From: Bacteroidales bacterium
GTDB lineage: Bacteria > Bacteroidota > Bacteroidia > Bacteroidales > Bacteroidaceae
Direction: 5' to 3'
Assembly (NCBI GenBank): GCA_012517855.1
Contig: JAAYUD010000067.1
Coordinates: 1 to 64,000 of the forward strand
Length of the DNA: 64,000 nucleotides
The position numbers and the translations under genes are program-made. Below, piece after piece: positions 1 to 64,000 of this stretch (its first letter is position 1; every line of letters starts with the position of its first letter). The notes beneath the pieces are model-generated. The model was given only the letters and a program-made list of their open reading frames with translations. It was not told the DNA's origin and ran no database searches.

Positions 1-2
1 AT

Positions 3-743
3 GGGTGGACAGGCGATCCTTTTTCTTTCGTTGATGAATATAATTGGAACTGTAGTCGTGATATAGAGCCTAACAAGGGTTGGGGTGATAAGGGCGATGT
101 CTATTATATGCAACTTGTCGATAATATCCGTAAATTCAAAGGGATGAATAAGCCTGATCCCATTTCTGCAGCGAAGACAATTAATATTAATAAAATTGAT
201 GACTGGAGCAATGTAAAGCCCGATTATATGTCTTATAAAGGTAATACGCTGCATCGCGATGCTAAGGGAAGAGGCAAGTGTTATTATATAAACGACACTG
301 GGCGCAATGATATTGTAGAAGCTAAAGTAGCTCGTGACAAAAAGAACCTATATTTCTATGTTCGTACAGCAGATAAGCTTACTTCTGCTTATGATAAAAA
401 TTGGATGATGCTCTTCATTGATATTGATAGAGATAAGTCAACAGGATGGAATGGATACGATTTTATTGTCAATCGTGTTAGCCCAAAAGATGGGAAAGTG
501 CTTATAGAAAAGAATTATAGCGGCAAATGGATGTGGAATGAAGTTGCTGAATCACCGTTCGTTGTTAAAGATAATGTGTTAGTCTTTTCTATTCCACGTA
601 ATGTTTTGAATGTTGAAAAGTCCAAACTGAATTTCGAATTTAAATGGAATGACAATATGCAGGATGAAGGAAATATTATGGATTTCTATGTGGACGGTGA
701 TACTGCTCCCGGTGGTCGTTTCAATTATGTATACATTGAATAA
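3..743 (+). CDS. C-terminal part of a GH71/99-like secreted protein with C-terminal CBM9/DOMON-like domain (5' truncated by window edge)
   Basis: Reading frame stays open upstream of the listed ORF start (GWTGDPFSFVDEYNWNCSRDIEPNKGWGDKGDVYYMQLVDNIRKFKG) and aligns with the C-terminus of the 20706-22733 protein (RNPFYFVDQYNSEFNRTIEPMKGGYTDNYYMQVVQNIRRYKG; DWS.V; GRNDIV; FDFKW; NGDTAP.RRFNY.YI). Confidence 0.85.
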   Translation, partial: GWTGDPFSFVDEYNWNCSRDIEPNKGWGDKGDVYYMQLVDNIRKFKGMNKPDPISAAKTININKIDDWSNVKPDYMSYKGNTLHRDAKGRGKCYYINDTGRNDIVEAKVARDKKNLYFYVRTADKLTSAYDKNWMMLFIDIDRDKSTGWNGYDFIVNRVSPKDGKVLIEKNYSGKWMWNEVAESPFVVKDNVLVFSIPRNVLNVEKSKLNFEFKWNDNMQDEGNIMDFYVDGDTAPGGRFNYVYIE

Positions 744-970
744 CCTAGTATCGGAATTTTTTCTTGGGGTGAAATAATTCATACTATATATTGATGAAAT
801 TCTTAGGCAAAAGATAAAATAGAAGAATGCAAAAAGAAAAGTAAATAGAGAAGTAAAAATAAAGGATCTTTAGTGTGTTGAATAGCATTTATTATTAAAT
901 TTGAATCATATTGGACCAAAATTATTCTCATTAAAGATAGCTAATTTGTTGTTTTAGAATACAGTTTGTT

Positions 971-3900
971 ATGCCAAAAATCAATTTTATGAAAATAGCG
1001 GTAGTATTTCTTTTTTTATCCTTTTTCGGTTCTGTTGCCGTAAGAGCTCAAAGTTTGCAAGAGCCTTATGGAATGGATATATCTAATCTGCATATTCAAA
1101 GTATAGTTCAAGATAGTGTAGGTTATATTTGGATGGCTACTGCTCGTGGACTTAACAGAATAGATGCTTATAAAAAATCTAGTTTTTATTTTCATACTTC
1201 TGCTATTACTTCTTTGTGTGATGATAATCTTTATAGTCTGTATGTGACTCGTGAGGGAAGTTTAGTAGCATTTACTCGATGGGGTGTAAATATATACAAC
1301 CGCTTTTCGAATAATTTTATTCGGCTCAGGGGCAATAACAATTTGGGCTTCTCTTGTGCAGAGGAGGGCAAAGATGGTAAAATATGGTTAGGTGCATCTT
1401 CTTCTGCGAAGATTGCATATACTAATACGACGAATAATCAGATTCATACGCTGTATATTCCCCAGCTTAAAGGGCAAATATCTAATATGTGTTGTGATGA
1501 TAGAGGTTTATTATGGCTATCTTCTTTTAATCAGGGAGTGTTTATATTCAATCCTTATACTCATAAGATTGTGACATGTCTTAAAAACTTGTTGCGAGTT
1601 TTTAAAAGTCCATATAGAAATACGTTGTATGGTTTGACGTCTGATCAGAAAATAGTATTGGTCAATTCTCATTCTTTAAAGGTGGAAAAGTCTATTTGTA
1701 ATTTGTCTGAAGAAGTCGTGTCTATAAATATTACTGCAGATAGGCGGCTTTATTTTTTGACTCATGATATGATTTTGTCTCTTTATAACTTGCATACACA
1801 TTCTTTCGATAAACGAAAAATAAAAGGTATTAATAGCGTTTATAATATTACATCTCTTTTGGTCGACCGTCAGTCGAATGTATGGGTGGGGACCTTTGAA
1901 GAGGGATATCTGTTTATTCCTGTTTCCAAACATACGTTCGATATTGATGTTGCTTTAGCGGAACATTTTAGAAATCAATTTGTAACTTTTCTTACTAGCG
2001 ATAGCAAAGATCGTTTTTGGATCGCTACCCGTCACAATGGTTTACACGAATACAATCGTAAAACAGATACTGATAAGATAATACTCAACTTGCATCTGAC
2101 AAACGAAGAGGCTGCCATAGCGTGTTGTTTTCATGATTCCAAAGGCCGGTTGTGGGTAGCTACCGTAAGTGCTTTATATTGTTATGATACAAAGAAAGGT
2201 ACGTCATTGCTATGTAAATATTCTAATATAGTCAAATCGCGTTATATTACTGAAGACAAGCAAGGTAATATATGGGCTATCTGTGAAGCTAATGGTGGCA
2301 TATGGATGTTATCTGCTTCTTCTCATGGGAAATTTGTCAGACCTTTTGCATCTTCAATACCCAATACTGCCAATATCACTTATTTCAGGCAGTTGCACTC
2401 GGGCCGTTATTTATTTTCTTCTTATGGTGATAATGTTTATCTGGCCGACCTTAAAGGGCATATAGAGCCTTTGTTCAGACATTGTAATCTGCAGGTAGCA
2501 TCATTTTTGCGTTCTGTGATTTATATTTATGAAGATTCTCGTCATGTGTTGTGGCTCGGAACGTATGGCAGCGGCTTGATGTGCTATGATGCCAGACATA
2601 ATTATACTGAAGTGTATACCATGTCCGAAGGCTTACCTAGTAATGATATTTTATCTATTGTCGAAGATCCTTCACATCATGTTATCTGGCTGAGTACTTC
2701 GTATGGTTTGTCAAGGTTAACGGGCAATTCGTTTATGAACTATTTTACGAAGAATGGTCTGTTGGGAAACCAGTATCACGAACGGGCAGTCTATACTAAT
2801 AATGGCATTTTGTATTTTACAGGAAACCATGGTATTACTTCATTTTCGCCTCAGAATATAAGCAATGTACATTATAATGTTCCGTTTGTTATAGAAAGTC
2901 TTACAACAGATGCTGGTATATATTATACGGCTGCTATAAGCAATAAATTGAAGTTGGGATATAGAGAAAATTCGTTTACTGTATCTTTTCTGGGGTTCGA
3001 CTATTCTTCAGCCAACAGTTTGCAGTATAGCTATATACTTGAAGGGTACGATAGACATTGGAGCACGCCATCGACTACTCATATTGTGAAATTCACCGAC
3101 CTGCCATCAGGCTTTTATGTGCTTAAAGTAAAAGTTGCCGACAATTCGGGTTGTTGGAGTAATCAGATTGCAACACTTAGAATAGTGGTCCCTCCGGCAC
3201 CATGGAAAACATGGTGGGCAATACTTATTTATATTGCTTTAATCTCCTACATGGTTTATTCTGGGATGCGTTTTTATATTCGTTATCGAGTCGATAAAGA
3301 GAAAATAAAGTTATCAGAAATGACATTGAACAAAGAACGTGAGTTAAACCAGGCCAAAATAAATTTCTTTGAAAACGTATCTCATGAGTTGCGTACACCT
3401 CTTGGGCTCATTTACGGCCCTTTCTGCGAATTACTTAAACATGGTAATTTTGGGAATAAGGGCAGTGAGTATATGGCTCTGATGGGTGCCAATATTGAAA
3501 GACTGATGATTTTGGTAGAGCAGATTTTAAGTTTCTCTCATTTGGATAGTGAAACGCTGTCATTGTCGGTTGCTAATTCAGATATAGTTACCATAGTCTG
3601 GAAGATATTGAAGCGTTTTAAGGGCGAAAATGAAGAAAAACATATAGAAACATCTTTTTCATCTACTCATGAACATTTGATGATGTATGTCGATGAGGAT
3701 AAAATAGATAAGATATTTACTAATTTGTTGTCGAATGCATTCAAATATACTCCTTCTTATGGTAAAATACAGGTGTCATTGAATGTTGTTTCGGCTCAGA
3801 ATGTAAAAGAAACATTCAATCAAGTCGGTGTGTATGATACCGATTATGTGCTTTTCTCTGTGAAAGATAGTGGTGTCGGCATAGCTTCTGAAGAAATTGA

Positions 3901-4972
3901 TAAAATATTCGACCGTTTCTATCGTAGCAAGACTAAGAACAATGTATCGATCGTTGGTAGCGGTATCGGGCTTTATTATATTAAGTGTTTGGTCAAAAAG
4001 CATAAAGGGTTCATTAAAGCCGAAAGGAATGCCGATAGAGGTACTATGTTCATGTTTTGTCTTCCTTTGTCTGATGCTGTCTATCAATCCTCAGAAATGA
4101 TGGGTGTGTGCCAAGTCGATTCTGTTGACAAAAAGAAGATAGATTTGGCTACTATCGTTCTGCCTCAGGAGGAAAAAATCAAAGAAGTTCAAGAAAATAA
4201 AAACAACCCCTTATTACTTATTGTTGAGGATGAACCTAATCTTCAGGAATTTTTGGGCGATTTGTTACAGTCTTATTATAATGTTCAAAAAGCTTTTGAT
4301 GGAGAAGAGGGCTTAAAAAAAGCATTGGAAACTATTCCGGATATAATTTTAATGGATGTGATGATGCCTCTTATGGACGGATATGAGTTGTGTAAGAAAA
4401 TAAAAGAAGATTTACATACATGTCATATTCCCGTTATTTTATTGACTGCGAAGAGTAATGTCGCAGAGCAAATTGAAGGGATGAATTCTGGTGCTGATGT
4501 GTATATTCCCAAACCGTTTAATCCTGATTATCTTAAATCTGTTCTTCAGAGTGTACTTCGTAATAGAAAACGTATGCAGCATATGTTAGTCGAGAATCAA
4601 TTACATTCGAAAGGAATAAAGGAAGGTACTATTCACTTAAATAAATTAGATCGTGAACTGTTGGAGAAATTGGATAAAAAAATAGATATAGAATTAAGTA
4701 ATTCTGATTTGTCGGTTGATGAATTGGCTGGTGAACTTTATTTTAGCCGTAGTACGTTTTACCGTAAAGTGAAAAATTTGACAGGCTTTTCTCCTAATGA
4801 TTATGTGAGGGTGTATAGAGTGAAGAAGGCAGCTGAATTTATTCAAGATGGTGATTATAATCTTTCTGAAATTGCCGATATGACAGGTTTTAGTACTCAA
4901 TCCTATTTCTCTTCAATGTTTAAGAAATATTATGGACTAACTCCAAGTGAGTATAAATTAAATAAACAATAG
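971..4972 (+). CDS. Hybrid two-component system sensor/regulator (HTCS: periplasmic propeller, Y_Y_Y, histidine kinase, receiver, AraC HTH)
   Basis: Signal-like N-terminus, propeller motifs (D..GRLWVAT, LWLGTYGSGL), kinase H-box NVSHELRTPLG, HATPase GSGIGLYYIK, receiver ILMDVMMPLMDG and K in YIPKPF, C-terminal AraC helices (IADMTGFSTQSYFSSMFKKYYGLTPSEY). Confidence 0.95.
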   Translation: MPKINFMKIAVVFLFLSFFGSVAVRAQSLQEPYGMDISNLHIQSIVQDSVGYIWMATARGLNRIDAYKKSSFYFHTSAITSLCDDNLYSLYVTREGSLVAFTRWGVNIYNRFSNNFIRLRGNNNLGFSCAEEGKDGKIWLGASSSAKIAYTNTTNNQIHTLYIPQLKGQISNMCCDDRGLLWLSSFNQGVFIFNPYTHKIVTCLKNLLRVFKSPYRNTLYGLTSDQKIVLVNSHSLKVEKSICNLSEEVVSINITADRRLYFLTHDMILSLYNLHTHSFDKRKIKGINSVYNITSLLVDRQSNVWVGTFEEGYLFIPVSKHTFDIDVALAEHFRNQFVTFLTSDSKDRFWIATRHNGLHEYNRKTDTDKIILNLHLTNEEAAIACCFHDSKGRLWVATVSALYCYDTKKGTSLLCKYSNIVKSRYITEDKQGNIWAICEANGGIWMLSASSHGKFVRPFASSIPNTANITYFRQLHSGRYLFSSYGDNVYLADLKGHIEPLFRHCNLQVASFLRSVIYIYEDSRHVLWLGTYGSGLMCYDARHNYTEVYTMSEGLPSNDILSIVEDPSHHVIWLSTSYGLSRLTGNSFMNYFTKNGLLGNQYHERAVYTNNGILYFTGNHGITSFSPQNISNVHYNVPFVIESLTTDAGIYYTAAISNKLKLGYRENSFTVSFLGFDYSSANSLQYSYILEGYDRHWSTPSTTHIVKFTDLPSGFYVLKVKVADNSGCWSNQIATLRIVVPPAPWKTWWAILIYIALISYMVYSGMRFYIRYRVDKEKIKLSEMTLNKERELNQAKINFFENVSHELRTPLGLIYGPFCELLKHGNFGNKGSEYMALMGANIERLMILVEQILSFSHLDSETLSLSVANSDIVTIVWKILKRFKGENEEKHIETSFSSTHEHLMMYVDEDKIDKIFTNLLSNAFKYTPSYGKIQVSLNVVSAQNVKETFNQVGVYDTDYVLFSVKDSGVGIASEEIDKIFDRFYRSKTKNNVSIVGSGIGLYYIKCLVKKHKGFIKAERNADRGTMFMFCLPLSDAVYQSSEMMGVCQVDSVDKKKIDLATIVLPQEEKIKEVQENKNNPLLLIVEDEPNLQEFLGDLLQSYYNVQKAFDGEEGLKKALETIPDIILMDVMMPLMDGYELCKKIKEDLHTCHIPVILLTAKSNVAEQIEGMNSGADVYIPKPFNPDYLKSVLQSVLRNRKRMQHMLVENQLHSKGIKEGTIHLNKLDRELLEKLDKKIDIELSNSDLSVDELAGELYFSRSTFYRKVKNLTGFSPNDYVRVYRVKKAAEFIQDGDYNLSEIADMTGFSTQSYFSSMFKKYYGLTPSEYKLNKQ

Positions 4973-5062
4973 AACATGATTTTTTGTGATATTTATTATC
5001 AAGACTAACAAATTATAAAAATTATTTCGTCGATTTTGTCTAACTAATTAATATATTAATGT

Positions 5063-7531
5063 ATGAAACATTCTATTTTTTTTATTTTTCTTTTTTGTTG
5101 TATTTCTCTTTCTATTTATTCACAAGTTCCAAAGACCAATATCGATAAAAAAGTAGATCTGATACTTTCTCAAATGACTCTTGAAGAAAAAATCGACTAC
5201 ATAGGTGGTTATCAAACTTATAATATTCGACCTATGGCGCGATTCAACTTACCTCTTATTAAAATGTTTGATGGTCCTGTAGGCCCTAGAAATGAAGGAA
5301 AAACGACATCATATCCGTGTCCTGTATTGTTGTCTTCGTCTTGGAATACTGATTTGGCGTATACTTTTGGGCAGTCGATAGGGAATGATTGTCGTGCAAG
5401 AGGTGTTCATATTTTATTAATGCCGGGGGTAAATATAATGCGTTCTCCGCTTTGTGGTCGTAATTTTGAATATTACAGTGAAGATCCTTATTTGGCTAGT
5501 AGAATAGCTGTCAATACAATTACTGGTTTGCAATCGAAAGGGGTCATGGGGTGTGTGAAACATTTTGCTTTGAATAATCAAGAATGGGACAGGTGTAATG
5601 TTAGTTCTGATGCGGATGAACGTACTATGCAGGAAATATATTTGCCTGCTTTTAAAGCTGCCGTTACAGAAGCCAAAGTAGCTACGATAATGGACTCTTA
5701 TAATTTGATAAATGGGAGCCATTCAACGGAAAATGCTCATTTGAATATAGACATTTTACGAAAAATGTGGGGATTCAAAGGTATCGTAATGTCCGATTGG
5801 GGAGCAACTCATAATTCCGTTGCAGCTGCTAAAGGTGGACTTGATTTAGAAATGGGCGATCCATATTATTTTACCCGTAATGATTTGTTGGTTAAAGTAA
5901 AGGAGGGTGTTATTCCCGAATTATTAATTGATGAAAAAGTACGTCATATACTTTATTCTATTTTTAATTTTCATTTTGATGATAAATCTCAACAAAATAA
6001 AAGCATTCCCTTGGATGATCCGAAAAGTTGTGCAATGGCTTTGAAAATTGCTGAACAGGGAATAGTATTATTGAAAAATGATAATAAAATTTTACCGGTA
6101 AATAAATCGAAAGTTAAATCAATTATTATTGTTGGTCCCAACGCGGATAAGATGATTTGGGGAGGTGGAAGCTCTTCTGCGATACCTTTCCATTTTGTTA
6201 CTACTTATGAAGGAATTAAGAAAGAGGCAGGTCATGATATTAGTATTAGAAAGGTCGACGATACTTCTACTTTTGATGAAAGTTTGAAATTTCCCTCATT
6301 TTATACGTCCAATTCATTGAATGAGGTTGGTTTAAAAGCTGAATATTATAATAATCAGAATCTTTCAGGCAATCCTATTTTAACCCGTATAGATCGTAGT
6401 ATAAATTTTGATTGGGGGAATGATTCTCCAGATAAGTCATTGCCAAGTGATCATTTCTCTGTACGTTGGACGGGGGTGATGAAAGTAGATAATCCGGGTA
6501 TTTATTCTTTTAAAGTGAAAGGCGATGATGGCTTCAGAATGTGGATTGATGACAAATTAATTATTGATGAATGGAACGATCAGGCTTCTAAAAGTAGTAT
6601 TAAAACAATTAATTTGAACGAAAAGAAAGATTATAATATACGTTTGGAATATTATGAAGATGCCGGTCAAGCTTCCATTAATTTGGCATATAAAGATGGA
6701 CGTTATGTGAGAGAGGCTGCTCAATTAGCTTCTAAAGTTGATATGGCTATCGTTTGTGTTGGGTTTGATGCAGAAACGGAGACTGAAGGTTCTGACCGTA
6801 CTTTTGATTTATCTGGTTATCAATCTGATTTAATAAAGGCGGTTGCTTCAGCTAATTCTAATACTTTAGTCATTGTCAATGCGGGAGGTAATATTAATAT
6901 GCAACCGTGGCTTCATCAAGTAAAAGGTTTACTGTATGCTTGGTATCCTGGTCAAGAAGGTGGAACAGCTTTGGCAAATATTATTTTCGGTAGGACCAAT
7001 CCCAGCGGCAAATTGCCTGTGTCTTTTGAGAAAAAGTGGGAAGATAATCCTGCTTATTCCAATTATTATGATAATACAGGTAAAAAAGCTGTTGAATACA
7101 GAGAAAAGCTTTTATTAGGCTATAGATATTATGATACTAAAGATGTAGAACCGCAGTTTCCATTTGGATTCGGGCTCTCTTATTCTACTTTTTTGTTTGA
7201 ACATTTGAAAGTTCATAAAATAGGTAAAGATCGAATAGCAGGTAGTATTGATGTAAAGAATACAAGTAAGAACGATGGTTATGAGGTTGTTCAAGTTTAT
7301 GTTCATCCGATTAATCCTTCTGTATCGCGCCCTGTTCACGAGCTGAAGTTTTTTAAAAAAGTATTTGTCAAGGCTGGCACGACTATAAATGTCCCATTTA
7401 TTTTGAAGTCAGATGCTTTTTCTTATTTTAATATTAATTTTAATAAATGGATGGTCGATAAATGTAAATATATGGTGGAAATAGGGAAAGATTCTCGTAC
7501 TATATTAGAAAAAGCGCTTGTTAGTTTTTAA
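5063..7531 (+). CDS. GH3 family glycosidase with internal PA14 domain
   Basis: Signal peptide; GH3 motifs KHFALNNQE, IVMSDWGATH (nucleophile region), PA14-like insert (LKAEYYNNQNLSG...GDDGFRMWIDDKLIIDEW), C-terminal Fn3-like YGLSYS.F... Confidence 0.93.
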   Translation: MKHSIFFIFLFCCISLSIYSQVPKTNIDKKVDLILSQMTLEEKIDYIGGYQTYNIRPMARFNLPLIKMFDGPVGPRNEGKTTSYPCPVLLSSSWNTDLAYTFGQSIGNDCRARGVHILLMPGVNIMRSPLCGRNFEYYSEDPYLASRIAVNTITGLQSKGVMGCVKHFALNNQEWDRCNVSSDADERTMQEIYLPAFKAAVTEAKVATIMDSYNLINGSHSTENAHLNIDILRKMWGFKGIVMSDWGATHNSVAAAKGGLDLEMGDPYYFTRNDLLVKVKEGVIPELLIDEKVRHILYSIFNFHFDDKSQQNKSIPLDDPKSCAMALKIAEQGIVLLKNDNKILPVNKSKVKSIIIVGPNADKMIWGGGSSSAIPFHFVTTYEGIKKEAGHDISIRKVDDTSTFDESLKFPSFYTSNSLNEVGLKAEYYNNQNLSGNPILTRIDRSINFDWGNDSPDKSLPSDHFSVRWTGVMKVDNPGIYSFKVKGDDGFRMWIDDKLIIDEWNDQASKSSIKTINLNEKKDYNIRLEYYEDAGQASINLAYKDGRYVREAAQLASKVDMAIVCVGFDAETETEGSDRTFDLSGYQSDLIKAVASANSNTLVIVNAGGNINMQPWLHQVKGLLYAWYPGQEGGTALANIIFGRTNPSGKLPVSFEKKWEDNPAYSNYYDNTGKKAVEYREKLLLGYRYYDTKDVEPQFPFGFGLSYSTFLFEHLKVHKIGKDRIAGSIDVKNTSKNDGYEVVQVYVHPINPSVSRPVHELKFFKKVFVKAGTTINVPFILKSDAFSYFNINFNKWMVDKCKYMVEIGKDSRTILEKALVSF

Positions 7532-7537
7532 TTAATT

Positions 7538-9781
7538 ATGGAAAAAAGAATAATATTATTGTTTATCTCGTTTTCTTTCGTTATATCCGTCTTTTCCCAG
7601 GTCCATACGAAAAAAATGAATTATTTCGTCTCTTCTTTGATGAGTCGGATGACTTTGGAAGAAAAAATTGGTCAAACGATATTGAGTGGTGGAAATATTC
7701 CCGGATATAACGGAGAAATGCTCGATTTGGACGGTTCTATCCGTGCTGGGCTATTGGGAACAACTTCCGTAGGTTATAATTATGATATGGCTGTGCATGT
7801 TCAAAAATTGGCTTGCGAGGAATCTCGATTGAAGATTCCTTTGCTCATTGGCCTGGATGTGATCCATGGTTATCAGACAATATTTCCTATACCGTTGGCA
7901 AGTTCTTGTAGCTGGAATATGCCGCTTATTGAGCAGAGTGCTCGCATAGCTGCAGATGAAGCGACTGCTTTTGGGGTGAACTGGACATGGTCGCCAATGG
8001 TTGATATTTGTCGAGACTGTCGTTGGGGGCGTATTGCCGAAGGTGGGGGCGAGGATCCTTATCTTGGGGGGCAGATAGCTGCTGCTATGGTTCGTGGCTA
8101 TCAAGGCAACAACTTGGCGGCTGGTAATACGTTATTGGCATGTGTTAAACACTTTGCTCTATATGGAGCTGCCTAAGGTGGACGCGATTACAATACAGCC
8201 GATATGAGCAAAGTGAGCATGTACAATTATTATCTCCCTCCGTATAAAAGTGCGATCGATGCAGGTGTTGCTACTGTGATGTCTTCTTTTAATGTTGTCG
8301 ACGGTGTGCCCGCTACTGGTAATCGGTGGCTGCTTACAGATTTACTTCGTAATCAATGGAAATTTAAAGGTTTCGTGGTGTCGGATGCTAATTCGATAAA
8401 CGAAATGGTTAATCATGGTATGGGCGATGGGCAAACGGTAGCTGAACTGGCGATAAAAGCTGGTTTGGATATGGATTTGGGTGGTGGAGCTTATGTGTCT
8501 TCTTTAAAGAATGCATTGAAAGAAGGTCACATCACGATGGAGAATATTGATACGGCTTGTCGCCGTGTGTTGGAGGCAAAATACAAACTTGGATTGTTTG
8601 ACGATCCTTATAAATATATTAATAATAAGGCTCGTCAGGCTGATGTATTGTCTCCTTCCCATTTGAAAGCTGCACGCGATTTGGCCGACGAATCAATTGT
8701 ACTTTTGAAAAATAGTGATAATTTGCTGCCTTTGAAGCCTCAAGGTAAAATTGCAGTTGTCGGACCGTTGGGCAATAATCGTAAGCAACTTATTGGAACT
8801 TGGGCAAACAGTGATTTCGATAAGCCTGCCCGTAGTGTATATGAAGCTATAAAAGAATATGTTGGCGATAAAGCACAGGTTGTTTATTCGCAAGGAAGTA
8901 ATTATACCGAGGAACAATGCCTGTACGATGGCAACTATTCTATTCCAACCGATTCACTCATCGAAGAAGCTGTAAAAGTGGCGTCTGATGCAAATGTTAT
9001 TATTGCTGCGGTCGGTGAACCTGCATCGTGGAGTGGTGAAGCTCGCTCAAAATCGAATCCTTCGTTGCCTGAATGTCAGAAACGCTTACTCAAAGCACTG
9101 CATTCTATAGGCAAGCCCGTTGTTGTAGTGCTTTTGAGTGGTCGTCCTTTGATATTGTCTGAAGAGGATCATTGTTTTTCTACTTTAGTTGAAGCTTGGC
9201 ATGGTGGAACAATGGCTGGAGTAGCTTTGAGTGATATGCTTTTCGGAGTAATTAATCCTTCGGGAAAGCTGACAACTACTTTTCCTCGGAATATAGGCCA
9301 AATTCCTATATATTATAACTCCTTGAATACTGGACGCCCTCTTTCCGATTTTTGGGCGACATCCAAGTATATTGATTGCGATAATACTCCGCTGTATCCT
9401 TTCGGATACGGTTTAAGTTATACTACCTATCAATATGGAAAATTGTCTCTTAGCAAAAAGCAACTAAAGGGTAATAAAGATAGCCTGGAGATTAGTGTAC
9501 CGATAACAAACATCGGCAATTGTGATGGTAAAGAGATCGTTCAGTTATATGTCGGCGATCCGGTTGCCAGCATTTCTCGTCCAGTAAAAGAATTGAAGAA
9601 TTTCCAGAAAGTATTTTTGAAACAGGGAGAGACAAAGATTGTTTCATTTACCATTACTTCTGATAATTTGAAGTTCTACAATAGTGAGTTGAAATCTGTT
9701 GTGGAAAAGGGAATTTTCAATATATCTATTGGTCCTAATTCTCGAGATTTGCAGACGGTGAAAATATCGTATAATGATTAA
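7538..9781 (+). pseudogene. GH3 beta-glucosidase-like gene interrupted by a single in-frame TAA (8174-8176)
   Basis: ORFs 7538..8176 and 8204..9781 share a frame. ...VKHFALYGAA*GGRDYNTADMSKVSMYNYYLPPYKSAIDAG aligns without gap to the intact paralog at 31558-33798 (IKHYVAYGAAEAGRDYNTTDMSERTLREVYLPPFKAAVKAG). Confidence 0.9.
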
Positions 9782-10049
9782 TATTTGATATATATGTGTT
9801 TGAACTCGTTTCTATGGTCATGATATGTGAAGTAGCATCAGGTAACTTTTTGTTTAAATAGCTCACCAGTAAAAATTGGGGGATTAAGTGAGGTGCGGAC
9901 GTGCCGAACGTGACAACAATGGCGTTCAAAGAAGTATGTGAGGAACTTGCAAACACATTGATGCCGACAGAGAAGATGTAAAAGGGTTTGTTGTGTGATT
10001 GTTGCATTTGTTTACTGCCGACTTTCATCGGGAATGAGGTGCTTATCAA

Positions 10050-10262
10050 AAAGAGTGGAGCATACTCGTCTATGTACAAACAGGCTCCTCGGTTATCTGT
10101 AGACTGTTATTTAGAGTCATTCTAAATAAAGGTCCGCTGAAAATAACGTATCCACAATATGCTCTCAAGTCGATTTTTGGGTCTCTTTTCTCTGGCGTTG
10201 TATGTGGTGTGCCGTTAACATGCTGTGAAATAGTGTATAATGGTGTCATACGGAGGTGGCAA
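10050..10262. repeat. Degenerate repeat, copy 1 (inverted relative to 49360-49570)
   Basis: Reverse complement of 49360-49570 aligns along its length by eye (e.g. GGTCCGCTGAAAATAA, GGCGTTGTAT, TAATGGTGTCATACGGA.GTGGCAA). Confidence 0.75.
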
Positions 10263-10479
10263 AGGGTCCGATAAATCATATGTATATCTCTGTACATAAT
10301 TTTATTTGTGAACCATCGTTTAGGGCGTTTTGTAAAAAAAGTGTTTACTAATGACACAAAATGAAAGTTTCGTATTCGAAAAATGATAAGGACGTGCTGA
10401 GAGTTGATATGTCAATCACCACACAGTATCGCCCTTATCTTTAAAATTACATATGCCCCTGAAAATATTTTCATCCATA

Positions 10480-10541
10480 CGTTTTCTGAAAAACTTAAGG
10501 ACGTCACCGAAAAAACTAACATACGACAATTCTGTTGATAT
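10480..10541. repeat. Second block of the same degenerate repeat (inverted relative to ~49207-49267)
   Basis: CATACGTTTTCTGAAAAACTTAAGGACGTCACCGAAAAAACTAACATACGACAA matches the reverse complement of 49208-49265 (CATACGTTGTCAGAAAAACTTAAGGACGTCACCAGAAAAACTAACATACGACAA). Confidence 0.8.
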
Positions 10542-10862
10542 CAGAAATTCAAAAGTCGATGTGGTATACTGACTAAAAAGAACATCCTTATTTTATCACA
10601 ACCACAAGAGAAAGTCTTTTCGGCTATAATAAGAGTAATGATGCTAAGTAAAAACATCGCTTGTGTTGCTTAAGGCTAATAAAAGCTGTTTTGACACATT
10701 TTTGATAATAATTGAACTTTTTATGATAAAGCATTTCCTTAAAAAAAACGAATTTTACATTCACAAAAAGTAACTTACTTAACATTAAAATTAGCTAACA
10801 TGGAAAACAGAAAAAAATCAAAAAACATTCGAAATTTATCTTGCGAGTAGTAACAATAAGTC

Positions 10863-10896
10863 TTGATAAATGAAGTCTTAATTGGGCATTTATCAA
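10863..10896. promoter_or_regulatory. Inverted repeat in the leader of the SusC/D operon
   Basis: Perfect 10-bp arms TTGATAAATG / CATTTATCAA with 14-nt loop, ~34 bp upstream of the ATG at 10930. Confidence 0.45.
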
Positions 10897-10929
10897 TTCT
10901 TATTAAAAAACTAATTTAATTTATGTATC

Positions 10930-12246
10930 ATGAAAATTAATAAAAATTTTTGCTTCCTTTTGCTCTTGTTATTAAGCATCATACAATTGGTAGGATGTAA
11001 AAGCTCCGACGATTTTAATGGTATTCCTTATAATCCATCGAAACCGGTCGAATTGACATCTTTTTATCCTGATTCAGGGAAATACCTTGAAAAAGTAATA
11101 CTCACCGGATCCAATTTCGGTACAAATCCGGATAGTCTCAGAGTATATTTCAACTCTAAAAAAGCTGCAGTCGTAGGGACAAATGGAAATGAAATGTACG
11201 TACTTGCTCCTCGTTTACCGGGTGATACTTGTATCATTTCCGTGGCTATTGGCAAAGACTCATTGGCATACTCTAATATTTTCCGTTACCAAAAATCGGT
11301 TACGGTTTCTACGATTGCTGGTAACGGAAGTGATGGGGAAATCGTAACCGGCGGCTTGAGCCAAACGGTCATAGAACCACGTTACCTTTGTTGTGATAAA
11401 GATGATAATTTATTTATTTGCAGTCGTGGAGAATACGACGAAAGTGGTAGCTTTGGCATTTTACGTCTTGATGAAGAGAATGACGAATTGATCATGCTAG
11501 ATAAAAATGTCACTGGAAATGTACCCTGTGCTGATCCTACCACTGGTATTATCTCCATTCCGACCGAAACATCGGTCGGTTCATTCATTTCATTAAACCC
11601 AGGGGAATTTTGGGCTCCACGAATGCGTCAAATGAAATGGTCCGATACGGATAATCAACCGGCTAACGCATGGAAACACTGTATGGTAGTTAATCCAACC
11701 GACGGATATATTTATACTCTCTATTATGGTGGAAATCTGGTTAAAGTCAATCCTGTCTCATACGAAGTTACTCCTTTAATGAAGATTTCTCAAGGTGATA
11801 ATTACGGGATGACTTTCAGTCCGTTACACCCCAATTTATTATATCTTTCATTCTGGGATAATGCCAATGAAAACGCTAATAGCATTTGTACGGTCGATGT
11901 AACTGATCCGACAAATACTTTTCAACGCATTTCTAGTCCAAATATTGCAGGTGGTTTTCGGGATGGGAAAATATCGGAAGCCCAGTTTCATGATCCAGCT
12001 GAAATGTTTTGCGATAATGACGGTAATATATATGTGGCCGATTATAATAACCAATGCATCCGCCGCATCACTACCGACAATATGGTAGAAACCGTATTAG
12101 GAATACCTGGTCAATCGGGATGGCAAGATGGAACAAAAGAAGAAGCTCTGTTTTATCATCCTAGGGGTATTGCCATCAATTCGGAAGGAGCTGTTTACGT
12201 GGCTGATTCAGGTAACTGCCGTATACGTAAACTTACTATTAATTAA
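10930..12246 (+). CDS. IPT/TIG domain plus NHL-repeat lipoprotein
   Basis: Lipobox LVGCKSS; IPT/TIG-like VELTSFYPDSGKYLEKVILTGSNFG; NHL-like repeats (F.DPAEMFCDNDGNIYVADYNNQCIRRI, LFYHPRGIAINSEGAVYVADSGNCRIRKL). Confidence 0.9.
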   Translation: MKINKNFCFLLLLLLSIIQLVGCKSSDDFNGIPYNPSKPVELTSFYPDSGKYLEKVILTGSNFGTNPDSLRVYFNSKKAAVVGTNGNEMYVLAPRLPGDTCIISVAIGKDSLAYSNIFRYQKSVTVSTIAGNGSDGEIVTGGLSQTVIEPRYLCCDKDDNLFICSRGEYDESGSFGILRLDEENDELIMLDKNVTGNVPCADPTTGIISIPTETSVGSFISLNPGEFWAPRMRQMKWSDTDNQPANAWKHCMVVNPTDGYIYTLYYGGNLVKVNPVSYEVTPLMKISQGDNYGMTFSPLHPNLLYLSFWDNANENANSICTVDVTDPTNTFQRISSPNIAGGFRDGKISEAQFHDPAEMFCDNDGNIYVADYNNQCIRRITTDNMVETVLGIPGQSGWQDGTKEEALFYHPRGIAINSEGAVYVADSGNCRIRKLTIN

Positions 12247-12263
12247 CCTTCAATTTTGATTAT

Positions 12264-15200
12264 ATGAAAAAATATATTATATTTATATGTGTCCTTTTAT
12301 TATCAATCGGCACTATTTCTGCACAAAAGAAGGAGTTTACAATATCAGGTATCATATCCGATAGTCAAGGTCCGTTACCTGGTGTATCCATTTCCATACA
12401 AGACAAACCTTCCAAAGGTTGCATATCCGATGCAAACGGAAAGTTCTTAATTAAAGTTGAAAGAGGAGATAAATTGATCTTTTCGTACGTTGGTATGAAG
12501 AACGTTGAGTATCTCGTTACAAAGCTGGAGAAAAATCTAGATATTAAATTCGTCGAGGCAGAAAATAAGTTGGACGAAGTAGTAGTGACTGCTCTTGGTA
12601 AACAAAGAAGGATTTCCACCTTGTCTGCCGTAACGGCGGTTAACGTGGGTGAGTTACAACAACCTGTTTCCTCGGTAGCCAATCTTCTCGGCGGTCGTGT
12701 TGCAGGTATTATATCTACAATGGCTAGTGGAGAACCTGGTAAAAATATTGCCGATTTTTGGATTCGTGGTATTGGTACTTTCGGTGCCAATTCCTCTGCT
12801 CTTGTCTTGATAGACGGGCTAGAAGGTGATATCAACTCATTAGATCCTGCCGATATAGAAAGCTTTTCCGTATTAAAAGATGCTTCCGCCACTGCCGTTT
12901 ATGGCGTGCGCGGTGCGAACGGAGTTGTTTTGATAACAACCAAAAGAGGTAATTCCGAGAAGATCAATATCACGGGACGTGCAGATATTACAATGTCATA
13001 TTTAAATCGGTTGCCTCACTATTTGCACTCTTATGAATATGCTCAATTGGCGAACGAGGCAAGAGCCATGAGAGGTGAAGATCCCATCTATTCAAAAACG
13101 GAAATGGAAATCATAAAGAATCACCTCGATTCCGATCTTTATCCCGACGTCAATTGGCAAGATGAAATGATCAAACGCACGTCTTGGCAAAAGAATATAT
13201 ATGTCAGTGCTCAGGGAGGAGCAAAAATTGCCAAATACTTTGTTAGCCTAGCTACCAGTAGTCAAGACGCCGCTTATAAAGTAGACAAGAAAAGTTTATA
13301 TAGCAGCAACGTAGGTTATAATACTTACTCTTACCGCGCAAATATAGATTTGGATTTAACGCCGACCACCAAAGTTTATTTTGGGACGAACGGCTTTATG
13401 TCCATATATAATCAACCGGGCGTTGCCAGCACCGATAACGTATGGCAAGCTGCATCTCAAATCAATCCGTTACGATTACCTGTAATATATTCCAATGGTG
13501 AATATCCGTCAATAGGAGGAACCGGTGCCAGTATATCTCCTTATGTAATGATCAACAGAATGGGACAACGTTCTAATCAAGTGTATCAAGGTGAAGCCAC
13601 TTTTGAACTTAATCAGAATCTGTCATTCATAACAAAAGGATTGACGATTCGTGCACAAGGTGCCTTTAACTTAAACAGCTATTACAATGAAACTCGTTCT
13701 GTATGTCCGGCTCTCTATGAAGCGGTAGGTAGAGCCCAAAACGGTAGTTTAATCACCATTTTACGCTCTTCCGAACAAAGTGCCTCTTTTTCAAAGAGCA
13801 CCGATCAATATCGTAAATATCACTTTGAGTCTACCATGAACTATGAACGGGTATTCAATAGTTTACATCATGTATCCGGTTTACTTTATTATTATATGTA
13901 TGACGAAAAGACTGCCAGTGCAGCAACTTCTAATATGTATTCTATTCCATGGCGATACCAGGGAATGTCCAGTCGATTAACATACGATTATAACGATACT
14001 TACATGATGGATTTCAATTTCGGTTATACAGGTTCTGCAAACTTTCAAAAAGGTCATCGTTTCGGATTTTTCCCTTCTATCGCCGTGGGATGGGTGCCAA
14101 CCGCTTATAGTTTTGTACAAAAAGCACTTCCGTTCCTTGATTTTTTAAAAATAAGATGTTCTTATGGTACCGTAGGTAATGATCAAATTACATCCAAACG
14201 GTTCCCTTATTTGACATTAGTAGATAGAACGACCGTTTATCCATTCGGCTCACAACAAGGTGTGGAAGGTTTAAACGAATCATATATCGCTGCTGAGAAT
14301 TTAAAATGGGAAAGAGCCAAAAAATTTGACTTAGGTTTTGAAGGTAAATTATTCAAAGAAAAGTTATCATTTGTACTTGATTTTTTTCACGATACTCGCG
14401 ACGGTATTTTTCAACAACGCATACAAATTCCTATCTATGCAGGCTTGGTCAACAATCCATATAGTAATGTAGGTAAGATGGTCAGCTTCGGTGCCGACGG
14501 TAACTTTACTTATACCAAACAATTTAATAAAAATTTGCAACTTACATTAAGAGGAAACTTTACCTATTCAAAAAATGACGTAAAGCATTGGGAAGAGGCA
14601 AATTCCGCTTATCCTTATCAAAAAACTGCAGGTTACCCTTATGGCGTTACACGAGGCTACCGAGCTATCGGACTATTCAAAGACCAACATGATATAGATA
14701 CCAGTCCGATACAATCTTTCTCGACGACCGTTATGCCCGGTGACATCAAATACAAAGACATCAACGGCGACGGTGTTATCAATTCTGACGACCAAGTGCC
14801 TCTATCATACGGTTATTCATGGAATGGTTCTTATAGTGTACCGTACCCCAATTTGATGTATGGATTAGGGTTTGAAGTGGTATACAAACAATTTAGTATG
14901 GGAGTACTTTTTAAAGGCACCGGCAAGACCGATTATTATAGCATGGGATACGGATATGTGCCATTTTATCAGGGCGTTAGTGGTAATGTATTGACTCAAG
15001 CATATAATCCGAAAAATCGTTGGATATCTAAAGCATATTGTGAAGCAAACGGCATTGATGTAAAATACGCCGAAAACCCGAAAGCCATGTATCCTCGTAT
15101 GGAATACGGCTATAATAGCAATAATTCTCAGACATCCGATTTTTGGTTACACGATGCACGTTATCTACGCTTACAAGAATTGACATTCAATTATCATTGG

Positions 15201-15374
15201 GCAACCAAATTTATCAAACAACTCGGCCTAACTGCCATAGACATTGAATTTATCGGTAACAATCTACTTTGCTGGGACAAGGTGAAAATATTCGACCCTG
15301 AACAAGCTAATCAGAATGGATGCATATATCCTATTCCCACTACATACGCATTGCAATTGTACATTCATTTCTAA
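12264..15374 (+). CDS. SusC-family TonB-dependent outer-membrane transporter
   Basis: Carboxypeptidase-regulatory-like N-terminus (GIISDSQGPLPGVSISIQ), TonB box-like LDEVVVTALG, plug motif SALVLIDGLEGDINSLDPADIESFSVLKDASATAVYGVRGANGVVLITTKRG. Confidence 0.97.
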   Translation: MKKYIIFICVLLLSIGTISAQKKEFTISGIISDSQGPLPGVSISIQDKPSKGCISDANGKFLIKVERGDKLIFSYVGMKNVEYLVTKLEKNLDIKFVEAENKLDEVVVTALGKQRRISTLSAVTAVNVGELQQPVSSVANLLGGRVAGIISTMASGEPGKNIADFWIRGIGTFGANSSALVLIDGLEGDINSLDPADIESFSVLKDASATAVYGVRGANGVVLITTKRGNSEKINITGRADITMSYLNRLPHYLHSYEYAQLANEARAMRGEDPIYSKTEMEIIKNHLDSDLYPDVNWQDEMIKRTSWQKNIYVSAQGGAKIAKYFVSLATSSQDAAYKVDKKSLYSSNVGYNTYSYRANIDLDLTPTTKVYFGTNGFMSIYNQPGVASTDNVWQAASQINPLRLPVIYSNGEYPSIGGTGASISPYVMINRMGQRSNQVYQGEATFELNQNLSFITKGLTIRAQGAFNLNSYYNETRSVCPALYEAVGRAQNGSLITILRSSEQSASFSKSTDQYRKYHFESTMNYERVFNSLHHVSGLLYYYMYDEKTASAATSNMYSIPWRYQGMSSRLTYDYNDTYMMDFNFGYTGSANFQKGHRFGFFPSIAVGWVPTAYSFVQKALPFLDFLKIRCSYGTVGNDQITSKRFPYLTLVDRTTVYPFGSQQGVEGLNESYIAAENLKWERAKKFDLGFEGKLFKEKLSFVLDFFHDTRDGIFQQRIQIPIYAGLVNNPYSNVGKMVSFGADGNFTYTKQFNKNLQLTLRGNFTYSKNDVKHWEEANSAYPYQKTAGYPYGVTRGYRAIGLFKDQHDIDTSPIQSFSTTVMPGDIKYKDINGDGVINSDDQVPLSYGYSWNGSYSVPYPNLMYGLGFEVVYKQFSMGVLFKGTGKTDYYSMGYGYVPFYQGVSGNVLTQAYNPKNRWISKAYCEANGIDVKYAENPKAMYPRMEYGYNSNNSQTSDFWLHDARYLRLQELTFNYHWATKFIKQLGLTAIDIEFIGNNLLCWDKVKIFDPEQANQNGCIYPIPTTYALQLYIHF

Positions 15375-15392
15375 AAAATTAAAGATAAAAAA

Positions 15393-17399
15393 ATGAAGAA
15401 ATTAAATGTTTTAGTAATCATGGCGTTGGTGTGTTTATCCACACTTACTTCCTGTAACTATTTGAATATTGCCGATCATTATTTTACCGATGAAATACAA
15501 ATGGATTCGGTATTTGAAAATAAACGTAATTTAGACGCTTATTTATGGGCTATTCCAGATTGTTTCGGCGACCAGGGATCTCTTTATCAAAACAGTTATA
15601 CTCCCGGACCGATGGCAACGGACGAATGTTTTACGATGTTTGATTTAGTGTATGGATATTACGGTATGTCTTATGCTTTAGGTGAAATCAATGCCAATAG
15701 TCTGTATAGTTTTCAGAATTATTATTCACAAGATTATCAGGCTATTCGTAAATGCAACGAATTATTAGCTAATATCAACAAGCCTTCCGATTTAACTGCC
15801 ATCGAACGCCTGGAAGATTCGAGTTATGCCAAATTTTTCCGTGCCTATGCTTACTATCGCTTATTATTGGATTTCGGACCTCCAATCCTCTTAGGCGACC
15901 AAGTAGTTAGTTCTAATGCATCTTTATCTGCTTACAATCGTCCACGCGCTACTTATGACGAAGCCGTAGATACCATCTGTAACAAATTTGAAGATGCCGC
16001 TAAAGGGCTACCGGAAACTGTATCTATTATGAATTTTGGTTATCCGACACAAGGAGCCGCTTATGGTTTAATCGCCCGTTTACGTCTTTATCAAGCCAGC
16101 CCTGCATTCAACGGTGGATCAGCAGCCAAAAGATATTTTGGTAATTGGAAACGCTCTTCCGATGGATCCGATTACGTTAAGCAAACTTATGACGAAAAAC
16201 GTTGGGCAATAGCCGCAGCGGCTTGTAAAAGAGTTATGGACATGCAAAATGCCGGACAACCGTTATATAGTTTACATACAGTCGACGCGGATGCCGAAAC
16301 ACCGGCCTTACCTGCGGGTGTTACTTCTGATCCCGACTATTATAAAGAATGGCCTACGGGTGCCGCCGGTATCGATCCTTATCGTTCTTATTCGGAGATG
16401 TTTAACGGTGAAGCTGTATTAGCGACCAATCCCGAATGGGTATGGGCTCGCAGAAGTGGCGGTTTAGTGGCTGATACCCAAAGAGCATTTCCGGTGCAAT
16501 ACGGTGGTTGGAATAGTCTTTGTGTTACACAAAAAGTAGTTGATAATTATCGTATGGTCGATGGTCGACAAATAGATAATTCAAGTACGACGTATCCCTA
16601 TTCGGAATCGGGTTTTACCACTAGGCAAACTACTTTTTCAGGATATCGCTTGAACACTGGAGCATATAATATGTACGCAAATCGGGAAATGCGTTTTTAT
16701 GCTTCCGTTGGCTTTAGCGAATGTTATTGGCCGATGTCGTCAACCACCTCATCCGGACTTTATAACAGAACTATTACCTACTATTATGATTCCCCTAACG
16801 GTAAAGAGAGTTCGGCTTCAGGCAATTACGCGGTTACAGGATATGTCCTTAAAAAATTTGTTCATCCCTCAGATGCATGGACAGGTGATAATGCTACTCG
16901 TATGGATAAAGCGTTTCCAATTATCCGTTATGCGGATATTCTGTTAATGTATGTCGAAGCATTGAATAATCTGACTCAAACCTATACCATACAAATGGGT
17001 GATGAAATGATGACCATCTCACGTGACGTCGCAGCCATGCGTAGTGCATTCAATTTAGTTCGTCATCGTGCAGGTCTGCCAGGCCCTTCTTCCGAAGAAT
17101 TGGCCGATCCTACTACCATACAAAACCTTATTGAGCAGGAACGCATGACAGAATTGTTAGATGAAAATTCTCGTTACTACGACGTACGCCGATGGGGTAT
17201 TTATGAAAAAGTAGAAAGTGTACCTATTACAGGTATGAATGTAAATAGTGGCAAAAACGGATTTTATGCAAGAGTGATTCCTACTACTTCGCGCATCGGT
17301 TCGCGTTTGGTGAATAAAAAACTGATATTTTTACCAATTCCACTAAGTGAAATACGTTTATTACCATCAATGGATCAAAATCCCGGATGGGAAAAATAA
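15393..17399 (+). CDS. SusD/RagB-family nutrient-binding lipoprotein
   Basis: Lipobox LTSCNYL; SusD-like helices (KFFRAYAYYRLLLDFGP) and C-terminal RHRAGLPG...IEQERMTELLDENSRYYDVRRWG; directly follows SusC. Confidence 0.95.
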   Translation: MKKLNVLVIMALVCLSTLTSCNYLNIADHYFTDEIQMDSVFENKRNLDAYLWAIPDCFGDQGSLYQNSYTPGPMATDECFTMFDLVYGYYGMSYALGEINANSLYSFQNYYSQDYQAIRKCNELLANINKPSDLTAIERLEDSSYAKFFRAYAYYRLLLDFGPPILLGDQVVSSNASLSAYNRPRATYDEAVDTICNKFEDAAKGLPETVSIMNFGYPTQGAAYGLIARLRLYQASPAFNGGSAAKRYFGNWKRSSDGSDYVKQTYDEKRWAIAAAACKRVMDMQNAGQPLYSLHTVDADAETPALPAGVTSDPDYYKEWPTGAAGIDPYRSYSEMFNGEAVLATNPEWVWARRSGGLVADTQRAFPVQYGGWNSLCVTQKVVDNYRMVDGRQIDNSSTTYPYSESGFTTRQTTFSGYRLNTGAYNMYANREMRFYASVGFSECYWPMSSTTSSGLYNRTITYYYDSPNGKESSASGNYAVTGYVLKKFVHPSDAWTGDNATRMDKAFPIIRYADILLMYVEALNNLTQTYTIQMGDEMMTISRDVAAMRSAFNLVRHRAGLPGPSSEELADPTTIQNLIEQERMTELLDENSRYYDVRRWGIYEKVESVPITGMNVNSGKNGFYARVIPTTSRIGSRLVNKKLIFLPIPLSEIRLLPSMDQNPGWEK

Positions 17400-17425
17400 T
17401 GTCGGATATTTTAAAATAAGAATAT

Positions 17426-18379
17426 ATGAAAATCAAATATACGATTTTAATTTCGGTATTGCTGATATTATCAGCATGCAGCGATCACCAGGTATTTGAA
17501 GATGAACAATATAAAAATGTGTTCGGATTTGTTTCCAATTCTGACAATATTCAATCGCAAATGTTTAGTTTGACCAATGACGAATCAACTGGTTACGTTT
17601 CTTTTTCGATGGGCGGTTCCACTAAAACGAGTGAAGATGTAACAATTAACCTTGTGGAAGATTCTACATTGGTAAACGACTATAATAAAAATACTTATGA
17701 TCAAGAAGTTGAAAATTATGCCAAGGTATTACCGAAAAAGAATTATGATCTATCTTCGTTACAATGTACGATAAAGGCTGGCGATACGAACGGCATTGTT
17801 CCCGTTACCATTCGACCGGAAGGCTTATCGCCCGATACCACTTATTTTATTCCACTTAGAGTAGTATCTTATCAAAAATATGAAGCCAATCCGAATAAAA
17901 GTACTTTGCTGTATCACGTGAGAATCCGTAATAAATGGGCGAAAGATGACGGCTCTTCCGTTTATACGATGGCTGCCCTACGTAAGGAACTGGGGGCGAG
18001 TGAAATAAATATGCCCGGTTCGGTCGTAATGTACCCTCTTTCAAGCAATAGTGTGCGAATTATGGCAGGTAATGAGAGTTATAGCGCATCTATTGAGACA
18101 TTCAATAAATCCGCACTTATTTTGCAAATAGATAGCAAAAAAGTTACTATTTTACCGTATAAAGATATGAAAGTAAAACAACTCGATGGCGATTCGGATT
18201 ATCCGAATACGTTTGCCGTTACAACAGACGGTTATAACTATTATAAAACATTCTTACTGCATTATCAGTATGAAGTCGACAATACGGTTTATGAAATGAA
18301 AGAAGAGTTACGTTTACAATATAATCCTGACGATGCGAATGAAGAGTTGAAAGTTGAAAATACTACTTCAGGTAAGTGA
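17426..18379 (+). CDS. Surface lipoprotein with DUF1735/DUF4973-like architecture
   Basis: Lipobox LSACSDH; position after SusD; DUF1735-like SPDTTYFIPLRVVSY. Family by pattern only. Confidence 0.7.
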   Translation: MKIKYTILISVLLILSACSDHQVFEDEQYKNVFGFVSNSDNIQSQMFSLTNDESTGYVSFSMGGSTKTSEDVTINLVEDSTLVNDYNKNTYDQEVENYAKVLPKKNYDLSSLQCTIKAGDTNGIVPVTIRPEGLSPDTTYFIPLRVVSYQKYEANPNKSTLLYHVRIRNKWAKDDGSSVYTMAALRKELGASEINMPGSVVMYPLSSNSVRIMAGNESYSASIETFNKSALILQIDSKKVTILPYKDMKVKQLDGDSDYPNTFAVTTDGYNYYKTFLLHYQYEVDNTVYEMKEELRLQYNPDDANEELKVENTTSGK

Positions 18380-18399
18380 TAACTAAATTAAAAAAACTT

Positions 18400-19458
18400 A
18401 TGAAAATGAATAAATTTTTTAGTAATATAATCGTACTTTCAATCATTGCCGTTTCATTTCTTACAGGATGCGACAGTTTTGACAGAACAGGTGTTACGGA
18501 CGAGATATATGTTGATCATAGTTCGATTACGCTGTTTGTCGGGGATAAATTTCAATTAAAGGCAAGTCCCGAAGGGAATAATTTCGAATGGTCTTCTTCC
18601 GATACCACAATTGCTACCGTTTCCAACGGTTTGGTTATCGGTGTTAATGCCGGAACGGCAAGTATCGTCGCCAAGAGAGGTAATGTGGAATTTCCAGTCA
18701 CTGTCACCGTAGAGAATAAAGTACATCTGACCGACATCAATTTAAGTGCCGATAGTTTGGAAATAAATCCGAATGCATCTACTACCGTATTGGTAACAAC
18801 AGTACCCGAAAATGCAAATGATGTACCTCTTACGGATTTTGCATGGTGGTCGGATAATGAAAACGTGGCTCGTGTCACCTCCGCGGGCAAAATTACAGGA
18901 ATCGGTGAAGGTGCAACAACTATTCATTATCGCCGAGGTCCTATTTATAAAGTAATTTATGTAGAATGCAGTCTTACATTCCCTTTTAAAGGACCGCATA
19001 TTCTTTCTGCAAGCACATCTTTAGATCTCCCCTTCCGCGATTTCGATAAAGGAGGTGAAGGCTATGCTTACCACGATACTGATACCTCTGATGCTGCAGG
19101 TAGTACTTATCGCGCCGATAACGGCGATAGTAACAGCCCTGGCGTAGATATTGAAGGTAGTTCCGACATCGGCTGGACGGCAAGCGGTGAATGGTTATTG
19201 TATACACTAAACATACAAGATGCTGGTACGTACGAATTAACGTTCACGGCGTCGGGCAACGGAGGTACAGCTCATTTCGAGCTTGATGGTACAGATGTTA
19301 CGGGTCTGATTAACATCCCTTCAACGAGTGGTTGGGGTGATTACCAATGGGGTAATCCAGTAATAATCACATTTACACAAGGACTGCACAAGTTAAAATT
19401 CTATGAAGACCAAGCTTCATACAATATTCTAAGTATGAAATTTACTTATGTGAAATAA
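18400..19458 (+). CDS. Lipoprotein with Ig-like (BIG2) repeats and CBM6-like C-terminal domain
   Basis: ORF track begins at GTG 18376; ATG at 18400 or 18406 is a more likely start. Lipobox LTGCDSF; ITLFVGDKFQLKA..WSSSDTTIATVSNGLVIGVNAGTASI and second BIG2 repeat; CBM6-like GVDIEGSSDIGWTASGEWLLYTLNIQDAGTYELTFTASG. Confidence 0.8.
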   Translation: MKMNKFFSNIIVLSIIAVSFLTGCDSFDRTGVTDEIYVDHSSITLFVGDKFQLKASPEGNNFEWSSSDTTIATVSNGLVIGVNAGTASIVAKRGNVEFPVTVTVENKVHLTDINLSADSLEINPNASTTVLVTTVPENANDVPLTDFAWWSDNENVARVTSAGKITGIGEGATTIHYRRGPIYKVIYVECSLTFPFKGPHILSASTSLDLPFRDFDKGGEGYAYHDTDTSDAAGSTYRADNGDSNSPGVDIEGSSDIGWTASGEWLLYTLNIQDAGTYELTFTASGNGGTAHFELDGTDVTGLINIPSTSGWGDYQWGNPVIITFTQGLHKLKFYEDQASYNILSMKFTYVK

Positions 19459-19485
19459 AACAAATTCATTTCAACTGATTTATTC

Positions 19486-19524
19486 AAATAAGGGTGTATT
19501 AAATCATATACCCTTATTTGTTTC
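19486..19524 (+). terminator. Rho-independent terminator-like hairpin
   Basis: 10-bp arms AAATAAGGGT / ACCCTTATTT followed by T-rich GTTTCTT. Confidence 0.6.
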
Positions 19525-19592
19525 TTCATTTAATTTATTTCCTTGCTCTGGATTAAATAATAAAGTATATCTTTGAAATTAAATAAAAAATT

Positions 19593-20426
19593 ATGAAAGT
19601 GACACGATATTCTCTTTACCAGTTATGTGTAATACTTGTGCTATTCTTTATATCATCATGCTCTAATCATGTCTATATTTCGGTAATCAGAAATACACCT
19701 ATACCTTTTGTACCGAAAGCCTTGATAAAAGACAGTTTATCCGTATTGACTGAACGAAGTGCCGAAGTATTGAAAACACCTTATCTTGATAAAAGGCTAT
19801 TAGGTGAACGCAAAGACTTGCCCGGATGGGAAGGTTATCCAGTAAAATTATATGAATATTATACGCCTAAAGATATTTACGCCGAAGTCAGAAAAAAAGG
19901 ATTAGTCTATTTACTTAACCCTTCACCCCACCAGTTAGCTATGTGGGTGATGACTACTTGCTGGTACGTGAAACATAACTTAGATTATAAATATACTCAA
20001 AAGATATTGGAATGGATTAAAAATCAATCAAATGCGCAGTTTCCGATAGCCGGTATGATTTATAAAGAAGATATCATAAAAAAAGAATTATATATACCCT
20101 ATATCTTCAAAAACGGAGTTACGGTATTGGTAGCAGACTCGACAAAGAAACCTCCCATACGCAGTTGCTGCAATGACGAATTATTACACTATTACCTAGC
20201 ACTGACCGACGATCAATTAAAACCGTATACTGGCAGTTACGCCTGTATCTGTAATACTACACGCGAACAATATAGAGAATTTGGGGGGATGCCTGAAGTC
20301 GGTTATAGCGACGGACCAGAAACACGTAAATTTGTGTGGTCGCACGTCGTGGGAAATTTATATAAAAAAGCATATAAATCTAAATATAACGAACTAATGA
20401 TCGCATGGGCAAGGGTAGAACTTTAA
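19593..20426 (+). CDS. Hypothetical lipoprotein
   Basis: 277-aa ORF with lipobox ISSCSNH; no family recognised. Confidence 0.75.
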   Translation: MKVTRYSLYQLCVILVLFFISSCSNHVYISVIRNTPIPFVPKALIKDSLSVLTERSAEVLKTPYLDKRLLGERKDLPGWEGYPVKLYEYYTPKDIYAEVRKKGLVYLLNPSPHQLAMWVMTTCWYVKHNLDYKYTQKILEWIKNQSNAQFPIAGMIYKEDIIKKELYIPYIFKNGVTVLVADSTKKPPIRSCCNDELLHYYLALTDDQLKPYTGSYACICNTTREQYREFGGMPEVGYSDGPETRKFVWSHVVGNLYKKAYKSKYNELMIAWARVEL

Positions 20427-20705
20427 AAATGAAAAGCTATACTAACCCATTGGCGGAATTAAAAATCTTAAATATTAATGTTTAATAAATTGTGCATATT
20501 GTTGATTTTTTAGTGTCTAAACTATTGCTTTCAAATCCTTTTATGTACAACCTATATACAATATTTGCTAAAATCCTTGAGATATGCAAGGGGCTCTCAA
20601 AGGAATTTGTCAATGATAAAGAGAATATTTCTAGTCGAGGTGTAATTTCAAAGTTTTCTGATGTAGAAATCGTACCCTTGTCTTTTTCTTGTTTTATAAA
20701 TAAAT

Positions 20706-22733
20706 ATGGATAATAAAGTACATGTTGTCGCAGTTCTACTGTTGTTCTTCTTCTCTTTTTCTGAAAGCTATGCTCAGAAAGGAAGTGTTGTGGTTTCTAA
20801 AAAAAATGATATTTACTCCGATACTTGGGTTGCTACAGATGCCTTGGGGAGAGAAATGCCTACTTCGAAGGAAGTTGGGAATCTAAAAAAGGATAAGAAA
20901 CGCACAGTCGGAATTTTTTATATCACTTGGCATGATGAGGGTAAGTACAATGTGGGTTCACCTTACAAAGCGGATGTTTCTAAGGTCTTGAGTGCTGATC
21001 CAAATGCTCGGTTGGATAATAAGAATAAAGAATGGACTATCGGTTCATATCATTGGGGAGAACCTGAATATGGCTATTTCTTAAGCCAAGATGAATATGT
21101 GATTCGCAAAGATATGTCTATGCTTGCCGACGCTGGTGTTGATGTTATCATTTTGGATGTGACAAATGCTGTATTGTATTGGGATGAATGGAAAGTGTTG
21201 TTTCGCACGATGGAACAAATGAAGGCTGAAGGTAATAATGTCCCGAAATTTTGTTTTTGGGCTTTTAATGGGAATGTTATAACGGTTGTTCAGCGATTGT
21301 ATGAAGGGGTTTATAAGCAAAATAAATATAAAGATTTATGGTTTATGTGGAATGGAAAGCCATTGCTTCTTTATAATGCCAATCCTTCTGTTGATGCAAA
21401 TGGTACAGGTACGAAACACGAGAATCCGAATTATGATCCGAAGGCTGCAACCGATCCTCATAACCTCCATTACAAAGATCCCGATTATTGTAATCAGTAT
21501 TATGCCGATTACACTAAAGAAGTGAAATCTTTCTTTACGTTGCGTAATATGTGGTGGGGATATTATGAATGGGCAGGTAAACGCTTTGTCGGTACCGAAG
21601 ATAATTGGAGTTTTGGATATCAAATGAATGATCCGAACGTGGCAAAGATGGCACCAATAGAACTTATAGCTAAGCATAAAGGACGTTTAGAAGAGGCTGC
21701 GGTTACTCCTGCTCAGCATCCAATATCAATGGTGGGCAAAAGTTGGCGTATCAAAACACAAGAACCGAAGTTGAATGACGAAGACCTACCTCAATCGGCT
21801 GAAGTGCCTTGGCTTAAAAAAACTGTTACTCATCCGGAAGGTTATGGTATTTATTTCCAAGATCGTTGGGATGATGCAATTAAAGGCGATCCGGATTTTA
21901 TCTATCTGAATGATTGGAATGAATGGACTGCCGGTAAATACACTTCGGGACTTGATCCTTCGGGGCATGAAAATGGTCCTGTTGATTTCTTGGGAAGAAG
22001 AAACCCCTTCTATTTTGTTGATCAGTACAATTCAGAGTTTAATCGTACCATAGAACCTATGAAAGGTGGATATACAGATAATTATTATATGCAGGTGGTA
22101 CAAAATATCAGACGTTATAAAGGTGTACGTCCGATACCTGTGTGCTCTGGTATTAAGAAAATAAATATTGATGGGCATTTCGGCGATTGGAGTTCGGTTA
22201 GAGTTGAATATCAAGATACTAAGGGGGATATTACTCATCGTGATCATAATGGCTACGGTGGCTATCATTATACAAATAATTCTGGTCGAAACGATATTGT
22301 CATATCAAAAGTTGCAGTTGACAATAAGAATGTTTATTTTTATGTCCAAACATCCAATATCTTATCTTCTTATATGGATTCCAATTGGATGTTGTTACTT
22401 ATTGACGTTGACCATAATTCCAATACCGGATGGTATGGCTATGATTATATAGTGAATTATAAAGTGAAAGATGCACAAACAACAACGATAATGAAGTACA
22501 ATATGAATACTAAGCATTGGGATTATGCGGCAGATATTAGTTACAGAAAATCGGATAGGCAAATAGAGTTATCTGTACCTCGTAGGTTGCTTGGTTTAAA
22601 TGGATATTCGATGTGCTTTGATTTTAAGTGGGCCGATAATCCTGCTGATTTAAACGATCCTATATCTTTATGTATCAATGGTGATACTGCACCAAATAGA
22701 CGGTTTAATTATCGTTATATTTGGTCCAAGTAG
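20706..22733 (+). CDS. GH71/99-like TIM-barrel protein with C-terminal CBM9/DOMON-like domain
   Basis: TVGIFYITWHDEG...LADAGVDVIILDVTN...YLNDWNEWTAGKY pattern; C-terminus IDGHFGDWSSV...WMLLLIDVDHNSNTGWYGYDYIVN; homologous to the truncated 3-743 gene. Confidence 0.75.
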   Translation: MDNKVHVVAVLLLFFFSFSESYAQKGSVVVSKKNDIYSDTWVATDALGREMPTSKEVGNLKKDKKRTVGIFYITWHDEGKYNVGSPYKADVSKVLSADPNARLDNKNKEWTIGSYHWGEPEYGYFLSQDEYVIRKDMSMLADAGVDVIILDVTNAVLYWDEWKVLFRTMEQMKAEGNNVPKFCFWAFNGNVITVVQRLYEGVYKQNKYKDLWFMWNGKPLLLYNANPSVDANGTGTKHENPNYDPKAATDPHNLHYKDPDYCNQYYADYTKEVKSFFTLRNMWWGYYEWAGKRFVGTEDNWSFGYQMNDPNVAKMAPIELIAKHKGRLEEAAVTPAQHPISMVGKSWRIKTQEPKLNDEDLPQSAEVPWLKKTVTHPEGYGIYFQDRWDDAIKGDPDFIYLNDWNEWTAGKYTSGLDPSGHENGPVDFLGRRNPFYFVDQYNSEFNRTIEPMKGGYTDNYYMQVVQNIRRYKGVRPIPVCSGIKKINIDGHFGDWSSVRVEYQDTKGDITHRDHNGYGGYHYTNNSGRNDIVISKVAVDNKNVYFYVQTSNILSSYMDSNWMLLLIDVDHNSNTGWYGYDYIVNYKVKDAQTTTIMKYNMNTKHWDYAADISYRKSDRQIELSVPRRLLGLNGYSMCFDFKWADNPADLNDPISLCINGDTAPNRRFNYRYIWSK

Positions 22734-22752
22734 TAAATATAAACGGTGGTAG

Positions 22753-25476
22753 ATGAGTTCTTTTTATAGAAAAATAAGTCGGTTGTTCTTTTTTGTTTTA
22801 ATGGTGTGGCCGATAAATAATGTATGGGGGCAATTACAAGTCGGTGCCCTTACGTGCGAGCATGTTTCTAATCCAAGTGTTGTAGATGTGCATCATCCTC
22901 GCCTGTCATGGATTAATCAAGTTTGCTCTACCAAAGTTCGTGGAGAGTATCAGACAGCATATCGTATTTGCGTAGCTTCGTCAAAAGACTTATTGTTAAA
23001 AGGTAAACCTGATGTCTGGGATACCGGTAAGGTCTCTTCTTCCAATTCGTATTTAATATCTTATAATGGAAGTGCATTAAAATCTGGTAAAGATTATTGG
23101 TGGCGGGTAATGGTATGGAACAATCGAGGTGTTGCTTCGAATTGGAGTGGAGTAGCTTATTGGGGGATGGGACTATTATCGTCATCTGATTGGAAGGCTC
23201 AATGGATAGGTGCTTCTTGGGAGGGAACTGCACCTCTTTTGCGCAAATCGTTTGAGGTCGATAATAATGTTGCATCCGCAAAAGTTTTTGTCTCGGGATT
23301 GGGCTACTTTGAGTTATATATGAATGGGCGTAAAGTAGGGAATGATTATTTTGTACCCAATCTTACGAATTATACTTCGCGCAAGGGACTTAAACATGCG
23401 GGAATAGCAATTGACGATAATTTTAGAGATTATCGAGTGTTATATATGTCGTATGACATCACAAATCTCTTGAAGAAAAGACAGAATGTGATAGGTGCGA
23501 TTTTGGGAAATGGTTTTTATGACTGTAAAAGAGGATGTGTTTGTACATTTGGTACTCCTTGTTTATTATGTCAGGTAGAGATCACATATAAGAATGGTCG
23601 TAAACAAATAGTGTGCTCAGACGACACCTGGAAAGTAAATTGCTCTCCGATTTTGATGAATGGGGTTTATAACGGGGAACTATATGATGCCAATCGAGAA
23701 ATCTCCGACTGGTCTACAACTCGATGTAGAGATGTTTCGTGGCAAAAAGCGTTGTTGTGTAAGTCTCCAATAGGTAAATTGACAGCTCAAACATCTCCTG
23801 CTGATAAGATAACAGAGGTGTTGCGCCCTATTTCTTTAGCTAAACAATCGGATGGAACTTATCTCGTCGATTTTGGAAAAGAAATATCCGGATGGATTCA
23901 TTTTAAGAATATCGAGGGTCATAAAGGAGATACCTTAAAAGTGAGGTATATTTGTGAATCTCCCCTCGGCATTCAGCAATATGTTATGAAAGGCTCGAAG
24001 AGAGAATCGTATGCGCCGCGTTTTACTTGGTACGTTTTTCGTAAAGCTGTGATCAGTGGAATAGGCCGTTTAACTTCAGAGATGTTGACGGCCGAAGCTG
24101 TCAATACCGACGTGAGATTGTCGGCTGTGTTCAAAACGTCGAATAAATTATTCAATCAGATTAATGCAATTTGGCAACGTTCTCAATTAGATAATATGCA
24201 TGGCTGTATTGCCAGCGATTGTCCTCATCGTGAGCGTTCTCCATATACAGGCGACGGTCAGGTCTCGTGTGTCACTGTAATGCATAACTTTGATGCTGCT
24301 GCTTTTTATCAGAAATGGATTCGAGATATGCGCGATGTTCAGAATGTGGAGACGGGATACGTTCCCAATAGTGCTCCTTGGCAACCAGGTTGTGGAGGAG
24401 GTGTGTCTTGGGGAGCTGCTATGAATATTATGCCTTGGGAATATTATGTTCATTATGGTGATAAAGCAATGCTGTCGGATAATTATTTTGCAATGAAAGA
24501 ACAAGTGAGATATATGCTTACTTGGCTTACAGCGGATAGTACAATGGTCTCCAATCGCGCTAATATTAATGCTAAAGAACCTAATTATTGGCTTAATTTG
24601 GGAGATTGGGCTCCTGCATTCGGCCTTCCGACAAATGAATTGGTACATACGTTTTATTTATGGCGTTGTGCTGATTTTACTGCTAGGGCTGCTAAAGCAT
24701 TGGATAATCAGGCTGACCTTATCTATTACTCCAAACTGGCTAATAATGTGAAAGCGGCTTTTCATCGCAAATTTTATCAACCATCAGAACAAACTTACGG
24801 AGATTTTGGAAGCAATGTTTTTGCATTGGCAATGGGAGTCCCTTGTGAACGTTATAAAGCTGTAGTTAATACATTGCGACACGAAATTGTAGATAAATAC
24901 AAAGGACATCTTAATACGGGCATATTCGGAACGCAATTCTTTTTTGAAACACTTGCCAATAATGGCCTGAACGATGTAGCTTATGGAGCAATGAATAAAA
25001 CAGACTTTCCGAGTTATGGTAATTGGATCAGGCAAGGAGCAACTACGACTTGGGAGCAATGGAATGGTGCAGACTCTCACAATCATCCCATGTTTGGGGG
25101 AGGCTTAACATGGTTTTATCGAACACTTGCCGGGGTGAATACCGATGAAGATAATCCGGGGTATAAACATTTTGTTGTGAAGCCTCTTTTGGTCGATACT
25201 CTGCGGTCAGTCTATTATTCGAATTTGACTCCATATGGTAAAGTGGTATCCGAAATTGCTCATACACCCCATCATGTTGTTATAAGAGTTACTGTGCCGG
25301 TTGGCAGTACTGCTACTGTCTATATTCCGGCCCAAAATGAAAGAAACGTTTCTGAATCTGGATCTCGGTTGGTTTGTGCACGGGGTGTCAAAGTTATAGC
25401 TCATAGAAATGGCTTTATCATCTGTGATGTGCTTCAGGGATGTTATCAATTTGTAGTTGATGAAAAAATTAGATAG
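22753..25476 (+). CDS. GH78 alpha-L-rhamnosidase
   Basis: VSNPSVVDVHHPRLSW N-terminus, ASDCPHRERSPYTGDGQ catalytic motif, NTGIFGTQFFFETL, GATTTWEQW. Confidence 0.95.
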   Translation: MSSFYRKISRLFFFVLMVWPINNVWGQLQVGALTCEHVSNPSVVDVHHPRLSWINQVCSTKVRGEYQTAYRICVASSKDLLLKGKPDVWDTGKVSSSNSYLISYNGSALKSGKDYWWRVMVWNNRGVASNWSGVAYWGMGLLSSSDWKAQWIGASWEGTAPLLRKSFEVDNNVASAKVFVSGLGYFELYMNGRKVGNDYFVPNLTNYTSRKGLKHAGIAIDDNFRDYRVLYMSYDITNLLKKRQNVIGAILGNGFYDCKRGCVCTFGTPCLLCQVEITYKNGRKQIVCSDDTWKVNCSPILMNGVYNGELYDANREISDWSTTRCRDVSWQKALLCKSPIGKLTAQTSPADKITEVLRPISLAKQSDGTYLVDFGKEISGWIHFKNIEGHKGDTLKVRYICESPLGIQQYVMKGSKRESYAPRFTWYVFRKAVISGIGRLTSEMLTAEAVNTDVRLSAVFKTSNKLFNQINAIWQRSQLDNMHGCIASDCPHRERSPYTGDGQVSCVTVMHNFDAAAFYQKWIRDMRDVQNVETGYVPNSAPWQPGCGGGVSWGAAMNIMPWEYYVHYGDKAMLSDNYFAMKEQVRYMLTWLTADSTMVSNRANINAKEPNYWLNLGDWAPAFGLPTNELVHTFYLWRCADFTARAAKALDNQADLIYYSKLANNVKAAFHRKFYQPSEQTYGDFGSNVFALAMGVPCERYKAVVNTLRHEIVDKYKGHLNTGIFGTQFFFETLANNGLNDVAYGAMNKTDFPSYGNWIRQGATTTWEQWNGADSHNHPMFGGGLTWFYRTLAGVNTDEDNPGYKHFVVKPLLVDTLRSVYYSNLTPYGKVVSEIAHTPHHVVIRVTVPVGSTATVYIPAQNERNVSESGSRLVCARGVKVIAHRNGFIICDVLQGCYQFVVDEKIR

Positions 25477-25551
25477 ATTTGATGAACGATAGAAGTTTTA
25501 TAGATTTTATTTATATGGTTTTATATTATCATAAGGAAGTGCTTAAATTTA

Positions 25552-25627
25552 CATAAGGACGAAACTTGCGACTCACGGCCGTGAGTCGCAAGTTTCGTAA
25601 GGGAGAAATTATTTTTTCGTCCTTATG
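25552..25627. repeat. Nested inverted repeat: 13-bp outer arms enclosing a perfect 40-nt palindrome (25559-25598)
   Basis: Outer CATAAGGACGAAA / TTTCGTCCTTATG; inner ACGAAACTTGCGACTCACGG|CCGTGAGTCGCAAGTTTCGT. Confidence 0.9.
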
Positions 25628-25646
25628 ACAAAAAGTTGTTGTTAGT

Positions 25647-27398
25647 ATGTATGCGAAGAAACTATTTTTAGTTATTATATTGTTCTTGTTTTTATTTTCA
25701 TATTCCCATGCCACAAAGGTTTGGAAAGAAAATGATATTCGCCCTATAAGCTTAGAAGACATTCGTATAGGGGGAGAACTGAAAACTCGTCTGCTAAAGA
25801 ATTTTGATCGTTTAGAAGAAAGTAAATATCAACCGGAGCATGTGTTTCTTACAGAAAAGGAATCTGGTGGATGGCCAGGCGATACAGAGGGGCGTACTAT
25901 TTTGGGGCTAGTGATGGATGCACAGGCTTCTCATCGTGAGCCTCTTTATTTGCAAGAGATTCTTAACCGTTTGCCTGCTCACCTTAATTCTCGAGGATAT
26001 ATGGGTACCATTTATGATGGAATGCTTAATGAACAACAGCTTTCTGGTAATGGATGGTTGTTGAGGGGATTGTGTGAGTACTATAAATGGAAAAAAGATA
26101 AAAAGGTATTGCCAGTTATTCGGTCTATAGCAATGAACCTTTTTGTAAAAGGTAAGGGCTTGTATAAAGAGTATCCAATAGATCCAAAATTGCGGCACTC
26201 TCAAGAAGGAGGCGCATCGGGAAATATTGATCATACTTATCGACACTGGATGTTGTCTACCGATATTGGATGTGTTTATATCGGAATGGATGGTGCTATT
26301 CAGGCTTACGATCTTTTGCGTATTCCTGCACTTAAAGAGGTAATAGATGAAATGATAAATTCTTTTTTAGAGGTTGATTTGGTTAATATAAAAGCGCAAA
26401 CTCATGCTACTCTTACGGCATGTCGTGGGCTTATGCGTTATGCCGGTATTACAGGTAATAAGAAATATGCAGATGAGGCAGTGAAGCGCTGGCAGATATA
26501 TAAATCGGATGGAATGACCGAATGCTTTGGTAATTATAATTGGTTTGATCGTTATGATACTTGGACAGAACCTTGTGCTATTGTAGATTCTTATATGCTT
26601 GCTGTTCAGCTATGGCAGTATACGGGTGATATGAGTTATCGAAATGATGCTGAATTAATATATCACAATGCTATCGCTCATGCTCAACGTGCTAATGGGG
26701 GCTTTGGTTGTGATAATTGCCCTGGCGTTGGAAGTAAAAAACTTAATTTAGAGCCTTTTGTAGATGAGGCTTCTTGGTGTTGTACGATGCGTGGAGGAGA
26801 GGGGCTGAGCAGAGCTGCCAGTTATGCTTACTTTACGGAGGGTAACTCTATCGTTATTCCTTTTTATCATTCATCAGAGGCTACTATCAGATTATCTCGT
26901 GGGCAATTTGTTTCTATCGCTCAGTCTACTACTTATCCGTTTGGCAATCAGGTTGTACTGAGAATCATAGAAAGTAATGTAAAAGATGTTTGTTTGAAGT
27001 TGGCAGTTCCATACTGGATGGAGCAGTCAAGGTTGACTTTGAATGGAAAATCTTATCCGTTCAAACGATCTAATGGGTTTATCGAGTTGAAGAGAGCTTT
27101 TAAAAAGAATGATATCCTAATTTTCTCTTTTAATCAGAATGTACGTTATGAACATACAATCAACCAGAAAAATACGAAGTCTCAGCAATTTAAAGTTTTC
27201 TATGGTCCGTTATTATTGGCAGCCGATAGCAAAGATAATTCGGCCTTGCATGAAGGAGACAACCTGGTCTCGTCTGGTAATTTCTGCTTTACGAAACAAG
27301 GTACCGATATTCATTTAGTTCCTATGTACCATTTGTTGGATGCTAAGGTTAGCTTGAAAAATAAATCCTCTTATCAGAGACAAGTCATATTTAATTAA
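25647..27398 (+). CDS. GH127-like (DUF1680) beta-L-arabinofuranosidase-family protein
   Basis: SGNGWLLRGLCEYY, GGFGCDNCPGVGSKKLN and ASWCCTMRGGEGLSRA (paired Cys typical of the family). Confidence 0.8.
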   Translation: MYAKKLFLVIILFLFLFSYSHATKVWKENDIRPISLEDIRIGGELKTRLLKNFDRLEESKYQPEHVFLTEKESGGWPGDTEGRTILGLVMDAQASHREPLYLQEILNRLPAHLNSRGYMGTIYDGMLNEQQLSGNGWLLRGLCEYYKWKKDKKVLPVIRSIAMNLFVKGKGLYKEYPIDPKLRHSQEGGASGNIDHTYRHWMLSTDIGCVYIGMDGAIQAYDLLRIPALKEVIDEMINSFLEVDLVNIKAQTHATLTACRGLMRYAGITGNKKYADEAVKRWQIYKSDGMTECFGNYNWFDRYDTWTEPCAIVDSYMLAVQLWQYTGDMSYRNDAELIYHNAIAHAQRANGGFGCDNCPGVGSKKLNLEPFVDEASWCCTMRGGEGLSRAASYAYFTEGNSIVIPFYHSSEATIRLSRGQFVSIAQSTTYPFGNQVVLRIIESNVKDVCLKLAVPYWMEQSRLTLNGKSYPFKRSNGFIELKRAFKKNDILIFSFNQNVRYEHTINQKNTKSQQFKVFYGPLLLAADSKDNSALHEGDNLVSSGNFCFTKQGTDIHLVPMYHLLDAKVSLKNKSSYQRQVIFN

Positions 27399-27408
27399 AA
27401 TTTATATC

Positions 27409-29034
27409 ATGAGAAAGAAATTTGAGATACTATTAATTTTATTTGTGTTGCTGTGTTCTATTACCAAAACATTTGGTCACGTCAACATAGTGCCATTACC
27501 GCAGAAAGTGGTGGAACATTCGGGGAACTTTACTTTCAAGAGTGGACAATGTATAGGTTTCTCTGATGTAACACTGAAAGATGCTGCTGTATATTTAAAA
27601 CATATAATGATCCCTACAGGTTATAGGTTTACATTGAAAAAAGGAAGTGGTGATATTAATTTGATTTTGTTATCGAAGGCTGATAGACAAAATGAAAGCT
27701 ACACTCTTTCTGTAACAAACAAGAAGATTTATATTAAGGCGAAGAGTTATCGAGGTATTGTCAATGGCATCTCTTCTTTACGTCAGTTGCTGCCAGAGCA
27801 GATAGAGGCTAGTACTATGGTGAAGAATATGAAGTGGACGGTTCCGGTAGTAGAGATTATTGATAAACCGGCCTATGCATGGCGCGGTTTGATGCTTGAT
27901 GTCTCTCGTCATTTTTATACAAAGAAAGAAGTCGAACGTTTTTTGGATATGATGGCTTTATATAAATTCAATAAGTTTCATTGGCATTTGACTGACGATC
28001 AGGGATGGAGAGTCCAAATAAAGAGGTATCCGTTACTTACCGAGAAAGGTGCATGGCGTAAGATGATCAATATAGATCAGATATGTATGAATCGAGAAAA
28101 AACGGAAAATAATCCGGATTTTGTCATTCCAAAAGAAAATTTCAAGGTTGTTGACGGTGATTCCTTATATGGAGGCTATTATACGCAACAAGATATTAGA
28201 GACGTTGTGAAATATGCTGCTATTCGTGGTATTGATATTATTCCTGAACTTGATATGCCTGGACATTGTTTTGCTGCTGTGGCAAACTATCAATATATTA
28301 CTTGTTTTAAAACTCCTTCTTGGGGCGCATTGTTCTCGGCTCCTATTTGTCCGGGAAGGGATGTCGCAATCGATTTTTGCAAGAATGTTTATAAAGAAAT
28401 ATTTAGTATGTTTCCTTACGGCTATGTGCATTTGGGAGCAGATGAAGTCGATAAAACTAATTGGCAAAAATGTCCTGAATGTCAGGCTCGTATTAAAGCA
28501 CAGGGGTTGAAGTCCGAAGTTGAATTGCATTCATGGTTTGTACATCAAATGGAGAAATTTTTCAATGCTAATGGCAAACGGCTTATCGGTTGGGATGAAA
28601 TTTTGGAAGGAGGTTTGTCTTCTACTGCAACAGTCGATTGGTGGCGTGGAGAAATAGGTGATGTTGTTAAGAAAACGACTGATCACGGAAATGAAGTGAT
28701 CCTTTGTCCTACTACTTATTGTTATTTTGATTATCCACAAGATAATAATACGATAGAGAGACTTTATCGGGCTCCTATTGTCCCAGAAGGATTATCGGAT
28801 AAACAGTTGCCTTTAATAAAAGGTATGCAAGCCAATATATGGACAGAGATGATTCCTTCTAATGCTCGTTTGCAATTCATGGCATTTCCTCGTGCCTTGG
28901 CTTTAGCCGAGAGAGCTTGGACAAGTACTAATCTTCAGTCATGGGAGGATTTCTCTATACGTTTGCAATCACAACTGAAACGAATGGATGTGATGAAAGT
29001 GAAATATCGTAAATTGGAGACAGATATCAAATAA
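27409..29034 (+). CDS. GH20 beta-N-acetylhexosaminidase
   Basis: AYAWRGLMLDVSRHF, KFHWHLTDDQGWR, IPELDMPGHC, HLGADEVDK. Confidence 0.96.
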   Translation: MRKKFEILLILFVLLCSITKTFGHVNIVPLPQKVVEHSGNFTFKSGQCIGFSDVTLKDAAVYLKHIMIPTGYRFTLKKGSGDINLILLSKADRQNESYTLSVTNKKIYIKAKSYRGIVNGISSLRQLLPEQIEASTMVKNMKWTVPVVEIIDKPAYAWRGLMLDVSRHFYTKKEVERFLDMMALYKFNKFHWHLTDDQGWRVQIKRYPLLTEKGAWRKMINIDQICMNREKTENNPDFVIPKENFKVVDGDSLYGGYYTQQDIRDVVKYAAIRGIDIIPELDMPGHCFAAVANYQYITCFKTPSWGALFSAPICPGRDVAIDFCKNVYKEIFSMFPYGYVHLGADEVDKTNWQKCPECQARIKAQGLKSEVELHSWFVHQMEKFFNANGKRLIGWDEILEGGLSSTATVDWWRGEIGDVVKKTTDHGNEVILCPTTYCYFDYPQDNNTIERLYRAPIVPEGLSDKQLPLIKGMQANIWTEMIPSNARLQFMAFPRALALAERAWTSTNLQSWEDFSIRLQSQLKRMDVMKVKYRKLETDIK

Positions 29035-29042
29035 TATTCTCG

Positions 29043-31541
29043 ATGATGAAAGTATATAATAAAGCCAATTGGCTAATTCTTTTGTTTTTGTGTTGCACTA
29101 TACGGATAATGGGACAAGGGACAGTGTATAGTGCTAAACTCTATAAATTGTTATCTTCGATGACATTGGAAGAGAAGGTCTCATTGTGTGCTGGGGGCGA
29201 TTGTGGCTTTAAGGGTATCCAACGGTTGGGCATTTCTTGTTTAGGATTGACTGATGGACCTCGCGGCCCTAATGCTCAAGTAGGAACGACCGCTTTTCCA
29301 TGTGGAGTATTGTTCGGATCTACATGGAATCCTTCTATGGTAGAGAAGGCCGGTGAGGTAATGGGGGAAGAAACGAGAGCTCTTGGGCGAAGAGTATTGC
29401 TGGGCCCAGGCTTAAATATTCTGCGCGATCCGTTGGGAGGACGTTTCTTTGAATATTATACGGAAGACCCTTATCTGAATGGCGCTATTGCTGTAGCGGA
29501 TATTAAAGGTGTTCAAAGTGAAAACGTTGTGGCTTGTGCCAAGCACTTTGTATGCAACAATCGGGAAGATAATAGAAACTTTTATATGTCGGTTGTAGAC
29601 GATCGTACGTTGCATGAAATATATCTTCCTGCTTTTAAAGCTGCCGTTCAGGATGCCAATGTGGGAACGATAATGACTTCTGCGAATGGAGTGAATTATG
29701 AATTCGTAAGTGATAGTCGCAAATTGTTGACCGATATTTTGAAAAACAGATGGGGCTTTCGAGGTTTTGTTATGACCGATTGGCTTCAGACCCGTTCTAC
29801 TGAGAAAGCTGCATTTGCAGGATTGGATGTATCAATGCCCGGTGGCGATAATTGTGGCTTTGGCAAAACGTTGTTAGATGCCGTTAAAGTGGGAAAGGTC
29901 CCTGTCTCGGTTATTGATGATAAGGTCCTGCATATATTGTCCGTTTATGAAAGGGTTGGTGCATTGGATGAACGTGATTTGAGAAAAGGTGCTGTTTTGA
30001 ATTCGAAAGAACATCAACAAATCGCTCGTCAAACGGCAGAAGAAGGATTGGTGTTGTTGAAGAATGAAAAGAAGATGCTACCTCTCAATACTGCTAAAAC
30101 TAAAAATATACTGGTCACCGGACCGAATGCCGACAAACGTTTCTGTTTGTTGGCAATGGGCGGCAGTTCATGGGTAGAATCTCCTTATGAGGTCACTGTT
30201 CTGAAAGGAATTAGAAATTTATTGGGCGATGCCAAGGTTACTTATATTTCTTCGGATGATTTAGGAGGATTTAAAGTGATTCCTCAAAATGCATTGGAAC
30301 CGATTAATGGGCAGAAAGGATTTAGTGCCCGCTATTTTGTAAAGGGAAAGGATGAGGCGGTACTTCAACGTGTGGAACCGAAGGTGGATTTTATGTGGGA
30401 GATGAAATCGCCAGATCCTTCTATTAAGGTAGAAGATTTTAGAGAAGCTCGTTTTGATGCTAAAATAATGCCTCCGGTTGATGGCAAATATACATTTCGT
30501 TTTATTGTTGGTGGTGGCTCCGCATTAGTATACAATGGTGAATGGGCTGGTGCTCCTATTGCAATAGCCGATCCGAATAGAGGTAGCAGTACGGTCACTG
30601 CGGCTGTCGATTTAAAGAAAGGTATACCATATCATTTGTGTGTCATTTATAGCAAGGGTATTGGTGATGCGGCTTTCCGTATAGAGTGGGAGACTCCGCA
30701 ATCTCAGTTGGCAAAGAGCCAATTGTCGAAAATAGAGAAAGCTGCTCGTAAGGCTGATGCTATTGTTTATGTTGGTGGCATTGACTATAGTTTGGACACC
30801 GAAGGGCGTGACAGAAAGAGTCTTACTTTCCCTTTGGTTCAGGAATCTTTAATCAATCATCTTTCTAAATATAATAAAAATCTAAATGTGGTGCTCATTA
30901 ACGGTTCTCCTCTCGAGCTAGGGGGATGGCTTTCTAGTGCTCGTAGTGTCGTTGAGGCATGGTATCCGGGTATGGAAGGAGGAAATGCAATAGCCAATGT
31001 CTTGTTCGGCAAAGTTAATCCTTCAGGACGTTTGCCTTTTACATGGCCGAAGAAACTTGAAGATGTACCAGCTGTAAAGCTTGGTTATCAAGATAATGAT
31101 AACGTGGTATATAGCGATAGTCTGATGGTCGGATATCGATATTATGATACGAAGAATGTGGAGCCTCAGTTCCCTTTCGGTTACGGTCTATCGTATTCGA
31201 AATTCGATTATAGTGATTTGAAAGTGAACGGCAAAGGTGACAACATTGTGGGTAGTGTGAAAGTCACTAATAATAGCAAAATTGATGGTGATGAAGTGGT
31301 CCAGGTTTATGTTCATCCTATAAATCCTTCGATATTTCGTCCTGTTCATGAATTGAAATATTTTAAAAAGGTTTTTGTGAAAGCTGGTGATACCGTATCT
31401 GTCGACTTTGTATTAAATAAAGACGCCTTCTCCTATTATGATATTCATTCGGGCAATTGGGTTGTTGATAAGTGCAATTATGAAATAGAAATAGGAAAAG
31501 ATTCCCGTTTGATAGTTTTGAAAGCTCCTGTTTCATTGTAG
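29043..31541 (+). CDS. GH3 family glycosidase with internal PA14 domain
   Basis: GH3 motifs (CAKHFVCNNRE, FVMTDWLQTRS, VVEAWYPGMEGGNAIANVLFG); paralog of 5063-7531. Confidence 0.93.
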   Translation: MMKVYNKANWLILLFLCCTIRIMGQGTVYSAKLYKLLSSMTLEEKVSLCAGGDCGFKGIQRLGISCLGLTDGPRGPNAQVGTTAFPCGVLFGSTWNPSMVEKAGEVMGEETRALGRRVLLGPGLNILRDPLGGRFFEYYTEDPYLNGAIAVADIKGVQSENVVACAKHFVCNNREDNRNFYMSVVDDRTLHEIYLPAFKAAVQDANVGTIMTSANGVNYEFVSDSRKLLTDILKNRWGFRGFVMTDWLQTRSTEKAAFAGLDVSMPGGDNCGFGKTLLDAVKVGKVPVSVIDDKVLHILSVYERVGALDERDLRKGAVLNSKEHQQIARQTAEEGLVLLKNEKKMLPLNTAKTKNILVTGPNADKRFCLLAMGGSSWVESPYEVTVLKGIRNLLGDAKVTYISSDDLGGFKVIPQNALEPINGQKGFSARYFVKGKDEAVLQRVEPKVDFMWEMKSPDPSIKVEDFREARFDAKIMPPVDGKYTFRFIVGGGSALVYNGEWAGAPIAIADPNRGSSTVTAAVDLKKGIPYHLCVIYSKGIGDAAFRIEWETPQSQLAKSQLSKIEKAARKADAIVYVGGIDYSLDTEGRDRKSLTFPLVQESLINHLSKYNKNLNVVLINGSPLELGGWLSSARSVVEAWYPGMEGGNAIANVLFGKVNPSGRLPFTWPKKLEDVPAVKLGYQDNDNVVYSDSLMVGYRYYDTKNVEPQFPFGYGLSYSKFDYSDLKVNGKGDNIVGSVKVTNNSKIDGDEVVQVYVHPINPSIFRPVHELKYFKKVFVKAGDTVSVDFVLNKDAFSYYDIHSGNWVVDKCNYEIEIGKDSRLIVLKAPVSL

Positions 31542-31557
31542 TAATATAAATAAGAAA

Positions 31558-33798
31558 ATGATTATGAGAAAAATATTGCTTCCACTCATTCTCTTCTATT
31601 TGTTTGGTAGTGTTTCAGTACTTGCACAAAAAGTCTATAAGTTTGGTGTCGTAGGTACTAATAAAGCTACTTTTATCAAGAGTTTGATAAAACGAATGAC
31701 ATTGGAAGAGAAGGTAGGGCAGCTTAATTTGGTACTTAGTGGTGGCGATCCTGCAACCACAGCTCAGAAAGAAGCTGCTGTTATCCGAGCTTCAAAGGGA
31801 GGAGCTATTTTTAATGTAGCCGGTGCCGATTTGGCACGCAAATATCAACGCATTGCAGTCGAAGAAACAAGACTTGGTATTCCACTATTGTTTGGCTTCG
31901 ATTGTATTCATGGTATGCGCACTACTTTCCCTATCCCATTGGCCGAATCGTCAAGCTGGGATTTGAAGACAATAGAGCAGTCCACTCGTGTGGCTGCTCG
32001 TGAAGCTAGTGCTTTTGGTGTCAATTGGGTATATTCTCCTATGATCGACATTTGTCGTGATGCGCGTTGGGGGCGTATTGCCGAAGGTGCAGGCGAAGAC
32101 CCTTATCTAGGTTCGATGATTGCAGCGGCAAGAGTGAAGGGTTTTCAAGGAACAGATTTGAGTGCTAATAATACGGTCGCTACCTGCATCAAACACTATG
32201 TCGCTTATGGGGCTGCAGAAGCAGGAAGAGATTACAATACGACAGACATGTCTGAAAGAACACTCCGTGAAGTGTATCTTCCTCCTTTTAAGGCTGCGGT
32301 CAAAGCTGGAGCTCTTTCGGTCATGTCGTCTTTCAATTCTTTCAATGGTGTGCCGTCGGCAGCTAATCCTTTCTTGTTACGTCAGATATTGAAAAAGGAA
32401 CTTGGAATGAAAGGCTTTGTGGTTTCCGATTATGATGCTGTTCGCGAATTAATCTCTCATGGAGTGGCAAAAGATAGCATCGAAGCTGCACGTATTGCTA
32501 TTGAGGGAGGTCTCGATATGGATATGATTAGCAATATTTATCGGGATAAACTTGTCGGATTGGTAAAGCAAAAGAAAGTTTCGGAGAAGCTTATTGATGA
32601 AGCTGTCGAAAGAATTCTTTTAGTAAAATATGATTTGGGTTTATTTCATAACCCTTATTTGTATTGTAATGCAAATAGGGAAAAAAACGATGTGATGACT
32701 TCTGAAAATCTACAGGCTGCGCTTGAGGCTGCCCGCAAGTCGATTGTCTTGTTGAAGAATGATGATCATATTCTTCCTTTAACTAAGTCGGGAAAGGTCA
32801 TTGCTGTAATTGGCGAAATGGCGAATAGTAAGTCCGACATGAATGGATGTTGGGCTACATATAGTCGTTCGGATGATCCTACGACAATATTAGATGGTAT
32901 CCGTGCCGCTGCTCCCGACTGCAAGGTCTTTTATGCCAAAGGTTGCAAGGTTGATGCTAAAGAACCTGAAGATTATTCGGAAGCGATGGAATTGGCTAGT
33001 CGTTCGGATGTTGTTATCATGACAATGGGCGAATATGGCTGGATGTCAGGCGAAGGAATGTCTAGAGCCAATCTTGATATTGTAGGCAATCAACTCGATT
33101 TGTTCAAGCATTTGCAAACCTTAGGAAAACCGATTGTGGTGTTACTCACCAATGGGCGCCCTCTTGTTATCCCGTATTTGGCAGAGCACGCTACAGCTAT
33201 ATTAGAGACATGGTTTCTCGGGACGAAAGCTGGTAATGCTATTGCCGACGTTTTATTTGGCGATTACAACCCTTCGGGCAAACTCACCGTTTCGTTTCCT
33301 TATTGTGTAGGTCAGCTCCCTTTATACTATAGTCAGCTTCCGACAGGACGTCCACATGATGAAGATCCGAAAGATCCATATCGCTCGCTCTATCGTGATG
33401 TGACGAACGATGCGCTTTATCCTTTTGGTTATGGGCTGAGTTATACATCTTTTGAATACAGCAATTTTCGAGTACTCAATCCTGTGATGACAGCAGATAA
33501 AGGAATTGATGTTTGTGTTGATTTGAAAAATACAGGAAGTCGGGAAGGAGAGGAGGTCGCTCAACTTTATATTCGCGATTTATATGCTTCGGTGAGCCAG
33601 CCGATGAAGTTGCTAAAAAGATTTAGCAAGGTCTCTTTAAATCCTAGCGAAACAAAAACTATAACTTTCCATCTCAATCGAGATGATGTGAAATTTTATA
33701 AAGAAAAGGTCGGTTGGATTGCCGAACCAGGAAAATTTAATATTTTTGTAGGAGGCAATTCGCGCGATTTATTGAAGGCTTCTTTTGAATTAAGGTAA
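31558..33798 (+). CDS. GH3 beta-glucosidase-like enzyme (intact paralog of 7538-9781)
   Basis: MTLEEKVGQLN, DARWGRIAEGAGEDPYLGS, IKHYVAYGAAEAGRDYN, FVVSDYDAVREL, YGLSYTSFEY. Confidence 0.95.
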   Translation: MIMRKILLPLILFYLFGSVSVLAQKVYKFGVVGTNKATFIKSLIKRMTLEEKVGQLNLVLSGGDPATTAQKEAAVIRASKGGAIFNVAGADLARKYQRIAVEETRLGIPLLFGFDCIHGMRTTFPIPLAESSSWDLKTIEQSTRVAAREASAFGVNWVYSPMIDICRDARWGRIAEGAGEDPYLGSMIAAARVKGFQGTDLSANNTVATCIKHYVAYGAAEAGRDYNTTDMSERTLREVYLPPFKAAVKAGALSVMSSFNSFNGVPSAANPFLLRQILKKELGMKGFVVSDYDAVRELISHGVAKDSIEAARIAIEGGLDMDMISNIYRDKLVGLVKQKKVSEKLIDEAVERILLVKYDLGLFHNPYLYCNANREKNDVMTSENLQAALEAARKSIVLLKNDDHILPLTKSGKVIAVIGEMANSKSDMNGCWATYSRSDDPTTILDGIRAAAPDCKVFYAKGCKVDAKEPEDYSEAMELASRSDVVIMTMGEYGWMSGEGMSRANLDIVGNQLDLFKHLQTLGKPIVVLLTNGRPLVIPYLAEHATAILETWFLGTKAGNAIADVLFGDYNPSGKLTVSFPYCVGQLPLYYSQLPTGRPHDEDPKDPYRSLYRDVTNDALYPFGYGLSYTSFEYSNFRVLNPVMTADKGIDVCVDLKNTGSREGEEVAQLYIRDLYASVSQPMKLLKRFSKVSLNPSETKTITFHLNRDDVKFYKEKVGWIAEPGKFNIFVGGNSRDLLKASFELR

Positions 33799-33836
33799 TG
33801 TATTAGCTAATATATATTTTTAATTAATTAAAAATC

Positions 33837-35021
33837 ATGAAGAAATCTATTTTATTTGTAGCGGCGGCAATGTTATTATTCGGCTCTATGAATCTTAGAG
33901 CACAGAAGTTCGAACATCTGGCAGATACTCCTGCTATGGGTTGGAACAGTTGGAACAAGTATCAGTGTAATATTAACGAGGATTTACTTAAAGGTATTGT
34001 TGATGCAATGGTATCTACCGGACTGAAAGATGCCGGCTATCAGTATGTCAATTTAGACGATGGTTGGCATGGTCAACGTGATGCTGACGGCTTTATTCAG
34101 TGTGATGCCAAAAAGTTCCCTTCAGGTATTAAGTCTCTTGCTGATTATGCTCACTCCAAAGGGTTGAAGTTGGGGATTTATTCTTGCTGTGGTAAGCTTA
34201 CCTGTGCGGGTTATTCCGCCAGTCTTGGGCATGAATATCAGGATGCTTTGCAATATGCCCGTTGGAATATCGATTATCTGAAAGAGGATTGGTGTTATTG
34301 TGAAAATGTAAATCCAAAAGGAGCTTATGCTCTAATGCGCGATGCACTTCACGATGCTGGACGTCCTGTTTATTTCAGTATGTGTGAATGGGGTTCGAAC
34401 AAACCGTGGGAATGGGCCAAAGATACTGGGAATTCTTGGCGTACTACTGGTGATATATCTTGTAATTGGGATAGCTGGACCGGTATTCTCGATCAAAATA
34501 AGGTCTTACGCAAATATGCCGGACCGGGGCACTGGAATGATCCCGATATGCTCGAAGTTGGTAACGGCATGCCAGTCAATGAGGATCGCGCTCATTTCAC
34601 CATGTGGTGTATGATGTCTGCTCCCTTGATTTTAGGTAATGATATTCGCAATATGAAACCTGAAACATCTGCTATATTGCTTAATAAGGAGGTTATAGCT
34701 CTTGATCAAGACAAATTGGGTGTGCAAGGGTTGATGTATTTGACTCAAGATAATGTTGAATATTGGTTTAAACCATTGGAAAATGGCGAATGGGCTTTCT
34801 GCATTTTCAATCGTAATAAAGATGCAAAAAAATGCACTGTAGATTGGCAGAAGTTTAACTTTAAGGATGATTTAAGCACTTGCTCTACAGACTTCAATAC
34901 GAAAGTTTATAGTCTGCGCAATCTGTGGACAAAGAAGAATGAAGGTACTACAAAGAAAATAAAAACTATTGTTGTACCGGGACATGATGTCGTTGTATAT
35001 CGTTTGGTGTTGAAAAAGTAG
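33837..35021 (+). CDS. GH27 alpha-galactosidase
   Basis: TPAMGWNSWNKYQCNINE, YVNLDDGWH, IDYLKEDWCYC, GPGHWNDPDMLEVGNGM. Confidence 0.96.
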   Translation: MKKSILFVAAAMLLFGSMNLRAQKFEHLADTPAMGWNSWNKYQCNINEDLLKGIVDAMVSTGLKDAGYQYVNLDDGWHGQRDADGFIQCDAKKFPSGIKSLADYAHSKGLKLGIYSCCGKLTCAGYSASLGHEYQDALQYARWNIDYLKEDWCYCENVNPKGAYALMRDALHDAGRPVYFSMCEWGSNKPWEWAKDTGNSWRTTGDISCNWDSWTGILDQNKVLRKYAGPGHWNDPDMLEVGNGMPVNEDRAHFTMWCMMSAPLILGNDIRNMKPETSAILLNKEVIALDQDKLGVQGLMYLTQDNVEYWFKPLENGEWAFCIFNRNKDAKKCTVDWQKFNFKDDLSTCSTDFNTKVYSLRNLWTKKNEGTTKKIKTIVVPGHDVVVYRLVLKK

Positions 35022-35032
35022 ATTTGAAGTCA

Positions 35033-35068
35033 AGAGATCGGATGTTCTAAGGCATCCGGTCTCTTTTT
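35033..35068 (+). terminator. Rho-independent terminator downstream of GH27 gene
   Basis: AGAGATCGGATG-TTCTAAGG-CATCCGGTCTCT followed by TTTTT. Confidence 0.85.
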
Positions 35069-35080
35069 ATTTTCGGATTA

Positions 35081-37069
35081 TTAGATTTGTTCGATGCGAT
35101 TGATAAGCTCATCTCCCAATTCCTGTTTTCTTTCTATATGCTTTATAATAGCTTTGACGAAGGTATTGTTCTCAAAGTCACCGCGTACACTTTCAAAGTC
35201 TTCCAACTTCGTATCGCGGGTTCCATCTACACCGAAGCCTGTCATGGATTGCATTGAGAATTCTTTGCGAGCATCGTTGTACACTTGATGGTCGAGCCCG
35301 ATAACTGCATCTTGCCATCTTTTTACTATACCAATAATGTCTTGAGCTGTAATGGTATCTGGAGAGATACCATAAATTTCTTCTATTTTCGAATATGCCC
35401 AAGTCCACTCGTAGGAATAATAGTTCTTGTTCATTTCGGAAAAATGAGAATTGATGTATTTCAGACGATTAATTTCACCTTTCTCAATACCGTTCATCAG
35501 TTTCTCTATTTCGCTTTTGGGAGCTATCAGCCCTGCAACGTCAACCCATTCACCGGTACCTATAGGTATGTCAGGTTTGAGACATTCTCGAATTTGTTCG
35601 TTATTTCCAAAATTTATCCCCTCCATGCGTTTTATAATCGAATTTCCCATAAATTTATAAATTGCCGTTTCATAGAATTTAATTCCGTTAAAGAGGGATG
35701 AACTTTTGATCTTGGCACTTTGGTAAGAATAAATTTCGGAGGTCTCACCAGAAACTCGTATCAATTCCTTTAATATCCTACGGCCTTTCAGCATTTTCTG
35801 AATAGTGTATGGGCTGAGTAGGTTATAGTTGATGAAATCCAATCGATTCGGATCATTTCGTTTATCACGTTTCGGCCATTTTTGTGCATCGCGGATAGTA
35901 CCTACACTGCGTAGGTTAACACCCGGCACCAGATAGGTGGTGTTACCTTGTTCTATCAGATAAGAAAAAGGAAGATCTGACGTATCGGCGTGGTTTACAT
36001 GGCGTCCCATTACGAGCGAAAAAGCTCCCACTCTGGCCGGCCACAATATATACGAATCGGAAGTGGTTTTTGCACCCCTTTCTAATGTCCCCTGATGAAT
36101 TGGTCCCAGTTTATACATGTGGTTGCTTTGATTGGAACCCGAGCCGGCATTCATGAAAGAGAACATTCCGGCGATAAGCAGTGTGGATTTATGGTGTGTC
36201 ACGGTATAAGGTCCTGCAAATATGGCGCATGCTTCACCGTTCTCTCCTTGACAGTTGCTGAAAAAGAGAGAGTCGGAAGCCGAATAATTGTGTCCAAGTT
36301 GGCATGCTTGTCCTACAAAACAACGGCTTATGGTGCTTCCGTCGGTAATGCTCGAACCCGAAGATATAATGAAATCTTCGCATATAACATTGGCTCCTAT
36401 TAGCACCGGGGCCGATTCGTTACTATTGATACTTCCGTTTTCTAAGCGTGATGCTCCGTTTATGGAGCAATGATCACCAATACGGACGTTTTTAATTGTA
36501 CAGGCATTTTTTATGCGCACGCACGCTCCTATTGTTCCCCTATCTGATGCATGTTTGTTCGAATAGTAGTCGGTAATTTCTTTCATGCGTTCTATTAGTA
36601 GGGGACGATGGCGGTATAGTGCCATGATGTATGCTTGATGTGCCGAGAGTTTGTCATTGATATAAACTTCGCGTCCACCCGTTTCATTCAGTACCGACGC
36701 AGCAACTCCGTTACCGAAAGTAGACAGGCGATCTACATACATCACTCCTACATTTTCGACGATTGAATGGTCTCCAATGGTATAGTTGGCTATGTAGTTT
36801 TGTATATTTTCGATGCAGCAATCGTCACCTATTGTTACATTATGAATGGTAGCATATTTTAGTCGGCTATGCTTCCGAATACCTCCAGGTAGTGTGAACG
36901 AATTGTCCATTACTCCCAGATAGTTTGTCCCTGAGAACATTACATGACTCACATAATCAGTCTTGAAACCCTCGGCTACATTTATTTCGTTCCAATCTTC
37001 GGCTTCACAAGATTGTTGTTGCAAACGAAGTTTCTCGTCTTCTGTCAGTTTCCGATACTTTTTATTCAT
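35081..37069 (-). CDS. DUF4954-like left-handed beta-helix protein
   Basis: Hexapeptide-like repeats (IGDDCCIENIQNYIANYTIGDHSIVENVG, CTIKNVRIGDHCSINGASRLENGSI); resembles DUF4954 family. Confidence 0.75.
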   Translation of the reverse strand: MNKKYRKLTEDEKLRLQQQSCEAEDWNEINVAEGFKTDYVSHVMFSGTNYLGVMDNSFTLPGGIRKHSRLKYATIHNVTIGDDCCIENIQNYIANYTIGDHSIVENVGVMYVDRLSTFGNGVAASVLNETGGREVYINDKLSAHQAYIMALYRHRPLLIERMKEITDYYSNKHASDRGTIGACVRIKNACTIKNVRIGDHCSINGASRLENGSINSNESAPVLIGANVICEDFIISSGSSITDGSTISRCFVGQACQLGHNYSASDSLFFSNCQGENGEACAIFAGPYTVTHHKSTLLIAGMFSFMNAGSGSNQSNHMYKLGPIHQGTLERGAKTTSDSYILWPARVGAFSLVMGRHVNHADTSDLPFSYLIEQGNTTYLVPGVNLRSVGTIRDAQKWPKRDKRNDPNRLDFINYNLLSPYTIQKMLKGRRILKELIRVSGETSEIYSYQSAKIKSSSLFNGIKFYETAIYKFMGNSIIKRMEGINFGNNEQIRECLKPDIPIGTGEWVDVAGLIAPKSEIEKLMNGIEKGEINRLKYINSHFSEMNKNYYSYEWTWAYSKIEEIYGISPDTITAQDIIGIVKRWQDAVIGLDHQVYNDARKEFSMQSMTGFGVDGTRDTKLEDFESVRGDFENNTFVKAIIKHIERKQELGDELINRIEQI

Positions 37070-37124
37070 AGTAAAAATAGAAGATTTTGGAATGATATCC
37101 TTATTTCACAAGCACACTTTTCTT

Positions 37125-38357
37125 TTACTCATCATATTTTTCAAAAAGGAAATCATTATATGGATATTTTTGAACATGCAATTCTTTGACACGTTCATAT
37201 AATATGGTCTTCAAATCGTCAATATTTTCTTTTTCTCGTGCCGAGATAAACAAGCAGTTGTCTTGCATTTTTGCCATCCAAGTAGCTTTAAGCTCTTCAA
37301 AGGTCAGATTCTCTTTAACTTTGGGCGTTAAGTCGTCCGGCGCTTTTTCAATGTAGGTATAGGCATCTATTTTGTTGAATACTAGAATGGACGGTTTAGT
37401 AGCTGCATTGATATCGGCTAGCGTTTGATTTACAATGTCTATCTGTTCTTCAAAATCCGGATGTGATATATCTACCACATGAATTAATAAATCTGCTTCG
37501 CGTACTTCATCTAGAGTCGATTTGAACGATTCTATTAAGTCGGTAGGCAACTTGCGTATAAATCCTACAGTATCTGAGAGAAGAAAAGGTAGATTGTCGA
37601 TGATCACTTTGCGCACTGTCGTGTCAAGTGTAGCAAACAGTTTGTTCTCTGCAAAAACTTCACTTTTGGCAAGTATGTTCATTAATGTAGATTTGCCTAC
37701 ATTAGTATATCCTACTAAAGCTACTCGAATCAATTTGCCTCGATTCTTACGCTGGGTTGTCTTCTGACGATCTATTTGCTTCAGTTCTTCTTTAAGAAGA
37801 GATATCCGCTTCAAAATGATACGGCGGTCCATCTCGAGTTGCGTTTCACCGGGTCCTCTCAATCCTACGCTTCCGCCTTTGCCACTGCCCGAACCGCCTC
37901 CTTGGCGTTCAAGGTGAGTCCACAGGCGAGTCAATCTGGGCAATAAGTATTTGTATTGTGCCAATTCTACTTGTGTCTTGGCGTTTGCCGTTTGGGCGCG
38001 CATGGCAAAAATATCCAATATGAGCGAAGTACGATCAAGGACCTTTACTTGCACTTCTTTTTCTATGTTTTTTATTTGGTGTGCGGTAAGTTCATCATCG
38101 AATATGACCATGCCTATTTCATTTGAAATAATATATTCGGCTATTTCAGCCAATTTACCTTTACCGACATACGAAGTAGGACTCGGAGTTTCGATTTTCT
38201 GTGTGAAACGTTTCACTACTTCTACTCCGGCTGTTTTGGCCAGAAATTCCAACTCGTCAAGATATTCTTTTGTTTTGCGTTCATCTTGTTGTTGTGTGAT
38301 GAGCCCTACTAAAACGGCTGTCTCTGCTGTTACTTCAGAAATTACAAATTCCTTCAT
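37125..38357 (-). CDS. hflX: GTPase HflX
   Basis: HflX N-terminus, GRGSG-like GSGSGKGGSVGLRGPGETQLEMDRR, G1 GYTNVGKST, G3 DTVGFIRKLP, NKID. Confidence 0.96.
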   Translation of the reverse strand: MKEFVISEVTAETAVLVGLITQQQDERKTKEYLDELEFLAKTAGVEVVKRFTQKIETPSPTSYVGKGKLAEIAEYIISNEIGMVIFDDELTAHQIKNIEKEVQVKVLDRTSLILDIFAMRAQTANAKTQVELAQYKYLLPRLTRLWTHLERQGGGSGSGKGGSVGLRGPGETQLEMDRRIILKRISLLKEELKQIDRQKTTQRKNRGKLIRVALVGYTNVGKSTLMNILAKSEVFAENKLFATLDTTVRKVIIDNLPFLLSDTVGFIRKLPTDLIESFKSTLDEVREADLLIHVVDISHPDFEEQIDIVNQTLADINAATKPSILVFNKIDAYTYIEKAPDDLTPKVKENLTFEELKATWMAKMQDNCLFISAREKENIDDLKTILYERVKELHVQKYPYNDFLFEKYDE

Positions 38358-38366
38358 GTTATAATG

Positions 38367-39812
38367 TTAATCTGTAGTCTTAATTAATCCTTTTGTCTTT
38401 GACGGGTTCACAATTCCTATCGGAATGAGTTCTGTATTATTGGTTCCTACTATGTTTTGGCTTTTCAAAGCCTTATTACCTTGGGCATTGCCGCCAATGA
38501 TGTTCAATGCTGTCTTCAGTAGATATTCATTTTCATCGCCTAGAGCTAAGAAATTTGGATTGTCTTCATCGTTCAATTCGTTTTTTTGATTGTCTGGAGT
38601 GATCCCTGCACTATAGTCGTTATCGGCTGCGCTAGTTATGTAGAATGTGATCGGTTGTATATCCCAGGCATATTTGTCATCGCCATCATAATTCACCGAG
38701 CCTACGTTTTTCCCTTCGCTGGTCAATCCTACTTTAATGATATTCATATAGGGGGTTAGTCCGTTAAAAGTCGCTTCAGATGCAGATGCTGTGCTGCCTG
38801 TCATTATCACAAACAGCCGCTGGAGATTAAGGGATGTAAATCCTCCTAGCGGATAGTCTGAATTGTTATCTACATCTTTGAAGTTATATTTTGTAATATC
38901 TCCATTCGCATCAGTCAATTTGCAGAATAATTCTGATTTAGAACTTTCCGGCACAAGCAGACGTGATAGAAGCCGAGCACAACTTAGGTAGCCACCTGGA
39001 TTATATCTAAGATCTAAAATGAACTCATCTACATTTTTAAATTTGCTATTGAAAAGAGTGATCAGTTCATTGTCATAAGTATGATCTTTGTAATTGTCGT
39101 GGGGGCCCGATGCAAATTGGTTGTATACCAGATAGCCCACTTTTTTACCATTCACATCGATAACAGACGAATAAAAGACGGGATCATTGTCTACGGCTGT
39201 GGAGGCCGGTAATGTAATAGAAGCTGTATGGGCATCCGAATATTTGTGCAATACAGTTAGCGTTCGCGAAGCGCCGCTCATAAGCTTTTTATAATCGGCA
39301 TTTTTTATATTGATGTCACTACCGTCAACTTTCAGGATCCAATCACCTCGCGACAACCCCGCTGTTTGTGCCGGACTACCTGACAGAACATACATGACCC
39401 TGTCGTATTCATAGTCCTGAGCCGCTCCGCTTTTATCAACAATGGAATATCTTACAAAACTCACACCATAAGAGTTCGTGTCGTCATTGATTGTTTTACT
39501 CGAAGTGTAATCTTTGTTTGTTTCAATATAAGAGTAGTAGTAATTTTTGCTACTCGTATGCTTTCCGTCTTTGTCAGACAATAAGGTGTAAAAGAATGTT
39601 TCAGGCGAAGCCGTATAGTCTAACTTGTTGTCTGCCGGAATGTTACTTTTCCATAGATAATCGGAACGCATGACTCCTGCAATCCATTCGTTGCATTTTT
39701 CGTACTCAGTTTTACTATTGCCTTCGTCGTCTTTACTGCTTTTGCAGCTACAGAACAATGCAACACCTAATAATAAAACGATATAGATATTCCGATTTTT
39801 CATTATGTGCAA
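38367..39812 (-). CDS. S41 family peptidase with PDZ domain (lipoprotein)
   Basis: Lipobox FCSCKSS; PDZ SPAQTAGLSRGDWILKVDG; LRYNPGGYLSCARLLSRLL; GSTASASEATFNGL. Confidence 0.9.
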   Translation of the reverse strand: MHIMKNRNIYIVLLLGVALFCSCKSSKDDEGNSKTEYEKCNEWIAGVMRSDYLWKSNIPADNKLDYTASPETFFYTLLSDKDGKHTSSKNYYYSYIETNKDYTSSKTINDDTNSYGVSFVRYSIVDKSGAAQDYEYDRVMYVLSGSPAQTAGLSRGDWILKVDGSDINIKNADYKKLMSGASRTLTVLHKYSDAHTASITLPASTAVDNDPVFYSSVIDVNGKKVGYLVYNQFASGPHDNYKDHTYDNELITLFNSKFKNVDEFILDLRYNPGGYLSCARLLSRLLVPESSKSELFCKLTDANGDITKYNFKDVDNNSDYPLGGFTSLNLQRLFVIMTGSTASASEATFNGLTPYMNIIKVGLTSEGKNVGSVNYDGDDKYAWDIQPITFYITSAADNDYSAGITPDNQKNELNDEDNPNFLALGDENEYLLKTALNIIGGNAQGNKALKSQNIVGTNNTELIPIGIVNPSKTKGLIKTTD

Positions 39813-39823
39813 TTAAAAAAATA

Positions 39824-39862
39824 ATCGTTTCGGACGAGAAAATCTTTCTCGCCCGAAACGAT
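39824..39862 (-). terminator. Terminator for the 39868-40743 gene
   Basis: 17-bp stem ATCGTTTCGGACGAGAA / TTCTCGCCCGAAACGAT (one mismatch) with an A-rich tract on + (T tract on -). Confidence 0.75.
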
Positions 39863-39867
39863 GTGAT

Positions 39868-40743
39868 TTATCTTACCTGAATAACCAGATAGCGCGATAC
39901 GCTCCAAAATTCGGAGGGATTAGTTATTCTAAGCACCATTTGTCCCTTTTCATCCTTCTCCAGACTATAACTGCCTGCCGGATGACTAGTCAACAAGTTG
40001 GCACGTTTTGCATACAGATTTATTTCTTTTGTTGTGCGAATATCAATCTGTGTGAAGTAACTTTTATCGTAGTTCGAATTCTTCAGAACTTGTCCTTTTA
40101 CTAGAATATTCTGTGCTTTCAGTTCCGATTTTGTTCCGAATACATACCATGCCGTATTGATGGTTCTGTCTTGTTGCGCTACCGTATTTGCTTTTGCTTG
40201 ATTTTCATTCGTCAAATTTTCTTTGTCACCCTTCAGCTCCGTAACGGCATTGTCTAATTCTTGAATCCGGATGTTCTTAGCAGCTAGTTCGGCTTGTAGG
40301 CTTTCTATCTGTTTCCCTTTTTCTGCTAGTTCAGCTTGCATGGATTCAATCGCTTTTTGCAACTGAACGGAATTGTTGTTGCTCCTTTTTAGCTTTTGTT
40401 GCAATTCCGCAATGCGCTGCCTGTTGGCATTCATCGTTTTGGTAATGAAAGCAATGTCATTGGCGATTTGCTGTTTTGCCGAAGCGGCATTTTCGGATAT
40501 TCTACCACGGGTTAGATCTACACGCTCCTGAGCAACGTTGATCTGACGGAAACCTTCTTGGATATCATTAAAAGTGCCCATCATATCATCCAAATCAGCA
40601 TTCTTTTTAGTCAACTCAGACCTTAATGAATCATTTTCGGTCCGCAGTGTATTGGCTTGTTTCTGCTGTGTTTTGCTATTGCAACCCGATAGTAGAACGA
40701 TAGCCATACTAACAAATAGGAAAGTTAACTTTTTCATATCCAC
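39868..40743 (-). CDS. Coiled-coil lipoprotein, function unknown
   Basis: Lipobox LLSGCNS and long heptad-rich region (ESMQAELAEKGKQIESLQAELAAKNIRIQELDNAVTEL). Confidence 0.8.
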   Translation of the reverse strand: MDMKKLTFLFVSMAIVLLSGCNSKTQQKQANTLRTENDSLRSELTKKNADLDDMMGTFNDIQEGFRQINVAQERVDLTRGRISENAASAKQQIANDIAFITKTMNANRQRIAELQQKLKRSNNNSVQLQKAIESMQAELAEKGKQIESLQAELAAKNIRIQELDNAVTELKGDKENLTNENQAKANTVAQQDRTINTAWYVFGTKSELKAQNILVKGQVLKNSNYDKSYFTQIDIRTTKEINLYAKRANLLTSHPAGSYSLEKDEKGQMVLRITNPSEFWSVSRYLVIQVR

Positions 40744-40765
40744 TCCTTTTTAATTAAGTTTATAA

Positions 40766-41443
40766 TCATTTTTCATCACATCCTTCTAGAGTAATCACAA
40801 ATTCACCACGAGGTTCGTGTTCTGTGAAGTGAATAATTACTTCTGCCAATGTTCCTCTAACGGTCTCTTCGTGAACTTTCGATATTTCTCGTGAAACGGA
40901 TACATGTCTGTCTTCACCAAATTGTTCGGCGAATTGGGTCAAAGTCTTCAATACTCTATAGGGCGATTCGTAAAATACCATGGTGCGGTGTTCCGATTGC
41001 AGAGCGTTGAGGCGGGTCATACGTCCCTTCTTGGGAGGTAAAAAGCCTTCGAAACAAAAACGATCGTTAGGCATTCCCGAGGCTACCAATGCCGGAACAA
41101 AAGCTGTCGCACCGGGCAGACATTGTACCTCTACATCATTTCTTACACATTCCCTAACCAACAGGAAACCGGGATCCGATATAGCGGGAGTACCTGCATC
41201 CGATATGAGAGCTGCTGTTTGTCCTCCTTTTATTCGCTCTACTACTTTTTCTACCGTCTGATGTTCGTTGAATTTGTGATGTGACATCAACGGATTTTTT
41301 ATTTCGTAATGTTGTAGCAGTATGCCCGATGTTCGAGTATCTTCGGCCAAAATAAAATCTACCTCTTTCAGCACTCTAACAGCGCGAAAAGTCATATCTT
41401 CCAGATTCCCTACGGGGGTTGGTACTACATACAATATTCCCAT
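40766..41443 (-). CDS. rsmI: 16S rRNA (cytidine(1402)-2'-O)-methyltransferase RsmI
   Basis: LYVVPTPVGNLEDMTFRAVRVLKEVDFILAEDTR, ALISDAGTPAISDPG, PGATAFVPALVASG. Confidence 0.96.
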   Translation of the reverse strand: MGILYVVPTPVGNLEDMTFRAVRVLKEVDFILAEDTRTSGILLQHYEIKNPLMSHHKFNEHQTVEKVVERIKGGQTAALISDAGTPAISDPGFLLVRECVRNDVEVQCLPGATAFVPALVASGMPNDRFCFEGFLPPKKGRMTRLNALQSEHRTMVFYESPYRVLKTLTQFAEQFGEDRHVSVSREISKVHEETVRGTLAEVIIHFTEHEPRGEFVITLEGCDEK

Positions 41444-41547
41444 CCTTTTTCTCTTTTGCGTCCTTTTTCAACTGATTGTTTTGAAGGATCGTTTCGCAAA
41501 TGTAGAAATAAATAATTAAAATATCACCTTACAGTGCGCAAAAGTAT

Positions 41548-41555
41548 TAATTTTG
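41548..41555 (+). promoter_or_regulatory. Putative -7 element TAATTTTG upstream of tdk
   Basis: Matches Bacteroidetes TAnnTTTG, 19 bp before the ATG at 41574. Confidence 0.4.
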
Positions 41556-41573
41556 TAGTCAAATAGATTAAAA

Positions 41574-42197
41574 ATGGATTTGTTCAAAGATAATAACCAA
41601 AGTAACTATATAGAACAGGTTCGTCGTCGGGGGCGTATCGAAGTGATTTGTGGATCGATGTTTTCGGGCAAAACGGAAGAATTGATTCGACGTCTCAAAC
41701 GGGCTAAATTCGCTCGCCAGCGTATTGAAATATTCAAACCGTCTATCGATATACGTTATTCCGATACCGATGTTGTTTCTCACGATAGTCATTCTATCTC
41801 TTGTACCGTTGTCGATTCGTCGGCAAGTATTCTACTCTGTTCTTCCGAGACCGATGTCGTAGGTATCGACGAAGCCCAATTTCTTGATAAGGGATTAGCC
41901 GAAGTCTGCATACAATTGGCCAACAATGGGGTGCGTGTTATTGTTGCCGGCCTTGATATGGACTACAAAGGTATTCCTTTCGGACCGATGCCCGATCTCT
42001 GTGCCGTTGCCGATGAGGTGACCAAAGTTCATGCCGTTTGTGTGCGTTGTGGCGATCTCGCTGCTTTCTCCCATCGCACGGTTGCCGATCAAAAGCAGGT
42101 CCTTCTAGGCGAAACATCCGAGTACGAGCCTCTTTGTAGGGCTTGTTATCTCGAAGCTATAGAAGAAGATAAAATGAAGAGGGAAGATAAAGATTAA
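41574..42197 (+). CDS. tdk: Thymidine kinase
   Basis: [51 protein letters not shown]-terminal zinc Cys motifs (CVRCG, CRAC). Confidence 0.97.
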
Positions 42198-42224
42198 CAT
42201 TAACATCAAAAAACAGTATATATT

Positions 42225-43325
42225 ATGGAACGCAAACTAATTACTTTCGACAGCTTTATCAGAGGCGCGATCGTTGTTGCCGGTATTGTCATTCTGATTT
42301 TGTTGGTCAATCGCTTGAGTGGCGTGTTATTGCCTTTCTTTATCGCATGGCTGATAGCCTATATGATATATCCCATTGTCACGTTCATTCAGTATAAGCT
42401 GCATTTCAAAAATCGTATGCTGTCCATACTATGTACTTTAATATTACTGTTGGCTTTGTTCTCCGGTATCCTTTATCTTATTGTTCCGCCTATCATTGAC
42501 GAAATAGGGCGGTTCGACAAACTTATTGAATACTATATTCAAAAGGGATTTATGGCAAGAGGGTCTGTGCCTCGCCAAATAACCGATTTCTTGCAATCCA
42601 ATCTCGACATGGCAACTGTCCAAAAGTTTTTGCGTAGCGATACGATAGCCAACGCTATCAAAGAAGGTATCCCCAGACTTTGGCAGCTACTGAGTGATTC
42701 TATCAGTTATCTATTCAGCATCATCGCTTCTATTATCATTTTGCTATATCTCATTTTTATTCTCAAAGATTATGAGGTTATGGCCGATGGTTGGGTCAAA
42801 CTGTTGCCTTTGAAATATCGTGATATCATTACCGGCATCGTATCAGATGTCAAATGTGGCATGAATCAGTATTTCCGTGGTCAGGCACTGGTTGCACTTT
42901 GTGTAGGCATTCTTTTCAGTATCGGCTTTCTCATTATCGACTTCCCTCTCGCTATCGGTTTAGGTCTGCTCATCGGTGCTCTCAATATGGTGCCTTATCT
43001 TCATGCCCTTGGTCTGATACCTGTCGTGCTGCTTTCTATACTGAAGGCTGCCGATACCGGACAGAATTTTTGGGTCATTTTGGCTTTGGCTTTAGCAGTA
43101 TTTGCTGTTGTACAAATCATAGAAGATACAATTATAGTACCTAAGATTATGGGAAAGATTACCGGGCTGAATCCGGCGGTCATACTGCTTTCTCTTTCTA
43201 TTTGGGGGGCATTGATGGGGGTTCTTGGAATGATTATTGCGTTACCAATGACTACTATTATGCTATCTTATTACAAAAGATATTTTTTGAAACAAGATGA
43301 TTTGCAGCGTCATAGCGATTGCTGA
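42225..43325 (+). CDS. AI-2E family transporter (PerM-like)
   Basis: Multiple TM segments; GLLIGALNMVPYLHALGLIPV; IIEDTIIVPKIMGKITGLNPAVILLSLSIWGALMGVLGMIIALPM. Confidence 0.93.
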   Translation: MERKLITFDSFIRGAIVVAGIVILILLVNRLSGVLLPFFIAWLIAYMIYPIVTFIQYKLHFKNRMLSILCTLILLLALFSGILYLIVPPIIDEIGRFDKLIEYYIQKGFMARGSVPRQITDFLQSNLDMATVQKFLRSDTIANAIKEGIPRLWQLLSDSISYLFSIIASIIILLYLIFILKDYEVMADGWVKLLPLKYRDIITGIVSDVKCGMNQYFRGQALVALCVGILFSIGFLIIDFPLAIGLGLLIGALNMVPYLHALGLIPVVLLSILKAADTGQNFWVILALALAVFAVVQIIEDTIIVPKIMGKITGLNPAVILLSLSIWGALMGVLGMIIALPMTTIMLSYYKRYFLKQDDLQRHSDC

Positions 43326-43356
43326 AATAAAAAGTGAAACTTTTTCTTCATTTAGA

Positions 43357-43388
43357 TTTGGTCAGTTCGTAAAAAGACCTTATCTTTG
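43357..43388 (+). promoter_or_regulatory. Bacteroidetes-type promoter for tRNA-Lys
   Basis: TTTG (43357-43360) - N20 - TATCTTTG (43381-43388), 17 bp before the tRNA 5' end. Confidence 0.7.
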
Positions 43389-43405
43389 CACCGCAATTCA
43401 GAAAT

Positions 43406-43478
43406 GATCCGCTAGCTCAGCTGGTAGAGCACAACACTTTTAATGTTGGGGTCTTGGGTTCGAGCCCCAAGCGGATCA
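43406..43478 (+). tRNA. tRNA-Lys(UUU)
   Basis: Cloverleaf: acceptor GATCCGC/GCGGATC, anticodon stem CAACA-CTTTTAA-TGTTG, T-arm CTTGG-GTTCGAG-CCCAAG, discriminator A. Confidence 0.96.
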
Positions 43479-43519
43479 CAGAAAAAGAAGTTCATTATGG
43501 ACTTCTTTTTCTGTTAATA
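43462..43519 (+). repeat. Direct repeat (attL-like): tRNA-Lys 3' end plus terminator
   Basis: 58 nt matching 47491-47548 with 4 mismatches by hand alignment. Confidence 0.9.
43480..43512 (+). terminator. tRNA-Lys terminator hairpin
   Basis: AGAAAAAGAAGT-ttcattatgg region-ACTTCTTTTTCT stem. Confidence 0.8.
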
Positions 43520-43557
43520 GCCAACAGTAAGACCAGTTTTCGGCTCACCAGTTTTCG

Positions 43558-43943
43558 GCTGAATATGCCAGAAAATTCAATAAAGGACTATCCGCTTTGG
43601 ATATAAAGTTTTATGGTAAGATTCATCTTGATCGTAACCGTTCAGACAACGAATTGAACATGTACAGCCATTTGATTGTGAGTCGGAAAGATCAAACCAA
43701 TAAAAAGAAGCTGCCACCGCTACTAATCATAAGGATACTAAAGCTGGGTGTCAAGGGTGACTTTAACCGTGTGAGCCTATTCCAATAAGCGGAACAAGGT
43801 TTTGCTAAACTTTTTGGCTACGACCGCTAACAACTCGGAATCATCTTGCTACCACAACACGATGAAGAACAGTTCTATCTCCGAACAACTTGAATTACAA
43901 AATCAACACTTTACTGGCGAAAAGAAGAAAGAAGTATTCTAAT
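43558..43943 (+). pseudogene. Decayed mobilisation/relaxase-like gene fragment (possibly DUF5712-type)
   Basis: AEYARKFNKGLSALDIKFYGKIHLDRNRSDNELNMYSHLIVSRKDQTNKKKL...GVKGDFNRVSLFQ*AEQGFAKLFGYDR*...NTMKNSSISEQLELQNQHFTGEKKKEVF*; in-frame stops and disrupted middle. Family recalled from Bacteroides mobilisation proteins. Confidence 0.6.
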
Positions 43944-44467
43944 CCAGTAAAAAAGAAAACAATATTTCTTGTAATCTTGATAATAAACAGAATAACAAAC
44001 GAGCTTACAATCAGGAATATAACAATTTGTGTGATTCTTTTTTATCTGTTTTCTCATTGAGAGATAGTAACAATTACTATGCAAGAGTGGTGAAGAATTA
44101 TAGATACAGAAACGTAAGAAAAAAGAAGAAAGTAATAAAACGATGATTGAATATGAGAAACTACGAAACTATATAAACCGTTATTTAATGAATAAGTATT
44201 ATAAACCGCTTGTCTGTATGATAAAGGAGACAATATCCCATGAGAGAAAATAGCCGAGTAAAATTTGTATTTGCGTATCAGAAAATAGAAAGCAAATTTC
44301 TTCTTAATTTTAATGTAATCAAAAGGGAGTTGTCACAAATCCAAGATGATACAAAAATTACATAGTACGATAACTCGCAAAATATCGACTTTATATACTG
44401 CCCCAACCTTAAAAACACATTGTACGATGAAAAAAGCAAGTTAGTTTAAAAAAAAAGTCGCACTCTT

Positions 44468-44503
44468 GTTGACAAATCAATTTTATTTAGTATATTTGTC
44501 ACC
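44468..44503. promoter_or_regulatory. Operator-like palindrome 1 overlapping a consensus promoter (TTG-N19-TATATTTG)
   Basis: GTTGACAA-N20-TTGTCACC; -7-like TATATTTG at 44491-44498; 20 bp before the ATG at 44524. Confidence 0.75.
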
Positions 44504-44523
44504 ATAAAGTTTTTATAAAGTGT

Positions 44524-45588
44524 ATGAATACAGATAATATTTTTGGCAAAAGACTTGTTTCCGCCCGGAAAATGGCGGGCTTATCATTACAAGCTCTGGC
44601 AGATAAACTTGGTAATGTAATAACTAAGCAATCTCTAAACAAATATGAGCAAGGGATAATGAAACCTGATAGTAGCATATTAATAGCCTTAGCTAATATT
44701 TTAAATGTATCAGTTGATTTTTTCTTCTATGAACCACTTGAAAATATTACATTAGATAATGTTAGATTTAGAAAGTTTTCCACTAAGATAAATAAAACTC
44801 AGAGCTGTTCTATTGAAGAGAAAGCCAAAGAGGCTATTGCAAGAAGGCTTCGTATATTCAATCTATTGGGAAATAAAAATGAAGTTGCTCAGTTTAATTT
44901 TGGAGAAGTGACAAACTCAAATGTTGAAGAAGCTGCTATGAGTTTCCGACTTCAGTGGGAATTAGGAAATGATCCTATAAATGATGTAATAACAATGTTA
45001 GAAGATCATGGATATTGGATAATTGAAATAGAGGCTCCTGGTGGTTTTGATGGTTTTCACACACGAATATTAAACTATGAAATTATTGTTTTACGAAAAA
45101 TAGCCCCTAGCGAGGATCAAGTACGTAGACGAATGTCTGCTCTCCACGAATTTGCGCATTCTGTTTTAAGATTTGGAAAAGAAATCTCTGAAAAAGAAGA
45201 AGAGAAACTTTGCACAGCTTTTGCATCAGCAGTTTTATATCCGTATAACTTGGTTTTAAAAGAAATGAATGCAGGAAAATTTCATTTCTATACTCAAGAG
45301 CTATATTTATTAAAAGAAAAATGGGGAATATCAATTAAAGCAATCATATATCGTGCATACAGCGTAGGTATATTAAAAGATTTTATCTTTAAAAAAATGA
45401 TGATTTCCTATCAAACAAAATTTAAACTTGGAGAGAAAAAAGTCTTTCCCAGTAAAGAAGAACCAACGTTGTTTGCCAAAATGATTTTCAATGCTATTGG
45501 TATGGGGGTATTGTCTTTAACAGAAGCTGCTCACCTTCTAGATATATCCATTGATGAGTTTCGTAACCAAATAGACAGTGTAGCATGA
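44524..45588 (+). CDS. XRE-family regulator fused to ImmA/IrrE-type metallopeptidase
   Basis: N-terminal HTH (RLVSARKMAGLSLQALADKLGNVITKQSLNKYEQG) and zinc motif SALHEFAHSVL...EEKLCTAFASAVLYP. Confidence 0.92.
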   Translation: MNTDNIFGKRLVSARKMAGLSLQALADKLGNVITKQSLNKYEQGIMKPDSSILIALANILNVSVDFFFYEPLENITLDNVRFRKFSTKINKTQSCSIEEKAKEAIARRLRIFNLLGNKNEVAQFNFGEVTNSNVEEAAMSFRLQWELGNDPINDVITMLEDHGYWIIEIEAPGGFDGFHTRILNYEIIVLRKIAPSEDQVRRRMSALHEFAHSVLRFGKEISEKEEEKLCTAFASAVLYPYNLVLKEMNAGKFHFYTQELYLLKEKWGISIKAIIYRAYSVGILKDFIFKKMMISYQTKFKLGEKKVFPSKEEPTLFAKMIFNAIGMGVLSLTEAAHLLDISIDEFRNQIDSVA

Positions 45589-46046
45589 ATTGCATTACAA
45601 TAGGTGATATTAATATATTATTCATGCTGCAAGACCTTAATATATATGCAGAATTTTTTGCTCTCAATTTTGAGTTTTACATAACTGATTTACTAATAAA
45701 TGATATAAGAAAATCTAATTGTGGATATATTATAGGCTCTTTTGATAAAGACAAAAAAATACATATAAGGAAATTATCTATAGATGAATTACAAGAAGTT
45801 ATTTCATTAGGAAGATGTGTAAAGTCTTGTTGTATAGTGGAAACTTCTGCAATATGGTTAGCAATGAAACTTAATGCTATAGTTTTATCTGATAGTAAAA
45901 CTATAGCAAAAGGTCAAGAGGAAGAACTTGTTTGTCAAAAAACAGAATGGATATTAACCGAGTTATTAAATCAAAACATAATTAAACGAGAAAAATTTGA
46001 ACAATTAGCAACTCAATTAAAAGCAATAAGAAAAAAACAATTATGA
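45585..46046 (+). CDS. PIN-like domain protein, putative partner/toxin of the XRE-ImmA regulator
   Basis: ATGA overlap with upstream stop; compact 153 aa with acidic residues spaced as in PIN-like proteins (ITIGDINILFML, ITDLLINDI, IVETSAIWLAMKLNAIVLSDSKTIAKGQE). Remote assignment. Confidence 0.6.
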   Translation: MNCITIGDINILFMLQDLNIYAEFFALNFEFYITDLLINDIRKSNCGYIIGSFDKDKKIHIRKLSIDELQEVISLGRCVKSCCIVETSAIWLAMKLNAIVLSDSKTIAKGQEEELVCQKTEWILTELLNQNIIKREKFEQLATQLKAIRKKQL

Positions 46047-46076
46047 AAAGGGTGAACTTTTTTTTTGCACTATCAG

Positions 46077-46112
46077 GTTGACAAAAATAAAATTTGATAG
46101 TTAATTGTCAAC
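46077..46112. promoter_or_regulatory. Operator-like palindrome 2, same 36-nt geometry as 44468-44503
   Basis: GTTGACAA-N20-TTGTCAAC. Confidence 0.7.
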
Positions 46113-46117
46113 AAAAA

Positions 46118-46145
46118 CCGAACAAGTAGGCAAATACTTGTTCGG
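46118..46145. repeat. Perfect 11-bp hairpin
   Basis: CCGAACAAGTA-GGCAAA-TACTTGTTCGG; no following T tract. Confidence 0.8.
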
Positions 46146-46334
46146 ATCCAGATCTAATATTCTTGGCGGAATAAAAGAAGATACTTCTTTAAGTGATCAT
46201 TGGTTTGCAAAGATAGCATTTTCATGATAGAAAATACTAATTCCTGCTGAATTTGTCTGATATCCCAAAGCCTCTTGTGGATATTTAAAAAGAAGAAGAG
46301 GTTATTTACATCAAAAAAAATAAAATTTAAAAAA

Positions 46335-47333
46335 ATGGAAAATTATTACTTTGAGAATCAGGCAAATGATTCAGAGAAAAGAAAACACGTAAGAATTCTA
46401 AATTCGAGCAAGTATCTATCTGCATTTTTAGATGAAGGAGAGGCTTTTTATGTAGGTTTACTATATGAAGACTATATTGATAGTCCTTATTTGGATAAAT
46501 ATGGATTGCCTAAGGATTTTGTTGATGATGCAACATTTACTCCGAAAGCAAGAAAAACAGTTTCAAAGAATAATGTAAATGGAAAATTCGTACGCAAACA
46601 ACCTGAAGAAAAAGTCACTAATACAAAACACATTGAATATACCACTAAAGATGGTACTCATGTTAGCTATTACAGAGACTTTCATATCTATGCCAAAGCA
46701 TTGCTGCATAAATATAATATGCAATTTACTTTTAAGACGAATATTCATGGCCAAAAAATTGTAGTATCATCAACCCCTCTGGTATATATAAATGACATAG
46801 AAAATAACATGAAGAATACCCATGTCATAAATTTATTTTGTGAAATATTTAACGACTTTGAAGTATTTACAGCTAACCTAGAACCCGCAATTCATTTTAA
46901 TAAAAGGTTTGATATGGAATTACTTCCAAAAGGTACATTGAATGAGGCTAAAAACTTTGATGAGGTAGTACGTATATCAAGTCATTATGTAAAAGATAAT
47001 CAAGAACAAAGGGCTTTTCAAAAAAGATTACAAATACTAAAAGAGTATGAGCCTGATATAAGAGGAAAAGGTCCAAATAATTTCTTTGGATATATTGCTT
47101 TTGGTTTTAGCAATTTAGATCTTATATTATTAGAAACAATGTATTCGGAAAATGCAACATATGTATTTAAATTATCTGATTATGAAACAAAAATTATAAG
47201 AGACAAACAATCGGTACTAAGGGAAAAGCTAATGATAGAAAGATTTTATCATGATGCAAATTGGGAGACTAGAATTAGACGTTTCCTCAATAAACGCATA
47301 AAAAGCTGTGAAGCCAATATTACACATGTATAA
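46335..47333 (+). CDS. Uncharacterised islet cargo protein
   Basis: ORF track begins at 46275; ATG at 46335 (MENYYFENQANDSEK) is a more natural start. No recognised domain. Confidence 0.75.
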   Translation: MENYYFENQANDSEKRKHVRILNSSKYLSAFLDEGEAFYVGLLYEDYIDSPYLDKYGLPKDFVDDATFTPKARKTVSKNNVNGKFVRKQPEEKVTNTKHIEYTTKDGTHVSYYRDFHIYAKALLHKYNMQFTFKTNIHGQKIVVSSTPLVYINDIENNMKNTHVINLFCEIFNDFEVFTANLEPAIHFNKRFDMELLPKGTLNEAKNFDEVVRISSHYVKDNQEQRAFQKRLQILKEYEPDIRGKGPNNFFGYIAFGFSNLDLILLETMYSENATYVFKLSDYETKIIRDKQSVLREKLMIERFYHDANWETRIRRFLNKRIKSCEANITHV

Positions 47334-47490
47334 ACATTGTATACCCGATAAAAGACTTACCTTTGTATCCAGTATCCTCTATGAGCAAACTACTGTAAAA
47401 GCATGCAGCAAATTAGTGGGATAACTCATGGGATATGCTTGGATGGTCAAATATGAAGTTTTAAATATCAGTGTCGTAACTCTATTGGAA

Positions 47491-47548
47491 GAGCCCCAAG
47501 CGGGTCACAGAAAAAGAAGTTCATTTCGGACTTCTTTCTCTGTTAATA
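47491..47548 (+). repeat. Direct repeat (attR-like) of tRNA-Lys 3' end plus terminator
   Basis: GAGCCCCAAGCGGGTCACAGAAAAAGAAGTTCATTTCGGACTTCTTTCTCTGTTAATA vs 43462-43519. Confidence 0.9.
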
Positions 47549-47586
47549 TTGCGACCTGTAGTTGGAACTGATATTATTTTTATTGA

Positions 47587-48699
47587 CTATCCGGCTTTTA
47601 TGACGAATCTGTACATTTTTGCTCGAGTGCATTTCTCCGAAACTTCTTCTAAAATTTGAGTGGCGTGTTGCTTGCTCATTCCTGCTTCAGAGGCGATAGT
47701 TATTATATTGTTAAGCGTAGGTTCTCCTTTACCGTTTATGGTTGTAGTGTGATAGCCATTAAAACCGCTACTTGGTAAAAGATCATAGGCGGGCGATAGT
47801 TTCCATGTTCCATTAATCCATTGAAAGGAGAAATTCTTAGCATGATCGTCTCGATTTGAAATCAATATATTGAATACCATCAAACGAAACATTTCTGCTA
47901 CCTGCTCCATGTCTTTAGTAAGGTTTAGAGTCAGTTTCAATAATATGGAGTAGTCGAGACTTGGAATACGATAATCTGCATGCAACAAACCTGCGGCGCT
48001 TATGGTATGCGTCTTTCCTTGAGGAGTTCTGTCGAACCGCTCTACTGCAAAATATCGACCTTGGAACAAGCGAGTTTCAGGCATTCGTATTCCGCATTCT
48101 TTAGCAAGAATTGAATAATTGTACTCTATTTCTCCTACATTACTAGGATCATTCGTTGCCTTAAACTTCACAAGCCACTCACGACCATCTATCTTGGCAA
48201 ATACTTTTGGTCGTGCTCCACCGGAAGAACCACCATATTTGTACAGCAAATCGACAGAATCATTACTGTCTTTGCTCTCAAGTATCTTTGCTGCTTCGTT
48301 GGCAAGGTGGTCAAAGTCATGTAATTTATCATCTGCGGCAATACTTTTATCCGGCCTATACTCTAGTGCACCACGACCTGTAGAGCCGATGAGCGATAGT
48401 CGCTCTGAAATATTCAGTTTGTATGGATCTATTCCTTTCTCTTGCAAATAACGATCGAGCAAAAGATTGCCCCACCCGTCAGGCAAACTATCGTCGAACA
48501 CTCCGAAGTTCCCTCTAAACGGATCTTGCTTAGCCATGAGCAATCCCGATTTTAATGGCAGGTAGAATGGAGATATCGAAAATCCGGTTTGTATCCAATC
48601 CGGATCGTACTCAAAGCCACATAGCGCTTCGGGAGTGAGAGCTATTCGTCCTACACGCCTATCGGACATAAAAACTTCTATGATTGAAATATTACTCAT
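47587..48699 (-). CDS. hipA: HipA-like serine/threonine kinase toxin
   Basis: GSTGRGALEYRPD, GGSSGGARPKVFAKIDGREWLVKF, NRDDHAKNFSFQW. ORF extends to 48738; ATG at 48699 (MSNISIIEVFMSDRRVG) fits the family better. Confidence 0.9.
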   Translation of the reverse strand: MSNISIIEVFMSDRRVGRIALTPEALCGFEYDPDWIQTGFSISPFYLPLKSGLLMAKQDPFRGNFGVFDDSLPDGWGNLLLDRYLQEKGIDPYKLNISERLSLIGSTGRGALEYRPDKSIAADDKLHDFDHLANEAAKILESKDSNDSVDLLYKYGGSSGGARPKVFAKIDGREWLVKFKATNDPSNVGEIEYNYSILAKECGIRMPETRLFQGRYFAVERFDRTPQGKTHTISAAGLLHADYRIPSLDYSILLKLTLNLTKDMEQVAEMFRLMVFNILISNRDDHAKNFSFQWINGTWKLSPAYDLLPSSGFNGYHTTTINGKGEPTLNNIITIASEAGMSKQHATQILEEVSEKCTRAKMYRFVIKAG

Positions 48700-49027
48700 T
48701 TCTATTTCCTCGTTTTCTTTGTTTTCGCTGTTCCGCATTTAGTATATCATCAATGCTTTGATAGATTTTACTATTGAATAGGGCTTCGAATTCATCCGTC
48801 ATATCTAATGCAAAGGCAAGCATCACTAACGAACGCAATGAAATCTCTCCCGATGATTCAAAACGTCTGTAAGAAGGTAAAGAGAGCCCTGCCTTTGTCG
48901 CAAGCATCTTTTGCGTCCATTCTTTTTCCAATCGCCTTTGCTTCACTCGTCGGGCGATACCAGACATAATGAGATCAGGAGTTTTCTCTATAAGTGATAA
49001 TATATTATCGTTTATTCCGCTTTCCAT
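48692..49027 (-). CDS. hipB: HipB-like XRE antitoxin
   Basis: HTH (RRVKQRRLEKEWTQKMLATKAGLSLPSYRRFESSGEISLRSLVMLAFAL) immediately upstream of hipA. Confidence 0.85.
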   Translation of the reverse strand: MESGINDNILSLIEKTPDLIMSGIARRVKQRRLEKEWTQKMLATKAGLSLPSYRRFESSGEISLRSLVMLAFALDMTDEFEALFNSKIYQSIDDILNAEQRKQRKRGNRNE

Positions 49028-49206
49028 TTAATAATAGCCATTATATGATTACTTACAAAGTTAATGAAAGTTCTCTAATTATCAAACAAATAAAATAATC
49101 TTTTTGTCTGCAAATACAAATACTAACGATAGCACGGCTATAAATACTAATATTCGGGCAACAAAATATACGAATAGTAGCACGTAATATGCGATTGAAT
49201 TTTTGC

Positions 49207-49267
49207 AAAGTTGTCGTATGTTAGTTTTTCTGGTGACGTCCTTAAGTTTTTCTGACAACGTATGGAC
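49207..49267. repeat. Degenerate repeat copy 2, short block
   Basis: Reverse complement of 10480-10541 (see that feature). Confidence 0.8.
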
Positions 49268-49359
49268 GTCAACAAATTTACATACATACGTGGTCTTGGA
49301 TGGTAAGAGTTCATTGTTGCATTTTGTAAGACCATGAAATCATTTGCATTTCAACCTTT

Positions 49360-49570
49360 GCCACTTCCGTATGACACCATTACGCGCTATCCCACAGTAT
49401 GTTAATGGTGCACCGTATACAACGCCAGCGGAAAAAGGTTCGAAAATCGGCCCTAGAGCATACTGTAGAGTCCTTATTTTCAGCGGACCTCTGCTTAGAA
49501 TAAGTCTAAACGATAGCCTACAGGTAGCTGAGGAGCCGTTTGTGTATATACGAGTGTGCCCCATTCATTT
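49360..49570. repeat. Degenerate repeat copy 2, long block
   Basis: Reverse complement aligns to 10050-10262. Confidence 0.75.
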
Positions 49571-49802
49571 AGTTCTTCATGTCCCTTTGTCTTCTCATTT
49601 TTACTGATGAGCCCGAGATACGCATCTTCATTGACGCAAAATTGCGTTGATTTAAAGTAGTGATGTTGATGTTGCTTTTCTGAATGTTTTGGGAGGTGAA
49701 TATTGAAGACGATACTGATACTATTTTAACCATACAGAAGAGGTACTTATCGACTTACTTAATCGACCTTGTGTCCTCGAAAAATGATAAGGACGAACAT
49801 AA

Positions 49803-49866
49803 AAAATCATAAGGACGAAACTAAAAGTTTATACATACAAACATTTATTTTCGTCCTTATGATTTT
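49803..49866. repeat. Inverted repeat of the ATAAGGACGAAA family
   Basis: 18-bp perfect arms AAAATCATAAGGACGAAA (49803-49820) / TTTCGTCCTTATGATTTT (49849-49866); shares core with 25552-25627. Confidence 0.85.
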
Positions 49867-50095
49867 CTCGTTGTATATCAATCATTTATACGCTTTACTT
49901 CTATGCCTCGCTTTTGTTGAGCTTACATTCGAGTACTGAGACGATAACGTACATAGTGCCCTGTAATGGTCTGTGGGTTAGGTCTGGATAAGAAAGTATT
50001 AGAATATCTGGAACTGTTCACCTTGAAATTCACGTCCTCTTGCAACTCATTCGACTTACCTCACACTGAGTATATAATATCATTCACCTTGAATT

Positions 50096-51727
50096 TTAAT
50101 TTTGTGTGCCCTTTTCAGAAGGCTGTTTGGCTATCTTGTCTAGTAAATAGAGTATTTCCGCATTTGCGTCGAAGTCATACTTTTTGTAGTCTTGATACGT
50201 TGGCATTAGGTCTGGGTAGAATATCTTGGCGCGTTTGTCACTGACAGGAAGAAATATCTGCATGCTATTCGATATGCTCCCTTTCAGGTGAGTATAAGGT
50301 AGACAGAAGGGCGTTTTCTCCATATACGTATTGGGAGCTTGACTGCTTGGAATGCCGACGATAGTCGCTCCCATACGCCACAGGTAAAACGCATAGTGGA
50401 AAGCGGCACTGAAAGTACCTGCATCAGTTACAACATATATATGTTGGGGATGATATAGCGGGCTACCTTTCAATTTAGTGAGCAGTGGGCGAGATGCACT
50501 CATGCAATTATGAATGAAACTTCTTCGCAAACTGTCTGTGGAAGTATCAACAGACGGCTTGTCATTTTCAGTAATATAATCTCCTAATTTATAATGGGTA
50601 CCTTGTTGCCGGTTGAATTCGTCTAGAGAGGTGTCGATTTTTTGCAAATATAATGGAGAAATAAGACGGTAGAACTCGGTGTTCATGTCTTTTGTGATAT
50701 AATTGTCACCATACATCATTAACAGCGAGGGGAGCGTAATCGGTGTCCATCCTCCGCCATCATTTCGAAGGTCGATGATTAGATCTTCAGACTTATATTT
50801 CTTCATTTGAGTGAGCATGTTGGCAAAAACCTCTGAGAACGAGGGTATACCTGCTAATGCTTTTACTGTGTCGCACGGCATTTCTTTCTTCAAGGTATAT
50901 TTATAATAGTTTTTAATCTCGTCGTAGGCTCCGTCCCATTTGTTCTTCCAGCAATATTCATAGTTTTCGCGTGCCATTATTTTGCTAATACGTATGACCA
51001 TTATATGTTTTTCTTTATCTGCAAATTGATAGTTAAGGTTTTTAGAAGGTAATTTCGTACTAGCCGGAGTAAATGTGATGGGTACGTTGTTGAGCGAGTC
51101 GCTGTTTACGAGCGGCAGCGAAAGGACGACCGATTTGTTGTCGGCAGTACGCAATGAGTAGCGAATGGAATCGGTGAATTCGGTACCCAACTGGCGCAAT
51201 AAGTTCTCCGCATTTGCTTCCCAATGCAGGGCGTTATAATTGCCATATATATTCTCACACGGATATATGTATTCTATACGTTTCAGTAGTTCTGCAATGC
51301 TAACGCTATTGATGCTGTCCAATCTAGCTCCTAACAAATCTTTATGACTGGTACTTATTCCGTCTACAATCAATCCGTCGGGAATCACCCTGAATGCTAC
51401 GCGTTGCACATAGCGTTCTATATCGGTACTTTTATTGTATTGTATTCCTGTATGCCCGTCGTGAATATTAGAAAGAAAAGTATTCACTTTGTTTACAAAC
51501 ATCGTCTCTGTACAAGCATTCTTCTGCAAATCTTGCACGACATTATTGGCTGCTTTGTAGAAAAAAACTTTTCCTCCGAAGCCGCTATATGGGTCGGGGT
51601 GAGTAGACTCCAGTAACTTTACAAGATAGCTAAAGTCAGATGCTAACGAATCTTTGTTGAGTGTTGTTTGGGCATTTGAAGCGAGAGCGAATAAACCGAT
51701 TATGATTGAAAGACATAGATGTTTCAT
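50096..51727 (-). CDS. S41 family peptidase-like secreted protein
   Basis: Signal peptide; FLSNIHDGHTGIQY, DLIIDLRNDGGGWTPI, VTDAGTFSAAFHYAFYLWRMGATIVG. Confidence 0.85.
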   Translation of the reverse strand: MKHLCLSIIIGLFALASNAQTTLNKDSLASDFSYLVKLLESTHPDPYSGFGGKVFFYKAANNVVQDLQKNACTETMFVNKVNTFLSNIHDGHTGIQYNKSTDIERYVQRVAFRVIPDGLIVDGISTSHKDLLGARLDSINSVSIAELLKRIEYIYPCENIYGNYNALHWEANAENLLRQLGTEFTDSIRYSLRTADNKSVVLSLPLVNSDSLNNVPITFTPASTKLPSKNLNYQFADKEKHIMVIRISKIMARENYEYCWKNKWDGAYDEIKNYYKYTLKKEMPCDTVKALAGIPSFSEVFANMLTQMKKYKSEDLIIDLRNDGGGWTPITLPSLLMMYGDNYITKDMNTEFYRLISPLYLQKIDTSLDEFNRQQGTHYKLGDYITENDKPSVDTSTDSLRRSFIHNCMSASRPLLTKLKGSPLYHPQHIYVVTDAGTFSAAFHYAFYLWRMGATIVGIPSSQAPNTYMEKTPFCLPYTHLKGSISNSMQIFLPVSDKRAKIFYPDLMPTYQDYKKYDFDANAEILYLLDKIAKQPSEKGTQN

Positions 51728-51914
51728 TTTCGTATAACATTGGTTGGATATATCTATATGACAATTGTGCCAATGAATTATTTATTTTTTTGTTGGGCAT
51801 AATTCGAAAACAAAGTTAGGTAATTTTGAATAGAATATCGTGCCATTATCAAAAGAATCTTTGGCGAAAATGAAAACTCTTCATTATTATTCCGTTGCCT
51901 ATAGGTTTAATGCG

Positions 51915-52658
51915 TTACTTAAAGTTTATTTCTGCTTTGCGAGCCTGTGCGTGCTGCAGTTGTCGTTTAATGAGATAGAGTTTGCCGTCTTTGACAAACT
52001 TGGCTCCGGTCTGTTTGAACCAAAAGGCTACATCCTCTTCTACGCATACACTACGCAGATCCATCACCCAATCGAAATGACACACCCGAGCTTCGTTGCC
52101 CGATTCGCCACCGGCAACAACTTGTTCTATCCACGTACTGATCTCGAAAGGACGAAGATCGATTCTTTCTAAAAGTGGTTCGCAAATAATGATTTTATGT
52201 TTGATGGGGGCTGCCTTGTATATAGGCAAACGGTAATCGGCACATGCTTGATTCTCTACTGTGCAGCAAATGGTCATATTGTCGTATCCATCTCCCCAAT
52301 CTTCGGGCAGGCACTGGGCGAAACGGTCAATGCGCTTGGTAATGAGGATGAAATTCAAATCGCTACGTTGCTTTATCATACTCCAAGCCTCTGTACGCCA
52401 TTTATCGGCATCTTCGACAAAGAAGTCCGATGTAAAGCAGGTGTATACCAACGTTCCGGATGGAATTTTATATTCTCCATTTCGTTTCTTACGAATCGGT
52501 AAATCGAAATTCTTCGTTTGCGTCACCACCGAACTATCCACGTCTCGTTTGGCATCACCCCGATAGACATAGCAATATTTGCATCCGGGGCTTAACTTGT
52601 GGCAGCCATGCCATAAGTTCCACATCATCGACCCTCTGACAATAGCGTTTGCTGGCAT
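51915..52658 (-). CDS. Phage Gp37/Gp68-like (DUF5131) protein, radical-SAM-like Cys motif
   Basis: SMMWNLWHGCHKLSPGCKYCYVYRGD, FILITKRIDRFAQCLP, VVAGGESG. ORF extends to 52727; ATG at 52658 (MPANAIVRGSMMWNLWHGC) likely start. Confidence 0.85.
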   Translation of the reverse strand: MPANAIVRGSMMWNLWHGCHKLSPGCKYCYVYRGDAKRDVDSSVVTQTKNFDLPIRKKRNGEYKIPSGTLVYTCFTSDFFVEDADKWRTEAWSMIKQRSDLNFILITKRIDRFAQCLPEDWGDGYDNMTICCTVENQACADYRLPIYKAAPIKHKIIICEPLLERIDLRPFEISTWIEQVVAGGESGNEARVCHFDWVMDLRSVCVEEDVAFWFKQTGAKFVKDGKLYLIKRQLQHAQARKAEINFK

Positions 52659-53066
52659 AGTAGCGTTTGTTTGATGGTTCTTATATCCACTTACTTTACA
52701 GCGAAGATAATAAAAAGAATCTCTCAATTGACGATTTTTGCATTAAATTCGTCAATAGACTGACGATTTTACCATTTCTCGATTTGTTTTCAAAGCAGAA
52801 CATTTAATTGATATTCATCTTTATACCCATAGAATACCAACTTCTGTAGACGGTTAGTAAATGTTTTTATATTCTTCGCCGATTTGTTTCGCCGTTGTAC
52901 TTGCATAACCAAAATTTTCTCCATATATTGCCATACCGTTTCTTTAAAACCGATCGATTTATTTCTTTGGGAGTTGGTCATACTTCCAATAAAACAAGTA
53001 TTCGGATGAGTGAGAAACGCTTTTAATGGTTTATTTCAAACATTTTTAAATAGGCTCTAAATAAAC

Positions 53067-56000
53067 ATGAGAAATTTTGCAATCACATTGTTTTCCATCC
53101 TGTTTTTATTATCACCGTTGAGCGAGGCGAAAACAGGTACAAAACAAATCGGCAACGAAGTAACAGAATTGGCAGGCAACAAAATCGTCAGTTGCCGGAA
53201 GACCAATCCGACAACCGTAGAGGTTGTCTTTTCAGATAATCGATGCATCACCTTCGACTTTTACGGCGATAATATCTTCCGTGTGTTTCAAGACAATGCC
53301 GGCGGTGCCATGCGAGAGCCTGAAGCCAAACCTTATGCTCGGATACTAACGGACAACCCGCGAAGAGATGTTTCCGGCTTGTCGGTTCGCAACGATAATG
53401 AAAATGTTTATATCGAAACGGCGCGGGTGCTTGTAGCCATAAACAAGGAATCGCTTTGTATGAAGATAACCGATCGCAAAACGTCGGTTGTCGTGTTGGA
53501 ACAAGTAGTACCCGTCTCTTTCGAAAAAGATAGAGTGACTGTGACACTCAAAGAGAATCCGAACGAATATTTCTATGGCGGAGGGGTGCAAAACGGACGT
53601 TTCTCTCATAAAGGAAAAGTCATTGCCATTGAAAATCAAAATAGCTGGACCGACGGAGGAGTAGCTTCTCCCGCGCCTCTCTTCTGGTCGACCGGCGGAT
53701 ATGGCATGTTGTGCTATACTTTCAAGAAGGGCAAATACGATTTCGGCGCTTCCGAAAAGGGTAAAGTCAAAATCATGCACGATACGTCTTATCTGGACGC
53801 TTTTATTATGATAGACAATAGTCCCGTTTCTATCTTGAACGATTATTATCAGCTCACCGGCAAGCCCGTGCTGCTACCCGAGTTTGCTTTTTACGAAGGA
53901 CACCTCAATGCTTACAATCGGGATTATTGGAAAGAAAGCAAAGAGGGTATCTTGTTCGAAGACGGCAAGTGCTACAAAGAGAGTCAGAAGGATAATGGCG
54001 GAATCAAGGAATCGCTCAATGGCGAGAAAAACAATTATCTCTTTTCTGCCAGAGCCGTCATCGATCGATATAAGAAATACGATATGCCGTTGGGATGGAT
54101 TCTTCCCAACGATGGATATGGTGCCGGATATGGCCAAACGAATACGCTCGACGGGAATATTGAAAATCTTAAGGCATTTGGCGATTACGCCCGCCAAAAC
54201 GGTGTGCAGATAGGACTGTGGACGCAATCGGACTTACACCCTAAAGCCGGAGTGAGCGCACTGTTGCAAAGAGACATCGTGAAAGAAGTGCGAGATGCCG
54301 GGGTCAGGGTGCTCAAAACCGATGTGGCATGGGTAGGCGAGGGGTACTCTTTCGGATTGAACGGCGTTTCCGATGTTGCTCATATTATGCCCGGTTATGG
54401 AAACAATGCACGTCCGTTTATTATCACACTCGACGGATGGGCGGGGACGCAACGATATGCAGGGGTATGGACGGGAGACCAGACCGGCGGTGAATGGGAA
54501 TATATTCGTTTTCATATTCCCACCTATATCGGTGCCGGGCTATCGGGCATGCCCAACATTACTTCGGACATGGACGGCATCTTTGGCGGTCGAAACTTAC
54601 TCGTCAACGTTCGCGATTTCCAATGGAAAACATTTACTCCCATGCAGCTCAATATGGACGGCTGGGGAGCTAACGAGAAATATCCGCAGGCCTTGGGCGA
54701 ACCCGCCACTTCGATTAATAGGTGGTATCTCAAGCTCAAGTCGCAACTGATACCTTATACATACAGCGTTGCCAAAGAAGCGACGGACGGTATGCCGCTC
54801 ATTCGCGCTATGCTGTTGGAGGCGCCCAACGATTATACGTGCGGCACTGCTACGCAATATCAATTTATGTACGGTCCCTCTTTCTTGATTGCTCCCATTT
54901 ATCAGCAGACCAAATGCGACTTGCAAGGACACGACATACGTAATGGTATCTATCTGCCCTCGGGCAATTGGATCGATTATTTCACGGGAGAGAAATACAA
55001 GGGCAATCGTATTATCAACAGCTTCGACGCTCCCCTGTGGAAACTTCCTGTCTTTGTTAAGGCTGGGGCTATTATTCCGATGGCAAATCCCAATAACAAT
55101 GTTTCCCAAATCGATCAAAGGCGACGCATATACGAGATATACCCCGAAGGTAAAAGTGTTTTTACCGAATATCACGACGACGGCACCACCGAAGCCTATC
55201 TATCGGGCAAGAGCACGACGACTCTTATCGAATCGAATGTGGCGGGCCGTGTGGCAACCATTACCGTACATCCTACCAAGGGGACTTTCGACGGTTTCGT
55301 AAAGGTCAAGGCTACGGAATTCAGAATAAATGTGACGGCCAAGCCCCAATCGGTACAGGCTAAAATAGGCAACAAGACCGTCTTGCTGAAAGAAGTGAAG
55401 TCGATGAATAGTCTTTCCGGCGGACAGAATGTTTGTTTCTATGATGCCTCGCCTCGTTTTGAGACTTTTGCTACCAAGGGGAGTGCATTGGCAAAGACTG
55501 TCATCGCCAAAAATCCTTTGCTGTATGTCAAGTTGGCTCCTTCTGATATTACTTCTGCTGCCATTACTCTTACTATAAAAGGGTATCAGTTTTCACCGAA
55601 AAGCTCGTCTTTGCTATCTACCGGCAAACTGACTGCTCCCGCACAGTTCCATGTGACCGAGCCACACCGACAGGCTTATGCTCTGACTCCTTCGTGGAGC
55701 AAAGTTACGGGGGCCGATTATTACGAAATCAGTTACAATGGCAATATTTATACCAACATTAAAGATACCTGTATGCTGTTCGACGGACTCACTACTCAAA
55801 CAACCTACGCATTCAAGTTGCGAGCGGTCAACAAAAGCGGCGTTTCCGCTTGGGCGGAAACGAAGGCGACAACCAAATCCGATCCGCTCGAGTTTGCCAT
55901 TCAAAACATACACGGTGATGCCTCTGCTCCAAGTCAAGAAGGATTCGAACTCTATCATTTGTTCGATTTCTCCGATACCGGTGACATTTGGCATACCAAA

Positions 56001-56927
56001 TATCACGAAAACGCTCTTCCTTACAACCTGACGATCGACCTTCGAAGCATCGACGTGCTCGACCGATTCGAATATTTGCCACGCAAGGACGGAGGAAACG
56101 GAACCATCCTAAAGGGCACGGTATCTTACAGTCTCGACAAAAAGGAATGGACCAAAGCGGAGCCATTCGATTGGAAACGAAATGGCGACACCAAAGTATT
56201 CTCTTTCACCGATCACCCCAAGGCTCGTTATATCAAGCTATCCGTCACCGAAGGGGTAGGAAGCTATGGCTCCGGTCGCGAGCTCTATGTGTTCAAAATG
56301 CCGCATACTGCAAGTTATATTCCCGGCGATATAAACAACGATGGCAAGATAGACAACAACGACCTCGTTTCGTATACCAACTATACCGGATTGCGTAAGG
56401 GCGATCCCGATTTCGACGGATATATAAGCAATGGCGACATCAACAAAAACGGGCTGATCGACGCTTACGATATTTCCAATGTCGCTACTGCGCTCGAGGG
56501 AGGAATAAAAGAAGAATGCGATTCTTTGCAGAAGCTCTCCGGCAATATCGTTTTAGTCGACTCGGTTGCAAAAGAATATGCCAAAGACGACATTATAAGC
56601 ATAACGGTGAAGGGCACAAACTTGAAAGCGGTCAATGCCTTCAGCTTTGCGCTGTCATACGATCAAAACGACCTTGAGTATATGGGTACGCAACCGATCC
56701 ATGCTAAAGAAATGGAGAATCTGACTTACGATCGTCTTCATAAAACGGGCGGAAAAGTGCTCTATCCTACCTTCGTCAATATCGGAGAGAAAGAAACGCT
56801 TAGTGGCGATCTCGATTTGTGCGTTATTAGATTTAAGGCCAAACATCATCTGAAAGTCAACTTGAAGCCTGCGAATATAATATTGGTAGATAAATATCTG
56901 AATGATATTACAACCTCGGCTGAATGA
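53067..56927 (+). CDS. GH31 glycosidase with F5/8C-like domain and C-terminal dockerin-like and cohesin-like segments
   Basis: GH31 motifs GVRVLKTDVAWVGEGY and GVWTGDQTGGEWEYIRF; DUF5110-like; FnIII-like; F5/8C-like ALPYNLTIDLRSIDVLDRFEYLPRKDGGNGTILKGTVSYSLD; dockerin-like GDINNDGKIDNNDL...GDINKNGLIDAYDI; cohesin-like C-terminus. Confidence 0.9.
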   Translation: MRNFAITLFSILFLLSPLSEAKTGTKQIGNEVTELAGNKIVSCRKTNPTTVEVVFSDNRCITFDFYGDNIFRVFQDNAGGAMREPEAKPYARILTDNPRRDVSGLSVRNDNENVYIETARVLVAINKESLCMKITDRKTSVVVLEQVVPVSFEKDRVTVTLKENPNEYFYGGGVQNGRFSHKGKVIAIENQNSWTDGGVASPAPLFWSTGGYGMLCYTFKKGKYDFGASEKGKVKIMHDTSYLDAFIMIDNSPVSILNDYYQLTGKPVLLPEFAFYEGHLNAYNRDYWKESKEGILFEDGKCYKESQKDNGGIKESLNGEKNNYLFSARAVIDRYKKYDMPLGWILPNDGYGAGYGQTNTLDGNIENLKAFGDYARQNGVQIGLWTQSDLHPKAGVSALLQRDIVKEVRDAGVRVLKTDVAWVGEGYSFGLNGVSDVAHIMPGYGNNARPFIITLDGWAGTQRYAGVWTGDQTGGEWEYIRFHIPTYIGAGLSGMPNITSDMDGIFGGRNLLVNVRDFQWKTFTPMQLNMDGWGANEKYPQALGEPATSINRWYLKLKSQLIPYTYSVAKEATDGMPLIRAMLLEAPNDYTCGTATQYQFMYGPSFLIAPIYQQTKCDLQGHDIRNGIYLPSGNWIDYFTGEKYKGNRIINSFDAPLWKLPVFVKAGAIIPMANPNNNVSQIDQRRRIYEIYPEGKSVFTEYHDDGTTEAYLSGKSTTTLIESNVAGRVATITVHPTKGTFDGFVKVKATEFRINVTAKPQSVQAKIGNKTVLLKEVKSMNSLSGGQNVCFYDASPRFETFATKGSALAKTVIAKNPLLYVKLAPSDITSAAITLTIKGYQFSPKSSSLLSTGKLTAPAQFHVTEPHRQAYALTPSWSKVTGADYYEISYNGNIYTNIKDTCMLFDGLTTQTTYAFKLRAVNKSGVSAWAETKATTKSDPLEFAIQNIHGDASAPSQEGFELYHLFDFSDTGDIWHTKYHENALPYNLTIDLRSIDVLDRFEYLPRKDGGNGTILKGTVSYSLDKKEWTKAEPFDWKRNGDTKVFSFTDHPKARYIKLSVTEGVGSYGSGRELYVFKMPHTASYIPGDINNDGKIDNNDLVSYTNYTGLRKGDPDFDGYISNGDINKNGLIDAYDISNVATALEGGIKEECDSLQKLSGNIVLVDSVAKEYAKDDIISITVKGTNLKAVNAFSFALSYDQNDLEYMGTQPIHAKEMENLTYDRLHKTGGKVLYPTFVNIGEKETLSGDLDLCVIRFKAKHHLKVNLKPANIILVDKYLNDITTSAE

Positions 56928-56945
56928 TAGGATACCTATAAAAAG

Positions 56946-56989
56946 AAATCAACCCACGTTACACGAATTGCAACGTGGGTTGATTTTTT
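56946..56989. terminator. Bidirectional terminator
   Basis: AAATCAACCCACGTT / AACGTGGGTTGATTT perfect 15-bp stem with flanking A and T tracts, between convergent genes. Confidence 0.9.
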
Positions 56990-57033
56990 GAGAATGAGTT
57001 TTGTACATTCTCAACTTCTTAATCTTTGCTTTT

Positions 57034-57489
57034 TTATTTGTGGAGACAGAATCTTTTTGTTTCCGAAACTATTTTCACTCTCGGAAGTCCGTTTACTGCA
57101 TTTAGCGCTTTTATATCTTCGTCCGTTGCCTTTCTGAAGTTCTTGAACTTGGCAACGTACCCCATTACGGTAAGCGAGCGTGGACCATAAGGTTTTTTCG
57201 AATAGATATATTCGGGATCTACCAGCACATCTCCTGATTGCTCTTTTAGAAGCTCTGCAACTAAATTCTCTTTCCTGTCGGACAACGTATATTTCTCGGG
57301 GAAGAGGCTCCAATTCCATGTAATGCTTTTCTCTACTTTTGTCGTATTGATGTCAAGATCCGCTACTGTCGGATATTGCTCCACATGTGTTGTTATGGCT
57401 GATACAGAAGAAGTACATGCTATTTTAGTAGAACAAGAACTAAATAACATAGCTCCCAATAGGCATACGAATAAACTGATTTTCTTCAT
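57034..57489 (-). CDS. Small lipoprotein (tandem paralog of 57498-57872)
   Basis: Lipobox LFSSCST; SGDVLVDPEYIYSKKPYGPRSLTVMGYVAKFKNFRKAT resembles DADVLVAPQYATSIKRHRVRKIVVTGYPATYKNFTKVT. Confidence 0.8.
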   Translation of the reverse strand: MKKISLFVCLLGAMLFSSCSTKIACTSSVSAITTHVEQYPTVADLDINTTKVEKSITWNWSLFPEKYTLSDRKENLVAELLKEQSGDVLVDPEYIYSKKPYGPRSLTVMGYVAKFKNFRKATDEDIKALNAVNGLPRVKIVSETKRFCLHK

Positions 57490-57497
57490 AATATTTA

Positions 57498-57872
57498 TTA
57501 TTTACAGGTTGAACATGGTGTTACTTTTGTGAAATTCTTATAGGTGGCAGGGTAGCCTGTAACGACTATCTTTCTAACTCTATGCCGTTTAATGGATGTG
57601 GCATATTGTGGCGCTACCAATACGTCTGCATCTCCATTCTCCTTTAATGCTAATGCTACAGCTTTTTCGTGCACTCTTTTATAACCAAGTTTTGCATCTT
57701 TCTTAGGGACTATCATAGTATAAGAAATTTTGGATGAAGAAACAATTAAATCTGCTTCATTGTAGCTTTTTATACCGGTTGCAATGCCAAGACTTGTTGC
57801 TGTCTGGCTGACATAAGTGGAACATGAACATAAGCCTGCTCCGAATAATAACGTAATAAGTAGCTTTTTCAT
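57498..57872 (-). CDS. Small lipoprotein (tandem paralog of 57034-57489)
   Basis: Lipobox GLCSCST; shared C-terminal motif as above. Confidence 0.8.
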   Translation of the reverse strand: MKKLLITLLFGAGLCSCSTYVSQTATSLGIATGIKSYNEADLIVSSSKISYTMIVPKKDAKLGYKRVHEKAVALALKENGDADVLVAPQYATSIKRHRVRKIVVTGYPATYKNFTKVTPCSTCK

Positions 57873-58355
57873 CTTTAATTAATTTATGTTATAGGATTTA
57901 TTTGCAAATATATGGACTCTAATATGAACCGACAAGCCCTAAATATGGCCCTTGTGCTCATTTGGCAAAAAGATGTGCTTATCTGGTATAAAATGGTGCT
58001 TATCCAGTCGCTTTTTATTTGCTTTAAATTTTGTATTTTAACGAAAAGCTTATCAAAAATTTATTTGAATGAGGCTTTATTGATTTATTTTGTACGCTAT
58101 TAGGATTATTGCATAACAAAATGAAACATAAAAGATAGCCTTAATCTCTCGACTTTGCACTCGTGACTAATCGTTATGCTTACACCGTTATTTGATTGAT
58201 TCTTTTTGCAGATTATACCCTTACGGGTGTATTTTAATGTGAAACGGAATAAATTATACCCTTTCTGATATATATTTACTTGAATTCGGGAAGATATGCA
58301 ATAAATTTACATACCTAGTTATATAACTTTGTCGCGTAATCAATAAAGTATCATT

Positions 58356-60461
58356 ATGGAGGCAAAGAAAACGACCATACAGTTCATTAAAGAAGCTGCG
58401 AACAAACTGAAAGATTGTAAGATAAAGAGGCTTACAGCCCCTCATACCCAATCAGTAATAGAGGGAGTTATGAAAGGCGTAGGCTTGAAGAATATTCGTC
58501 AGACCATGCTTTTTGTTCCGATGTTTGACAATTCATGCAGGTGCAGAAATACAGATTTGGATGATATCGCAAACTATCTTGATTGCTCAACATTAGATAT
58601 TGTAGACTATGTTCCCGAACTGAATGATATGATGAAAAGTGGATTCATTCGCACTACAGAAAGAGAATGTATTGACTTAATGCGCCAAAGTTACGCAATC
58701 AATGAAGATGTCTTATCTGCGATTATTGAAGGAAAGGTTGTCTCGCCTAGTCCGAATCAACAGGATTCATGTTTTGATAAATATGACTTCTGTAAAATGG
58801 TAAGCAATTTGGTCGAGAATCGAGAGGTTACTCTAAAATCGGTAATTGCTTATGTAAATAAGAAGGAATCCGAGTGCGAGTATCTCAAATTCATCAAAGA
58901 CGTTTGCTTAGTAGTTCCGAATGTAGAAGATAGAATTCTATTCTATGAAATGTGCAATGATTATCTTGGTTCAGAAAGTCGTGGCAATGGAGAAACTGAC
59001 ATCAATTCAACCATGGCTGACATTTATGAGCACACTAACAAACGAATCGCTTGTAAGAAGACTCTTCTCAATGACTCCCATCCTTTGATTATTGCCGACT
59101 TGATTATGAATAAGAATGCAGAACATAAAGAATTGATCCTTACAGAGAAAGGAAAGCGCCTGTTTTTTGATGACGATATCGTATCATTTTCAAAATCCTA
59201 TTTCAACCTTGATAGATATTCTTTTACTCAAACTATCTACGATTATATTCGAAGTGACAACTTTGATAAAGATAATAATCGTGCAGATATCCGGTTGCAA
59301 TGCAAGGTTGTGGAAATCGAACAAGCGAATCCTCAATTGCAGTTCATATCGAATGTTTCAAAACTTATTTCGGAAACAGATGACAGGATTCTATTTTATA
59401 TGGTATGCCAGAAATGCATAAAGGGTGAAACTTTAGATTTGGTTCACTATCTTGACGTAAGATATAGGGCAAGGACGTGCAATGAAAAAATGAAGTTGTT
59501 CAAGAGCGGAAATCATATTCTATTAAAAACAAATCTTGTTGAACTAAACAAAGAATCAGGGTTCTTTGGAGATACCACTTATCTTAAATGTACAAGCAAG
59601 GGCAAAGACCTGTTTTTTGAAGAGGATGCACAAATCTACCAAGAAGAGGAGGACACAAAAGGTCTTCTAATATCTTCTGATATCAAGGAAAAGCACTTAT
59701 TTTTCAGTAGTGAACTAAGTGGTCAACTTTCAATGGTACAAGAGAGCCTACAAGACGAGTCTTATCAACGACTGAAAGAACGTCTTCAAACGAAAGCGTT
59801 ACCGAAAGGAATTGCCGTCTTGATGTATGGACTACCCGGCACAGGTAAGACAGAAAGCGTTTTGCAAATAGCACGAGCAACAGGCCGCAATATCATGAAG
59901 GTTGATATTAGTGCGACCAAATCTGCATGGTTCGGAGAGAGCGAAAAAATCATCAAAAAGGTATTCACCGATTATGGATACTTATGTGAAAAGAGCTCCT
60001 TAACACCAATTTTACTTTTTAATGAGGCGGATGCCATATTTTCAAAACGCAAGGATGTAGCCAGTGGAAATGTGGCACAAACAGAAAATGCCATCCAGAA
60101 TATCCTTTTGGAAGAAATAGAGAAACTGGAGGGTATCCTCATTGCAACAACTAATTTGGCTGATAATTTTGATGCTGCTTTTGAACGGCGTTTCTTGTTC
60201 AAGATCAGATTTGATAAGCCAACATTGGAAGCCAAACAAAACATCTGGATGGATAAGATACCGTTTCTTTTGCCTGATGCTGCAAAAGAACTTGCTCGTA
60301 ACTATGATTTTAGCGGTGGCGAGATAGAAAACATTGTTCGTAAAGCAATGATGCGCGAAGTAATTGCAGGTGAATCGCCCACTATTGCGGTTCTTCATGA
60401 ATACTGTAGAGAAGAAAAAATAGCAAAGAATGACCATCATCCTCGCATTGGCTTCAAATAG
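58356..60461 (+). CDS. AAA+ ATPase with repeated N-terminal wHTH-like domains
   Basis: Walker A MYGLPGTGKTES, Walker B-like PILLFNEADAIF, sensor IATTNLADNFDAAFERRF. N-terminal repeats aa ~173-274 and ~324-424 (DRILFYxxC...LTEKGKRLFFDDD / CTSKGKDLFFEED). Confidence 0.9.
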   Translation: MEAKKTTIQFIKEAANKLKDCKIKRLTAPHTQSVIEGVMKGVGLKNIRQTMLFVPMFDNSCRCRNTDLDDIANYLDCSTLDIVDYVPELNDMMKSGFIRTTERECIDLMRQSYAINEDVLSAIIEGKVVSPSPNQQDSCFDKYDFCKMVSNLVENREVTLKSVIAYVNKKESECEYLKFIKDVCLVVPNVEDRILFYEMCNDYLGSESRGNGETDINSTMADIYEHTNKRIACKKTLLNDSHPLIIADLIMNKNAEHKELILTEKGKRLFFDDDIVSFSKSYFNLDRYSFTQTIYDYIRSDNFDKDNNRADIRLQCKVVEIEQANPQLQFISNVSKLISETDDRILFYMVCQKCIKGETLDLVHYLDVRYRARTCNEKMKLFKSGNHILLKTNLVELNKESGFFGDTTYLKCTSKGKDLFFEEDAQIYQEEEDTKGLLISSDIKEKHLFFSSELSGQLSMVQESLQDESYQRLKERLQTKALPKGIAVLMYGLPGTGKTESVLQIARATGRNIMKVDISATKSAWFGESEKIIKKVFTDYGYLCEKSSLTPILLFNEADAIFSKRKDVASGNVAQTENAIQNILLEEIEKLEGILIATTNLADNFDAAFERRFLFKIRFDKPTLEAKQNIWMDKIPFLLPDAAKELARNYDFSGGEIENIVRKAMMREVIAGESPTIAVLHEYCREEKIAKNDHHPRIGFK

Positions 60462-60836
60462 TTGGTCCATTTCTTGAAATATATCGGAATCAGTGCTGCG
60501 GTTTGGCATACCCTTGAACCTATCTTTGCATCGGAAGTTGATTCCCGGAGATACCGAAGCCCGTTAGACGGAGGTAAGTATAATCATAAAAATAGTTTTA
60601 TGCCTATAATGATTAATCGCGGTAAAGAGTTGATTCGTATTTGTTCGAGCAACACCGCAAGGTTAGAGTATTCGACAAATGGCGGTCGCAGTTGGGTCCT
60701 ACGTTTTAGTGGTAATCCAAGCATTGGTCAATTTAGCGACCTAACGGATAATGGTAAAGAAATCCTTGGTACGACCAACAAAGGATTGTGTTACTCAACA
60801 AACGATGGGCGAAGCTGGATTTTGCGTAAGCGATAA
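60462..60836 (+). CDS. Small protein with two Asp-box (BNR-like) repeats
   Basis: LEYSTNGGRSWVLRF and LCYSTNDGRSWILRK. TTG start directly abuts the upstream stop; ATG at 60600 is an alternative. Confidence 0.65.
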   Translation: MVHFLKYIGISAAVWHTLEPIFASEVDSRRYRSPLDGGKYNHKNSFMPIMINRGKELIRICSSNTARLEYSTNGGRSWVLRFSGNPSIGQFSDLTDNGKEILGTTNKGLCYSTNDGRSWILRKR

Positions 60837-60848
60837 ACTAAAACGAAG

Positions 60849-61280
60849 ATGAGAAATAGATTTTATACTCATCCTTCAGATGATATCATTGTGGATGTTG
60901 ATCAGATGTACAACATCCATGATGGTATTGTCTCAGTAGGAGTTGAAGAGGTTCACATGGTTGTTTCTGGTGCCGAAAACGTTATCGTATTGACAGGAAA
61001 AGGAACTGGTAGCAATAGAATAAGCAATGCTATTGAAGACGCAGTCTTACATACTTGCAAGGTAGCAACCGGTTATAATCTTTTTTCGGCTGATAAAGCG
61101 ATCATCAAGTTGATATACCCCCAAAATAATCCATTGATGCTTAGTGAAATAGAAAACATCATTCAGTTTGCTGAAATGTTTACTGGTATTGCCTCTTTTA
61201 TATGGGGAATCAGTGAAAGAGAATCTGAATCTTCTGATGTGATTGCTCAGATTATTGCATCTAATCTTAAAGACAGCTAG
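60849..61280 (+). CDS. Stand-alone FtsZ C-terminal-domain-like protein
   Basis: LTGKGTGSNRISNAIEDAVLH...ADKAIIKLIYPQNNPLMLSEIENIIQFAEMFTGIASFIWGISERESESSDVIAQIIASNL follows the FtsZ C-terminal pattern; the N-terminal GTP-binding domain is absent. Confidence 0.7.
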   Translation: MRNRFYTHPSDDIIVDVDQMYNIHDGIVSVGVEEVHMVVSGAENVIVLTGKGTGSNRISNAIEDAVLHTCKVATGYNLFSADKAIIKLIYPQNNPLMLSEIENIIQFAEMFTGIASFIWGISERESESSDVIAQIIASNLKDS

Positions 61281-61418
61281 GTTCATAAACTAATTAATTC
61301 AGGCTAGATAGTCGCTATAGCTGTGGAAGTTTAATGTGAAATTCTTTAAAAAAAACGGTGTTATTCAATATGTTTTTACGGAAATCAATAAAATAAGAGC
61401 TTCATGATGAATATTTTG

Positions 61419-61460
61419 CTACCCAATGTAATTATTTTACATAAATTATGGGTAGTTTTG
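61419..61460. promoter_or_regulatory. Interrupted palindrome overlapping a TAGTTTTG -7-like element upstream of the WYL gene
   Basis: CTACCCA (61419-61425) / TGGGTAG (61449-61455), inner GTAA/TTAC; TAGTTTTG at 61453-61460. Confidence 0.55.
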
Positions 61461-61493
61461 TAACTAAATTAGTAACCTTTAAAAGCATTTACT

Positions 61494-62453
61494 GTGGCAT
61501 CAAATATCTTCGGACGTTATATTTGGCTGATTGATATTCTCAGGCGACAAAAACGTCTGACCTTTGAAGAAATCAATAGCCTTTGGATTGATAGTGGTCT
61601 TAGTTATGGAGAGGGTGATGATCTTCCATTGCGAACCTTTCATAATCATCGCAAAGTGATAAAGGATATGTTTGATGTCTATATAGAATGCGATATCAAA
61701 AGCGGTTATAAGTACTACATCAGTGAGCCAGAAAGACTTGAAGGAGATAGCCTTCGTAGTTGGTTGATTGATTCTTATGCCACGCTGAACCAAATTCAAG
61801 CGGACAAAAAGTTAGAAGGAAGAATCATCTTTGAGAATGTTCCTTCTGGCAATATTTGGCTGACTACTTTCACCCAAGCTATGCGCAATAGCCATGTAGT
61901 AGAAATTACTCATCGTGGCTTTGGCAAATCTGATGAAAAGACTTTCGAAATAGAGCCCTATTACCTTCGCATCTTCAAACAGAGATGGTATGTTGTTGGA
62001 AGAAATCCATACTATGCTTGGAAAAAGAAGAAGGCCGAAAAAGAAGGTAAAACCTACGATAATCCAATCTATCGGGTTTATGGGCTTGACCGTATTTCAA
62101 AAGTGACAGTTACTGACAAGACTTTTGAAATGAAGCCGGATTTTTCTATCGAGGACTATTATGATGGATGCTGTGGTATCATTCCAGATACAGAGGTTGA
62201 TAAAGAGCATGTGGTAATCCGGGCTTATTGGAAAGCATCCGACTATCTTCGTACACTTCCCTTGCATCTTTCTCAAAAAGAATTGAGTAGTGATGATGAA
62301 TCCACACTCTTTTCTTATGACGTGCGCCCAACTTTTGATTTTTATCAAATATTATTAGCGCAAGGCGATCAAATAGAGGTCGTGGAGCCTGAATCTGTCC
62401 GTAATGAAATGAGACGGTTTGCAGAAAACCTGTTGTCTTACTACAAAAAATAA
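61494..62453 (+). CDS. WYL-domain transcriptional regulator
   Basis: N-terminal wHTH, WYL-type segment (IFKQRWYVVGRNP...YRVYGLDRISKVTVTDKTF) and WCX-like C-terminus; GTG start. Confidence 0.92.
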   Translation: MASNIFGRYIWLIDILRRQKRLTFEEINSLWIDSGLSYGEGDDLPLRTFHNHRKVIKDMFDVYIECDIKSGYKYYISEPERLEGDSLRSWLIDSYATLNQIQADKKLEGRIIFENVPSGNIWLTTFTQAMRNSHVVEITHRGFGKSDEKTFEIEPYYLRIFKQRWYVVGRNPYYAWKKKKAEKEGKTYDNPIYRVYGLDRISKVTVTDKTFEMKPDFSIEDYYDGCCGIIPDTEVDKEHVVIRAYWKASDYLRTLPLHLSQKELSSDDESTLFSYDVRPTFDFYQILLAQGDQIEVVEPESVRNEMRRFAENLLSYYKK

Positions 62454-62458
62454 GAATC

Positions 62459-63010
62459 ATGAACAATATAAACTTCATCGCTATTGATTTTGAAACAGCT
62501 ACACCAAAGCGAGCTTCTATCTGTGAAGCTGGTATTTGTGTTGTAAAGGCTGGCACAATTGTGGAAACTAAATCGTGGTTAGTCCGGCCAGAGGATAACC
62601 TATACAGTTATTGGAACATAAAGATTCATGGCATTCAACCAGAACAAACCGAAAATGCTCCCTCCTTTCCTGAAGTATGGAAAGAGATTGAAGCATACTT
62701 GGATGAATGTCCTGTTTTAGTAGCGCACAATGCAGCTTTTGATATGAGCTGCATTCGCCATTCGTTAGAGCTGTATGGGTTGGAAAAGAGCGAAATAATA
62801 TATTATTGCTCGCTTCTTGCTGCTCGTAATATTTACGATTCACCCTGCAACAGTCTTGATTATTTATGTGACCAGTTTGAGATACCCGAAGGTACGCATC
62901 ACAGAGCTGGTGATGATGCAGAAATGTGTGCACGTCTTTTTCTTAAAGAAATCAATGATGCAGGTTGCTGTGAATTAGAAGAAATGAATTATTGTAACGG
63001 AAAACTATAA
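62459..63010 (+). CDS. DnaQ-like DEDDh 3'-5' exonuclease
   Basis: FIAIDFETATPKRASICEAGICVV, LVAHNAAFDMSCIRHSL, HHRAGDDAEMCARLFL. Confidence 0.93.
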   Translation: MNNINFIAIDFETATPKRASICEAGICVVKAGTIVETKSWLVRPEDNLYSYWNIKIHGIQPEQTENAPSFPEVWKEIEAYLDECPVLVAHNAAFDMSCIRHSLELYGLEKSEIIYYCSLLAARNIYDSPCNSLDYLCDQFEIPEGTHHRAGDDAEMCARLFLKEINDAGCCELEEMNYCNGKL

Positions 63011-63020
63011 TACTTTAACT

Positions 63021-64000
63021 ATGAGAAAAGATATGAAATCTATATCAGAGCTTAAAGATAATATATTTGTTATTCCTACTCATCAAAGAGGTTATAGATG
63101 GAGAAATGACAATGTTGAAGCTTTGCTAAATGATATAAAAGAATTTATTGAAGAAAAGAAGCCTTCTATAAACCAAAAACGAGTCTATTGTTTGCAGCCT
63201 CTTGCTGTAACAGAAATAACACCTAACAAATATAATGTTGAGGATGGGCAGCAGAGATTAACTACCTTATTTCTTTTGCATAAGTACCTCTTTAAAAACA
63301 ATAATGATTTCTACTCATTCGATTTTGAGAGCGATATAAAAGGAATCAGAAAGTCGTATTTGACTGATGAAATAGACAACACAAACTACAAAGATCAAAG
63401 TGATATAAACTTATATCATATCGGTTGGGCTTACACATCGATAAAGGAGTGGTTTGTTAATGGTCTCGGCAAAGGATGCGAAGAGGAATTCAAAACATTA
63501 TTGAATGCAGATTCAAAACATGACTCAATACAATTTATATGGTATGTGGTAGACAAAGGTAAAGCTAGGGAGGTATTTAGAGACCTTAACTATGGAAAAA
63601 TAAGATTGACGGGAACAGACCTAATTAAGGCATTATTATTGTCTAAAGATAATGGTTTAGCCGAAGAGGACAGAGCTGTAATAGGTCAACAACTGGAGGA
63701 CATGCAAGTAATGATGGAAAACGATAGATTTTGGTTTATGTACCAACATAGTGACCCTATCTATCATACAGATAGAATGGACTTCCTTTTCAACTTGACC
63801 GAGAATGTTAGCGAGGATGATTATCATCATTTCCCATATCTGGCTTTTTCTAAATTTAATAAAGCGCAGAAGGAAAATAAATTACTAGAAGAGTGGGGTA
63901 AGGTTCGCACACTATATATTATACTAAACGACTTATACGAGAATCCTTACTATTATCATTATATTGGCTATCTAGTAAATAGAACAAAAAATTTTACTCT
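63021..64000 (+). CDS. DUF262 (GmrS/ParB-like) protein, 3' truncated by window edge
   Basis: Open frame from ATG 63021 to the window end, absent from the ORF track for lack of a stop; VIPTHQRGYRWRNDNVEALLNDI, YNVEDGQQRLTTLFLLHKYL. Confidence 0.9.
   Translation, partial: MRKDMKSISELKDNIFVIPTHQRGYRWRNDNVEALLNDIKEFIEEKKPSINQKRVYCLQPLAVTEITPNKYNVEDGQQRLTTLFLLHKYLFKNNNDFYSFDFESDIKGIRKSYLTDEIDNTNYKDQSDINLYHIGWAYTSIKEWFVNGLGKGCEEEFKTLLNADSKHDSIQFIWYVVDKGKAREVFRDLNYGKIRLTGTDLIKALLLSKDNGLAEEDRAVIGQQLEDMQVMMENDRFWFMYQHSDPIYHTDRMDFLFNLTENVSEDDYHHFPYLAFSKFNKAQKENKLLEEWGKVRTLYIILNDLYENPYYYHYIGYLVNRTKNFT

What the first reader, a model, noticed from the sequence alone, without database searches (positions are those of the whole stretch)
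58356..64000. Compact accessory cluster: AAA+ ATPase, Asp-box protein, FtsZ-CTD-like protein, WYL regulator, DEDDh exonuclease, DUF262: candidate undescribed defence-type system
Seen: six co-directional genes in two tight units (58356-61280 with gaps of 0 and 12 bp; 61494-63010 and onward with gaps of 5 and 10 bp). Known: WYL regulators, DEDDh exonucleases and DUF262 (DGQQR, GmrSD-related) proteins are recurrent in defence islands. Inference: the first unit (AAA+, Asp-box, FtsZ-like) does not match a named system I recognise and may be a distinct module.
Basis: partly seen in the sequence, partly recalled or inferred. Interest (0 to 1): 0.8.

Follow-up and report, generated by a model that had tools for sequence, protein, structure and literature searches.

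The report
Defence island with stand-alone FtsZ domain
This is a mobile gene cluster of the anti-virus type in a gut-type (Bacteroidales) bacterium, and it pairs a tiny, fast-varying Asp-box protein with a cut-off piece of the cell-division protein FtsZ; the pair recurs in at least eight genomes and looks like an undescribed defence module, though no function has been tested.

Summary
The genes are real. One start is wrong: the Asp-box gene begins at ATG 60600 (78 aa), not 60462, so it is not fused to the AAA+ gene. The cluster continues past 64000 with a complete GmrS+GmrD (DUF262/HNH) gene and a second DUF262 gene.

The gene order is conserved. AAA+ – Asp-box – FtsZ-CTD – WYL – DEDDh – DUF262 recurs in two other contigs (L146, L149, near-identical to each other), and partial versions occur across Bacteroidota, once on a plasmid. 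AAA+ travels mainly with WYL/DUF262. The Asp-box + FtsZ-CTD pair is a separate cassette that also occurs alone.

The third protein is truly a stand-alone FtsZ C-terminal domain (PDB fold match 5e-9; profile 4e-8), under purifying selection, with 8 members and one remnant. The Asp-box mini-protein also precedes ion channels, Mrr and PD-(D/E)XK nucleases, AAA+ and DUF262 pairs. Its two Asp-boxes share hypervariable residues.

Best reading: a WYL-controlled composite anti-phage island in which the Asp-box protein is a recognition part and FtsZ-CTD acts through FtsZ's synergy-loop face, which phage T7 Gp0.4 is reported to bind. Defence is inferred, not shown.

The parts
58356..60461 (+). AAA+ ATPase, 701 aa: fast-diverging N-terminal ~440 aa and a Cdc48/IetA-type AAA+ domain (Walker A GLPGTGKT, Walker B ILLFNEAD, Arg finger AFERR)
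   Evidence: PF00004 E 2.9e-22; identity to L146/L066/L160 homologs 33-37% in the N-terminal part and 64-69% in the AAA+ part
60600..60836 (+). Mini Asp-box (BNR) protein, 78 aa, two Asp-boxes; predicted two-blade beta-propeller fragment; candidate recognition component
   Evidence: 29-row alignment; pLDDT 91.5; Ycf48, IceA2, weak; coupled hypervariable residues
60849..61280 (+). Stand-alone FtsZ C-terminal domain (end of helix H7, synergy/T7-loop region, CTD), 143 aa, no GTPase domain; candidate effector or decoy
   Evidence: pLDDT 85.6; Foldseek PDB FtsZ E 5.4e-9; HMM E 4.2e-8
61453..61460 (+). Bacteroidota-type -7 box (TAGTTTTG; consensus TAnnTTTG from general knowledge) in a stretch upstream of WYL that is partly conserved in L128, L133, L146
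   Evidence: promoter inferred from sequence only
61494..62453 (+). WYL + WCX transcriptional regulator, 319 aa
   Evidence: WYL E 1.4e-10, WCX E 7e-12; 52-61% identical copies in L128, L133, L146, L149, L152
62459..63010 (+). DEDDh 3'-5' exonuclease, 183 aa, catalytic D-x-E, D and H-x4-D present
   Evidence: 60-78% identical copies behind WYL in L128, L133, L146, L149, L152
63021..64000 (+). DUF262a: fused GmrS (DGQQR) + GmrD-type HNH protein, 581 aa, runs to 64766; followed after 5 bp by DUF262b (849 aa, to 67321, outside the window)
   Evidence: GmrSD_N E 3.6e-25, weak GmrSD_C E 1.3e-3; DUF262b GmrSD_N E 4.3e-21

Best explanation
The region is a horizontally acquired, WYL-controlled composite anti-phage island built of exchangeable cassettes: (1) an AAA+ remodelling ATPase; (2) a two-gene cassette of the mini Asp-box protein and a stand-alone FtsZ C-terminal domain; (3) WYL - DEDDh exonuclease - GmrSD-type DUF262 pair, a nuclease module. 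Shown: gene content, conserved order, tight spacing of the genes, fold of FtsZ-CTD, purifying selection, shared hypervariable residues of the Asp-box protein. Inferred: the WYL protein keeps the downstream genes off until infection. The Asp-box protein (probably a ring-forming propeller fragment) recognises an infection-related ligand. FtsZ-CTD is the output of its cassette: it carries the synergy-loop face of FtsZ without a GTPase domain, so it would dock on the nucleotide pocket of cellular FtsZ and cap filaments, stopping division in infected cells. The DUF262/DEDDh nucleases act on phage DNA.
For: Co-location: AAA-BNR-FtsZC-WYL-DEDDh-DUF262 in L146 and L149; BNR-FtsZC-WYL-DEDDh-DUF262ab in L133; DEDDh-DUF262-DUF262-AAA-BNR-WYL on a Chryseobacterium plasmid, next to a LeoA-type dynamin gene. 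WYL-, DEDDh-, DUF262-, AAA-, PD-DExK- or Mrr-like genes lie within 8 kb of the Asp-box gene in 30 of 46 loci and 0 of 20 control stretches. Unbiased search: stand-alone FtsZ-CTD in 2 of 393 Bacteroidales genomes, both directly behind the Asp-box gene; Asp-box stop to FtsZ-CTD start 1-12 bp in six loci (coordinates). FtsZ-CTD: fold and profile match; dN/dS 0.06-0.10 between L146/L149 and L147/L150; the two synergy-loop Asp kept in 6 of 8, the Asn lost in 8 of 8. Effector-slot reading: the same Asp-box protein precedes Ion_trans channels, Mrr_cat and PDDEXK_4 nucleases, DUF262 pairs. Recognition reading: the residue after the Asp-box Trp is the most variable site of the protein, yet its two copies are identical within a protein in 20/29 cases vs 3.1 expected, codons not matched.
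Against: No phage-challenge or interaction data exist. The window's own FtsZ-CTD has lost both synergy-loop Asp (G and E), so capping may not hold for this copy. FtsZ-CTD is rare, and six of its eight members were found through the Asp-box search, so adjacency in those is not independent. L146 and L149 are near-identical (Asp-box 99%) and count as one event. Part of the Asp-box coupling is a general property of Asp-box repeats: large Asp-box proteins also exceed shuffles (74/247 vs 45.5). No copy in phages or viral contigs. WYL operator not identified. The DUF262 pair may act alone.
Confidence: 0.45

Rival explanations
1. FtsZ-CTD is a decoy or bait: it displays the synergy-loop face of FtsZ that phage inhibitors target. 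A phage FtsZ inhibitor binding it triggers, or is soaked up by, the Asp-box/AAA+ part. The same face serves as sensor, not as toxin.
For: T7 Gp0.4 is reported (AlphaFold3 model plus mutants) to bind the C-terminal region and synergy loop of FtsZ, and the Gp0.4-FtsZ complex activates CapRel-Ebc (PMC13423816). FtsZ-CTD is that region alone. Strong divergence (29-42% identity to the window copy) would fit an arms race.
Against: The cassette slot behind the Asp-box gene elsewhere holds nucleases and channels, which look like outputs. The window copy is not specially similar to its own FtsZ (24.5 bits, against up to 40.9 bits for other genomes' FtsZ). Gp0.4 is known from phage T7; no such inhibitor was identified here for Bacteroidales phages.
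Confidence: 0.25
2. The Asp-box protein and FtsZ-CTD form a toxin-antitoxin-like pair that maintains the island: FtsZ-CTD poisons division and the Asp-box protein neutralises it.
For: Two small genes, 1-12 bp apart in six loci, also alone in L136 and L147. A division-directed toxin is known (CbtA acts on FtsZ and MreB, PMC5624674, listed).
Against: The same Asp-box family precedes unrelated large genes (DUF262 pairs, channels, AAA+), and its most variable residues change between L152 and L153 although their channel genes are 86% identical, which does not suit a dedicated antidote.
Confidence: 0.15
3. Ordinary defence island: only the WYL-DEDDh-GmrSD module defends; the AAA+, Asp-box and FtsZ-CTD genes are hitch-hiking cargo.
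For: WYL-DEDDh-DUF262 occurs with and without the other genes; GmrSD is an established type IV restriction family (PMC4619093).
Against: Conserved order, tight spacing and purifying selection of the FtsZ-CTD gene; repeated AAA/Asp-box adjacency in different branches of the phylum, down to 3 bp on a plasmid.
Confidence: 0.15

Closest known systems
GmrSD / DUF262 type IV restriction
   Same: DUF262a has GmrS DGQQR and GmrD-type HNH motifs fused, as in most GmrSD; DUF262b has a GmrS domain (family features from PMC4619093)
   Different: Here a DUF262 pair behind WYL and a DEDDh exonuclease; the second protein has a ~630-aa C-terminal part with no recognised domain and no GmrD motif
IetAS (AAA+ ATPase IetA plus subtilisin-like protease)
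   Same: AAA+ domain is closest to IetA among PADLOC models (E 5e-24)
   Different: 701 aa with an unrelated N-terminal half, 75.7 bits against the NCBIfam cut-off of 510, and no protease gene recognised in the cluster
FtsZ
   Same: C-terminal domain fold, synergy-loop region, helix H8 G-x-G-x-x-R motif
   Different: No GTPase domain, synergy-loop Asn lost in all members, SPLL motif replaced by HTCxIAKDY-like sequence
CapRel-Ebc sensing of Gp0.4-FtsZ
   Same: Links FtsZ's synergy-loop face to phage sensing (PMC13423816)
   Different: Uses the host's own FtsZ and a fused toxin-antitoxin; here a dedicated FtsZ domain is encoded in the island
WYL-controlled defence loci (BrxR, CapW; from general knowledge)
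   Same: WYL/WCX regulator heads a nuclease operon
   Different: Not BREX or CBASS; no PglX, BrxC or cyclase genes seen in the cluster
Small Asp-box / propeller-fragment proteins (IceA2, Ycf48 blades)
   Same: Weak fold match (Foldseek E 0.03 and 0.007)
   Different: No detectable sequence relation to IceA2 (absent); here 76-79 aa in defence loci

Membership tests
GmrSD type IV restriction (DUF262a) | GmrS domain with DGQQR | tested here: met
   GmrSD_N E 3.6e-25; DGQQR at residue 75
GmrSD type IV restriction (DUF262a) | GmrD/HNH domain with (D/E)H, GNLxLL and NxxFxxKK motifs | tested here: met
   EHI at 417, GNLVLL at 498, NALYPKKR at 513; Pfam GmrSD_C only E 1.3e-3, below its cut-off
GmrSD type IV restriction (DUF262a) | cleavage of modified DNA | not testable with these tools
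   needs biochemistry
IetAS | IetA model above curated cut-off | tested here: not met
   75.7 bits against 510
IetAS | adjacent subtilisin-like protease IetS | tested here: not met
   no protease-family match among the genes of the cluster or the scanned neighbours
FtsZ (as a division GTPase) | N-terminal GTPase domain with tubulin signature | tested here: not met
   143 aa, aligned only to FtsZ residues ~203-317
FtsZ C-terminal domain superfamily | fold and profile similarity | tested here: met
WYL regulator | WYL and WCX domains | tested here: met
   both above curated cut-offs
WYL regulator | binds its own promoter and represses | not tested
   only a partly conserved upstream stretch seen
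Anti-phage defence system (any named system) | match of the whole gene set to a PADLOC or NCBIfam system | tested here: not met
   only single-gene similarities: IetA, WYL, DEDDh, PDC-S48, HEC-06, Orf5, SspE; PADLOC library dated 2023
Anti-phage defence system (any named system) | protection against phage | not testable with these tools
   needs plaque assays

The most novel reading that the evidence does not exclude
A new class of bacterial immunity in which a hypervariable, ring-forming mini Asp-box protein is a shared recognition module that plugs into many outputs (channels, nucleases, GmrSD, AAA+), one of which is a dedicated FtsZ C-terminal domain that works through the division machinery: either division arrest by filament capping, or bait for phage FtsZ inhibitors.
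Probability: 0.3. Interest if true: 0.9.

Novelty: new variant of a known kind. Interest (0 to 1): 0.66.

Why it matters
FtsZ has only recently been tied to phage sensing (CapRel-Ebc with T7 Gp0.4, PMC13423816). A defence island that carries the very domain targeted by a phage FtsZ inhibitor would make it testable whether bacteria use division proteins as bait or as weapons. The small Asp-box protein with shared hypervariable residues would be a simple recognition part reused by many effectors, and a marker for finding further unknown defence genes in Bacteroidota and Spirochaetota.

Tried and rejected
(1) Asp-box start at 60462: rejected by end-to-end homolog comparison. (2) First look with longest-ORF calling suggested FtsZ-CTD in only two genomes and an Asp-box gene often without it; six-frame blastp showed five more copies hidden by the ORF caller, and one more behind a 170-aa gene. 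(3) Phage origin: no FtsZ-CTD or Asp-box match in phage records or viral contigs; on plasmids one Asp-box match, no FtsZ-CTD. (4) Gene conversion as cause of the matched Asp-box residues: codons match no more often than chance at +1 (9/20 vs 9.1), so rejected there, with a weak codon excess at -1 and -5. (5) General repeat homogenisation: the control shows it exists in large Asp-box proteins but is weaker; kept as a partial explanation. (6) More Asp-box mini-proteins across the phylum: apart from the window's own, only large propeller proteins turned up. (7) IceA2 relation: fold hint only, no sequence support. (9) The alignment of WYL upstream regions included one mis-set short row (L149) and is only suggestive.
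Full report
Setting. The window is the first 64 kb of a 164.8-kb contig (C16) of a 3.64-Mb genome of the Bacteroidales type. The region from 58356 to the window-equivalent of 67321 has 33-40% GC against 44-50% in the preceding GH31 gene. It is flanked by a GH31/dockerin/cohesin gene and two small genes on the minus strand upstream, and by glycan-utilisation genes downstream (by my reading of the sequences). It looks inserted.

Observation. All six genes exist and are co-directional. The AAA+, WYL, DEDDh and DUF262 assignments hold. The Asp-box ORF was called 46 codons too long: its homolog in genome G183 is 78 aa and aligns from the first to the last residue with the window protein starting at ATG 60600; 28 relatives align with this start. 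The AAA+ to Asp-box gap is therefore 138 bp, and Asp-box to FtsZ-like 12 bp. Past 64000 the DUF262 gene completes to 581 aa with fused GmrS and GmrD-type motifs, and a second, 849-aa DUF262 gene follows after 5 bp.

FtsZ-like protein. Pfam finds nothing, but a six-frame search hits the C-terminal domain of ordinary FtsZ in about a hundred genomes. AlphaFold2 with a 24-row alignment gives pLDDT 85.6, and the 50 best Foldseek matches in the PDB are all FtsZ (best E 5.4e-9, TM 0.61-0.74). A profile of eight stand-alone members finds PDB FtsZ at 4.2e-8, residues ~203-317, i.e. synergy loop to end of the CTD. Members: window, L133, L146, L147, L149, L150, L136 (= G183), L129. L128 holds a 28-aa remnant between Asp-box and WYL. 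dN/dS between L146/L149 and L147/L150 is 0.06-0.10. The synergy-loop Asn is lost in all eight, both Asp are kept in six; the window copy has Gly and Glu.

Neighbourhood. A genome-wide scan for the Asp-box protein gave 36 loci in Bacteroidota and Spirochaetota, plus one MAG labelled Bifidobacterium that may be misbinned. The AAA-BNR-FtsZC-WYL-DEDDh-DUF262 order of the window recurs in L146 and L149, which are nearly identical and should count once. BNR-FtsZC-WYL-DEDDh-DUF262ab occurs in L133; BNR-FtsZC alone in L147 and L136. A Chryseobacterium plasmid carries DEDDh-DUF262-DUF262-AAA-BNR-WYL-GTPase-LeoA. Counting 46 Asp-box loci, 30 have a WYL, DEDDh, DUF262, AAA, PD-DExK or Mrr-type gene within 8 kb, against 0 of 20 control stretches from five single-contig genomes of the order. 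The control is small and several loci are near-duplicates, so this indicates strong enrichment, not an exact rate. In an unbiased search of 393 genomes, stand-alone FtsZ-CTD occurred in two, both directly behind an Asp-box gene.

AAA+ gene. Relatives occur in dozens of Bacteroidales genomes. In the 20 neighbourhoods read, 19 hold an AAA relative; about half of them have a WYL gene in the same stretch and three have DUF262 pairs; none has the Asp-box gene. The N-terminal 440 aa diverge much faster (33-37% identity) than the AAA+ domain (64-69%).

Asp-box protein. It is predicted as a compact two-blade propeller fragment (pLDDT 91.5). Fold hits are weak (Ycf48, E 0.007; H. pylori IceA2, E 0.03). 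Next-gene partners include Ion_trans channels (L152; L123/L124), Mrr_cat (L137, L142), PDDEXK_4 (L154, weak), AAA+, DUF262 pairs and several unknowns. The residue after each Asp-box Trp is the most variable site of the protein (3.1 bits), yet the two copies agree within a protein in 20 of 29 cases (3.1 expected) and in 10 of 16 non-redundant ones (2.1 expected). Codons agree no more than chance at that site. In the close pair L152/L153 both boxes changed together (V,T to T,H) while the channel stayed 86% identical. Large Asp-box proteins show a milder version (74/247 vs 45.5), so part of this is generic.

Mechanism. The simplest account is a composite defence island under WYL control with a GmrSD/DEDDh nuclease module and an Asp-box/FtsZ-CTD cassette. 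That FtsZ-CTD acts through the synergy-loop face is inferred from what is retained, and from the report that T7 Gp0.4 binds this face and is sensed as a Gp0.4-FtsZ complex by CapRel-Ebc (PMC13423816). Whether it is a cap (effector) or a bait (decoy) cannot be decided here. The slot behind the Asp-box gene holding nucleases and channels elsewhere favours effector; I put effector somewhat ahead.

Known or new. No named system matched in PADLOC (2023) or NCBIfam, only single genes. Full-text searches found no paper on Asp-box proteins or FtsZ domains in defence islands; the library lacks most subscription journals. I class the island as a new variant of a known kind, and the Asp-box/FtsZ-CTD cassette as the part that could be categorically new.

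Noticed in passing
window 53067-56927: GH31 family protein with fn3, F5/8 type C, dockerin type I and a weak cohesin match in one 1286-aa chain, an unusual combination for Bacteroidales.
   Followed up: no
window 57034-57872 (-): Two adjacent small proteins with lipoprotein-like signal sequences, apparently related to each other, no clear family, between the GH31 gene and the island.
   Followed up: no
L152 8001-9160, L153 1513-2662, L123 4255-6345 (-): Mini Asp-box gene next to an Ion_trans channel gene in Porphyromonas and in other Bacteroidales; a candidate two-gene channel module.
   Followed up: partly
L215 (Chryseobacterium balustinum plasmid NZ_CP033935.1): DEDDh-DUF262-DUF262-split AAA-Asp-box-WYL followed by a GTPase gene and a LeoA-type dynamin-like GTPase gene.
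   Followed up: no
L128 2357-2535: Remnant of the FtsZ-CTD gene (28 aa, 54% identity) between Asp-box and WYL, showing loss of the gene from an otherwise similar locus.
   Followed up: yes
L122 1145-5593 (-): 1482-aa Strawberry-notch-type helicase between Asp-box and WYL; L146 carries only an N-terminal fragment of what looks like the same family.
   Followed up: no
G000:C40:1352-1463: 107-bp stretch 76% identical to the start of the DUF262a gene on another contig of the same genome, suggesting a second DUF262 locus.
   Followed up: no
L135 and L136 around 8001-8237: Identical Asp-box protein and closely related upstream genes in two MAGs, but FtsZ-CTD present in only one; the gene behind Asp-box is swapped or lost.
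   Followed up: partly
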